DNA of 39,501 nucleotides from Minisyncoccota bacterium. Lineage in GTDB: Bacteria; Patescibacteriota; Minisyncoccia; Phycocordibacterales; PALSA-1337. The notes under the pieces were generated by a model, which was given only the letters and a program-made list of their open reading frames with translations, searched no databases and was not told where the DNA came from. The translations under genes were made by a program, and so were the position numbers. The stretch is from the NCBI GenBank assembly GCA_028713005.1, contig JAQTPC010000009.1, positions 1 to 39,501 of the forward strand, written 5' to 3'. Below, piece after piece: positions 1 through 39,501 of the stretch; position 1 is the stretch's first letter; each line of letters begins with the position of its first letter.

Positions 1-1736
1 CCCTGACCAACAATCTTTTTCTTGAGATCTTCTTCCATGCGCACAAGCTTGATAGCTTCTGACTCAAGCATGCGAGACACGGGGATACCAGTCCAACGCG
101 ATACAACGGCAGCGATGTCTTCTGCAGTGATTTCTTCTTTGAGGATACGACGTGATGATTGGAGCTTTTTCAGACGCTTACTCTTTTGTTCCAACTCCTT
201 TTCGAGAGCAGGCAACTTTCCATAACGAATCTCAGCCGCTTTGACGAGGTCGGCACGAGCTTCTACCATCTCAGCTTCCATACGGAGTGACTCAAGCTCT
301 TTTTTAATCCGCTTGATATCAGTGATAGTATCTTTTTCATTTTTCCACTTGAGCTCAAGCTCGGAAGTACCCTCCTTAAGGTTGGCGATTTCTTCTTCTA
401 TCTTTTCTTTGCGAGTTTTTGCTTCTTTATTTGTCTCCTTCTTCAATGCCTCACGCTCTATCTCAAGACGCATGATCTTGCGACGAGTCACCTCGAGCTC
501 TGGAGGCATATTTTCAAGAGAGATACGCAGGCTAGATGCCGCTTCATCGATAAGGTCAACTACTTTGTCTGGCAGGAAACGGTCAGAGATATAGCGGCTC
601 GCAAGCGTCACTGCAGCAACGATAGAATCATCGGTGATATGTACACCATGGAACAGCTCATATTTTTCTTTGAGACCACGGAGGATAGCGACAGCATCTT
701 CAACTGATGGTTCTTGTACGAACACTGGCTGGAAACGTCGTGTGAGTGCAGGATCTTTTTCAATATGTTTTTGATACTCACGGAGTGTGGTTGCACCAAT
801 GGCACGAAGTTCCCCACGTGCAAGTGCAGGCTTGAGCATATTTGAAGCATCCATAGAGCCCTCAGAGGCTCCAGCGCCTACAAGCGTATGTATCTCATCG
901 ATAAAGAGGATGATTTTCCCTTCTGACTTTTCTATTTCTTTCAAAATATTCTTGAGACGCTCTTCGAACTCTCCACGGTACTTGGTACCAGCAATGAGTG
1001 AACCAAGGTCGAGTGAGACAAGCTCCTTGTCCTTGAGTGACTCGGGCACGTCTCCTTGGGCCATACGGAGAGCAAGACCTTCGACAATAGCGGTCTTTCC
1101 GACACCAGCTTCACCGATGAGGATTGGGTTATTCTTTGTGCGTCGTGAGAGGATCTGGATGATGCGCATGATCTCAGCGTCGCGACCGATAACCGGGTCG
1201 AGTTTATTTTCATTTGCCAAACGTGTGAGACTACGTGCGTACTTATAAAGTGTACGGAATTTCTTTGGCTGGTTATCTTGGAGGGTAGGACTTTTCTTGA
1301 GTTGCTCAATAATCTTGGTGACATTGTCACGGTCGATCTTGAAACGTCCGAGAATATCACGTGCAACACATGGTATATCAAAAATAGACAAGAATATGTG
1401 TTCTGTCGAAATGAATTCGTCTTTAAAATTCTCGGCAACTTTTACTGAGTTATCAAGTATCTGAGCAAGATCAGGAGTGAGATAGATTTGATACGAAGGT
1501 GAAAGGACGTTTGAACCTTCTCCCCCTTCTATATTTTCCAATACAACATCCGTGAGTACCTGTGTATCGACTTCCATTTTGTCGAGAATAGAAGCAACCA
1601 TACTCTCTTCTTGAAGAATGAGAGCACACAGAAGATGCACTGGATTGACGTGATTTTGGCCACGTTCAATAGCGAGTTCATGCGCACGGCGCAAGGCTTC
1701 ACGAGCTTTTGTGGTCAATTTGTTGATTGGAGGCAT
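1..1736 (-). CDS. clpB: ATP-dependent chaperone ClpB, 3' end cut off by the window
   Basis: ClpB is a hexameric AAA+ disaggregase that threads aggregated proteins through its pore, usually with DnaK. Reading leftward from the ATG at 1736, about 578 residues are visible. They comprise a Clp N domain (about 1-145), the first AAA domain with Walker A GEAGVGKT near residue 205 and Walker B ILFIDEIH near 275, and a long coiled-coil middle domain (about 400-520). The transition [12 protein letters not shown] follows near 541. The full-length middle domain points to ClpB rather than ClpC or ClpA, whose linker is shorter. The second AAA domain lies beyond position 1. A TATTAT box ends 6 nt before the ATG and there is no Shine-Dalgarno, so the mRNA may be leaderless. 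No CIRCE-type HrcA operator was seen. The family assignment is firm. Confidence 0.95.
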
Positions 1737-1774
1737 ATGAAAATAATAGTACAAAAATGGCTAATTGGCAATGT

Positions 1775-1810
1775 ACCCCGAGGAGAAACCTCGAGGTTTC
1801 TCCTCGGGGT
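1775..1810. repeat. Perfect 36-nt palindrome between the HtrA-like gene and clpB
   Basis: An 18-nt arm beginning ACCCCGAGGAGAAACC is followed directly by its exact reverse complement, so the whole 36 nt is self-complementary. It sits 12 nt downstream of the HtrA-like stop and 39 nt upstream of the clpB ATG. Neither strand has a U-run after it, so it is not a textbook intrinsic terminator. It could end the upstream transcript, protect a 3' end, or be a protein-binding site for clpB. Confidence 0.75.
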
Positions 1811-1822
1811 TGAACATTACAT

Positions 1823-2590
1823 CTATAGTACGCTCGAACCACGTATGAGTGGTGCAATAGGATAAAATGAACTTATACCCTGTCCATCAGCTATTGACGT
1901 TTGAATGCCGATTATATTTCCTTGAATATCAAAAAGTGGACTACCGAGAACACTATTTGACGAAGAAATCGATGTACTTATAGAAGTATCACTTACTTGA
2001 TTTATCAATCCATCCTTCAATAATGCACTTGAAGTACTCGTAAGTGTAAATATTTTTTGGCCGAGTGCGTAAGTGTTACCTGCATTGATAGGTGTAAATG
2101 TTATTGGTAAACCATTGTTTAAATTTGTAATAGGCGTGAAAAATATGACCGAACCCAGATGCTGGTAACTCAGCTGTGTAGGATAGAGTGAATTTTGCAT
2201 CAATGAAATTGTCGTGCCGTCTGCTAGGACAGCTGAGTATGATTGATTTTGATCAATAATATTCTTACTTGTCACTATCAAACCGTTTTTTGTAAGAATA
2301 AGTCCAAGCCCAACTATGGTATTTGTATTTGTTATTTTGATCTTAACTGTGCTCGATGCTACAAGAGCAGTGGCTTTAACTATCTGATCATCAACACTGA
2401 TTGAAATTGTACCCACTGATGCATTCTGTGGTGAAGATTGAATAGTTTTTTCTATAATCTGGTTGACCGTATGAGTAACCGCTGGTGCTTGATCCATGAG
2501 AGAAACTGTCACAATACCTGTTGAAAGTGAGGTGATGAATGAGACCAGGAGGGTCAGAAGTACAATCTGTTGTTTCGTGAGATGTTCCAT
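1823..2590 (-). CDS. Membrane-anchored HtrA/trypsin-like protein lacking the catalytic residues
   Basis: The 255-residue protein has one N-terminal membrane segment (about 8-32) and an extracytoplasmic chymotrypsin-fold domain of the HtrA/DegP type. The fold shows in GLGLILTKNGLIVTSKNII (family pattern GSGFIvs..G.ilTN.HVi) and in the C-terminal SPLFDIQGNIIGIQT (family pattern GGPLvn..G.viGi.t). The residue aligned with catalytic His is Asn110, the residue aligned with catalytic Ser is Leu215, and no clear Asp is seen. No PDZ domain follows. It is therefore probably a non-enzymatic binding or scaffold protein (inference). It lies 79 nt downstream of smc, with a heptad-repeat spacer between them. 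A TAAACT box ends 6 nt before the ATG. The family call rests on pattern, not on a search. Confidence 0.7.
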   Translation of the reverse strand: MEHLTKQQIVLLTLLVSFITSLSTGIVTVSLMDQAPAVTHTVNQIIEKTIQSSPQNASVGTISISVDDQIVKATALVASSTVKIKITNTNTIVGLGLILTKNGLIVTSKNIIDQNQSYSAVLADGTTISLMQNSLYPTQLSYQHLGSVIFFTPITNLNNGLPITFTPINAGNTYALGQKIFTLTSTSSALLKDGLINQVSDTSISTSISSSNSVLGSPLFDIQGNIIGIQTSIADGQGISSFYPIAPLIRGSSVL

Positions 2591-2597
2591 GGCGCAA

Positions 2598-2667
2598 GTT
2601 TACAATGAAAAATGCAAAATGAAAAGTTCTATCGCATGTAACTTTTAACTTTGCATTGTAAACTTTT
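2598..2667. repeat. Heptad-repeat spacer folding into an inverted repeat
   Basis: On the plus strand, 2601-2628 reads as four 7-mers (tacaatg, aaaaatg, caaaatg, aaaagtt) and 2640-2667 as four more (aactttt, aactttg, cattgta, aactttt). The two halves are partly inverted copies of each other: 2598-2607 pairs perfectly with 2654-2663, and aaaagtt at 2622-2628 pairs with aactttt at 2640-2646. The element fills the gap between smc and the HtrA-like gene. Confidence 0.75.
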
Positions 2668-2669
2668 CA

Positions 2670-4919
2670 CTATTTTGCTACCTTCACCGCTTCTTCGAAC
2701 TGTATAGAGAGGAGCTTCGATGCACCGTCGGCGCCCATAGTGACACCGTAGAGGACTCCAGCACGCGACATCGTCTCACGATTGTGGGTAATGAGGATAA
2801 GCTGAGAATGTTTTGAGAGATTCTCGATCATATCGCCATACTTTTTACTATTAGCTTCATCGAGTGCTGCATCTGTTTCATCGAGGATGATAAATGGGGG
2901 TGGATTGACTTGAGAGATAGCGAAGAGTAAAGCAATGGATGTGAGTGCACGCTCGCCACCAGAGAGCATCATGAGGCCTTTGACTTTTTTGCGAGGCAGA
3001 CTGACATTTACTTCGAGACCTTCGGGGCCGTCTTGTGATTCATTTGCGTCATTCGCGTCCATTTGTAGATTGGCATCGATTCCTCCTTCTAGCATATCAC
3101 CCAACTCTTCAGAGTCACCTTTCTTTCGACGCTTTGCTTCTTTGACTACTGTAAGCTCTGCATGACCGCCACCGAACATCAGTGAAAAATAGTTTGTGAA
3201 CTCTTTATTAATCTTCAGTATTCCCTGCTTGAACTCAATATCAATTCGCACATCCAATTCGGCAATGAGTTTATTTAGTTCATCTTTTGCCTTTTCCAAA
3301 TCAACAAGCTCCCGTGCGAGGAAGGCATCACGTTCTTCTGTTTCCTTATATTCTTTCATTATTTCAGCACCGCCGCCAGCACCCATGTCTTCTAGGCGGA
3401 TCTTCAATTTATCAATCTGGTGTTTCTTCTCAGCTTGCTCAGAGCGGTTTGAGGCATTTACAACTGCATCATACTGCGTGGCTTCACGTCCAACAATCAT
3501 CCCCGCTTCACCCAATTCTCTTTTGAACTCCGCTTCAGCAAAATCAATCTTTTGAATGTCTGCAGTCAAAGTACCAACGATATGTCGTACTTCATTTTGA
3601 CGTGCGATAATACGGAATACTTCCTTCTCGGCATCACGGTTCGTATCTTTCTCATGTTCGATCTTTTGCTTGAGAGCATTGTATTCGCTAACAATTTTCT
3701 TTTCAAAATCACCGAGAGTCATGCGCTTATGTTCAAAGTTACTTTTTTCAGCTGAAAGACGCACAATTTCTTTTTCCATTTCAGCGACGAACTGCGAATC
3801 ATTCGCAGAACGATGACCTTTGATAAAATTACGGAACGCATCGATGACTTCTTTCACTGTCTGAAATAATTCAGCTCTACTGATGACTTCCTCAACATCT
3901 TTGAGATACACAGTCTTGAATTCTTCCTGCTTCATTCTACTTTCCTCTTTCTCCTTTGCGCGTTTATTAGCATTTATCTCACCTTCGATACGACCAAGCT
4001 CACGCACCACAGTATCAGTCTCAGTGCGAGTTTCTGCCAGTTTCTTTTCAAGCGAAATTAGTTCATCACTGGTAACATCTTTATTTTTTGATGCAGTCAG
4101 AATTTCACGTGCTTTATTGAGTGCGTGTTCAAGATCAGACAGCTCTTTTTTTGGTCCAGCTATTTCACTATGCAGACGAGTTTTTTCAGTTGTAATATAA
4201 TACTCTTCCTGAGCAAAGTAGATTTTATATATTGAAATAAGCTCACGGCGCATCTCTTCGGCTTTTTCAACCTTTTCAACCTGCTTCTTCAAAAAACGTA
4301 AATGTGGCGCAATCTCTCGGCGAAGAGATTCCACTTGCTTCATATTCTCTTCAGTTCGCTCGAGTTTGCGGATACTTTCTAGTTTTTTCCACTGATATAT
4401 CTTAAGACCGAGCGCATCTTCTATCATTTCGCGACGTTCGCGAATACTCGCAGAGAGGATACGATCAGCCTCGCCCTGGGAGATGATATGGTGACCAGTT
4501 GCTCCTACATGAGCAGTAGCGAGAAGTTCGATAATATCCTTGAGACGTACTCCGGTACCATTCAATAGATATTCATTAGTGTTATCACGATGAACGATAC
4601 GCTCAATGGTCACTTCATCAAAATCAATCGATGCGAACATACGACTCGAATTGTCAAACGTAAGCTTTGCGCTTGCACGGTTGGCTCTACCTGAGTTTGA
4701 AGACCCTTCACCACCACCATTCCAGATCATATCCTCACCACGTTTACCACGAAGCGACTTGATAGATTGCTCGCCCAACACAAAACGAAATGCTTCAGCA
4801 GTGTTGGACTTGCCTGAGCCGTTCGGCCCAACAATACCAGTGATTGATGAAGTAAAATTGAGTGTTGCCTTTTTGGCAAATGATTTGAAGCCAGATAATT
4901 CGAGAGATTTCAGATGCAT
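2670..4919 (-). CDS. smc: Short SMC-type chromosome segregation ATPase without a recognisable hinge
   Basis: SMC proteins are ABC-type ATPases that dimerise through a hinge and organise the chromosome. Visible here are the N-terminal head with Walker A GPNGSGKSN (about 31-39) and the Q-loop region ending IISQGEADRIL. Then come coiled-coil segments (about 175-590) and a C-terminal head with signature LSGGERAL (about 652) and Walker B FIILDETDAALDE. At 749 residues it is far below the usual 1,100-1,200. The coils are short, and where the roughly 150-residue hinge should be there is only a brief break near residues 335-375. No Rad50 zinc hook (CxxC) is present. An acidic, Asn/Asp-rich insertion lies just before the signature motif. 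ScpA and ScpB are not in the window. The head domains make the SMC family certain; a Rad50- or RecN-like role is less likely. Confidence 0.88.
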   Translation of the reverse strand: MHLKSLELSGFKSFAKKATLNFTSSITGIVGPNGSGKSNTAEAFRFVLGEQSIKSLRGKRGEDMIWNGGGEGSSNSGRANRASAKLTFDNSSRMFASIDFDEVTIERIVHRDNTNEYLLNGTGVRLKDIIELLATAHVGATGHHIISQGEADRILSASIRERREMIEDALGLKIYQWKKLESIRKLERTEENMKQVESLRREIAPHLRFLKKQVEKVEKAEEMRRELISIYKIYFAQEEYYITTEKTRLHSEIAGPKKELSDLEHALNKAREILTASKNKDVTSDELISLEKKLAETRTETDTVVRELGRIEGEINANKRAKEKEESRMKQEEFKTVYLKDVEEVISRAELFQTVKEVIDAFRNFIKGHRSANDSQFVAEMEKEIVRLSAEKSNFEHKRMTLGDFEKKIVSEYNALKQKIEHEKDTNRDAEKEVFRIIARQNEVRHIVGTLTADIQKIDFAEAEFKRELGEAGMIVGREATQYDAVVNASNRSEQAEKKHQIDKLKIRLEDMGAGGGAEIMKEYKETEERDAFLARELVDLEKAKDELNKLIAELDVRIDIEFKQGILKINKEFTNYFSLMFGGGHAELTVVKEAKRRKKGDSEELGDMLEGGIDANLQMDANDANESQDGPEGLEVNVSLPRKKVKGLMMLSGGERALTSIALLFAISQVNPPPFIILDETDAALDEANSKKYGDMIENLSKHSQLILITHNRETMSRAGVLYGVTMGADGASKLLSIQFEEAVKVAK

Positions 4920-4961
4920 AGCAGTAAATTATGAGAGTATTTTAACACGTATAACATTCTT

Positions 4962-4995
4962 GCGCAGGCCTACCCTTCAAAGGGTAGGCCTGCGC
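4962..4995. repeat. Perfect inverted repeat, 16-bp stem with 2-nt loop
   Basis: The arm GCGCAGGCCTACCCTT and its exact complement are separated by two bases. It lies just beyond the T-run of the minus-strand terminator at 4998-5032 and 42 nt before the smc start. It has no U-run of its own. It may be a second barrier to read-through into smc or an operator-like site. Confidence 0.7.
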
Positions 4996-4997
4996 AT

Positions 4998-5032
4998 AAA
5001 AAAGCCCCTCCAGACCAGAAGGTGTGGAGGGG
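4998..5032 (-). terminator. Rho-independent terminator after the small zinc-finger-like gene
   Basis: On the minus strand CCCCTCCA pairs with TGGAGGGG (8 bp) around a 12-nt loop, followed by C and six T. It lies 13 nt after the stop of the small gene at 5046-5261. It separates the rpmF-nusB-rnc group from smc. Confidence 0.85.
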
Positions 5033-5045
5033 TGAAGGAACATTG

Positions 5046-5261
5046 TTATGCAGACTGTGTAAAAGCAAAATCAAGTTGTCGTTGCACAAGTGCAGGACAA
5101 ACCAGAAGATGCTCTGGGTATTTAACCACCTGAAACTGAGCCTGACACAACCCACAGGATTGCATGAGACTATCAACATCAACTTGTTTCTGTGGCTGAC
5201 CATCAGAAATAGCTGTGCCGACTAAGTGTTCACTTCCCCAATCAAGATGTAATGCGTGCAT
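5046..5261 (-). CDS. Small putative C2HC zinc-binding protein (71 aa)
   Basis: I do not recognise a family. The C-terminal half contains C-x2-C (SCGLCQAQ), then a His (PEH) and a Cys (LLVCPAL), spaced as in a short C2HC zinc finger or zinc ribbon. The N-terminal half is hydrophilic. Support for a real gene comes from its place 33 nt after the rnc stop, a TACAAT box (minus strand, 5282-5287) shortly before the ATG, and a clean terminator 13 nt after the stop. It may be co-transcribed with rnc or read from its own promoter. A DNA-, RNA- or protein-binding role is inference only. Confidence 0.6.
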   Translation of the reverse strand: MHALHLDWGSEHLVGTAISDGQPQKQVDVDSLMQSCGLCQAQFQVVKYPEHLLVCPALVQRQLDFAFTQSA

Positions 5262-5281
5262 AAAAAAGAAGGTCCGCGACT

Positions 5282-5287
5282 ATTGTA
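5282..5287 (-). promoter_or_regulatory. -10 box (TACAAT) upstream of the small zinc-finger-like gene
   Basis: TACAAT is read on the minus strand, about 20 nt before the ATG at 5261, in the gap after rnc. No good -35 is visible, so an internal promoter is possible but not certain. Confidence 0.4.
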
Positions 5288-5294
5288 ACACAAG

Positions 5295-5993
5295 TTACCA
5301 CTTCTTAATTTCGAGTGCACTCTCAGCTGCCTTCTGTTCAGCTTCTTGTTTTGACTTTCCTTCACCAGTTGCAATCTGCACATCACCAAGAAATACAGCG
5401 AGGGTGAACTTTTTATCATGATCAGGCCCTGTCTCCTTGAGAGTTTTATACGAAGGAGTCACACCAGCTTTTTCTTGAGCCTTTTCTTGGAACATACTCT
5501 TTGCATCAATCCATGTTTTATTTTTTACAATTTCATCAATATCGATAATATTCAAAATATGTTCAGAGATAAAGTTTGCTGATGCATCATACCCACTATC
5601 CATGTAAATAGCACCGATGACTGCTTCGACAGCATTTGCGAGAATGATGGCGCGTGCACGACCTGTGTCTTTGGCTTCACCTTTTGAGAGAAGCATGTAT
5701 TCATTGAGACCAATTTTATCGCCTACTTTTGCCAAACTAACAGTATTCACGATAGCTGAACGAAAAGCAGTGAGCTCACCTTCTGCCTTTTTGGGAAATT
5801 TACGGAAAAGAAAACTTGTCACTACAAGCTCGAGTACGGCATCACCGAGAAATTCAAGGCGCTCATTGTGTTCGAGTCCTGATTCACGATTTTCATTGAT
5901 ATATGAGCGATGTGTACATGCAGTGCGCAAAAGAGCCATGTCATTGAATGTGACATTTATGTGCTCTGCCAAATTATCGAAATTTATCTTCAT
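5295..5993 (-). CDS. rnc: Ribonuclease III
   Basis: RNase III cleaves double-stranded RNA in rRNA and mRNA processing. The 232-residue protein has the catalytic domain with signature NERLEFLGDAVLE (about 43-55), including the metal-binding Glu and Asp, and the second acidic motif in VEAVIGAIYMD. A C-terminal double-stranded RNA-binding domain follows (about 160-232) with the expected GKSKQEAEQKAAESAL helix. The length is normal. It lies 45 nt downstream of nusB-nudix on the same strand, and a block of near-9-nt repeats fills that gap. All hallmark residues are present. Confidence 0.97.
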   Translation of the reverse strand: MKINFDNLAEHINVTFNDMALLRTACTHRSYINENRESGLEHNERLEFLGDAVLELVVTSFLFRKFPKKAEGELTAFRSAIVNTVSLAKVGDKIGLNEYMLLSKGEAKDTGRARAIILANAVEAVIGAIYMDSGYDASANFISEHILNIIDIDEIVKNKTWIDAKSMFQEKAQEKAGVTPSYKTLKETGPDHDKKFTLAVFLGDVQIATGEGKSKQEAEQKAAESALEIKKW

Positions 5994-6037
5994 ATTCGTA
6001 TTATTCGTTGTATTCGTGCGTATATGCGTAGATTCGT
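5994..6037. repeat. Degenerate repeat of ATTCGT with about 9-nt spacing
   Basis: ATTCGT occurs at 5994, 6003, 6012 and 6032, with a related ATGCGT at 6024. Three successive copies are exactly 9 nt apart. It fills the spacer between nusB-nudix and rnc. It resembles the heptad repeats elsewhere in the window but has a different period. Confidence 0.6.
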
Positions 6038-6038
6038 A

Positions 6039-6941
6039 TTACGCTTTTTCTTCACTCACAATAGTCACGGCCTTCGCTACTATTGGCAAGATATCATTAT
6101 AGAAATTGAGCTCAAGGATAGCGTCGAGCTTGAACCACTTTGCATCTGCTAGGCCTGGCTTCTTTGCGAGAGTGATCGTCTTAAAATCTGACTCTGCGAG
6201 ATAGTAGTGTACCTGCTTGCGGATCTTGCCGATCTCAGGATCATTGGCGATATATTCATTTTCACCAAGGTCTGCAATGATCTTTACTTCGAGACCGATC
6301 TCTTCCATGACTTTGTTGATAGTACCCTGCTTTGGATCGACTTCTGGAGGAATCTTACCTTTTGAGAGCGTCCAGTGACCAAACACATCGTATACGAAAG
6401 CCATGTAAACATCAGCACCATCACGAGCATATACCACTGCACCACCCAAGTGTTGGATTGGCATCTGCTCATATGGAACCTCAACTTTCTTTTTCTTTAT
6501 AGGCTGTGCATCTTTGCCTGGTTCACCGAGCTCCTTGTAGACAGCACCGAGAACACCGTTAACGAAACGGCCACTCGTCTCACCACCGAAGGTTTTTGCA
6601 AGTTCAATAGCTTCATTGATAGCTACTTTTGCTGGCACTTCCTCACGATCAGCAAAGAGAAGTTCGTAGAGACCGAGACGGAGAACGTTACGATCTATGG
6701 GCGAAATCTTATCGATCGGCCATTCAGGTGCAGCTTTTGAGATGATATCGTCAAGTTCACCATGTTTTGCAAGGATACCTTTCATAAGCTCATCCATGAA
6801 CGAAACATCAGCTACTCCTGGCGCAAACTCCTTTGCATCACGGGCAATGATAATAGACGATGTGGCGTCCTTTTTACCACAAAAATCCCACTCAAAAAGT
6901 GCCTGGAGGACTACTGAGCGTGATAAATGTCTATTTGCCAT
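6039..6941 (-). CDS. nusB: NusB antitermination factor fused to a Nudix-like domain
   Basis: Residues 1-140 are NusB, an RNA-binding helical protein that joins NusE in rRNA antitermination. Recognisable parts are SRSVVLQALFEWDF at the N-terminus and PIDRNVLRLGLYELLF and GRFVNGVLGAVYKEL in the second half. A lysine-rich linker (about 145-153) leads to a Nudix-fold domain (about 160-300) with TLSKGKIPP and NKVMEEIGLEV. In the Nudix box the usual Arg-Glu pair is Asn-Lys (about 209-210) and the first Glu is displaced, so hydrolase activity is doubtful. Normal NusB is about 140 residues, so this is a real fusion in one uninterrupted frame. It lies between rpmF and rnc. The N-terminal half is certain and the Nudix fold likely. 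Confidence 0.9.
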   Translation of the reverse strand: MANRHLSRSVVLQALFEWDFCGKKDATSSIIIARDAKEFAPGVADVSFMDELMKGILAKHGELDDIISKAAPEWPIDKISPIDRNVLRLGLYELLFADREEVPAKVAINEAIELAKTFGGETSGRFVNGVLGAVYKELGEPGKDAQPIKKKKVEVPYEQMPIQHLGGAVVYARDGADVYMAFVYDVFGHWTLSKGKIPPEVDPKQGTINKVMEEIGLEVKIIADLGENEYIANDPEIGKIRKQVHYYLAESDFKTITLAKKPGLADAKWFKLDAILELNFYNDILPIVAKAVTIVSEEKA

Positions 6942-6973
6942 GAGTTTATTTGAAGAACATTGTTACGATAACC

Positions 6974-7050
6974 TAATTTTAAATTCAAAATTCGAAACTT
7001 CAATCTTCAAACGCTACGCCTGAAATTTGATACTTGGAACTTGGAACTTA
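6974..7050. repeat. Eleven-unit degenerate heptanucleotide repeat between rpmF and nusB
   Basis: The plus strand splits cleanly into 7-mers: taatttt, aaattca, aaattcg, aaacttc, aatcttc, aaacgct, acgcctg, aaatttg, atacttg, gaacttg, gaactta. The consensus is roughly (A/G)AAYTTG. The last unit overlaps the rpmF stop codon. There is no sign of coding in this spacer. Confidence 0.85.
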
Positions 7051-7266
7051 TTTGGCTGCCTTTGCAACCTTTGCTGCTTTCTTTGTAGCAGCAACTGTAA
7101 GATCGAGGACCTTGCGGCCATTGTACCATCCACAATTCATACAGACTGCATGACTCTTGTGAGCAGCTTTACAGTTCTGGCAAACAGAAGTACGCGCTGC
7201 ATCGAGAGCATGATGAGAACGTCTATTGTCGCGATGAGCTCGCGTTGCACGCATTCGGTTTACCAT
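7048..7266 (-). CDS. rpmF: 50S ribosomal protein L32 (bL32)
   Basis: bL32 is a small zinc-ribbon protein of the large ribosomal subunit. The 72-residue product has the basic N-terminus RATRAHRDNRRSHHAL and two zinc-binding pairs, C-x2-C in VCQNCKAAH and C-x2-C in VCMNCGWYNG, as expected. The C-terminal tail is rich in Ala and Lys. It begins the leftward group rpmF, nusB, rnc. An AATACT or TAATAC box ends 6-7 nt before the ATG, as in other genes of the window. Confidence 0.95.
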   Translation of the reverse strand: MVNRMRATRAHRDNRRSHHALDAARTSVCQNCKAAHKSHAVCMNCGWYNGRKVLDLTVAATKKAAKVAKAAK

Positions 7267-7317
7267 GGGGCTAGTATTACATATTGTTTTATTTTGTGCA
7301 AGATTTACTTACTTTAT

Positions 7318-7338
7318 AGGATTATTTGATATAATCCT
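7318..7338 (+). promoter_or_regulatory. -10 box inside a 21-nt inverted repeat before the Nudix gene
   Basis: TATAAT at 7330-7335 ends 6 nt before the ATG at 7342, giving a leaderless layout. AGGATTA (7318-7324) and TAATCCT (7332-7338) form a perfect inverted repeat that overlaps this -10 box, which is a typical operator position. No good -35 box is present. Confidence 0.55.
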
Positions 7339-7341
7339 GAC

Positions 7342-7773
7342 ATGGAAAAACAACATACAAGAGTTGGTATTGGAGTATTTGTATTTAAAGACGGAAAATT
7401 TCTCATGCTCAAACGAAAAGGTTCGCACGGTTCCGGTTCATGGTCTATTCCTGGTGGACATCTCGAATTTAGCGAATCGTTCGAACAAACAGCGATTAGA
7501 GAGGTAAAAGAAGAAACGGGACTTGAGATCAAGAACATTAAGTTCGGCGCAGTTACTAATGATTATTTCACAGAAGAGAACAAGCACTACGTAACTATCT
7601 GGCTTACAACTGAATATGATAGCGGCCAAGAAATCATACTTGAACCTAACAAGTGCAGTGCTATTGGTTGGTTTGATTTTAACACTCTTCCCTTGCCGCT
7701 TTTCTTACCTTGGCAGCAATTGTTGAAATCCGAGTTTATTGAGAATATCAAAAAACTATACGGACGCTCATAA
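7342..7773 (+). CDS. Nudix hydrolase, MutT/NUDT15-like
   Basis: Nudix enzymes hydrolyse nucleoside diphosphates linked to another group, such as oxidised or surplus NTPs. The 143-residue single-domain protein has a complete Nudix box, [18 protein letters not shown] followed by KEETGLEI, with the Arg-Glu and Glu-Glu pairs in place. The N-terminus [19 protein letters not shown] and the later WLTTEYDSG fit the MutT/NUDT15 group. The substrate cannot be read from sequence. It stands alone, divergent from rpmF and convergent with tRNA-Leu. Its promoter carries an operator-like inverted repeat. Confidence 0.9.
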
Positions 7774-7786
7774 CTACTATTATTTG

Positions 7787-7868
7787 TGCTGGGAGGGAGA
7801 CTCGAACTCCCAAGGATTACTCCGCATGCTCCTAAGGCATGTGCGTATACCAATTCCGCCATCCCAGC
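7787..7868 (-). tRNA. tRNA-Leu (anticodon TAG)
   Basis: The acceptor arms GCTGGGA and TCCCAGC pair perfectly. The anticodon arm is CATGC, CTTAGGA, GCATG, giving TAG. There is a long class II variable arm and a normal T arm with GTTCGAGTC. The discriminator is A and CCA is not encoded. The length is 82 nt. Confidence 0.95.
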
Positions 7869-7877
7869 GATTCTACG

Positions 7878-7883
7878 ATTATA
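7878..7883 (-). promoter_or_regulatory. -10 box (TATAAT) of tRNA-Leu
   Basis: A perfect TATAAT on the minus strand lies 9 nt before the 5' end of tRNA-Leu. The -35 region is weak. Confidence 0.55.
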
Positions 7884-7914
7884 GCGTATTTATAAATTTC
7901 TTGTGGTCACGAGT

Positions 7915-7970
7915 ATTTTCTTGCTAGAAAATCTCGCGACCCCGCCTCGGCCCCGACGGGCCTGCGGCTC
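7915..7970 (-). repeat. GC-rich tRNA trailer element ending in a small hairpin
   Basis: Read on the tRNA-Lys strand, after the trailing hairpin comes a GC-rich stretch containing GAGGCGGGGTCGCGAGATT, then ATTTTCT, a 4-nt loop and AGAAAAT (7915-7932). The 12-mer GAGGCGGGGTCG recurs downstream of tRNA-Glu (34848-34975), also on the tRNA strand. No convincing coding was seen. Confidence 0.5.
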
Positions 7971-8013
7971 GCACCAATAAAAAACTCTGCCCCGCAGAGT
8001 TTTTTATTGGTGC
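7971..8013 (-). terminator. Perfect 20-bp hairpin overlapping the 3' end of tRNA-Lys
   Basis: Twenty bases (7971-7990) pair perfectly with 7994-8013 around a 3-nt loop. The inner part, AACTCTGC and its complement followed by TTTTTTATT on the minus strand, is a strong intrinsic terminator for tRNA-Lys. The outer part pairs with the CCA and discriminator of the tRNA itself, so the tRNA 3' end is copied in inverted form. Confidence 0.85.
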
Positions 8014-8083
8014 GCCCAGTAGGGATCGAACCTACGACCTTATCCTTAAGAGGGATCTGCTCTACCAACTGAGCTATGGGCGC
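8008..8083 (-). tRNA. tRNA-Lys (anticodon CTT)
   Basis: The acceptor GCGCCCA pairs with TGGGCGC. The D arm is AGCTCAGTTGGTAGAGC, the anticodon loop CTCTTAA gives CTT, and the T arm TAGGTTCGATCCCTA is normal. CCA is encoded (8008-8010 on the plus strand), unlike the other tRNAs here. The length with CCA is 76 nt. Confidence 0.95.
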
Positions 8084-8100
8084 GAGTGAGGAACAAAGCA

Positions 8101-8120
8101 CGAGCGTATTTTTACGCTCG
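8101..8120. repeat. Perfect 8-bp hairpin upstream of tRNA-Lys
   Basis: CGAGCGTA, a TTTT loop and TACGCTCG form a hairpin in the 217-nt stretch between tRNA-Lys and the next gene. The same stretch holds a second copy (8153-8172) of the tRNA-Lys 5' boundary sequence TATGGGCGCG...GAACAA found at 8075-8096. Confidence 0.5.
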
Positions 8121-8227
8121 TAGTTTTTCTGAGCGAAGCGCCTATATGGATATATGGGCGCGTAGAGAACAATGTAACAGGTTTTTATTGTTTTGACAAT
8201 TCCTATGAGGTCCACCCTGGGTAAAAA

Positions 8228-8256
8228 TTGACCTGACCCTGTTTTCATGTTATTTT
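8228..8256 (+). promoter_or_regulatory. Promoter TTGACC-N17-TATTTT for the 148-aa gene
   Basis: The -35 is TTGACC at 8228-8233 and the -10 is TATTTT at 8251-8256, 17 bp apart. This predicts a leader of about 38 nt before the ATG at 8301. The -10 match is only moderate. Confidence 0.5.
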
Positions 8257-8300
8257 CTACTTGAATATAGATCCAATACAAACCAATACCACGTTATTTA

Positions 8301-8747
8301 ATGAAGAAAAAAGATTCCCAAGCACCTACTATCCTTGTCCACACTGGCAAAGATGAATTGAACAAAAAAGTATGCACGGCTCTTCACAAAGTGCTCGCTG
8401 AACAACAATTCGCCGATGTTGTGCTCAAGTCCATTACAACTGATGAAGAAGTCCTTACCAGTATCAATCAACCGCAAAATAAACCGATCATGCTCATCGT
8501 CAAACCGAGCGGCATGAGCGAGCGCTGGCTCCCTGCAGTTGAAGCACGTCTCAAGAAGATCACGACCATCATCTGGTCACGACATGTGCATCATCGCAAA
8601 CCATCACAAATGCACGGCGCACTTTTTGTTGGTATCCCGCCAAAAAAATCCGGCACCATCGAAAGTCTCGCTCGGCTGATGCTGGTCGCAACAACGGCAA
8701 TTCAGACGCATGAGGACGACAATACACTTCGCCCCGTGAAAAAATAG
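8301..8747 (+). CDS. Unknown 148-aa protein, possibly a degenerate receiver-like fold
   Basis: I do not recognise the family. No signal peptide or membrane segment is visible. The alternation of short hydrophobic strands (TILVHTG, IMLIVKP, TTIIWSR, GALFVGIPP) with helices resembles a response-regulator receiver. However, the phosphoacceptor Asp position would be Lys and the acidic pocket is absent, so this is only a fold guess. Base composition is richer in GC and codon choice differs from neighbouring core genes. It is a single-gene unit with its own promoter and a strong terminator 27 nt after the stop. The start is the first ATG after the promoter; the Shine-Dalgarno is weak. Confidence 0.65.
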   Translation: MKKKDSQAPTILVHTGKDELNKKVCTALHKVLAEQQFADVVLKSITTDEEVLTSINQPQNKPIMLIVKPSGMSERWLPAVEARLKKITTIIWSRHVHHRKPSQMHGALFVGIPPKKSGTIESLARLMLVATTAIQTHEDDNTLRPVKK

Positions 8748-8773
8748 TGACACCATTATTAGCGAAATTGCAC

Positions 8774-8800
8774 TGCCTCGTTTTCCTGTAAAACGAGGCA
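8774..8800 (+). terminator. Rho-independent terminator
   Basis: TGCCTCGTTTT pairs perfectly with AAAACGAGGCA (11 bp) around a 5-nt loop, followed by TTTTCTTGTTTTTT. Confidence 0.9.
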
Positions 8801-8831
8801 TTTTCTTGTTTTTTCAGGATTATTGGTACTA

Positions 8832-8860
8832 TTGACTTTTCATACAATATGTAGTAATAT
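8832..8860 (+). promoter_or_regulatory. Strong promoter TTGACT-N17-TAATAT
   Basis: The -35 is at 8832-8837 and the -10 at 8855-8860. The surrounding sequence CTATTGACTTTTCATA is shared with the promoter at 10732. The predicted leader is about 95 nt and contains a hairpin (GGAGGTTT with AAACCCTC) enclosed by GTGC and GCAC. Confidence 0.8.
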
Positions 8861-8960
8861 AGTGCCAAAGTGCATTCGGAGGTTTCAAACCCTCAAGAGC
8901 ACATTGAAAACCACATAAACATTGTTCTGCAATTTATTGCAGGCACAACCACAAGGAACT

Positions 8961-10637
8961 ATGACAACTCCGTTGGAAAAAAAGAAACCGGTGACTAAGG
9001 TTGCCACTACTGGTAACAAAGTCACCTTCACCGTGTCGCACACAGGTGCACAAAACGGCATTGCAGTCGCTCTGACCAAAGATGCCGTGTGCAAAGCCAA
9101 TGCGGAAAACCACATCCTCAGCTACAAATTTGGACTGGTTAACCCTGGGCAGCCTTACAGCTTCGAACTCACCGATATGGAGCGCATCGAAAAGATGGCG
9201 TTCCCTGCCGGTGCATATTATCTGCATTTCGTGACGCTTGGCGATAGCAAGACTACTGTGAACAGCGATGTGCTGTCCCGGAAGATCGTTATCAGCGCTC
9301 AATTGGCAAATCGGTTTGAGCTTATGCTGATGAGTATCAAGATCAGTAAGCTCGCCGAATCAGTCAAGAGTGTTCCGACGCTCGTTCAGATTGCTGACAC
9401 CGCAAGTGCCAAGATCAAAAGCGAGCTCGATAAGATCAAGGCTGATGTTACTCAAGCAGCCATCACCGGCTCTGAAACAAGTGTTAAACAACTCAAAGGT
9501 TCCATCGAGGCACTCGAGAAACAGATCAGGGAGTTGGTTAACAAGCCGGCTCCCACGGTCGATAACACGAACGTTGATAAAGTCAAAGCTGATCTACTCA
9601 AGCTCGAACAGCAAGTGAAGGATCTGGCCAACATGCCGGCTCCTCAACCTGCTGCTCCTGTTGTTCCGGCTGCAAATGCTCCTGCTGCGGCGCCCACAAG
9701 CGCTGCACCTGCTGCTGCAGCTACGACCACAACGACAGCTACACCTGCTACGGCAACTCCCTCGACTACGACTACGACACCCCCAACGACTGCCACAGTT
9801 CCTGCTGAAGACTACAGCCGCGAAACGACGATCCTTAAATGGGCACTTGCCATCTTTGCGATCCTTGTGCTCGCGGGTCTCGGCGCGTGGTTGTATTGCT
9901 GGGCTCACCCGCACAACACTGTTGTGGTGGGTGGTGACAACACTGCAAAAGCGTCAGCAATCAAACCGGAAAGCACTTCAGAAGCGAGCGTGGGAACTAC
10001 AACCAACGGTTATGGCGCAGCGATCAGTCAAAATGGATCGGCGTCGAACTTTGGGAATAGCAACTCGTTTAGCAACTGCAGTAACAACCAGGTCCAAATC
10101 ATCGGCGTGCAGAACAATGCATTCGTAGTGCCCGAAACACACGTCACCTACACGAACATCATCATCGAAGCTCCGCGACAACCAGTGCCGCCCCCTACTG
10201 CTCCTGATCAAACGGAGCATCAGCAAAATGATGACGCTCGCTACTTGGGTAAGGTGGACGCTGGATACCAACAACAAGTGGTTGAAACTCGGGTGGTTGG
10301 CATGGTCAGCCAGCCCTATACAGTATTCGACATCGGGTTCAGTCAACCGCGCCAACAGCGGCTCGCATGCAAACAAGTGGTTTGTGATACGCGTCGGGTT
10401 TGGTGCAACCCTGTTCCGGTGTGTATCAACAATCCACCGCCCGGCTGGACAACAACTCGGCCCGGTAGTGTGATCGACAATAGTCCTGGTCAAAATCAAG
10501 GCTACGCAGGCAATATGGGCTTCCAAGCTCAGAACAATCAGCGTGTCGCACAAACTCCTTCTCGACGTGAGTCGGGTAAAGGAATGAAACTCGCGTCCAA
10601 TGGTGGTGGACGTAACGGTGGTAATCGCCGTAATTAA
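8961..10637 (+). CDS. Unknown large single-span membrane protein with Pro/Ala/Thr-rich linker
   Basis: The start is the ATG at 8961, 5-10 nt after AAGGA; the reading frame is open further upstream but has no better start. The 558-residue product has, in order, a globular N-terminal domain (about 1-110), a helical coiled-coil region (about 127-227), a low-complexity Pro/Ala/Thr linker (about 224-282) and one hydrophobic span (about 293-314). A long Asn/Gln/Ser-rich segment and a C-terminal part with four closely spaced cysteines follow (CKQVVCDTRRVWCNPVPVC). The tail is rich in Gly, Asn and Arg. There is no N-terminal signal peptide, so the first half is probably cytoplasmic and the Cys-bearing half outside (inference). 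Composition is visibly more GC-rich than the flanking core genes. It has its own promoter and terminator. No function is assigned. Confidence 0.8.
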   Translation: MTTPLEKKKPVTKVATTGNKVTFTVSHTGAQNGIAVALTKDAVCKANAENHILSYKFGLVNPGQPYSFELTDMERIEKMAFPAGAYYLHFVTLGDSKTTVNSDVLSRKIVISAQLANRFELMLMSIKISKLAESVKSVPTLVQIADTASAKIKSELDKIKADVTQAAITGSETSVKQLKGSIEALEKQIRELVNKPAPTVDNTNVDKVKADLLKLEQQVKDLANMPAPQPAAPVVPAANAPAAAPTSAAPAAAATTTTTATPATATPSTTTTTPPTTATVPAEDYSRETTILKWALAIFAILVLAGLGAWLYCWAHPHNTVVVGGDNTAKASAIKPESTSEASVGTTTNGYGAAISQNGSASNFGNSNSFSNCSNNQVQIIGVQNNAFVVPETHVTYTNIIIEAPRQPVPPPTAPDQTEHQQNDDARYLGKVDAGYQQQVVETRVVGMVSQPYTVFDIGFSQPRQQRLACKQVVCDTRRVWCNPVPVCINNPPPGWTTTRPGSVIDNSPGQNQGYAGNMGFQAQNNQRVAQTPSRRESGKGMKLASNGGGRNGGNRRN

Positions 10638-10652
10638 ATAAACCACATTCAT

Positions 10653-10683
10653 AGCCCGCAGATTGCATCTGCGGGCTTTTTTA
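10653..10683 (+). terminator. Rho-independent terminator
   Basis: AGCCCGCAGAT pairs perfectly with ATCTGCGGGCT (11 bp) around TGC, followed by TTTTTTAT. It lies 15 nt after the stop of the 558-aa gene. Confidence 0.93.
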
Positions 10684-10731
10684 TACCCAAAAGACCGTAT
10701 TTTGGCCACATTTTAGGCATTTTACCTGCTA

Positions 10732-10760
10732 TTGACTTTTCATATAAAACATGCTAATAT
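10732..10760 (+). promoter_or_regulatory. Strong promoter TTGACT-N17-TAATAT of the SPFH-like operon
   Basis: The -35 is at 10732-10737 and the -10 at 10755-10760, with a 17-bp spacer. It is nearly identical to the promoter at 8832, including CTATTGACTTTTCATA upstream and within the spacer. Confidence 0.8.
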
Positions 10761-10765
10761 TAGTA

Positions 10766-10870
10766 CAAACAGTAAATGGTGTGTCTCGTGTGAGATATAC
10801 CACTCCTTGAAAAAGGAATAACGATAACAACAGGCTTCCCTTCAAACGGATGCCTTACAAAACATAAGGA
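10766..10870 (+). promoter_or_regulatory. Structured 5' leader of the SPFH-like operon
   Basis: Three successive hairpins can be drawn. GGTGTGTCTC pairs with GAGATATACC around GTGT. TCCTT pairs with AAGGA around GAAA. AGGC pairs with GCCT with an inner CC/GG pair. A Shine-Dalgarno AAGGA at 10866-10870 follows. A cis-regulatory role is inferred from structure alone. Confidence 0.45.
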
Positions 10871-10875
10871 AAATT

Positions 10876-11892
10876 GTGAGAACATTCAAACGTTTCGTGA
10901 CAGCATTTATCTTGCTGCTCCCGAGTTGGAAAAAAACTGAACCGAGCTACGGCACATTCGGAAACATCTACACAGGTAGTATTTCCGTAATCATCGGTGC
11001 TTTGTTCCTGACCGGAATACTCTGCGCCTGGGCCGGCTCTTTTTGGAGCATACTGCTTGTGCCTGTAGCCCTCACGATGATGGCCGCAGGCTGGACAACG
11101 CTCGGCTTCGTCAAGGAAAAGGGCGAAAAAGATACGTCAGAGAAGACGGCCAAGAAAGCTGCCTTCCTCACCTGGTTCGGCAAACGCCTGGTCTGGAGAG
11201 GCCACACCGTTGTGCTTGAAAATAGCACGATCGTGGCCCCCTACCTCGGCATCAAAGCCAATTTGGTGGATATGACTCCCAAAGAAATGACGTTTGAAGT
11301 CAACGTTGTCTCGCACGACAACATTCAAGCGCCGCTCACGGCAGTCATGATTGCTACGCCGTCCAAGAATTACTTGGACAAATTCATCGAGTTCAGCAAC
11401 GGCACGTGGGGCAAGATCGAAGACGATTTCAAAGGAATCATCTCTGAACTCGTCGAAGCCATCACACCAGACCACCCCATGGTAGCCATCGCTCGGAACG
11501 GCAACATCGTCTCGAAGCCAATCTGGGAAAAGATGTGCACCTCGGAGATCGAGTCGAAATACGGAGTTAAAACCAGTTCGATCCGAGTCATCTGTCTGTT
11601 GCCGGCAAGCGTCGCGCAAAAATACGAAGAAATCGTCAAGGCTGGACTTGAGTCTCAAGCCCGAGCCAAAACGGTTGATGGCCTGTATGAATCAGCAAAA
11701 AAGCTACTCGACCTCGCTCACGCACATGGTGAAAAACTGACACCGAGCGAAGCACACAAGCAAGCCATGTCGGCAGCGTTGCTCGAAGATGAACGCATTG
11801 AACGTCGCCAAATTGAAATCCTTGGTCCCGTTGGATCGAACTACAACTTGATCCTGGGCGCAGGTGAACTCGGCGACAAACCCAAAAAATGA
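10876..11892 (+). CDS. SPFH/band-7-like membrane protein
   Basis: The start is the GTG at 10876, 5 nt after AAGGA. The 338-residue protein has two hydrophobic segments (about 35-75), then an alpha/beta domain followed by an Ala/Glu/Lys-rich helical C-terminus. The domain has the order expected of SPFH (stomatin/prohibitin/flotillin) proteins. VNVVSHDNIQAPL is a strand segment, DFKGIISELVEAI a helix, YGVKTSSIRVICLLPASVA the usual strand and Pro turn, and a charged helix with QARAKTVDG follows. SPFH proteins form membrane-associated rings that organise lipids or proteases. The call rests on pattern and needs a profile search. It is followed 12 nt later by a small membrane protein, so the pair is an operon. 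Its GC-rich composition matches the 558-aa gene upstream. Confidence 0.6.
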   Translation: MRTFKRFVTAFILLLPSWKKTEPSYGTFGNIYTGSISVIIGALFLTGILCAWAGSFWSILLVPVALTMMAAGWTTLGFVKEKGEKDTSEKTAKKAAFLTWFGKRLVWRGHTVVLENSTIVAPYLGIKANLVDMTPKEMTFEVNVVSHDNIQAPLTAVMIATPSKNYLDKFIEFSNGTWGKIEDDFKGIISELVEAITPDHPMVAIARNGNIVSKPIWEKMCTSEIESKYGVKTSSIRVICLLPASVAQKYEEIVKAGLESQARAKTVDGLYESAKKLLDLAHAHGEKLTPSEAHKQAMSAALLEDERIERRQIEILGPVGSNYNLILGAGELGDKPKK

Positions 11893-11904
11893 AAGGAATG
11901 TTAC

Positions 11905-12348
11905 ATGAAAAAGTTACTCAGTAATGGTTGGGTGGTCGCAATAACTGCAATCACCCTCGTAGTCGCAGGAATAACGTTATACCGCGGGGCGAATATCAAA
12001 TGGCACTCCCCGAACTTCACCGTGTTCAAACCTCACGGCGTAGATACGGCCCAAGAAATACGGGCCGGACGCATGCCAGTTGTCGAAAAGACTGTCACCC
12101 TCACAACGGGCGGCGTAGTCATCGACCGGCGCAAACCAGGTGGCGGCCTTTACCGGCTACACACGGACATCATCAGCGGCTTCGATGAGACCTATGAAGT
12201 GAGCGACTTGGATGGTTACATACCGCCAACCGCCATTGGTCCCACGATACCGCATGTGCAAATCAACGTCGCGGCTGAACGGTATGTTTACCGTGCCCTG
12301 ACGCTACGGCATCCGATAGTCATGAAGTATTCGCTTTGGGAAAGTTAA
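11905..12348 (+). CDS. Unknown 147-aa membrane-anchored protein, partner of the SPFH-like gene
   Basis: I do not recognise the family. One N-terminal hydrophobic segment (about 8-27) is followed by a hydrophilic, beta-rich domain (VEKTVTLTTGGVVIDRRKPGGG, GPTIPHVQINVAAERYVYRAL) that probably lies outside the membrane. The ATG at 11905 follows AAAGGA by 8 nt and lies 12 nt after the upstream stop, so the two genes are probably translated together. Partners of SPFH proteins are often small membrane proteins of the NfeD type, but no NfeD OB-fold motif was recognised. A strong terminator follows. Confidence 0.7.
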   Translation: MKKLLSNGWVVAITAITLVVAGITLYRGANIKWHSPNFTVFKPHGVDTAQEIRAGRMPVVEKTVTLTTGGVVIDRRKPGGGLYRLHTDIISGFDETYEVSDLDGYIPPTAIGPTIPHVQINVAAERYVYRALTLRHPIVMKYSLWES

Positions 12349-12366
12349 CCCGGAGCAATACGCACA

Positions 12367-12400
12367 ACAGGCGAGGAATTTTATTCCCCGCCTGTTTTTT
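12367..12400 (+). terminator. Rho-independent terminator
   Basis: ACAGGCGAGGAAT pairs with ATTCCCCGCCTGT (one A/C mismatch) around TTT, followed by six T. It ends the two-gene SPFH-like operon. Confidence 0.9.
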
Positions 12401-12423
12401 GAATCTCGATTTTACGAAATTCA

Positions 12424-12465
12424 CGTCAAAATATTTTAATCACGAAGTGAGAAAAAATTTTGACG
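12424..12465 (-). terminator. Probable terminator of the pilin-like gene run
   Basis: CGTCAAAAT pairs with ATTTTGACG around a long loop that holds a smaller TCAC/GTGA hairpin followed on the minus strand by TTAAAATATTTT. It lies 18 nt beyond the last pilin-like stop. Confidence 0.5.
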
Positions 12466-12482
12466 CCGTAATTCAATACCAC

Positions 12483-12731
12483 CTATCTGCCGCTAATCGT
12501 ATTTGAGATAAAATAAATGATGCCCCATGCAGATATCATAATAGTGATACCGACAATACCAGCCAGCATATGATTGCGCCCTTTTGTACGAGCATCACTA
12601 TCATCGCCATTCATCATCATCTGAACAACACCCCAAACAAAGACAATGATAGCAACTGCAAACATCAACAAAATGAGCGGGTTAACAATATGCGCGAAAA
12701 TCGGATCAACTACTTTTGCAAATGTATCCAT
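12483..12731 (-). CDS. Pilin-like (VirB2/TrbC-type) two-helix membrane protein, 82 aa
   Basis: The protein has two hydrophobic helices (about 12-38 and 53-77) separated by a short polar turn with NGDDSDARTKGRN, and no signal peptide. The second helix, AGIVGITIMISAWGIIYFI, matches the second helix of the next four genes. The two-helix, turn-between layout is that of VirB2/TrbC pilins of type IV secretion systems. No VirB4 or other secretion ATPase is in the window, so a pilus or secretion role is inference. It is last in the run, 6 nt after its neighbour. Confidence 0.7.
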   Translation of the reverse strand: MDTFAKVVDPIFAHIVNPLILLMFAVAIIVFVWGVVQMMMNGDDSDARTKGRNHMLAGIVGITIMISAWGIIYFISNTISGR

Positions 12732-12737
12732 ATCACT

Positions 12738-13097
12738 TTATGGAACCTGTGGAGGATAATTCAACTGTGGAAAGTTCTGCGTAGGAGCATTTGTGTTTGT
12801 CCTGAATGTGTTTGAGAGAATGTTAACAAGACCCCAGATAGAAAGGATGACGAAAAGACCAACAACGCCCCAGAGCACTGCCCCACCGATAGTCTTGCGC
12901 TTTTCTGGATCTTCAGCAGCCATGATATAACGAACAACATTGAAGATAATATAAAGAACTGCGAATGCAATGAGAATCTCGATAATGGTGTTACCGATAT
13001 TAGTAAGCTTGTAGGTAAGCGTATTGACATCAGTGATAGCCTGAGCACTGACGAGGGCTGGAGCAAAGACGGCAACAAATGCGATTATTTTTTTCAT
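12738..13097 (-). CDS. Pilin-like protein with signal peptide, 119 aa
   Basis: An N-terminal signal peptide (MKKIIAFVAVFAPALVSAQA, probable cut after about residue 20) is followed by two hydrophobic helices (about 32-55 and 75-100). The polar turn between them holds the charged segment AAEDPEKRKTIG. The second helix carries the family motif WGVVGLFVILSIWGLVNIL. The C-terminus is Asn/Pro/Gln-rich. The gene has its own candidate promoter at 13144-13173 and is followed 6 nt later by the 82-aa paralogue. It is a likely type IV-secretion-like or surface-filament subunit, unproven. Confidence 0.75.
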   Translation of the reverse strand: MKKIIAFVAVFAPALVSAQAITDVNTLTYKLTNIGNTIIEILIAFAVLYIIFNVVRYIMAAEDPEKRKTIGGAVLWGVVGLFVILSIWGLVNILSNTFRTNTNAPTQNFPQLNYPPQVP

Positions 13098-13143
13098 TTT
13101 CTTATAAACTAAATTGGATAATAAAATTTGATTCGATACTACT

Positions 13144-13173
13144 AGTATACCTCACCTGATTCGAGACGGGCAA
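13144..13173 (-). promoter_or_regulatory. Candidate promoter TTGCCC-N18-TATACT inside the pilin-like run
   Basis: On the minus strand TTGCCC (13168-13173) is 18 bp from TATACT (13144-13149). It lies in the 98-nt gap before the 119-aa gene, so the last two pilin-like genes may be expressed separately from the first three. Confidence 0.5.
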
Positions 13174-13195
13174 CAACGTATGTGGATTAGTTCTT

Positions 13196-13636
13196 CTATC
13201 GTGGGAAGATATTTGAAATATCAGTCCATGAGCTATGTGAATAGCCTGAATTGCCGATACCAAAGGTGTTCTGCAGGATGTTGACCAAGCCCCACATTGA
13301 TAAGATAACAAAGAAGCCAATAACACTATACATCACGTACGAGCCAGCCTCTTTTTTATCTGAATCTGCGCGGATAAAATATTTAAAGACATAATATACG
13401 AAGACGACTACTGACAAAGCAATGAGAAGGAATAACGCTTGATTCAAATAACCGATAACACGCTCAATGAGTGTACAAAGTGTCAAAGCACCTGAATTAC
13501 ACTGACTGCCTGAACCTGAACCATAGGTAGTGCCGTAGTTTGGGCTACCACCGAGATTGACCGTAAGTGATGCAAATGTAGCGACTGGACTAATAAGGAT
13601 AATAAAGGCGAATAGTGATATAAGTATTTTTTTCAT
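13196..13636 (-). CDS. Pilin-like protein with signal peptide, 146 aa
   Basis: It has a signal peptide (about 1-22, ending near ATFAS), then a Gly/Ser-rich exposed stretch with two Cys (CNSGALTLC) that could form a disulfide. Two hydrophobic helices follow (about 62-85 and 100-122), with a short charged turn FIRADSDKKEAGS. The second helix, YSVIGFFVILSMWGLVNILQ, is close to that of the 119-aa paralogue. It lies 20 nt after the 162-aa paralogue. The duplicated second helix shows common descent of the run. Confidence 0.75.
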   Translation of the reverse strand: MKKILISLFAFIILISPVATFASLTVNLGGSPNYGTTYGSGSGSQCNSGALTLCTLIERVIGYLNQALFLLIALSVVVFVYYVFKYFIRADSDKKEAGSYVMYSVIGFFVILSMWGLVNILQNTFGIGNSGYSHSSWTDISNIFPR

Positions 13637-13656
13637 ATGAATAATATTAATGGTTA

Positions 13657-14145
13657 TTAACGGGGAATCGCATTCTGTGCACTTTGGATGACCGATGAAT
13701 TGACTGAACCTGTCGCATCAAGTGTATTAATAATGACGCTGACCAATATTCGTGCACCGAGGATGATGCCGATACCCACGATGACCCAGAGGAGCTGGTT
13801 ACTGCGTTTCTTGATCTCCTCTGGCTTGCCTTGGGCAAGGACAAACTGCAAACCGACCCACATGAGCATGAGCACACCAAAGATAACAGCAATATAACTG
13901 ATTATCTTCATGAAGGTGAAGATAAGATCGCTGACCGAATTGACACCCTTGAGCGGATTAGTAAGAGTAGTAACTTCATTGCTCGTACTATGAGCTGGGA
14001 CAGCCGGTGAATCAGTAGTACTACTTCTAGCAGGAGAATCAGTGCTGCTCGACGGCGTTGTGGCCGCATAACCAAGACTCGGCATAGCAATAATAGCTAC
14101 TACAAGAAATGGTGCGATCTTAGTCTTTATTATGTGTATATTCAT
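13657..14145 (-). CDS. Pilin-like protein with signal peptide, 162 aa
   Basis: It has a signal peptide (about 1-27, ending GYAA), a Ser/Thr/Pro-rich spacer (about 28-65) that looks disordered and exposed, and two hydrophobic helices (about 80-108 and 122-146). The turn between them contains AQGKPEEIKKRSNQ. The second helix LLWVIVGIGIILGARILV is the most divergent of the five. The gene is 9 nt downstream of the 171-aa paralogue. Its place within a tight, same-strand run supports a shared assembly. Confidence 0.75.
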   Translation of the reverse strand: MNIHIIKTKIAPFLVVAIIAMPSLGYAATTPSSSTDSPARSSTTDSPAVPAHSTSNEVTTLTNPLKGVNSVSDLIFTFMKIISYIAVIFGVLMLMWVGLQFVLAQGKPEEIKKRSNQLLWVIVGIGIILGARILVSVIINTLDATGSVNSSVIQSAQNAIPR

Positions 14146-14154
14146 AAAAATAAA

Positions 14155-14670
14155 TTATGGATTGCCAAGTAACTTGGTAAAGGAACCGTTACCAGTAAGC
14201 CAGTTGAGTATCTGAAAGACGATGAACCATGCTGACAACATGATGATGAAACCCCAAAAGACCTTTGGGAAAATCTCATAAGCTTTTTTGCGGTCACCTT
14301 CTTTGCCAGTCATGAGGAGATAACCGGCATAGGTAAACAATATGATTGCAGCGAAAACACCAATGACCATAGCGATGTTTATGAGATGTTGAACGGTCAA
14401 CATGACTCCATTAAAATCACAAGGCACATATGGTTGTGGATGTCCGAACTTCTTTGCAAAAGCAGTCGGGTCAGTTGGAGACAATATCTCACGGGTTGTA
14501 TCACTTAGATTTTTTGGTAACACTGGACCATCACATACTACAACTCTAAAAGATGATTTTGTTGGATCTTCTGATGCCACGGGTGAGGAGAGTGTTTGGA
14601 CTCCTTGTGCAAAAACAACCGGCATGAGGAGTAAGCTGAAAGAGAAGACTGAAAGAATAATTTTTTTCAT
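14155..14670 (-). CDS. Pilin-like protein with signal peptide, 171 aa
   Basis: It has a signal peptide (about 1-22, ending VFAQ), an exposed region of about 75 residues with two Cys (VVCDGP, VPCDFN), and two hydrophobic helices (about 98-122 and 134-158). The turn between them is TGKEGDRKKAYE. The second helix reads VFWGFIIMLSAWFIVFQIL. The ATG starts 1 nt after the stop of the solute-binding protein gene, so the two are almost certainly translationally coupled. This ties the pilin-like run to the solute-binding protein. Confidence 0.75.
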   Translation of the reverse strand: MKKIILSVFSFSLLLMPVVFAQGVQTLSSPVASEDPTKSSFRVVVCDGPVLPKNLSDTTREILSPTDPTAFAKKFGHPQPYVPCDFNGVMLTVQHLINIAMVIGVFAAIILFTYAGYLLMTGKEGDRKKAYEIFPKVFWGFIIMLSAWFIVFQILNWLTGNGSFTKLLGNP

Positions 14671-14671
14671 A

Positions 14672-15970
14672 TTATTGTGTTGTGGCTTGTCTGATCAAAG
14701 CATCGTACTGAAGGCCCCAATCTTCAATCGCCTGATATGATGAACGCTGCCCTGTCGTGATAGATTCTACCATATTGCCGAGTATGCTTGCAGACTGAAC
14801 TGGATCAACATCAAGCCATGCTTTGCTGACAAGTGCCGCTTCACCAAACACAGAAAGATATGGGTCATTTGAACCTTGGGCGATAAGATCTGTGCGCACA
14901 GGAGGTAGGTACATTGTCTTTGCCAAAGCTGCAAGATAACTTGGCTGAGTCAATATAGAAAGCACTTGATAAACACCGTTAGCATTTGGAGATGATTTTA
15001 CAATTGAAAAACCGTACATCCTGCCATATGTCGCTTTTATTCCTCCTTTACGAATCTGAGGTAATGGTGCAGCGTCAAAGTTCAGATTTTCATTTTTATC
15101 ACGAAGTGTCTTGAGCTCTGAAGCAAAGCCAAAATACGTACCGAGTGTGCCCGCCAAAAATGCCGTGCGTGAATCTGGCATGCCACGATTCCATGAATAA
15201 TTACTGTTTGTTGGGTCAATGAATTGTGAAAAGAAATCAAGCGCGAGTTTTGGACTCACTTTTGCTGATATACGCAACGTTGTCTGCAAGCCACCTTGCG
15301 CATTATAAGCCGTGACAGGATTTCCCATTTGCATGAAAAGTGAGCCGAGAATCTCACGAGAACTAAGAACATTGGTGAAATCTCCGAGCGCTATGGCAGA
15401 TTTTCTAATATTGCCATTTGAATCCTTAACTGTGAGTTTTGAGATGATATTGGTAAATTCATCCCAATATCGAGGGTACGTTGCGATGCCTGCAGTATTG
15501 TACATATCACGATTCCAATACATGATGAGCGGATCAATAGTGAAAGGCAGAGCGAGTATACCGTCATTTGTGGTATACATCTGAGCTTCCTGAACATACG
15601 TATCCATATAGGTACGTGCTGGATATGCAGAATATGGTATGACAGCAATCTTATCTTCATGAGGCAGAATCATATCTGCAGGTATCAAGATAGCGTCAGG
15701 ACCAGTGCCACGAGCGAGAGCGGCGATGAACTGCTGTGAAAATGCAGCTGGGTCGATCTGCTTGTAGTTGACGGTGATCGGTGAACCTGAATTGTTATTT
15801 ATATTTGAAATATAGTCGCTAAATATGCTTGATGAAAATGTACCCCAGATGGTCACCGCCGGTAACTGTGTACTCGAACTGGTATTACCTTTGTACATAG
15901 CAAAAGAAACTACACCAACGATAATAAATAGTACAAATGTTCCAAGAAAAATGATTTGAAATTTGGTCAT
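14672..15970 (-). CDS. Membrane-anchored extracellular solute-binding protein, family 1
   Basis: The family normally delivers sugars or similar ligands to ABC transporters. The 432-residue protein starts with one hydrophobic segment (about 5-25) without a lipobox Cys, so it is probably held by an uncleaved anchor. The mature part has family-1 features: VTIWGTFS, FIAALARGTGPDAILIP, ILALPFTIDPLIMYWNRDMY, PRYWDEF and GRMYGFSIVKSSPN. No permease or ATPase is nearby; instead five pilin-like genes follow, the first only 1 nt away. A methyltransferase precedes by 12 nt. It may bind a ligand outside the cell for a filament or secretion apparatus rather than for an ABC importer (inference). Family assignment is solid; role is not. 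Confidence 0.88.
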   Translation of the reverse strand: MTKFQIIFLGTFVLFIIVGVVSFAMYKGNTSSSTQLPAVTIWGTFSSSIFSDYISNINNNSGSPITVNYKQIDPAAFSQQFIAALARGTGPDAILIPADMILPHEDKIAVIPYSAYPARTYMDTYVQEAQMYTTNDGILALPFTIDPLIMYWNRDMYNTAGIATYPRYWDEFTNIISKLTVKDSNGNIRKSAIALGDFTNVLSSREILGSLFMQMGNPVTAYNAQGGLQTTLRISAKVSPKLALDFFSQFIDPTNSNYSWNRGMPDSRTAFLAGTLGTYFGFASELKTLRDKNENLNFDAAPLPQIRKGGIKATYGRMYGFSIVKSSPNANGVYQVLSILTQPSYLAALAKTMYLPPVRTDLIAQGSNDPYLSVFGEAALVSKAWLDVDPVQSASILGNMVESITTGQRSSYQAIEDWGLQYDALIRQATTQ

Positions 15971-15982
15971 AATGATAATGTA

Positions 15983-16501
15983 CTATGATCGGGTTAATAC
16001 CAAGCCATAATGGTGGTCACCTGCCCCGAACGATTGATCCAACTTGAAACCAATTTTCTCAAAGAGCATCTGCGCGCGAGCAGAAGGAAAAAGAGTCTTT
16101 GGACTGAGAGGACTGCCACCATTCCAATCAATAACCATGACTTTGCCCCCAGGTTTGATGAGGCGTTTGATCTCCAGAGCAAATTCTTCAGGTTTTTCTA
16201 TTTGAAAAAGAACATTTGATGCTATGACTCTATCAGCGATATTTTCACGTAACTTAGTGCCACCGATTTTTTCGGCATTTGCCCAAACAACCTCTATATT
16301 TCGTAAGTTTTGTTGTGCGCCTGCTGTACGAATACGTTCGAGAAGATCTTTTTGTACATCGATAGCATAGACGCGCCCACCGGGACCAACGCGACGAGCT
16401 GACTCTATCGTATAGAAACCTGAACCTGCGCCGAGGTCTACTACTTTCATACCGAGAGAGAGTCCTAGTTTGGATAGGTTGGCATTAGGGTCTGAGAACA
16501 T
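15983..16501 (-). CDS. Class I SAM-dependent methyltransferase
   Basis: The 172-residue protein has motif I VVDLGAGSGFYT (about 19-30) and an acidic end of strand 2 in VYAIDVQKDLL. It also has the strand 4 region RVIASNVLFQI and KPGGKVMVIDW, all typical of UbiE/Methyltransf_11 enzymes. It is shorter than UbiE and lacks a recognisable substrate motif, so the substrate is unknown. A TATAAT box (16508-16513) ends 6 nt before the ATG, giving a leaderless layout. It is first in the leftward unit with the solute-binding protein and pilin-like genes, 12 nt upstream of the former. Confidence 0.88.
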   Translation of the reverse strand: MFSDPNANLSKLGLSLGMKVVDLGAGSGFYTIESARRVGPGGRVYAIDVQKDLLERIRTAGAQQNLRNIEVVWANAEKIGGTKLRENIADRVIASNVLFQIEKPEEFALEIKRLIKPGGKVMVIDWNGGSPLSPKTLFPSARAQMLFEKIGFKLDQSFGAGDHHYGLVLTRS

Positions 16502-16507
16502 GGCTAT

Positions 16508-16513
16508 ATTATA
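16508..16513 (-). promoter_or_regulatory. -10 box (TATAAT), 6 nt before the methyltransferase ATG
   Basis: A perfect TATAAT on the minus strand places the predicted start of transcription at or next to the A of the ATG. It heads the methyltransferase, solute-binding protein and pilin-like run. Confidence 0.65.
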
Positions 16514-16662
16514 GCAAAGGAGTGAGAAGAATGGAGAAAGGAGTATGGGGACAAATACTTCACTATTTCATTATCAGAACTTTATTATTCCATGAGATCT
16601 TTTTGAGCAGAACTTTATTTCGGTTGTTTATGATTTACGTGTGGTGGTCAAAAGCCACCCGT

Positions 16663-16731
16663 GGGTCCACTAATGGTTTAGCATCCTTGGTTTGACACCT
16701 AGGATGAGGGGTTCGATCCCCCTTGGATCCA
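16663..16731 (+). tRNA. Aberrant tRNA-Val-like gene (GAC in the anticodon loop region), short D arm
   Basis: The acceptor GGGTCCA pairs with TGGATCC (one G-T wobble), and AGGGG-TTCGATC-CCCCT is a perfect T arm. The central part reads CCTTGG, TTTGACA, CCTAGG with one T-T mismatch. Compared with a normal bacterial tRNA-Val(GAC), about three bases are missing between acceptor and D stem, and the anticodon helix is lengthened. By strict 7-nt loop counting the anticodon would be TGA; by similarity to tRNA-Val it would be GAC. The length is 69 nt, the discriminator is A, and CCA is not encoded. It may be a decayed or a non-standard tRNA. Confidence 0.5.
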
Positions 16732-16744
16732 CAATTACAGATAC

Positions 16745-16774
16745 TTGACTTAGCTACTCAAAATAAAATACAAT
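16745..16774 (+). promoter_or_regulatory. Promoter TTGACT-N18-TACAAT of the candidate small RNA
   Basis: The -35 is at 16745-16750 and the -10 at 16769-16774. It predicts a transcript start near 16781. No protein gene follows on the plus strand before the hairpin terminator at 16881. Confidence 0.6.
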
Positions 16775-16780
16775 TATCAT

Positions 16781-16915
16781 ATCGATTAATTTCGATTGGT
16801 GGATCGTCCCCTAACTAATGGTGAAAACCATCCAGTGGTGGGCCCAATAGATTCGTATTTGAGTCTATTTCAAATATGTCAACACAAAACTCGCCTTTCC
16901 GGCGGGTTTTGTGTT
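16781..16915 (+). ncRNA. Candidate structured small RNA, about 135 nt
   Basis: The 414-nt space between the methyltransferase and the Nudix gene holds the tRNA-like gene and this unit. It has its own promoter and a terminator, and no plausible coding. Drawable elements are ATCGA with TCGAT, then ACT-A-ATGGT, a GAAA tetraloop, ACCAT-CC-AGT flanked by TCCCC and GTGGG, then AATAGATTC with GAGTCTATT, and finally the terminator. I do not recognise the RNA family. A small regulatory or housekeeping RNA is possible. Confidence 0.5.
16881..16915. terminator. Bidirectional hairpin terminator
   Basis: ACACAAAAC-T-CGCC pairs with GGCG-G-GTTTTGTGT around TTTCC. T-rich flanks on both strands let it end both the candidate small RNA (plus) and the Nudix gene (minus), whose stop lies directly beside it. 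Confidence 0.8.
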
Positions 16916-17356
16916 TTAGGAATTCCTTATTGCAATATATTCTTGTACGCCTTTAAGCCATCCGCCCTTAAAATAATTCTGAGGATTAAATGTTTTCGGA
17001 TCAGCCCATAACATTTCAGTATGACGCTCAGACAGCTTCACGTCGCCTGATTTCCAAATCGCCGAATAACCGATGGCGAATATACGCACCGTTGGATTTC
17101 CTGGGGAAACTTCCACTCTTTCATGTCGCAGAAATACGATTGGTTTACCCACTTCGTATTTGATTTCTTGACCAACCTCTTGAGACATCTTTCTCGCAAT
17201 TATACCCTCTAACGGAGCCTCAAATTCGTCTTTTTTTATTCGCCCTCCTGGCAGATCCCAATCTCCGAAATTATCTTTCATGACTAAAAACTTTCCTTCT
17301 TTCTCTAAAAAGACCTTAACAGCAACAAAATATGTATCCTTATCTTGTATGCTCAT
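16916..17356 (-). CDS. Nudix-fold protein with an atypical Nudix box
   Basis: I place the start at the ATG at 17356 (MSIQDKD), 14 nt after the gyrA stop; a GTG at 17380 overlapping gyrA is possible. The 146-residue product begins VAVKVFLEKEGKFLVMKDNFG and has WDLPGGRIKKDE as the first half of a Nudix box. After this Glu there are about three extra residues, the Arg-Glu pair reads Arg-Lys (ARKMSQEVG) and the Glu-Glu pair reads Gln-Glu. Metal binding is therefore uncertain. The rest (VRIFAIGYSAIW, HTEMLWADP) fits the Nudix fold. It is probably co-transcribed with gyrA. Confidence 0.75.
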   Translation of the reverse strand: MSIQDKDTYFVAVKVFLEKEGKFLVMKDNFGDWDLPGGRIKKDEFEAPLEGIIARKMSQEVGQEIKYEVGKPIVFLRHERVEVSPGNPTVRIFAIGYSAIWKSGDVKLSERHTEMLWADPKTFNPQNYFKGGWLKGVQEYIAIRNS

Positions 17357-17370
17357 AATTAAATAATTTT

Positions 17371-19869
17371 TTACAAGCACACCAAACTCGCTAGTTCATC
17401 ACCCTCACGAAGCTTCATGATGCGCACGCCTTGAGTTGCGCGACTGAGTGCAGGGATCTCTTTGATATCGACACGGATGACCTGACTGTTCTTTGACATA
17501 GCAATGATCTCTTCATCATCATCAGTGACAACCTTTGCCGCCATGAGGGCACCAGTCTTTGCTGTGACATTCATAGTGAGGATACCTGAACCACCACGAC
17601 CTTGGACCTTATACTCACTCAAATCAGTTTTCTTTCCATACCCATTGCCACCCATAACGAAAAGTGATGGGTTCTTTGCATCCTTTGAGATCATATCCGC
17701 AGAGATGACTGCATCAGCCTCGATCTTTTTCTTTGGATCTGCATCCGCAAGCTTGATGACACGCACACCTGCTGCATTTCTTCCCATTTCACGTACATCG
17801 CTTTCTTTGAAGCGGATTGACTGACCTTCCTTTGTAGCGATCATGATGTCCTGACCCTTTGAGACAAATGAAGCTGAGATGAGCACATCGCCCGCATCGA
17901 GCGTGATAGCGATCAATCCTGAGCGACGAACGTCCTTGAACTGCTGAGCTGAGGTTTTCTTTCCCGTACCATTACGAGTAACCATCATGAGAGAAAGTCC
18001 TTCTGCAGCCTTTTTATCCTTTGGCATTGGCAGAATAGAAGTGATACGTTCGCCATCAGCAAGAGAGATGAAGTTCATGATGGACTTGCCACGAGTAGCA
18101 CGCTTACCTTCGGGGATCTCAAACATCTTGATCTGGTACGCCTTTCCACGATCACTAAAGAATAAGAGATCGTTATGAGTAGAAGCATAGACAAGGTGCG
18201 TGATAAAGTCCTCCTCCTTTGTATCGAGGTCGACAACACCAACACCACCGCGCTTTTGTTTGCGATACTCGCCTGGATCAGTGCGCTTGATATAGCCACC
18301 CTTAGTGAGCACGAGCACTGACTCTTGGTCAGGGATGAGATCTTCAGCCACGAACTCCTTTACACCATGCTTGATGAGCTTGGTACGACGTTCATTGCCG
18401 TAACGAGCTTTGATCTCAGTCAGTTCATTCTTGATGATACTGCGAATCTTTTTTTCACTACCGAGGATACCTTTGAGCTCTTCGATGAGAGCTTGAACTT
18501 CTGCAAGCTCATCGAGAACCTTTTTGCGTTCGAGACCAGCAAGCTTGACGAGACGCATATCGAGGATGGCCTGAGCCTGGAGATCACTGAACTTAAATTT
18601 CTTTATGAGAGCGGCTTTTGCTTCGACAGCGTCTTTTGAACCACGAATAAGAGAAATGATCTCATCGATATGGTCGAGCGCCTTCTTTAAACCGAGCAAG
18701 ATATGTTCGCGTGCTTCTGCAGCATTGAGATCGAACTGGGTACGACGACGAATAACTTCGATACGGTGTTTGACGAACTCCTGAAGAATACTCTTGAGAC
18801 CGAGCGTATGAGGCACACCATCGACGAGCGCCACCATGTTGACGTGGAACGACTCTTCGAGCTGAGTATGCTTGTAAATGAGGTTAAGGACCTTTTCTGG
18901 GAACGATCCTGACTTGAGATCGATAACGATACGAATATCCTTGTCTGATTCGTCACGGAGACCACGTACACCTTCGATGATCTTTTCACGTACAAGATCG
19001 GCAATCTTGATAATGAGTTCGTTTTTGTTTACACGGAATGGAATAGAGGTGATGATGATCTGATACTGGCCTTTTTTGTCCTCTGTGATCTCAGCTTCAC
19101 CACGAACAACGATACCTCCACGACCAGTAGCATAGGCATGATGAATGTCTTTTTCTCCATACATAACTGCACCGAGTGGAAAATCAGGACCTTTGATGAA
19201 AGTGAGCATGTCCTCAGTCGTCGCTTGAGGATTTTCTATGAGATGGACAGTGGCATCAACAATCTCGCCCAAGTTATGAGGAGGAATGTTAGTAGCCATA
19301 CCAACAGCGATACCGAGCGTACCATTCAAAAGGAGGTTTGGAACAGCTGTAGGCATAACACTTGGTTCCTTCTTTGTACCGTCGTAGTTTGGATGAAAAT
19401 TAACAGTATCTTTGTCGATATCGCGGAGGAGCTCAGCAGACATGCGTGACATGCGCGCTTCGGTATAACGCATTGCAGCAGCCGGATCACCGTCGACTGT
19501 ACCAAAGTTACCTTGTCCTTGGACGAGTGGATAACGCATAGTGAAATCCTGCGCCATCTTGACCATAGAGTCATACACTGCAACATCACCGTGAGGGTGG
19601 TAGTTACCGAGCACATCACCCACAACCACAGCTGATTTGCGGAACTTTGCAGAAGCAGTGAGACCTTTTTCATGCATAGCAAAGAGGATGCGACGGTGCA
19701 CTGGTTTGAGACCATCACGCACATCAGGGAGTGCACGATCAGTGATAACTGACATGGCATAGTCGAGGAATGAGTTGCGCATCTCAACCGTGATCGATCG
19801 TGCGCGGATACCATCTGCTTCTGGACGCTTTTCAACAGGAACCTCTGGTTGTTCTGATTTCTTAGCCAT
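17371..19869 (-). CDS. gyrA: DNA gyrase subunit A
   Basis: GyrA is the DNA-breaking and rejoining subunit of gyrase, which adds negative supercoils. The 832-residue protein has the breakage-reunion domain with catalytic Tyr135 in AMRYTEARM, followed by coiled-coil and C-gate regions and a C-terminal beta-pinwheel (about 520-832). The pinwheel has the GyrA-box-like KQKRGGVGV, which supports gyrase over topoisomerase IV. In the quinolone-binding segment [10 protein letters not shown] the usual Ser (Ser83 in E. coli numbering) is Val96 while the Asp is kept. gyrB is not in the window. A TATAAT box occurs at 19915-19920 on the minus strand, about 45 nt before the ATG. Confidence 0.95.
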
Positions 19870-19914
19870 GGGATAGGAATAAAAGGGATCGTTTGGTAAT
19901 TAAAACGTCTATAT

Positions 19915-19920
19915 ATTATA
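19915..19920 (-). promoter_or_regulatory. -10 box (TATAAT) upstream of gyrA
   Basis: A perfect TATAAT on the minus strand, about 45 nt before the gyrA ATG. The -35 match is poor. Confidence 0.4.
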
Positions 19921-19943
19921 GCATTTTTTAACTGACAAACACA

Positions 19944-19971
19944 TTGACATGTTGATTATTTACTGTAATTA
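19944..19971 (+). promoter_or_regulatory. Promoter TTGACA with -10 TAATTA/AATTAT
   Basis: The -35 TTGACA lies at 19944-19949. The -10 starts at 19966 or 19967 (16-17 bp spacer). It drives the 143-aa gene at 20011 and is divergent from gyrA. Confidence 0.65.
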
Positions 19972-20010
19972 TTTGATTAAATAACACGAACATTCAAAGA
20001 AAGGATGACT

Positions 20011-20442
20011 ATGAGTAACGAAAATATACCTCCCCTTTACCGAGCAAGCCAAGAAGATGTTATGGCAGGCTACGTGCGAAGCAAAGCATTCCGCAACAAA
20101 GATGAGCAGGGACAATTGCACATGTTTTTCAGCCCTACGCGCGTGCCGCTCGGTCTGACGAACCAGCAGATTCGCGTTTGCCTCAACATCGCCAAACTTA
20201 AGAACGACCGTGACAAGGCAGAACGTGACCTTGCTATCTCAAAAATCCGCCCGCTTGATGAATTCCCTGAATACATGAAAAATGACGAGGAATTCATGAT
20301 GCACTATCTTTTCGAATTAGCAAAGGCAAGCATAGGAGGAAGAACATATCCCAAACAACTTCCGCACGAACTCATCTGTGCAGAGTTTATGACCGACGAG
20401 CGTTTCAATCAAGGCATCGTCAAATTCCTCGCTACACTCTAA
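20011..20442 (+). CDS. Unknown 143-aa soluble protein
   Basis: I do not recognise the family. Of two nearby ATGs the second (20011) has proper spacing from the Shine-Dalgarno AAAGAAAGGA, so translation probably starts with MSNENIPPLYR. The product is hydrophilic and mostly helical, with a basic central stretch (AKLKNDRDKAERDLA) and an acidic segment (MKNDEEFMM). No membrane segment, metal motif or known domain is visible. It is a single-gene unit with its own promoter and terminator and a GC-rich composition, like the genes at 8.3-12.3 kb and 21.7 kb. Confidence 0.75.
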   Translation: MSNENIPPLYRASQEDVMAGYVRSKAFRNKDEQGQLHMFFSPTRVPLGLTNQQIRVCLNIAKLKNDRDKAERDLAISKIRPLDEFPEYMKNDEEFMMHYLFELAKASIGGRTYPKQLPHELICAEFMTDERFNQGIVKFLATL

Positions 20443-20462
20443 TGCATTCCACCCAAACAAAA

Positions 20463-20497
20463 ACCGCCTCGAGCAATCGAGGCGGTGTTTTATTTTT
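20463..20497. terminator. Bidirectional hairpin terminator
   Basis: ACCGCCTCGA pairs perfectly with TCGAGGCGGT around GCAA. T-rich tails on both strands serve the 143-aa gene (plus) and the membrane protein gene (minus) that converge here. Confidence 0.9.
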
Positions 20498-20499
20498 TG

Positions 20500-20527
20500 T
20501 TTACTAATTTCTGATTACTTTCCAGCC
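20500..20527. repeat. Short heptad-repeat stretch
   Basis: Units tttacta, atttctg, attactt and tccagcc follow at 7-nt steps between the terminator and the stop of the minus-strand membrane protein. This is the weakest of the heptad blocks. Confidence 0.4.
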
Positions 20528-20823
20528 TATTTCCCTGGTGCAACTTGAATATCTGTGTAGGTAACTACGCGAGGCTTGAATATAAGATCTTTGATATCCC
20601 CAAAGAAATTTCCGACACTGGCCGTGAGTGATTGTGCTGGTGTACCAGCCTGCTCTACTGCATGCGCGACTGCTTGCTGTGTAGATTTGCCCATGGTGGT
20701 AAATGAAGCGACCCAAAAAGTGAAGATGATGAGCGTGACACCAAATGCTGACCAAAAAGCAATCTGTTTTTTGACATGCTCAGGCTTTTCACGAAGATTC
20801 TCTATATGTGATTGGATGCTCAT
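20527..20823 (-). CDS. Small single-span membrane protein, 98 aa
   Basis: I do not recognise the family. The charged N-terminus (about 1-20, HIENLREKPEHVKKQ) is followed by one hydrophobic span (about 21-43, FWSAFGVTLIIFTFWVASF). An exposed tail follows with an Ala/Gln-rich stretch and the segment VGNFFGDIKDLIF. The positive N-terminus suggests the tail lies outside. It is transcribed leftward, downstream of the MBL-fold gene, and ends at the shared terminator. Confidence 0.7.
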   Translation of the reverse strand: MSIQSHIENLREKPEHVKKQIAFWSAFGVTLIIFTFWVASFTTMGKSTQQAVAHAVEQAGTPAQSLTASVGNFFGDIKDLIFKPRVVTYTDIQVAPGK

Positions 20824-20865
20824 GTTGTATATAGTTTAGCACTCATGCATTGACGTGCAAGTAGA

Positions 20866-21516
20866 TTATTCCTGTTCCAAAATGATAACTTCAGCATCCT
20901 TACCTTCAAGATCTTTTTTCTTGAGAGTGAGCTTTGGTTCTGGTTTTGGATTTTCACCAGCTTCTTTGAGGAAAATTTTGAGAGAATTTTTGTCTCCAAT
21001 ATCTCCGAAATGCATCGGAATGATGATTTTAGGTTCGAGTGCAACCGCGAGTTTGTATGCTTTTGATGCATCGAGTACACCTTCTCCGCCAATCGGCACA
21101 AAGAGTATGTCTATACCGTCGATAGCCTCATCAGCATCTTTCGGAAGTGCTTCTTGATCGATCGCACCGAGGAAACAGATGTTCATACCTTCGAGCGCAA
21201 CAGAGTAAATAGTATTGATACGTTTTTCGCCGTCATAATTCGACTCAGAGCCGAAGCCTTTGATAAAAACGCCTTTGACTTCATATTCGCCAGGACCAGT
21301 GATAGCAAAAGGTTTCTTTTCACCAAAACCAACTTGATCAACACCGTTCATGTCAGGATGATTGAGCGTTGAAAGAACAACATCAGCACCAAACTTACTC
21401 GTTTTGAGCTTTCCTGCCTGCGCAGTCAGGGAACCTTTTGAAACAGGGTTGAAAGCAAGCGTTGTATCACCAAATGAAACTTTAAATGACTCGCCACCAA
21501 GAAATGTAATAATCAT
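20866..21516 (-). CDS. Metallo-beta-lactamase-fold hydrolase, UlaG-like
   Basis: The 216-residue protein begins MIITFLGGESFKVSF, the usual first strands of Lactamase_B_3/UlaG proteins, and has the late IIIPMHFGDIG with the metal-site His. Between them, DVVLSTLNHPDMNGV takes the place of the HxHxDH motif: one His (NHPD) aligns with part of it while the other ligands are not evident. The metal site is thus reduced and activity uncertain. I prefer the ATG at 21516; a GTG at 21525 is possible. A TATAGT box lies 9 nt upstream of the ATG. It precedes the small membrane protein by 42 nt on the same strand. Confidence 0.8.
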   Translation of the reverse strand: MIITFLGGESFKVSFGDTTLAFNPVSKGSLTAQAGKLKTSKFGADVVLSTLNHPDMNGVDQVGFGEKKPFAITGPGEYEVKGVFIKGFGSESNYDGEKRINTIYSVALEGMNICFLGAIDQEALPKDADEAIDGIDILFVPIGGEGVLDASKAYKLAVALEPKIIIPMHFGDIGDKNSLKIFLKEAGENPKPEPKLTLKKKDLEGKDAEVIILEQE

Positions 21517-21591
21517 AGTCGTCACACTATATCATATTCACATATACGGCACTAGGGCTTTATAGAGCCTTATTAACATGTTTGCGATTTA

Positions 21592-21620
21592 TTGACTTTA
21601 TCCATAAATAGTGCTATGAT
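21592..21620 (+). promoter_or_regulatory. Strong promoter TTGACT-N17-TATGAT
   Basis: The -35 is at 21592-21597 and the -10 at 21615-21620. The context TATTGACTTT..CATAAA matches the promoters at 8832 and 10732. The predicted leader is about 85 nt. Confidence 0.8.
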
Positions 21621-21712
21621 GTAGGCTGACTGAACAAACCTTGTAATGCATTCACATAAGCACGTCTGCTACTGTGGAGGCAACAAAAAACCAACAACCA
21701 ACGGAATAAATA

Positions 21713-22114
21713 ATGAGTGATACATCGTCCAAGAATCCCTCGGTCTTGATCATCGACACCAACCCTGACGTAGCAAAAATACTCGTGGAATGGATCGCTG
21801 AAAAATACCAGACCGTCGTTTGCACCAGCACTGAAGCTGGTGTGGCCAAAATCAAAAGCGACGGAGAGAGCTTCAGCGTCATTTTGACCAACTGGGGCAA
21901 AGCACACAGCTTGGGGACTACCGGCGAACGCATCATGCTCGCCGTAAAAGAGCACTGTCCTCAAATTCCCGTCATCGTAACGACCAGTCTGCCCAATCAT
22001 TATGACATTCGGGCTTACGGGCCGTTCGAGATCCTTCAGAAACCCATGAAACTGGGAACACTCGAGGAAGCCCTCGAACACGCAGTTGCAGGTGCGGCAC
22101 ACGTTTGTGCCTAG
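21713..22114 (+). CDS. Stand-alone receiver-like protein lacking the phosphoacceptor Asp
   Basis: The 133-residue protein has the receiver (CheY-like) order. Strand 1 is VLIIDTNPD with an acidic residue, strand 3 is FSVILTNWG, strand 4 is IPVIVTTS with the switch Thr/Ser, and strand 5 is EILQKPMK with the conserved Lys-Pro. The position of the phosphorylated Asp at the end of strand 3 is Asn (LTNW), so it should not be phosphorylated in the usual way. There is no output domain. It has its own strong promoter, a Shine-Dalgarno-like CGGA before the ATG, and a terminator. It may bind a partner constitutively (inference). The orphan histidine kinase at 31.3 kb is not linked. Confidence 0.8.
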   Translation: MSDTSSKNPSVLIIDTNPDVAKILVEWIAEKYQTVVCTSTEAGVAKIKSDGESFSVILTNWGKAHSLGTTGERIMLAVKEHCPQIPVIVTTSLPNHYDIRAYGPFEILQKPMKLGTLEEALEHAVAGAAHVCA

Positions 22115-22134
22115 AAGCGCCGCAAATCACACCA

Positions 22135-22168
22135 CCGCCAAGAGCAATCTTGTGCGGTGATTTTTATT
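22135..22168 (+). terminator. Rho-independent terminator
   Basis: CACCGC-CAAGA pairs with TCTTG-T-GCGGTG (one bulge) around GCAA, followed by ATTTTTATT. Confidence 0.85.
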
Positions 22169-22304
22169 GGACAAATGCTCAATAATACGTTATTCTCTTC
22201 CCTACGGCTGTAGAGCCATTTTTAGTCAGGTTCGTTTAATCATTTCGTGTTATCCCGCACTTATTTATTATTAGTTTTAAAAAGCGGAGCGCGAAAAACA
22301 AATT

Positions 22305-23519
22305 ATGTTCAAAAAAATAAAAGATTCGTTTGCAGGTAAAAGTGATTCGAAAGAAGTTAAGGGTGCAAAGACACAAACAGAGATGACAGATGATGAGTCT
22401 CGCGAAGCCAGTATCATTGCCAAGAAGAACGAGGCGATGATTATGACTGATGCTCAAAAGTCTACCGTCATGGGCAAGATGGTTGGTTCAATGAAGAACC
22501 CTCCTCAGATTGGTGATCTCGTCGAAGGTCCAGTTCTCGCGATTGAGAAGTCATCTATATACGTTGATCTTGCTCCATTCGGAACAGGTATCATCTATGG
22601 TCGTGAATTCATCATCGCCCGCGATGTTATCAAGAAGATCAATATCGGCGATACTATCGCTGCAAAGATTGTCGATAACACACATCCAGAAGGCTATTAC
22701 GAACTATCTCTCAAGGAAGCTCGTCAGGCTCTCATTTGGAGTGAGGCTGAGGTTGCTATCAAAGAAAAGAAGGTCCTCGAAATCCTCGTCAAAGAGGCCA
22801 ACAAGGGTGGTCTTCTCATGGAATGGCAAGGTATCGTTGGTTTCCTCCCTGCTTCACAGTTGAAGGGTGAGCACTATCCAAAGGTTGGCGATGGTGACAA
22901 GGACAAGATCCTTGAAGAGCTCAAAAAACTCGTCGGCACACGTCTCTCAGTCTCTATCATCACTGCAGATCCAAAGGAAGGTAAGCTTATCTTCTCAGAA
23001 AAGGGTCCTGAGTCAAAAGAAAAGGAAAAGATTGTCAGCAAGTACGAAGTCGGCGATGAAGTCGACGGTACAGTCACTGGCGTCGTTGATTTTGGTGTCT
23101 TCGTCAAACTCGAAGAAGGTCTCGAGGGACTTGTTCACATCTCTGAGATCGACTGGGGTCTCGTTGAGGATCCAAAGTCATTCGTTAAGGTTGGTTCAAA
23201 GATCCGCGTCAAGATCATTGAAGTCAAGGAAGGCAAGATCTCCCTCTCTATCAAGCAGCTCCGTCCAAACCCATGGACAGAGGCTAGTAAGAAGTACAAG
23301 AAGGACATGCCTGTTACTGGTGTTATCATCAAGTTCAACAAGCACGGTGCCCTCGCTTCTATCGAAGAAGGTGTCGCTGGTCTCGTCCATGTATCAGAGT
23401 TCGGTTCAGAGGAAAAGTTGCGCAAGGCTCTCGAGCTTGGCAAGACCTATCCATTCAAGATAACCGTCTTCGATCCAAAGGAACAAAAGATGGCTCTCGC
23501 GTATACGGGAACAAAATAG
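22305..23519 (+). CDS. rpsA: 30S ribosomal protein S1 (bS1), four S1 domains
   Basis: bS1 binds mRNA and helps it onto the 30S subunit. The 404-residue protein has a charged N-terminal tail (about 1-65) and four S1 domains (about 68-140, 150-232, 250-320 and 330-402). The third is the most canonical (GDEVDGTVTGVVDFGVFVKL, then GLVHISEI). E. coli S1 has six domains; four are common in other phyla. Several genes of this window lack a Shine-Dalgarno, so S1 or leaderless initiation may matter more here (inference). A long perfect hairpin terminator follows. Confidence 0.9.
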   Translation: MFKKIKDSFAGKSDSKEVKGAKTQTEMTDDESREASIIAKKNEAMIMTDAQKSTVMGKMVGSMKNPPQIGDLVEGPVLAIEKSSIYVDLAPFGTGIIYGREFIIARDVIKKINIGDTIAAKIVDNTHPEGYYELSLKEARQALIWSEAEVAIKEKKVLEILVKEANKGGLLMEWQGIVGFLPASQLKGEHYPKVGDGDKDKILEELKKLVGTRLSVSIITADPKEGKLIFSEKGPESKEKEKIVSKYEVGDEVDGTVTGVVDFGVFVKLEEGLEGLVHISEIDWGLVEDPKSFVKVGSKIRVKIIEVKEGKISLSIKQLRPNPWTEASKKYKKDMPVTGVIIKFNKHGALASIEEGVAGLVHVSEFGSEEKLRKALELGKTYPFKITVFDPKEQKMALAYTGTK

Positions 23520-23522
23520 TAA

Positions 23523-23550
23523 TTGGAAAACAGTAAACGGTAAACAGAAA
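23523..23550. repeat. Heptad repeat after the S1 gene
   Basis: Units ttggaaa, acagtaa, acggtaa and acagaaa follow in exact 7-nt register just after the S1 stop and run into the terminator stem. Confidence 0.65.
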
Positions 23551-23580
23551 AAGTCACCAGAGATGGTGGCTTTTTCTGTT
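23543..23580 (+). terminator. Long hairpin terminator of the S1 gene
   Basis: A 17-bp stem (AACAGAAAAAGTCACCA with TGGTGGCTTTTTCTGTT, one G-T wobble) encloses a GAGA loop. Its end overlaps the TATAAT (23580-23585) of the next gene. Confidence 0.9.
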
Positions 23581-23585
23581 ATAAT
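23580..23585 (+). promoter_or_regulatory. -10 box (TATAAT) 6 nt before the DUF1653 ATG
   Basis: A perfect TATAAT gives a leaderless layout. It begins at the last base of the S1 terminator stem. Confidence 0.6.
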
Positions 23586-23591
23586 GCGCAC

Positions 23592-23810
23592 ATGAAACTC
23601 GGTATCTATAAACACTCAAAGAAAGGCACGGAATACCGCGTCACCGCTATTGCCAAACAATCTGAGACGCTCGAGGATATGGTTGTCTACGAAGCACTCT
23701 ATGAAAATCCAGTATCAAAAGTCTGGGTTAGACCACTCACCATGTTTGAGGAGATAATCGAGCTCGATGGAAAGAAAGTGCCGAGGTTTCAATACATGAG
23801 AGAGAACTAA
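23592..23810 (+). CDS. DUF1653 family protein
   Basis: The 72-residue protein shows the DUF1653 pattern. It starts with GIYKHSKKGTEYRVTAIA, has SETLEDMVVYEALYENP in the middle and VWVRPLTMFEE near the end, and finishes with GKKVPRFQYM. The family is a small beta-rich domain of unknown function found widely in bacteria, at its usual length here. The gene is probably read from a leaderless promoter inside the S1 terminator. It converges with pth, the two stops being 1 nt apart with no terminator between them. Confidence 0.9.
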   Translation: MKLGIYKHSKKGTEYRVTAIAKQSETLEDMVVYEALYENPVSKVWVRPLTMFEEIIELDGKKVPRFQYMREN

Positions 23811-23811
23811 A

Positions 23812-24447
23812 CTACTCCGTATTCGCCAGATTCGTCGCTCTTTCTCTGCCCTCTTTGACCCATACTTGAACAACTTCAACGGCTTTCTTCGCAACCTTCT
23901 TTAACTCCTTCATTTCTTCATCTTTGAACTTGCCGAGGATGAACTTTTCGATAACATCTTCACCATGAGGAACTTTGGCATCCCCACTCTTTTTTGCTAC
24001 AGCAGTACCGATGCGCAAACGAGGAAAAGCCTCAGTCTTCACTGACTTGATGACTGATTCCAGACCATTATGTCCGCCAGAACTTTTGTTATAAGAAATC
24101 TTCATACGACCGATAGATAGCTGGAAATCATCATAGATGACGAGGAGATCATCAGCTGCTTTGATTGAAATTTTTTTCTCACCACTTTGAATCTTCACTG
24201 ACTTTGTTTTGACGATGGATGCGAGTGACTTACCAGAATTATTCATAAAATTGTCAGGTGCCACCAACATAACTTTCTCTTTACCAATCTTTGCTTCCGC
24301 CGTAAGTGCATTCAACTTCTTATTTGGCTGAAATTCTTCACTTGAATATTCTTTTCTGATCGCATCCAAAATGATACGTCCAGCATTGTGACGTGTATTT
24401 TCATATTCTGCTCCTGGATTGCCGAGTCCGGCGATGATGTAAGACAT
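23812..24447 (-). CDS. pth: Peptidyl-tRNA hydrolase
   Basis: Pth frees tRNA from peptidyl-tRNA that drops off ribosomes. I place the start at the ATG at 24447 because the family begins with a few residues before GLGNPG (here MSYIIAGLGNPG) and a TATACT box (24455-24460, minus strand) ends 7 nt upstream. The 211-residue protein has the catalytic His in NTRHNAGR, the NFMNNSG motif and SSGGHNGLESVI. The usual motif Asp is in IYDDFQL. A lysine-rich insertion (about 85-97) follows the NFMNNSG helix. Heptad repeats cover the region just upstream. Confidence 0.95.
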   Translation of the reverse strand: MSYIIAGLGNPGAEYENTRHNAGRIILDAIRKEYSSEEFQPNKKLNALTAEAKIGKEKVMLVAPDNFMNNSGKSLASIVKTKSVKIQSGEKKISIKAADDLLVIYDDFQLSIGRMKISYNKSSGGHNGLESVIKSVKTEAFPRLRIGTAVAKKSGDAKVPHGEDVIEKFILGKFKDEEMKELKKVAKKAVEVVQVWVKEGRERATNLANTE

Positions 24448-24458
24448 GGAGACAAGTA

Positions 24459-24486
24459 TAAGGTAAAAAGGCAAAAGGCAAAAGTG
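24459..24486. repeat. Heptad repeat upstream of pth
   Basis: On the plus strand taaggta, aaaaggc, aaaaggc and aaaagtg follow in 7-nt register. It overlaps the pth promoter region. Confidence 0.6.
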
Positions 24487-24556
24487 ACAGAAAAACAACA
24501 AAACATGCAATATCCCCTTGTGTCAAATGAGTTTTGGTACTACAATGTATGTCATT

Positions 24557-25171
24557 ATGGAGAACGAAAATAATTTTCAGTTGAACGCAAATCAACCAGT
24601 TTCTCCTATCCGCGAAAATGAAGAGACTCTCTGGGACTCGATCAAAGAATGGATACAAGTTATCATTGTCGCTCTCATCATCGCTCTCCCTATCCGTTGG
24701 TATGTCGCTGAACCTTTCATCGTGAACGGTGCATCAATGGACCCCACATTCGCTACCGGACAATTCCTTGTTGTCGATCGCCTCACCTATCGTTTCGAAA
24801 ACCCTCACCGTGGAGACGTCATCGTCTTTGAATATCCCAATGACCCGAGCACATACTATATCAAACGCATCATTGGCCTTCCGGGAGAAACTGTCAATAT
24901 AAATGATGGAAAGATAACTATCGTCAACAAAGAACATCCTGCGGGGTTGCTCCTCGATGAACCATATCTATCCGATGAACACCTTTCACACGATACATCT
25001 TCAAAAACACTCTCTTCTACAGAATATTTCGTGCTTGGCGACAATCGTGCACAGAGCTCTGATTCTCGCTTTTGGGGACCACTTGATAAGCACTTCATCA
25101 TTGGCCGTCCGATCATGAGACTGCTTCCTATCACTACGCTTTCTCTCTGGCCCGGCCAAGAAAGTCAGTAG
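24557..25171 (+). CDS. lepB: Signal peptidase I
   Basis: LepB cuts signal peptides from exported proteins. I place the start at the ATG at 24557, 10 nt after a TACAAT box with a TTGTGT -35 17 bp further up. The 204-residue protein has one membrane span (about 33-50), the catalytic Ser60 in NGASMDPTF, the general-base Lys103 in YYIKRIIGLPG, and the conserved GDNRAQSSDSRFWG. All S26 family boxes are present. The small cluster of secreted pilin-like proteins at 12.5-14.7 kb would be natural substrates (inference). Confidence 0.95.
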   Translation: MENENNFQLNANQPVSPIRENEETLWDSIKEWIQVIIVALIIALPIRWYVAEPFIVNGASMDPTFATGQFLVVDRLTYRFENPHRGDVIVFEYPNDPSTYYIKRIIGLPGETVNINDGKITIVNKEHPAGLLLDEPYLSDEHLSHDTSSKTLSSTEYFVLGDNRAQSSDSRFWGPLDKHFIIGRPIMRLLPITTLSLWPGQESQ

Positions 25172-25188
25172 GGACCATTCGGACCATT
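25172..25188 (+). repeat. Tandem GGACCATT direct repeat upstream of the HisRS-like gene
   Basis: GGACCATT occurs at 25172-25179 and 25181-25188, 9 nt apart, just upstream of the -10 box TAAAAT (25203-25208). Confidence 0.5.
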
Positions 25189-25202
25189 TATCACAGATCG
25201 AA

Positions 25203-25208
25203 TAAAAT
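25203..25208 (+). promoter_or_regulatory. -10 box (TAAAAT) 6 nt before the HisRS-like ATG
   Basis: TAAAAT ends 6 nt before the ATG at 25215, giving a leaderless layout. There is no clear -35. Confidence 0.5.
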
Positions 25209-25214
25209 ACACCC

Positions 25215-26447
25215 ATGAACCACAAGAACAAAAAGCCAGAGGACAGTAAATTTATTCCCTACGAGCATCTCGACAAGATCGGTGAAGTGAGTGTCTACTA
25301 CGGTTTCAGTCCTACAAAAAGCCCAAGTATAACTAAGGCTGACCTCGACGCAGCAAAAGACATCATGGAAGGTGACCATATCGACGATGAAACCGAGAAG
25401 CACGGACGCCTCCCCCTTCACGCAGAAGAAAAGATCGCGCTCATCCGCTCATACCACGAAGCTGGCTGGCATGCTCAGCCTCAACCGATCATGCTCTATT
25501 TCAAAGACCCATTCCGTGGTTCAATCAAAAAAACTGGTTACTATCGTTATGCTGACCTCGAAATCATCGGTTCATCAGGATCTATCGCTGAGGCCACACT
25601 CATACAGACCACTCGTGCCATGCTTGCCGAAGAGGGTTATACCGAAACCGCAGTTGAGATCAACTCTATTGGCGATCGTGATTCTATCGCCCGCTTTGCT
25701 CGTGAGCTCACTGCCTACTATCGCAAACATATAAATGAGATGACCCCTGAGGCTCGCCAGATCCTCAAACGCGATCCATTCGAACTCCTTTCGTGGCATG
25801 ACGAATCATGCGTTGAACTCAATGCAAAAGCGCCTCGTTCAATGGATTTCCTCTCAGAAAATAGCCGCAGACACCTCGAGGAGATACTCGAATACTGTGA
25901 GACACTTGGTATCCCTTATACCGTCAACAATAGCCTGATCGGTAATCGTAAATATTGCACAGAGACAATCGTCGCTATCGTCAATACGTCAGCAAATAAA
26001 AAAGACCAGCGTTTGCTCGCTGTGGGTGTACGTTACAATGGTCTTGCCAAGCGTCTCAACATGAAACGCGACGTTCCTGGGGTCGGTATGTCTATCTTGA
26101 TCAAAGAAAGCAGTCCTGCGCTCAGAAAATCTGTCTCAAAGATGAAGCGTCCTATATCTTCATTCGTTCAACTTGGTATGGAATCAAAACTCGTCGCTTT
26201 GAGTATCGTTGAACAGCTCCGCTTGGTCAAAGTACCATTATATCTCTGTTTGGCAAAAGATCGCCTGACTGCTCAGGTTTCTGCTAATGAAAAGTTCCAC
26301 ATGCCCTATACCATAGTCATGGGCAAGAAAGAAGCCGTCGAAAAGACCGCTATCGTCCGCAACACTGATACTCATGCCCAGAGTGTTATTTCTCTTGATG
26401 AGCTGTCAAAATACATGAGAAAGATTGAAGCGGATTATTGGAAATAG
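25215..26447 (+). CDS. Divergent histidyl-tRNA synthetase-like protein
   Basis: HisRS charges tRNA-His. The 410-residue protein is close to the usual 420. A class II motif 2 region is recognisable (LYFKDPFRGSIKKTGYYRYADLEIIG), as is VGVRYNGLAKRL, which matches the HisRS AGGRYDGL segment. A C-terminal anticodon-binding-like domain ends PYTIVMGKKEAVEKTAIVR with SLDELSKYM. Departures are clear: the motif 2 Glu of FRxE is missing, motif 1 is not recognisable, and motif 3 reads PGVGMSILIKES. It could be the organism's only, highly derived HisRS, or a non-charging paralogue like HisZ. No his-biosynthesis genes are nearby. The frame is intact. Confidence 0.7.
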   Translation: MNHKNKKPEDSKFIPYEHLDKIGEVSVYYGFSPTKSPSITKADLDAAKDIMEGDHIDDETEKHGRLPLHAEEKIALIRSYHEAGWHAQPQPIMLYFKDPFRGSIKKTGYYRYADLEIIGSSGSIAEATLIQTTRAMLAEEGYTETAVEINSIGDRDSIARFARELTAYYRKHINEMTPEARQILKRDPFELLSWHDESCVELNAKAPRSMDFLSENSRRHLEEILEYCETLGIPYTVNNSLIGNRKYCTETIVAIVNTSANKKDQRLLAVGVRYNGLAKRLNMKRDVPGVGMSILIKESSPALRKSVSKMKRPISSFVQLGMESKLVALSIVEQLRLVKVPLYLCLAKDRLTAQVSANEKFHMPYTIVMGKKEAVEKTAIVRNTDTHAQSVISLDELSKYMRKIEADYWK

Positions 26448-26467
26448 GTTAATTATCAGCTTATTTG

Positions 26468-26926
26468 ATGGAAAATCATTCAGATAAATTTCCCGACTGC
26501 TTTTATCGAGTCACGATCAAAGGCCTTTGCGTAAAAGATAGTAAAATCCTCCTTGTGCGTGAAGCAAAGGCAATAAGCGGAAACTGGGAACTTCCTGGCG
26601 GTGGTTTAGATTTTGGTGAAAACATTCGAACAGGACTGAAAAGAGAGATCGAGGAGGAAATGGGTCTTAAGGTTAGACAGATTTCAAACGCGCCAGTATA
26701 CGTATGGACCCACAGATATCCTAGTAACAGCCGCAATATCGGCTGGTATTACTCATGTGTTATTGCCTACCGTATCGAGCTTGAGAGCTTGAATTTTACT
26801 CCAAGCGATGAATGTGAGGCGATCGATTTTTTCTCAAAAGAAGAGCTCAAGACCATCAATCTGAACGGCCAAACAACAGAGTTGGCTGACATATTCAATC
26901 CTGAGGATTTTAAAGATTCTTTTTAA
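26468..26926 (+). CDS. Nudix hydrolase
   Basis: The start is the ATG at 26468, 20 nt after the HisRS-like stop. The 152-residue protein has a complete Nudix box (GGGLDFGENIRTGLKREI followed by EEEMGLKV) with the Arg-Glu and Glu-Glu pairs. It begins YRVTIKGLCVKDSKILLVREA, as in ADP-ribose or MutT-type Nudix enzymes. The substrate is not readable. Only 3 nt separate its stop from the CYTH gene, so the two are coupled. Both families act on phosphate-rich nucleotides, which suggests a joint pathway (inference). Confidence 0.9.
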   Translation: MENHSDKFPDCFYRVTIKGLCVKDSKILLVREAKAISGNWELPGGGLDFGENIRTGLKREIEEEMGLKVRQISNAPVYVWTHRYPSNSRNIGWYYSCVIAYRIELESLNFTPSDECEAIDFFSKEELKTINLNGQTTELADIFNPEDFKDSF

Positions 26927-26929
26927 GCC

Positions 26930-27481
26930 ATGCGAGAAATTGAGATAAAAGCAAAACTAAAAAACAAGGCTCGGACCATGAAAAGACTGAGAGCCATGGG
27001 TTGCGTCTTTGAAGCCCCGATCACCCAGAACGATTCTGTATATACAAAGCGTATTGGTTCGCTGGCTGTATATCGAAATAATGATGCGTACCTGCGTATT
27101 AGAATAAAAAATGGGATAGAAACCTTATTTACTTATAAAAAGAAGGGGGTAAATGACCTAGACTCAATTGAGCACGAGGTAACAATTGACTCAAAGGAAG
27201 AAATGGAACATGCCCTGCTTCATATGGGATATAAGAAAGCCATGAAAATCGATAAAGTGCGGACTATCACCCACTATAACGGATGTGAGATTTGCATCGA
27301 CAATGTTAAGGGTTTAGGGATATTTATAGAGATGGAAAAGCTGACGAACAGTAGCGGCAGCGCCAATAAAATACAAGATGAATTGTTTGAATTCTTCAAA
27401 GCTATCGGTATCGACAAGAAGGACAGGGTCGCATCCGGATACGACATCTTGATATTGCAAAAGAATAGTAAGAGGAGGTAG
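26930..27481 (+). CDS. CYTH-domain protein (class IV adenylate cyclase / triphosphatase-like)
   Basis: CYTH proteins hydrolyse or cyclise triphosphates inside a beta-tunnel with two metals. The 183-residue protein opens with the hallmark ExExK (EIEIK, residues 3-7). It continues with YLRIRIKNG, FTYKKKG, IEHEVTI, KVRTITHYNGCEICIDNVKGLGIFIEME, supplying the alternating acidic and basic residues expected in the tunnel. It resembles CyaB-type proteins; whether it makes cAMP or acts as a thiamine-triphosphatase or polyphosphatase cannot be told. It is coupled to the Nudix gene upstream. Confidence 0.88.
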   Translation: MREIEIKAKLKNKARTMKRLRAMGCVFEAPITQNDSVYTKRIGSLAVYRNNDAYLRIRIKNGIETLFTYKKKGVNDLDSIEHEVTIDSKEEMEHALLHMGYKKAMKIDKVRTITHYNGCEICIDNVKGLGIFIEMEKLTNSSGSANKIQDELFEFFKAIGIDKKDRVASGYDILILQKNSKRR

Positions 27482-27533
27482 TCGTATGAGCATTTGCACT
27501 CAAATAAAACCTGTGTTATCCTTGTAAACCTAT

Positions 27534-27782
27534 ATGATAAACGTAGAAATAATCCGTAACCCGAACGAGAACGCCCTTGGTGTCCTCCGCCGTTTTAGCA
27601 GAAAAGTCCAGAGTTCTGGCGTCATCAACCGCAAGCGTTCACTCCGTTACGCTACTCGTGTTCAATCTCCTTATAAGGTCAAACAAAAGACTCTCAAGTC
27701 TATCGCCCGCAAAGCAGCTCTCGCAGAGCTCGTCAAACAAGGCAAAGCACCTGTCAAACCAGAACGCCCAGGACGCAAGTAA
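27534..27782 (+). CDS. rpsU: 30S ribosomal protein S21 (bS21)
   Basis: bS21 sits near the mRNA exit of the 30S subunit and helps initiation. The 82-residue product has the family core, VEIIRNPNENALGVLRRFSRKVQSSGVI followed by basic RSLRYATRVQSPYKVKQK. It is longer than the usual 58-70 residues through a basic, Pro-rich C-terminal tail (APVKPERPGRK). It is the first gene of a group with ybeY and perhaps ftsA. Confidence 0.88.
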   Translation: MINVEIIRNPNENALGVLRRFSRKVQSSGVINRKRSLRYATRVQSPYKVKQKTLKSIARKAALAELVKQGKAPVKPERPGRK

Positions 27783-27818
27783 CACTTAAAAAGAGACTAA
27801 TAATCTCTTTTTTGATTT

Positions 27819-28196
27819 ATGTCATTCACTCTCATCAATGAAACAAAAGAAAAAATACCTCACGTTGAATTTGAGGCTATTAAAAATGAGATTCTTGGTG
27901 CAGATTATGTATTAAATGTAATTATCACTACATCAGAGCAGATAAAAAAACTAAACACAATTTACAGAAATAAAGCGCACGCTACTGACATCTTGAGTTT
28001 TCCTTTATCCGATACTGAGGGTGAGATATATATCTCAACAAAAGAAACACGTGAAGAAGCCAAGAAGTTTGATCGAACGTATGAAAACTTTTTTCCTTTT
28101 CTCTTCATACACGGTTGTACACATTTGAAAGGACACGACCATGGGGCTATAATGGAGGGTATAGAAGTCAAAGTACGTAGTAAATTTGGGATATAG
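27819..28196 (+). CDS. ybeY: rRNA maturation endoribonuclease YbeY
   Basis: YbeY is a zinc protein for 16S rRNA 3'-end maturation and ribosome quality control. The 125-residue protein is short but complete in the essential parts. The zinc motif HGCTHLKGHDH supplies His98, His102 and His108, and NKAHATDILSFPL precedes it. It lies 36 nt after rpsU, which fits a ribosome-related unit. The C-terminus after the zinc site is brief. Confidence 0.93.
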   Translation: MSFTLINETKEKIPHVEFEAIKNEILGADYVLNVIITTSEQIKKLNTIYRNKAHATDILSFPLSDTEGEIYISTKETREEAKKFDRTYENFFPFLFIHGCTHLKGHDHGAIMEGIEVKVRSKFGI

Positions 28197-28210
28197 CAGT
28201 GAGCCGTCCA

Positions 28211-28245
28211 TTTTTGCTTTTTAACTTTTGATTTTTGCTTTATCT
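28211..28245 (+). repeat. T-rich heptad repeat directly before ftsA
   Basis: Five 7-mers in register, tttttgc, tttttaa, cttttga, tttttgc, tttatct, end 2 nt before the ftsA ATG (28248). There is no Shine-Dalgarno. Confidence 0.75.
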
Positions 28246-28247
28246 CC

Positions 28248-29438
28248 ATGTCCAGAAACATCATCACAGGCATCGACGTCGGCACATACCATGTAAAGGT
28301 TGTGATCGCTGATTCGCGAGAAAAAAATGAAAAGGGTCTTCCAAAAATCATTGGAGCTGGTATGGCCGATAGTCATGGTCTTCGTCACGGATATGTAACC
28401 AACGTAAAAGATGTCGCCGAAAGCATCAAGCGCGCACTAGCTCTCGCCGAAGAAAAAGCGGGTATCAAAGTCAAAAAAGCTTTTGTAGGTGTGAGCGGTA
28501 TCGGACTTTCCGGTATCACAGTGACTAGCTCTATCATGACATCACGAGCTGATGCAGAAATCACTGATATAGATCTCGCCAAGCTCCAAGAGCAATGCGA
28601 AAAAGACATTCCACGTTCATCGATTGCCAATAGACGCATCGTTCATAGTATTCCAGTACAGTATACAATCGACGGCACCCCTGCTCTGGGCAATCCAAAA
28701 GGACTTTCAGGTAATAAGATCGAATTAACCACGCTTTTTATCACCTCACTTGATCATCATGTTGCCGATCTTATCCAAGCTGTAAACGAAGCTGGATTAC
28801 AAGTGGAAGACATTATGGCTTCACCAATCGTTGCTGGTTTCGTTACTCTCTCAAAATCTCAAAAGATAGCAGGCTGTGTACTCGCAAATATTGGTGCAGA
28901 GACTGTCTCAATAGCAGTTTTTGAAAATAATATCCCCACATCACTCGAAGTTTTTCCTATCGGCTCAACTGATATTACCAACGATATTGCTCTCGGCCTC
29001 AAGGTGCCACTCGAAGAAGCTGAACAAATCAAGATTGGCGCGATCACCGGCAGTTCATATCCACGTAAAAAACTCGAGGAGATCATCGGTGCACGTGTAT
29101 CTGACATGTTTGAACTCATCGAAGCGCATCTTAAAAAGATCGGACGTAACGGCCTTCTTCCTGCAGGCATAGTTATCACCGGTGGTGGTTCAGGTATGCA
29201 TTCGATCGATGATATGGCACGCATATCCCTTCGACTTCCTTCACGCATTGGTTCAATCACTGATAGTGCAACAGGTACCAACAAAACTTCATTCAAAGAC
29301 GGCACGTGGGCAGTTGCATATGGATTGTGTATCTGGGGTCTCCACGCTGATGAAGGGCCTGAGATTGATGGTACAAAAATATTTTTTACTCATCTCTGGA
29401 AAGCTGTCACACGCTGGATCAAGCAATTTTTACCTTAA
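28248..29438 (+). CDS. ftsA: Cell division protein FtsA
   Basis: FtsA is an actin-like ATPase that ties FtsZ filaments to the membrane. The 396-residue protein has phosphate 1 (TGIDVGTYHVKVVIAD), the FtsA-specific 1C region after about residue 80, phosphate 2 (GCVLANIGAETVSIAVF) and the adenosine motif (GIVITGGGSGM). It ends in an amphipathic helix LWKAVTRWIKQFLP that fits the membrane-targeting sequence. It is followed 4 nt later by a small membrane protein and then by ftsZ, the usual ftsA-ftsZ order with one gene inserted. Confidence 0.95.
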   Translation: MSRNIITGIDVGTYHVKVVIADSREKNEKGLPKIIGAGMADSHGLRHGYVTNVKDVAESIKRALALAEEKAGIKVKKAFVGVSGIGLSGITVTSSIMTSRADAEITDIDLAKLQEQCEKDIPRSSIANRRIVHSIPVQYTIDGTPALGNPKGLSGNKIELTTLFITSLDHHVADLIQAVNEAGLQVEDIMASPIVAGFVTLSKSQKIAGCVLANIGAETVSIAVFENNIPTSLEVFPIGSTDITNDIALGLKVPLEEAEQIKIGAITGSSYPRKKLEEIIGARVSDMFELIEAHLKKIGRNGLLPAGIVITGGGSGMHSIDDMARISLRLPSRIGSITDSATGTNKTSFKDGTWAVAYGLCIWGLHADEGPEIDGTKIFFTHLWKAVTRWIKQFLP

Positions 29439-29442
29439 GTAG

Positions 29443-29817
29443 ATGAAGACATATCTTTCTGCACTGATTGCACTTGTTGTTTTGTTTATTGCCCACATAC
29501 TTGGCAATACATTTGACCTTTATACACACATCAACGGATACGATATACCGATGCACATACTCGGCGGTGTAGGTATAGGATTTTCAATCATCGCAGTACT
29601 CCGTTCATGCACATTCAAGATAGATAATTATTATTGGGTAGGAGTTCTACTCGTATTTATTGGTGGATTTTTATGGGAATTATTTGAAGCATACTATGGT
29701 ATCGCAGGAGCACCTGTAGGAACAAAAGCGTATTACATTGATACAATAAAAGATTTATTTGATGACACGCTCGGTGGGTTGATTGTTGTCTACGTAGAGA
29801 AGGCTCGCATAAAATAA
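29443..29817 (+). CDS. Small multi-span membrane protein, YjdF/DUF2238-like
   Basis: The 124-residue protein has about four hydrophobic segments. It carries DIPMHILGGVGIG near residues 33-45 and FLWELFEAYYG near 83-93. It also has DTIKDLFDDTLGGLIV near 103-118. These fit the YjdF/DUF2238 pattern of a membrane-embedded acidic and His set (H-ggxxxx, WElfE, DT..D...DtlG). The function of that family is unknown. It starts 4 nt after ftsA and lies before ftsZ, so it is probably co-transcribed with ftsA. A link to division is possible but unproven. Confidence 0.75.
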   Translation: MKTYLSALIALVVLFIAHILGNTFDLYTHINGYDIPMHILGGVGIGFSIIAVLRSCTFKIDNYYWVGVLLVFIGGFLWELFEAYYGIAGAPVGTKAYYIDTIKDLFDDTLGGLIVVYVEKARIK

Positions 29818-29860
29818 TAACGCGAACAATTTTATCTATTTTGTCAATGTAGTGACTGCC

Positions 29861-29888
29861 TTGCACACTGTCTATAACTTGATATGAT
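29861..29888 (+). promoter_or_regulatory. Promoter TTGCAC-N16-TATGAT of ftsZ
   Basis: The -35 is at 29861-29866 and the -10 at 29883-29888. The leader of about 105 nt holds an ACACCA...TGGTGT hairpin (near 29929-29950) and ends in a T-rich heptad block (29969-29999). Confidence 0.6.
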
Positions 29889-29968
29889 ACAGGGCATATT
29901 CAGCTGTTTGGAGATTGCTTGCCCCTAACACCAGTAATTCAATTGGTGTCTGGATTTCGCTGTCTCGA

Positions 29969-29999
29969 CTTTTAACCCCTTTTAACTTTTAACTTACCT
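29969..29999 (+). repeat. T-rich heptad repeat directly before ftsZ
   Basis: Units cttttaa (29969-29975), cttttaa (29979-29985), cttttaa (29986-29992) and cttacct (29993-29999), with a 3-nt insertion after the first. It ends 2 nt before the ATG, as at ftsA. Confidence 0.65.
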
Positions 30000-30001
30000 T
30001 C

Positions 30002-31234
30002 ATGCCCCACATCACTCCTGATATCGAAACATTCGCACGCATCAAGGTTCTTGGTGTAGGTGGTTCTGGTCGCAATGCGGTCAATCATATGATTACTGCA
30101 AAGGTTAAAGGCGTTGATTTCATCGTTGTAAACACTGATGCGCAAGATCTCCATGGTTCACTCGCAAAAAAGAAGATTCACATCGGCAAAAATCTCACTC
30201 GTGGTCTCGGTACTGGCATGAATCCTGACCTCGGTCGCCGTGCAGCAGAAGAAACTCGCGACGAAGTTCAAGACGCTATCAAAGGTGCGGATATGGTTTT
30301 TGTCACTTGTGGTATGGGTGGAGGTACTGGTAGTGGCGCTTCACCAATGGTTGCTCGTATCGCAAAAGAACTCGGTTGCCTCACGGTAGGAGTAGTCACC
30401 AAACCTTTCTTCTTTGAAGGACGCCAACGTACACGCATCGCTGATGCTGCTCTTGAAGAGCTCAAAAAAGAGGTTGACGCTATCATCGTTGTACCGAACG
30501 ATCGCCTTCTTTCAACCGTAGGTAAAGACACAACCGTAAAGAATGCTTTTGGTATGTGTGATGAGATTCTCCGTCATGCCGTCGAAGGTATCTCTGACCT
30601 CATTACGACACCTGGTTTGATCAATATCGACTTTGCCGACATCAGAACGATCATGGAGAACGCTGGCTCAGCACTCATGGGTATTGGCTCAGCTACAGGC
30701 GAGAATCGCGCTATAGAGGCTGCCAAGGCCGCTATCAACAGTCCTTTGCTCGATGTATCGATCACTGGCGCAAAGGGCGTACTGTTCTCTATTGCTGGTG
30801 GTGAAGATCTCACCATGTTCGAGATCCAAGATGCTGCAAAGGTCATCACAGAGTCAATCGACCCTGAAGCCAAGATCATATTCGGTACTGTTCGCGATGA
30901 TAAGCTCAAGAAAAACGAGGTTCGTGTCACTGTTATCGCTACAGGATTCCCTGAAACAAATACTTCAAAAACAGCTTCGAACACACCGGCGCAAGAGTCT
31001 CCTATCAGTGCTCTTTCAAAAGGATCAGACAGACCTGTTAACAAAGGTGGCATTGGTGCTTCAGCAGGAAAAATATTTAATACACTTTCGGCATCGGAGG
31101 GTCGCAAAGATTCATCTGCACCTGTAAAGTCAGCTGACTCAGTTATCCGTAAAGAGGTGAAAACAGAAACAGCAAATGACGATGATGACTGGGGTGCGGT
31201 ACCGGCCTTCTTGAGGAGATCTCGTTTGAAGTAA
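30002..31234 (+). CDS. ftsZ: Cell division protein FtsZ
   Basis: FtsZ is the tubulin-like GTPase that forms the division ring. The 410-residue protein has KVLGVGGSGRNAVNHM at the start, the GTP-binding tubulin signature GGGTGSG at 106-112, the T7-loop region with NIDFADIRTIM, and a variable linker from about 320. The C-terminal peptide (DDWGAVPAFLRRSR) should bind FtsA and other partners. All GTPase elements look intact. It has its own promoter and a strong bidirectional terminator. Confidence 0.97.
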   Translation: MPHITPDIETFARIKVLGVGGSGRNAVNHMITAKVKGVDFIVVNTDAQDLHGSLAKKKIHIGKNLTRGLGTGMNPDLGRRAAEETRDEVQDAIKGADMVFVTCGMGGGTGSGASPMVARIAKELGCLTVGVVTKPFFFEGRQRTRIADAALEELKKEVDAIIVVPNDRLLSTVGKDTTVKNAFGMCDEILRHAVEGISDLITTPGLINIDFADIRTIMENAGSALMGIGSATGENRAIEAAKAAINSPLLDVSITGAKGVLFSIAGGEDLTMFEIQDAAKVITESIDPEAKIIFGTVRDDKLKKNEVRVTVIATGFPETNTSKTASNTPAQESPISALSKGSDRPVNKGGIGASAGKIFNTLSASEGRKDSSAPVKSADSVIRKEVKTETANDDDDWGAVPAFLRRSRLK

Positions 31235-31273
31235 CATATAAAAAAACCGGTTTGAGACCGGTTTTTTTATATG
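31235..31273. terminator. Bidirectional terminator between ftsZ and the histidine kinase gene
   Basis: A perfect 17-bp stem (CATATAAAAAAACCGGT with its complement) encloses TTGAG. It gives a U-run in both directions. Confidence 0.95.
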
Positions 31274-31282
31274 TTTTATTAT

Positions 31283-32854
31283 TTATTCAACCAACGGAAG
31301 CACAACGGCAAACGTAGTTCCCTTGCCTTCTCCAGCTGATTCAACCGATATCTTACCGCGGTGGCGCTCAATGATATGTTTTGAGAGGTAGAGACCAATA
31401 CCCATACCTTCCGTATCAGTTTTTCTGCCATTTACCGCTCGGTAGAACTTGGTGAAGATATACCTGAGTTCATCCTTTGGAATACCTATACCCGTATCAT
31501 TGATGCGGACTGAGAGTTTTTTACCATTCAACCTACCACCGCTACTCGCAACTTCTACACTGATCCTTCCGCCAGCAAGCGTATAACTCAAAGCATTATC
31601 CATCAGCGTCTGAAAGACGAATTTCATCTTTTGTTCATCACCAGAGATAAAAAATGGTGGTAATTTTTTAAATGATACCTCAATATTTTTTGTATGAGCT
31701 TTTTTAACTACTTCATCAACACACCTATTGATAACCGCACCCACGTCAATACGAGTAAATATATACTCGTAACTCTTATCATCTGCACCAGAAAGGTTTG
31801 AAAGTAGACTCGTAAGCTCAACCAGGCGCTCATTTGCTGCCTCAATGTCACGCAAATCTTCTTTGATATTTTCTGGCGCAGTTTCTCGAAGATTCTCTGT
31901 AATCCATTTGATTGAGGTGAGAGGCGTACGAAACTTATGTGTCACAACATTCATAAATTCATATTTAAGAACATCTGCCTCTCGTGCTTTTTTCCAGATA
32001 AATGAAACTGCTACTGCAGTGAGACATGCCAAGATGATGGAAGAAGCCCAGTCGGGAAAGCCTGGATAATAGACGATGATTTGAGTATTAAAATAATTGA
32101 GCCCACTCAATATAAGACCAATAAATGCTGCGGTAACAGCATAGATAAGTGCCCTTTTTGCAACCACAGATATACTCATAAGCTCATACTGCAAAGCTGC
32201 ATAGGTATACGGTATGACTGATAATGGCACAAAGAGAAAGCCAATCAACGGATCAACGGGTATGTCATATATGAGAAGAAAATCAATTGATCCGATAGTA
32301 TAACCGAAGAAAAGCGCAATAAAGAAATATTTTATTCTATTTTTTTCAATACCATTCGACGCAGAATAGACGCGAATCATCCATACAAGAAAATATGCAG
32401 TCACCAAAAAAAAGAATAAGAGCATCGCCCAATAATAAGGGCCCGGAACATAATAATTGGGGAAATAAAGCTTTGGTACCGATGTGACAAGAAAAAGAGA
32501 TGGTTTAATGACAAAAATAGTAACTAACGTAATTGCAATAGTGTACAAAAGTACAAGCACTTTTCGCTGGCTACGATTTTTTTCAAGAAGAGCAAAGACT
32601 GAGTGTGCACTAAAAAGAGGGAGAAATATATCCACAAGGTTGAACATCAGTATCTTGCGTGATAATTCACTATCAGTAACCATTGATCCAAGCATATGAG
32701 AGACAACGAAGACGATCACGCAGACCCATGTCATTATGAGAGTATATTTTGCAGCTCCTGGCTTGGCCTTGATAGCAATAAGTCCAATGAGAAAGAGAAC
32801 CAGCAGTACATCAAATGAGTATGCGATTGTATGAATGAGCAAATGAATATTCAT
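31283..32854 (-). CDS. Orphan sensor histidine kinase with 7TM N-terminal domain
   Basis: I place the start at the ATG at 32854 (MNIHLLIHT), 7 nt after a TATACT box; the frame is open upstream but lacks a promoter. The 523-residue protein has about seven to eight membrane segments (about 1-265) of the 7TM histidine kinase type. It then has the HisKA domain with the phosphorylated His in FMNVVTHKFRTPLTSIKW, and a HATPase domain with N box (LMDNALSYT), G1 (NDTGIGIP) and G2 (GMGIGLYLSKHII). No response regulator is adjacent. It is divergent from trxB. Confidence 0.93.
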   Translation of the reverse strand: MNIHLLIHTIAYSFDVLLVLFLIGLIAIKAKPGAAKYTLIMTWVCVIVFVVSHMLGSMVTDSELSRKILMFNLVDIFLPLFSAHSVFALLEKNRSQRKVLVLLYTIAITLVTIFVIKPSLFLVTSVPKLYFPNYYVPGPYYWAMLLFFFLVTAYFLVWMIRVYSASNGIEKNRIKYFFIALFFGYTIGSIDFLLIYDIPVDPLIGFLFVPLSVIPYTYAALQYELMSISVVAKRALIYAVTAAFIGLILSGLNYFNTQIIVYYPGFPDWASSIILACLTAVAVSFIWKKAREADVLKYEFMNVVTHKFRTPLTSIKWITENLRETAPENIKEDLRDIEAANERLVELTSLLSNLSGADDKSYEYIFTRIDVGAVINRCVDEVVKKAHTKNIEVSFKKLPPFFISGDEQKMKFVFQTLMDNALSYTLAGGRISVEVASSGGRLNGKKLSVRINDTGIGIPKDELRYIFTKFYRAVNGRKTDTEGMGIGLYLSKHIIERHRGKISVESAGEGKGTTFAVVLPLVE

Positions 32855-32897
32855 CAGTACCAGTATATCAAACTTATGATACAATGTTTCCACTATT

Positions 32898-33836
32898 ATG
32901 ATATACGACCTCGCAATCATCGGTGGTGGACCAGCAGGAGCAGCGGGAGCAGTCTACGCAGCTCGCAAGCGTCTCAAAACCGTCGTTATTACAAAAGACT
33001 GGCTTGGACAAAGCAATGTTTCAGAAAAGATTGAGAACTGGGTAGGCACGATAGCAATCTCAGGATTTGAATTATCACAAAGTCTCGAAAAGCACGCCAA
33101 AGCGTACGGCAAGGACGTATTAGATTTTGTTGAAGGACAATATGTAAATAAAGTTATAAATTCGAAGACACAAGATACAAACAAGAAGATATTTACGATA
33201 ACTACCGACAAGGGCTCATACGAAGCTAGAGCAGTACTAGTTACTGCTGGTAGTCGTAGACGCAAGCTTGATGTGCCTGGCGCAGATATTTTTGAACATA
33301 AGGGCCTTACTTATTGTGCAACTTGCGACGGTCCACTCTATGGAGATCAGGATGTCATCGTTGTTGGTGGTGGCAATGCGGGATTTGAAAGTGCATCTCA
33401 ACTCCTCGCTTACTGTAAAAGCGTTACCTTGCTCAGCAGAAGTGAGTTCAAAGCTGATCCAGGAACAGTAGAGGCTGTTTCAAAGAATCCAAAATTCAAA
33501 GGCATAGAGTTTGCTGTACCAACCGAAATCAAAGGAGATAAATTTCTTACGTCGCTCGCCTATAGAGACACAAAGGCCAATATCGATGTTGAGTTAAAAG
33601 TCACTGGAGTATTCGCTGAGATTGGTTCGGTGCCAAATACGGATTTCATCAAAGAAATTACCAAGCTCGATCAATACAATCATGTAATAGTAGACGCAAA
33701 AAACCAGCGAGCCTCTACCGAAGGTATCTGGGCCGCTGGCGATTGCACCGATGGTCTCTATCATCAAAACAATATTGCCGCTGGTGATGCAGTAAAGGCT
33801 ATTGAGGATATTTATATCTGGCTACAGAAGAACTAG
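32898..33836 (+). CDS. trxB: Thioredoxin reductase
   Basis: TrxB passes electrons from NADPH through FAD to thioredoxin. The 312-residue protein has the FAD dinucleotide fold (AIIGGGPAGAAGAVYAAR, 7-24), the redox pair CATC at 140-143 and a second dinucleotide fold (IVVGGGNAGFESASQLL). It ends with the FAD-binding GIWAAGDCTDG. The length is normal. A TACAAT box (32880-32885) lies 12 nt before the ATG; the start is nearly leaderless. Thioredoxin itself is not in the window. It converges with the nuclease gene, 1 nt between stops. Confidence 0.95.
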   Translation: MIYDLAIIGGGPAGAAGAVYAARKRLKTVVITKDWLGQSNVSEKIENWVGTIAISGFELSQSLEKHAKAYGKDVLDFVEGQYVNKVINSKTQDTNKKIFTITTDKGSYEARAVLVTAGSRRRKLDVPGADIFEHKGLTYCATCDGPLYGDQDVIVVGGGNAGFESASQLLAYCKSVTLLSRSEFKADPGTVEAVSKNPKFKGIEFAVPTEIKGDKFLTSLAYRDTKANIDVELKVTGVFAEIGSVPNTDFIKEITKLDQYNHVIVDAKNQRASTEGIWAAGDCTDGLYHQNNIAAGDAVKAIEDIYIWLQKN

Positions 33837-33837
33837 G

Positions 33838-34470
33838 TTAATTATCTTTACAACTTCCCCACAAACCCTTTCCCAATTTTTTGGCTACTGATTCTTCCTC
33901 TTTGAATAGTTTCTGATACTGGTAGGGATTTTTGACATTAAATGTATATTCACGACCAAATCCTTCTTTGATCAGATAGTTATTCACAAATAATGAGCTC
34001 GTTGTACCAGAACTCAGCGCACGAGCATCAGAATTATGTGGATTTAATGCCAGCCATACGTAGGCCAGCAGGCGTCCAAATTTATCTGTGCGCTCATAGT
34101 TCGGATTTATCGCTACAAAGACATTTTTCCCTGTTAACAATCTCTTTGACGCTTCTGAAGCTTCTTTGCCATAGCATTCAACAGGTTTACGCGGATCAAC
34201 AACCTCAGGAGTATTCACGCCAAGCAAACGAGTTGTTATATCGTGTCCCGCAATATGGATCTTGAGGGTGTCGCCATCGACGACTTCTGCGACCGGATAC
34301 AGTTTCTCCGAATCGATAGGGACAGTCAGTGCCCATGAAGTAAATTTTTTTCTAGTATTACTTTGTAGAGTATTTTTATACTTATTTCCAATCATCATTA
34401 CCACAACTACACTAGATACCAGTACGCACAAAACAAAGATTATGGTAATCTTTTTAAATTTTCTCAACAT
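33838..34470 (-). CDS. Secreted or membrane-anchored thermonuclease (SNase family)
   Basis: The family is staphylococcal-nuclease-like and cuts DNA and RNA outside the cell. The 210-residue protein has an N-terminal hydrophobic segment (about 8-28) that acts as signal or anchor. The SNase domain (about 58-205) has AEVVDGDTLKI, TTRLLGVNTPE, ERTDKFGRLLAYV and a final KGLWGSC. The two catalytic Arg and the Glu are in place, so it should be active. An insertion (about 150-160, ALSSGTTSS) breaks the domain. CPR cells are thought to scavenge nucleotides, so this could feed salvage (inference). Confidence 0.92.
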   Translation of the reverse strand: MLRKFKKITIIFVLCVLVSSVVVVMMIGNKYKNTLQSNTRKKFTSWALTVPIDSEKLYPVAEVVDGDTLKIHIAGHDITTRLLGVNTPEVVDPRKPVECYGKEASEASKRLLTGKNVFVAINPNYERTDKFGRLLAYVWLALNPHNSDARALSSGTTSSLFVNNYLIKEGFGREYTFNVKNPYQYQKLFKEEESVAKKLGKGLWGSCKDN

Positions 34471-34509
34471 ATTTCATTGTACATACCACCAATACGCGTT
34501 TTTATCGTG

Positions 34510-34596
34510 CGGAGAGGAAGAGATTTGAACTCTTGAGGGACTTTCGCCCCTGCCGCGTTTCGAATGCGGTGCCTTCAACCACTCAGCCACCTCTCC
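34510..34596 (-). tRNA. tRNA-Ser (anticodon CGA)
   Basis: The acceptor GGAGAGG pairs with CCTCTCC. The anticodon loop TTCGAAA gives CGA, the class II variable arm is GGCAGGGGCGAAAGTCCCTC, and the T arm contains GTTCAAATC. The discriminator is G and CCA is not encoded. The length is 87 nt. Confidence 0.95.
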
Positions 34597-34692
34597 AGCA
34601 GTTTACCCGAGGATATTACCTTACCATTTTTTAGAGTTTTGTAAATTACAGAAAATATGATAGCATCATTCCAAGCACTATTCTTTAGTCTA

Positions 34693-34727
34693 TTTTTACC
34701 TTTTGAATTTTGCCTTTTTACTTTTAT
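34693..34727 (+). repeat. T-rich heptad repeat directly before tRNA-Glu
   Basis: Five 7-mers in register: tttttac, cttttga, attttgc, cttttta, cttttat. It ends 3 nt before the tRNA 5' end. The unit type is the same as before ftsA and ftsZ. Confidence 0.75.
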
Positions 34728-34730
34728 TTT

Positions 34731-34802
34731 GGCCCTATCGTCTAACGGTTAGGACACCGCCTTTTCAAGGCAGTAATCGGGGTTCGATTCCCCGTAGGGC
34801 TA
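34731..34802 (+). tRNA. tRNA-Glu (anticodon TTC)
   Basis: The acceptor GGCCCTA pairs with TAGGGCT (G-T at the end). The D arm is GTCTAACGGTTAGGAC, the anticodon loop TTTTCAA gives TTC, and the T arm is CGGGG, TTCGATT, CCCCG. The discriminator is A and CCA is not encoded. Confidence 0.95.
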
Positions 34803-34804
34803 CA

Positions 34805-34847
34805 CGAACGAAAAACACTGGATCATGTATCTAGTGTTTTTCGTTCG
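34805..34847 (+). terminator. Perfect 15-bp hairpin after tRNA-Glu
   Basis: CGAACGAAAAACACT pairs with AGTGTTTTTCGTTCG around a 13-nt loop, 2 nt after the tRNA. The right arm holds a T-run, so it should act as terminator or processing signal. Confidence 0.8.
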
Positions 34848-34990
34848 CACGTAGTCGCTGAACGCGAGAATCGAAAGCCGGACTGAGCACAGGCGAAGGA
34901 GGCGGGGTCGAGAGCCGAGCCAGTAGGCGAGGACTCGTGACCGATTCACCGAGAAAATGGGAAGCCCGTACCGATGTAGTAAGCATCGAT
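34848..34990 (+). repeat. GC-rich tRNA trailer element, second copy
   Basis: Downstream of the tRNA-Glu hairpin, GC-rich sequence includes GGAGGCGGGGTCGAGAG, then AGGCGAGGACTCGTGACCGA and GAGAAAAT. It resembles the trailer of tRNA-Lys (7915-7970), which shares the 12-mer GAGGCGGGGTCG and the final GAAAAT. No coding is supported. Confidence 0.45.
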
Positions 34991-35001
34991 TCCCTCATAC
35001 A

Positions 35002-35039
35002 AATAAAAACCACACACAGGTCCGAAGACGTGTGTGTGG
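35002..35039 (-). terminator. Rho-independent terminator of the 33-aa gene
   Basis: On the minus strand CCACACACA pairs with TGTGTGTGG (9 bp) around a 12-nt loop, followed by TTTTTATTT. Confidence 0.88.
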
Positions 35040-35061
35040 ACTGATTGAACAACAAGGCTTT

Positions 35062-35163
35062 TCAGCTCTTGTTTCGTTTTAGCACGGAGCAGCCGTAGCA
35101 AACGATTCCGACAATAATGGATGTAACAACCAAAACTGTGGGCCAGTTAATGTGAATACTCAT
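35062..35163 (-). CDS. 33-aa single-span membrane peptide
   Basis: The ATG at 35163 opens a 33-codon frame, MSIHINWPTVLVVTSIIVG onward, with one hydrophobic span (about 8-24), a Cys pair (CYGC, 22-25) and a basic tail (LKRNKS). It is too short for a normal gene call, but it lies between a near-consensus promoter (TTTACA-N17-TATAAT) and a clean terminator, with no other coding in that unit. The leader is about 30 nt and the Shine-Dalgarno is weak. It could be a small regulatory membrane peptide or a toxin-like peptide (inference); no antitoxin RNA was identified. Confidence 0.65.
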   Translation of the reverse strand: MSIHINWPTVLVVTSIIVGIVCYGCSVLKRNKS

Positions 35164-35197
35164 AATTATATTTTGTTCAGTTTTCTACCTAATCTCA

Positions 35198-35226
35198 ATT
35201 ATAACATGATAAAATATGCCTGTAAA
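35198..35226 (-). promoter_or_regulatory. Strong promoter TTTACA-N17-TATAAT of the 33-aa gene
   Basis: On the minus strand the -35 is at 35221-35226 and the -10 at 35198-35203, with a 17-bp spacer. Confidence 0.8.
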
Positions 35227-35359
35227 TAGTCATATTACAGCTAACTCCAGCAAACACCACTTATTTCCTAGCTATTTACGCCATACCATGCTATTATCAT
35301 AAACCTAGTGGAAATAGCTCTCTAACGTCGAATTTCTTCAAATTAAAGCAAACAATAAC

Positions 35360-35557
35360 ATGACAGGAACAATCAAGACTCTCACAGACAAAGGATTCGG
35401 TTTCATTGCTCGCGAAGGCGAAGCAAAGGACCTCTTCTTTCACTCAAACGATCTTTCAGGCGTTACTTTCAATGAACTCCAGGTTGGTGATACACTCAAC
35501 TTCGAAGTAGTTGATGGCCAGAAAGGCCCAAGTGCAAAGAACGTAACACGCGTATAG
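35360..35557 (+). CDS. Cold-shock protein (CspA family)
   Basis: CspA-type proteins bind single-stranded RNA and DNA and loosen mRNA structure. The 65-residue product has RNP1 (KGFGFIARE, about 11-19) and RNP2 (DLFFHSNDL, about 24-32), followed by GDTLNFEVVDGQKGPSAKNVT. The length is normal. A leader of roughly 50 nt precedes it; a TATTAT sequence near 35290 may be its -10. A TTCG-loop terminator follows. Which Csp paralogue it is cannot be told. Confidence 0.95.
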   Translation: MTGTIKTLTDKGFGFIAREGEAKDLFFHSNDLSGVTFNELQVGDTLNFEVVDGQKGPSAKNVTRV

Positions 35558-35580
35558 TTACGCGGGCTATGCCCTTTCAA

Positions 35581-35605
35581 AAAACCACCTTCGGGTGGTT
35601 TTTTG
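35581..35605 (+). terminator. Rho-independent terminator of the cold-shock gene
   Basis: ACCACC pairs with GGTGGT around a TTCG tetraloop, followed by TTTTTTG. Confidence 0.93.
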
Positions 35606-35610
35606 TTTGT

Positions 35611-35636
35611 AAAAAAGGCCGCACATAGAGTGCGGC
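35611..35636 (-). terminator. Rho-independent terminator of the 58-aa gene
   Basis: On the minus strand GCCGCAC pairs with GTGCGGC around a 5-nt loop, followed by C and six T. Confidence 0.9.
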
Positions 35637-35660
35637 TTGAGAAATATGGACAAGGTTGAA

Positions 35661-35837
35661 TCAATCAACCCATCGACTTTGAGAGGCACGCTCGGAAAGC
35701 GCACGATTGTGATCATGTTTCTTAAGTTGAGGAACAACTTGTTCTTGCCAGTCTTGGCGAAACCTTTCATATTGCTCAGGAGTAAAAAGGTCTGACGAGA
35801 CGACACCTGGAGGTAAAAGTTCAATTATAGTTATCAT
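35661..35837 (-). CDS. Unknown 58-aa protein
   Basis: The ATG at 35837 opens a 58-codon frame starting MITIIELLPPGVVSSDLF. The product is hydrophilic and rich in Gln, Glu, Arg and His, with a likely central helix (PEQYERFRQDWQEQVVPQL). I do not recognise it. Support comes from a TTTTCA-N17-TAGACT promoter (35848-35876, minus strand) 10 nt before the ATG and a clean terminator 24 nt after the stop. Other frames in this interval do not fit those signals. Confidence 0.65.
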   Translation of the reverse strand: MITIIELLPPGVVSSDLFTPEQYERFRQDWQEQVVPQLKKHDHNRALSERASQSRWVD

Positions 35838-35847
35838 ATCTGAAAAT

Positions 35848-35876
35848 AGTCTAGCACTTGATTTTTAGATTGAAAA
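35848..35876 (-). promoter_or_regulatory. Promoter TTTTCA-N17-TAGACT of the 58-aa gene
   Basis: On the minus strand the -35 is at 35871-35876 and the -10 at 35848-35853, with a 17-bp spacer. Confidence 0.5.
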
Positions 35877-35882
35877 GCAAAC

Positions 35883-35906
35883 AAAAAACTCGGAATGACC
35901 GAGTTT
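35883..35906 (-). terminator. Rho-independent terminator of the peptidoglycan-binding gene
   Basis: On the minus strand AAACTCGG pairs with CCGAGTTT around a 5-nt loop, followed by TTT; the stem end and tail give six T. It lies 24 nt after the stop. Confidence 0.85.
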
Positions 35907-35929
35907 AGTGCATCTACTCTGACTTGAAA

Positions 35930-36319
35930 CTAATATGTCCAGCCCAAGAGACGTGTCCAACCATGATTTGAAAAATCATTAAATAGTGCAACCTTTGTAA
36001 CGGGACCATAGTAACCTACTGCTGGGGTAACGTTAAGTGTACTTTGGTAACGAGCAACTGCATTCTTTGTGAGTGATCCATAATATCCAAGAGGAATACC
36101 AGCAGGAACATTGAGGTAACCCATTTCAGACAAAAGAGCCTGAAGAGTGACGACACTTGCACCAGCCATACCTACTGTGAGGTTTTCGCTGACTGTAATG
36201 TTCTGTGTCTCGGCATGAGCCTGAGGTGCGATGATAACTGCCCCCATGACAAATGCGAGAGCAAAGAAACTGCCAACCATAATACGAGATGTTGTGACTA
36301 ATTGTGTGATTTTATTCAT
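35930..36319 (-). CDS. Secreted peptidoglycan-binding protein
   Basis: The 129-residue protein has a signal peptide (about 1-36, ending in the clear cleavage site AHA) and one PG_binding_1 domain (about 45-115). That domain has LTVGMAGASVVTLQALLSEMGYL, YYGSLTKNAVARYQ and VGYYGPVTKVAL. The domain holds cell-wall peptidoglycan. No catalytic domain is present, so it is a wall-binding protein by itself. It should be processed by the signal peptidase at 24.6 kb. It is a single-gene unit with its own terminator. Confidence 0.92.
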   Translation of the reverse strand: MNKITQLVTTSRIMVGSFFALAFVMGAVIIAPQAHAETQNITVSENLTVGMAGASVVTLQALLSEMGYLNVPAGIPLGYYGSLTKNAVARYQSTLNVTPAVGYYGPVTKVALFNDFSNHGWTRLLGWTY

Positions 36320-36414
36320 ATATTTATATATTGTTATGTTACTAATTGAGAATGAATACAGTCGACCTCACCATATAGACTTTCATACATGATGGCGGTG
36401 GTGTGCCGATATCA

Positions 36415-36879
36415 TTACAGTGATTGATTTTTTGAAAGAGTTTTTGTCAGGATCTCAGCAACAGAAAAAAGCTTAGTCATGTCTTCAATCGCAAGGATAA
36501 CGACAGGTACTCCTGATGAAAAAAGGATTGAATTCATATATATCTGACGCGCATTCAGTATCATTGCTTTCTTACCTATACCAGGGAAATCTGCTGTCAC
36601 TTCAAAGCCTTTAAAAAAAGTATGTTTAGGTAAAATATCTTCTAACAGTTTGCGTAGCGCTGGTATATTCCACTGCCCATCACCAAGTTCGTATATACTC
36701 TTCCCTTTCGTATCCTGAGGTTCAACATCGAACATACGGTAAAAAGGATTATTAGCATCGAGGACTTTCAGATCTGCACTGAGGATGAGTACCGGCTCTC
36801 GCACAATATCAATGACAGTTTTTATATACACCCAGCTCGTATCCCATGCTAATTTGATAATATTATTTTGTGTATTCAT
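36415..36879 (-). CDS. Stand-alone PAS-domain protein
   Basis: The start is the ATG at 36879 (MNTQNN), just after a TATAGT sequence. The 154-residue protein is essentially one PAS domain: VREPVLILSADLKVLDANNP, FYRMFDVEPQDTKGKSIYEL, GDGQWNIPALRKLLEDILP, FEVTADFPGIGKKAMILNAR. This PAS type usually sits in CheB/CheR-fused or HWE/PAS sensor kinases before a kinase domain. Here the protein ends soon after, with a short helical tail, so no enzyme is attached. It is divergent from the ECF sigma factor gene, which makes it a candidate regulator of that factor (inference). Confidence 0.88.
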   Translation of the reverse strand: MNTQNNIIKLAWDTSWVYIKTVIDIVREPVLILSADLKVLDANNPFYRMFDVEPQDTKGKSIYELGDGQWNIPALRKLLEDILPKHTFFKGFEVTADFPGIGKKAMILNARQIYMNSILFSSGVPVVILAIEDMTKLFSVAEILTKTLSKNQSL

Positions 36880-36935
36880 AGATACTATAATGACGTAAAA
36901 AGTGACAATCATTACAAGCCCTATCTATATCCTGA

Positions 36936-36983
36936 TAGTGTGATACACTACTAATTGACAAACATCTAATTGTTTAGCTAAAT
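36936..36983 (+). promoter_or_regulatory. Operator-like palindrome and promoter upstream of the sigma factor gene
   Basis: The 15-nt palindrome TAGTGT-GAT-ACACTA (36936-36950) lies 4 nt upstream of TTGACA (36955-36960), which is 17 bp from CTAAAT (36978-36983). The predicted leader to the ATG at 37120 is about 130 nt. A second, leaderless option is TACACT ending 7 nt before the ATG. Confidence 0.45.
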
Positions 36984-37119
36984 CTGCTCTCTTGTGTAAT
37001 GTCTCCGAGAACAGCTACCTGCGCATCAGGTTCAAGAATCTCGATATTCTCCTCATATTACTCTCCAATTGTAATATCCGTGTAACAACCGGTCTTCTCA
37101 TTCGGCTACACTATATACT

Positions 37120-37635
37120 ATGACAATAAAAGAAAACACGGCGATGAATATCGTCCTTTCGGACGCACACTACGACTTTCAAAAAGGCCTGAACGCGCGC
37201 GCCTATTTTAAGGTAAGCGACCATGAAATGGGTCAGGACCTCGTTCAAGAAACTTTTTTAAAGACATGGAAACATCTCGTCAATGGAGGAAAAATACATA
37301 TGATGAAGGCGTTCCTATATCATATATTGAACCACCTCATTATCGATGAGTACAGAAAGCGTAAAACGAGTTCATTGGATGATTTACTCGAAAAAGGTTT
37401 TGAGGTTGGTACAGATGATACTGAACACCTCTTCAACACGCTCGATGGAAAGATACTTATTCTTCTTATAAAAAGCCTCCCTGAAAAATATAAAGAGGTC
37501 ATCAACATGCGCTTCATCAGGGACCTATCGCTCACTGAGATATCACTTATCACTGGAAAATCAAAAAATAGCGTGGCGGTACAAGTGCACCGCGGACTCT
37601 TACAACTCAAAATGCTTTACGGTCACGCCTACTAG
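37120..37635 (+). CDS. ECF-type RNA polymerase sigma factor
   Basis: The 171-residue protein has sigma region 2 (VSDHEMGQDLVQETFLKTWKHL, about 31-52) and region 4 (SLPEKYKEVINMRFIRDLSL, then ISLITGKSKNSVAVQVHRGL). It lacks region 3, so it is an ECF (group IV) sigma. No anti-sigma gene is adjacent; instead a PAS protein is divergent and shares the 240-nt control region. The stop is 2 nt from the end of the RNase R-family gene, so the two converge without a terminator. Its target promoters are unknown. Confidence 0.92.
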   Translation: MTIKENTAMNIVLSDAHYDFQKGLNARAYFKVSDHEMGQDLVQETFLKTWKHLVNGGKIHMMKAFLYHILNHLIIDEYRKRKTSSLDDLLEKGFEVGTDDTEHLFNTLDGKILILLIKSLPEKYKEVINMRFIRDLSLTEISLITGKSKNSVAVQVHRGLLQLKMLYGHAY

Positions 37636-37637
37636 AG

Positions 37638-39501
37638 TTATGCGACCAAAACGTAATCCAAAGTTTTCTTGTCGAGATCTGCAGCAATAGCTTTGAACTT
37701 TACTTTATCACCGAGAGTAAATACCTTCCCCGTTTTCTCCCCAATAATCGAATACGACTTCTCATTGAATGTGTAGTAGTCCGTACCAAGACTGCGCATA
37801 CCAATCATGCCTTCTGACTTACTCTCATTCTCTTCGACATACATACCCCACTTAGTCACACCAGTGATTGTTCCTTCAAAGACGATACCGAGACGCGTAC
37901 TCATATACTCAACTTGCTTGAGCTTCTTTGACTCGCGCTCAGCTTCCGAAGCACTGATTTCGCGCCGTGTTGAACTATCTGCGATATGCTGGAAAGCTAT
38001 GATATCCTTGTCACCGAAAGGCTCATTATGGAGGTGCTTCGCTAATACACGGTGAACGAGAAGATCGGGATAGCGACGGATCGGAGAAGTAAAGTGTGTG
38101 TAAAATTCGAAAGCCAAACCGAAATGACCAACATTTTTTGTTGAATAGACAGCTTTTTGCATTGAGCGGAGAATGGCGGTGCGAATGAGATTCTCTTGAG
38201 GCTTTCCGTCAATCTGTTCGAGGAGGTCATTCAAACCATGTGCAGTAACGACACCGTCTTTGTCTGCACGCAAATCAAAACCGAGTGCTTTGACGAATAA
38301 AGCGAGATTTTTGATCTTATCTTTATCAGGCGCATCATGAATACGATATATGGCACCTGTATCACGCTTTCCTTTTTGTTTTATCTGATCAAAAACGAAC
38401 TTGGCCACTTCGCGATTGGCGAGCAACATGAACTCTTCGACGAGCTTGTGAGTATCGATGCGCTCATAGGCATATACACCGATCGGTTTGCCGTCTTTAT
38501 CGAGCTTGAACTTAATCTCTTGCGTCTCAAACTCTATCGCTCCACGAGAAAACTTCTCCTTTTGGAGGATCTTGGCGATGTTGTTGAGCGTGATCAGCTG
38601 CTCGCGATACGGCATGCCGGCGTCCACTGAAGATGCGACTTGAATGCCTTTTGAATATTTCTCTACGTTCGCGGGAACACCATCAATAACTGCCTGAGCC
38701 GTCTCATAGGTGAAGCGGTGTGTGGAGTTCATTACTGTTCGGCCGAACCAACGTTCGTGAATATGACCTTTGTCATCTATGACGAATATCGCAGAGAAGC
38801 TCAGTTTGTCCTCATGAGGATTGAGACTACAGACATCGTTTGAAAGGACTTCAGGAAGCATGGGGATCGTACGGTCAACGAGATAGACTGAGCAACCACG
38901 CTTAACAGCTTCTTTATCGAGTGCTCCTCCTTCTCGAACATAATGTGATACGTCAGCAATATGTACGCCGATTTCATATTTCCCTTCACTTATTTTTTTA
39001 AATGAAATAGCATCATCAAAATCCTTTGCATCGAATGGGTCAATGGTGAAAGTCTCTGTTCCGCGCATGTCACGTCTTTTTGCGATTTCTTCAGCACTAA
39101 TAGTACGTTCATTTTTTTCTATTTCTGCAGCTTCCTTTTCGACAGCTCTTGGAAAACCGACTTCGAAGCCTTTTTCGAGCACAATTGATTCCATTTCGAC
39201 ATTATTGACGCCTTTCTTTCCGAGAGTACGGATCAGTTTTGCTGTTGGATTTTGCTTTGGGTCAGTCCACGAAAGCATTTCAATATAAACTTTATCGTCC
39301 TTTTTCAAATGAGCAGTGTCACCTTCTGTCAAAATGAATGTCGTGTACATTTTTTTATCATCGGGAATGACTACAAATTTTCCATTTGAGATATCGACAA
39401 TGCCCACAAAAAAATCTTTAGCTCGTTCAATGATGTGCAAAACTTCGCCGACTGGCTGTTTGACGCCACGAATCATTTTTGGTGCAAAACGTACCTCAAC
39501 A
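37638..39501 (-). CDS. rnr: Ribonuclease R-family exoribonuclease, 5' end cut off by the window
   Basis: RNase R degrades structured RNA 3' to 5'. The frame stays open to the right edge (VEVRFAPK precedes the internal Met at 39476), so the true start lies beyond 39501 and at least 620 residues are visible. They contain the end of the cold-shock domains (GEVLHIIERAKDFFVGIV), the catalytic RNB domain with DPFDAKDFDDA and VHIADVSHYV, YLVDRTIPMLPEVLSN, and HFTSPIRRYPDLLVHR. A C-terminal S1 domain follows (GTITGVTKWGMYVEE). The S1 domain and long N-terminus suggest RNase R rather than RNase II. No lysine-rich C-terminal tail is seen. Confidence 0.95.
   Translation of the reverse strand, partial: VEVRFAPKMIRGVKQPVGEVLHIIERAKDFFVGIVDISNGKFVVIPDDKKMYTTFILTEGDTAHLKKDDKVYIEMLSWTDPKQNPTAKLIRTLGKKGVNNVEMESIVLEKGFEVGFPRAVEKEAAEIEKNERTISAEEIAKRRDMRGTETFTIDPFDAKDFDDAISFKKISEGKYEIGVHIADVSHYVREGGALDKEAVKRGCSVYLVDRTIPMLPEVLSNDVCSLNPHEDKLSFSAIFVIDDKGHIHERWFGRTVMNSTHRFTYETAQAVIDGVPANVEKYSKGIQVASSVDAGMPYREQLITLNNIAKILQKEKFSRGAIEFETQEIKFKLDKDGKPIGVYAYERIDTHKLVEEFMLLANREVAKFVFDQIKQKGKRDTGAIYRIHDAPDKDKIKNLALFVKALGFDLRADKDGVVTAHGLNDLLEQIDGKPQENLIRTAILRSMQKAVYSTKNVGHFGLAFEFYTHFTSPIRRYPDLLVHRVLAKHLHNEPFGDKDIIAFQHIADSSTRREISASEAERESKKLKQVEYMSTRLGIVFEGTITGVTKWGMYVEENESKSEGMIGMRSLGTDYYTFNEKSYSIIGEKTGKVFTLGDKVKFKAIAADLDKKTLDYVLVA

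Follow-up and report, generated by a model that had tools for sequence, protein, structure and literature searches.

Several intergenic spaces in a 39,501-nucleotide stretch of a Minisyncoccota genome (hereafter the window) hold degenerate repeats that keep a period of 7 nt while the repeated word varies, raising the question of how a period is kept without a fixed word and whether the repeats have any use. A few phyla have for decades been known to carry heptamer repeats, for which no explanation has gained acceptance; the degenerate form in Patescibacteria, which ordinary repeat finders miss and which keeps period and hairpin through the replacement of its words, offers a way to split mutational origin (slippage steps) from selected use (RNA pairing). 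The account that we favor, with some reserve, is that heptad arrays are born by slippage and that part of them serve as arms of intercistronic RNA hairpins.

Blocks of 7-nt period in the window and beyond

The window is contig 16 of a draft genome (G000; 840,691 bases in 29 contigs); genomes of the neighboring genus and order span 0.4–1.4 Mb. We examined 588 kb of G000, 388 kb of its nearest relative (G001, with genes approximately 70–83% identical to those of G000) and, from about 36 other genomes of the order, shorter stretches. Gene calls came from a simple program based on codon usage, so that spacer borders are approximate. Blocks were located by a local scan for runs in which a base equals the base k positions on (+1 per match, −1 per mismatch), and the best lag-7 score of each block's spacer was compared with 3000 dinucleotide shuffles of the same spacer. 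All eight blocks listed in a first-pass annotation were present at approximately the positions it gave, and each exceeded the shuffles of its own spacer (p ≤ 0.013). None of the 3000 shuffles reached the score of the blocks at 6974–7050, 23523–23550 or 24459–24486; the remaining blocks gave p = 0.0003 (28211–28245), 0.001 (2598–2667), 0.0013 (20500–20527, with a score of 9), 0.0017 (29969–29999) and 0.013 (34693–34727). In each of the eight spacers, lags 4–6 and 8–11 scored lower than lag 7.

The periodicity extends to other intergenic regions of the genome, where the annotation had staked its claim on an excess over dinucleotide-matched controls: spacers in the 588 kb of G000 held 19 lag-7 blocks with a score of at least 12, compared to 0.2 in shuffles (32 compared to 1.9 at score 10), and among the other lags from 3 to 24 the harmonic lag 14 gave 5 blocks and all others 0–3. 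Called genes (502 kb) held 9 lag-7 blocks, a density approximately 14-fold lower than in spacers, which bears out the intergenic preference; even there lag 7 stood above the other lags that are not multiples of 3 (5, 8, 10, 11 and 13: 0–1 blocks each). A mean autocorrelation over all intergenic DNA, which the annotation had proposed as a check, gave no peak at lag 7 (0.276, vs. 0.279 at lag 6 and 0.283 at lag 8), because the blocks are sparse, occupying about 50 of 555 spacers in G000 and G001; the 7-nt signal is visible to a local scan only, and not to an average over spacers. The strict register with degenerate units was confirmed, and TRF returned only 2–5 copies at 72–100% match. A preferred site just before an ATG or a tRNA was not borne out, the nearest gene edge being a stop or a start equally often (25:25); arrays do hug gene edges, at a median of 4.5 nt vs. 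8 nt if randomly placed.

The features of the window are collected in Table 1; the neighbors rpmF, nusB and tRNA-Glu named in the annotation were confirmed, and an Rfam search of the whole window at gathering score gave no match but four tRNAs. The blocks at 6974–7050 and 23528–23551 are kept in G001, the latter with two parallel A-to-G unit changes, and those at 24459–24486, 28211–28245 and 34693–34727 are missing, two of the three cleanly, with a G001 spacer about 55–60 nt shorter. The block at 2598–2667, mostly missing in G001, appears to resemble that at 6974–7050 in consisting of two inverted arrays around a non-periodic center. Beside the array at 23528–23551 there is a stem followed by a U-run, and the outer 5′ stem of this hairpin is the last heptad of the adjoining array.

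Table 1. Repeat arrays, hairpins and neighboring features of the window.
Feature	Coordinates	Strand	Remarks
Heptad array AATGAAA/AATGCAA with weaker inverted partner AACTTTT	2598..2667		between trypsin-like peptidase and SMC-like genes
nusB fused to NUDIX domain (neighbor)	6039..6941	-	Pfam PF01029 and PF00293
boxA-like element GTTCTTCAAAT	6948..6958	-	17 nt before nusB start codon; 2 mismatches to GYTCTTTAANA
Heptad array, + strand AAATTCA AAATTCG AAACTTC AATCTTC	6975..7010		lag-7 score 15
Hairpin of two inverted heptad arrays (putative)	6980..7050	-	score 22.5, z 6.6 vs. shuffles; fold −20.1 kcal/mol, z −2.5
Heptad array, + strand AAATTTG ATACTTG GAACTTG GAACTT	7021..7049		lag-7 score 14; inverted relative to 6975–7010
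rpmF, ribosomal protein L32 (neighbor)	7048..7254	-	Pfam PF01783
Weak heptad array	20500..20527		score 9
Heptad array AAACAGT AAACGGT AAACAGA	23528..23551	+	after rpsA-like gene (S1 domains); lag-7 score 11
Terminator-type hairpin, stem 23544–23558/23565–23579	23544..23579		fold z −4.7 with flanks; terminator scan
Heptad array AAAAGGC	24456..24484		divergent spacer, peptidyl-tRNA hydrolase side; score 14; absent in G001
Heptad array TTTTTGC/TTTTTAA	28211..28241		between ybeY and ftsA-like genes; cleanly absent in G001 (gene junction without spacer)
Weak heptad array CTTTTAA	29969..29999		before ftsZ; no array there in G001
Heptad array CTTTTGA/CTTTTTA	34693..34727		before tRNA-Glu; missing in G001 (spacer piece 59 vs. 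3 nt)

Two further repeats were seen in passing. The spacer at 5993–6038 of the window is filled by a degenerate repeat phased at 9 nt (TATTCGTAG), a second period besides 7. A dispersed repeat of about 36 nt with internal units of 8–9 nt (ATCGATGCAAATTACAAATGATCGCGAATGACGCGAATA) lies at 3030–3090, inside the SMC-like gene; it has 9 matches in the 588 kb of G000, in both spacers and genes (further sites: L018:3922, L018:5132, L032:456, L037:14089, L040:11752, L040:14550 and L040:14972), 5 in 120 kb of G021 and none in G001.

Inverted arrays between rpmF and nusB

The block between rpmF and nusB had been described as eleven consecutive 7-mers of one consensus; the 7-nt units stand, and the single word gives way to two inverted arrays around a non-periodic center. 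On the rpmF-to-nusB transcript strand these would form a hairpin with a 5′ arm at 7050–7017, which takes in the rpmF stop codon, a loop at 7016–7014 and a 3′ arm at 7013–6980. Within the arrays, TTAAATTCAAAATTCGAAACTTCAA (6975–7010) and CTTGGAACTTGGAACTT (7021–7049) are identical in G001. A scan of 6900–7110 for Rho-independent terminators found none.

We compared this spacer in all relatives in which rpmF and nusB are adjacent and parsable. A lag-7 array at p < 0.05 was present in 16 of 24 such spacers, vs. 6 of 192 tests at other lags. The words differ from genome to genome: TTGAAGT/GGAACTT in G000, TTGGAAA in G021 and G015, ATTTAGA in G003, G007 and G022, TTGAATC in G020 and G018, and GATTTAA in G011 and G012. 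The suggestion that conservation applies to the period and not to any one word thus holds for the same spacer among relatives. In 17 genus members the spacer is long enough for a hairpin; among these, the best ungapped hairpin had z > 2 against shuffles in 16 (2.3 to 12.5) and z > 2.5 in 15. Arms from the same genome pair at a mean score of 19.8 and arms from different genomes at 10.1, a comparison that favors own over cross scores by construction, the arms having been chosen for self-pairing. On the transcript strand, G·T pairs outnumber A·C mismatches 87:24, and the excess holds when arm composition is corrected for (p = 0.0005) and when shuffled spacers serve as the reference (p = 0.00003), p-values which, like the others at this spacer, overstate the case since genomes of one genus are not independent. 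As G·T is good in the sense-strand RNA and A·C would be good on the other strand, this asymmetry argues for selection on the sense RNA. RNAfold z-scores here are moderate (median −1.6; 10 of 24 below −2). In G013 the spacer (L283) carries a hairpin whose period is 9 nt (CTAATTGAC) and not 7; the hairpin is therefore kept more strictly than the period, and a period of 7 is not required.

Together these observations suggest that the rpmF–nusB RNA hairpin is under selection. Since it is kept through the genus while the words are replaced, selection would most likely act on RNA pairing and not on a protein-bound word. After a 7-nt slip, a periodic arm could pair again one unit on, whereby the hairpin would survive the change of letters. 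Candidate roles for the pairing are protection of the mRNA 3′ end, processing, or control of the nusB leader; that arrays or hairpins affect expression at all is something we infer. If the hairpin reading is true, tandem repeats would be one means for a structured RNA to keep its shape while its sequence changes, and covariance-based searches would for that reason overlook such elements.

The spacer also holds a boxA-like element (Table 1). NusB/NusE binds boxA RNA. Regulation of Nus-factor genes through boxA is established for suhB and has been proposed for nusE as well as, via ribH, for nusB in Pseudomonas (PMC5725501). In most relatives (L274–L296) GYTCTTTMA stands at −13 to −17 of nusB, and the consensus GYTCTTTAANA (PMC5725501) is matched with one mismatch in 10 of 25 and with two in 8 of 25, at nearly the same position. 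Autoregulation of nusB by NusB via this element is possible, and such a placement of boxA, immediately upstream of nusB, would be new to the literature that we checked. More tentatively, and with considerable doubt, the hairpin of sliding heptad arms and the boxA-like element might together make up a leader through which NusB would control its own synthesis. A 16S gene, whose leader would show the host boxA, was not among the assembled sequence of G000; a short 16S rRNA-like fragment (L326, G000:C22:87479–87596; model positions 108–309) lies beside a DNA-polymerase-like gene.

Inverted pairing is not confined to this spacer. We searched for a reverse-complement match within 110 nt of each array (score of at least 12), using the complement alone as control, and found a partner for 25 of 116 arrays, about a fifth, compared to 4 of 116 in the control; about 80% of arrays are without a detected partner. 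In tandem spacers of G000 and G001, a hairpin with z > 3 occurred in 10 of the 26 that hold an array and in 24 of the 212 that hold none (Fisher p = 0.001). At yebC–ruvC, array and hairpin are present in some genus members only (G000, G001 and G011) and absent in others. A substantial minority of arrays are arranged as inverted pairs and probably form hairpin arms in the transcript between co-transcribed genes.

Known heptanucleotide repeats and the spread of the arrays

The annotation knew of no described family like this one. Heptanucleotide simple repeats have in fact been described in Cyanobacteria, Bacteroidetes, Beggiatoaceae and Xanthomonas (PMC4679880, PMC4692102); for Patescibacteria we found none described in the literature. 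Intergenic heptanucleotide repeats are thus already known as a kind, and what is new here is their inverted pairing into hairpins. The TAACTGA direct repeats of marine Beggiatoaceae, Cyanobacteria and Bacteroidetes (MacGregor 2015, PMC4679880) are likewise 7-nt tandem and intergenic, lie beside gene edges including those of housekeeping genes, and use related words, AGTTATC, a rotation of the TAACTGA reverse complement, being close to AGTAATC. In that system, however, a single word prevails over rare related ones, whereas G000 arrays have degenerate units and many words, with no single dominant TAACTGA; the repeats are mostly oriented toward the start codon, whereas G000 words occur in both orientations without a rule and are not set forward before starts (25:25); and one indirect repeat was reported, whereas inverted pairs are common in G000.

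The heptanucleotide STRR/LSSR of Cyanobacteria (Mrazek 2007 as cited in PMC4679880, PMC4692102) share with our arrays a 7-nt unit enriched above other lengths and a mainly intergenic position, and slippage has been proposed for them; as far as these secondary accounts go, the searches count near-perfect copies, whereas G000 copies are short, degenerate and 60–80% alike. GGGAATC (Xanthomonas) and GGGGATT (Nostoc) repeats are also heptameric, heterogeneous and intergenic, with inverted arrangements mentioned, but are G-rich with G-quadruplex potential (PMC4692102), whereas G000 arrays are A/T-rich. REP/BIME palindromes are intercistronic inverted repeats at transcript ends too; the G000 hairpins differ in having no conserved core sequence and in being built of heptads.

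Within the order, 20-kb samples of 34 further genomes contained at least one lag-7 block in 17, with densities from 0 to 60 per 100 kb; other lags of the non-coding type gave about 0.2 per genome. No block was found in 50 kb of E. coli K-12. The exact 21-mer (AGTAAAC)3 occurs at more than 116 places in over a dozen phyla among the matches listed, including Cyanobacteria, Bacteroidota, Planctomycetota, Acidobacteriota, Chloroflexota and Patescibacteria. A related 16-mer was present in 33 of 287 genomes of the phylum vs. about 19 for a reversed control word, so that much of its thin background may be chance; it is clustered, with counts from 0 to 18 per genome (18 matches in G233, 14 in G000). 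A universal heptad grammar, R-G-N-N-A-N-Y, was considered and rejected: genus profiles misfit the order's other genomes (z −0.4 and 0.1), and the good match with loci from other phyla is biased, those loci having been fetched with AGTAAAC.

Birth and turnover of arrays

The match rate between units falls with their distance (0.72, 0.64, 0.60, 0.55 and 0.51 at lags 7, 14, 21, 28 and 35), as predicted by stepwise duplication and mutation. Among orthologous spacers of G000 and G001 (n = 83), G001 has an array in 7 of 14 with an array in G000 vs. 7 of 71 (Fisher p = 0.006 at score 9); of these seven shared spacers, some carry the same word, and in the rest the word is another one or the array is oriented along the opposite strand. 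An AGTAAAC/AGTAATC array at an orthologous site of seven Microcystis genomes varies in length by 7, 14 or 35 nt, its units having been homogenized within each genome, and repeat indels between two Cyanothece strains are mostly in 7-nt increments (MacGregor 2015, PMC4679880). These steps and the decay between units are the trace expected of slippage or unequal exchange. We infer a slippage-type birth and turnover, for the G000 lineage by analogy, the 7-nt steps having been seen in Cyanobacteria. Arrays would originate as tandem heptanucleotide repeats of the long-simple-sequence-repeat kind, renewed in 7-nt steps by DNA slippage or unequal exchange and tolerated mainly between genes, while units drift and are partly homogenized and whole arrays come and go.

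Arrays also lie inside genes at a lower rate. For example, at one site shared by orthologous tgt-like genes, G000 and G001 carry heptad arrays built from different words (L016:3256–3283 and L195:16843–16868); arrays can thus grow in coding sequence too.

The persistence of arrays at orthologous spacers (7 of 14), the register kept while units vary and the closeness to gene edges would also be expected of protein binding sites read in 7-nt register, on DNA or on RNA (S1, cold-shock protein or a CsrA-like protein; MacGregor suggested S1, Csp and CsrA for the TAACTGA repeats that precede start codons, PMC4679880). We judge this decidedly unlikely, as the arrays keep neither a set orientation nor a set distance to starts (25 stop and 25 start edges), the words of other genomes of the order misfit the genus profile, and several arrays are cleanly absent in G001. 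Turnover, arrays within genes, unit decay and 7-nt steps would equally suit neutral slippage debris without function anywhere, the rpmF–nusB spacer being merely an old hot spot; this too is improbable to us, given that a hairpin with changed arms persists there in 16 of 17 genus members and that G·T exceeds A·C on the transcript strand. Slippage-born arrays of which part are used as hairpin arms remain our preferred reading.

A Y-family polymerase, DinB (PF00817), was suggested as the array maker by five genomes and rejected with 34 (16 blocks in 319 kb of DinB-positive vs. 26 blocks in 322 kb of DinB-negative genomes). Loss of MutS is a candidate cause: in a small sample, the protein is missing from the four genus genomes examined and occurs in one genome free of arrays, yet some array-poor genomes also lack it. 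The MutS ATPase domain (PF00488) was not found in G000, G001, G002, G021, G028, G030, G033 and G038, and was found in G025 of the same order.

AGTAAAC-like arrays make up about a quarter of G000 arrays, the commonest word among many, and AGTAAAC dominates unlinked G000 loci, which counts against plain slippage, as that predicts no such dominance. Arrays could instead be what is left of a dispersed element, either mobile or gene-converted, given the recurrence of AGTAAAC in many unlinked spacers, the very uneven counts per genome (0 to 18), the exact (AGTAAAC)3 in over a dozen phyla and a link between Microcystis arrays and a dispersed repeat; with no conserved flank beyond the array seen in G000 and other words used as well, we consider such an origin very improbable. 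The Microcystis dispersed repeat contains AACTTAAAACTTACATCTGATAACTGATAACTG, and heptad arrays are linked to it in the seven genomes, each with more than 50 copies (L073:3597–3769).
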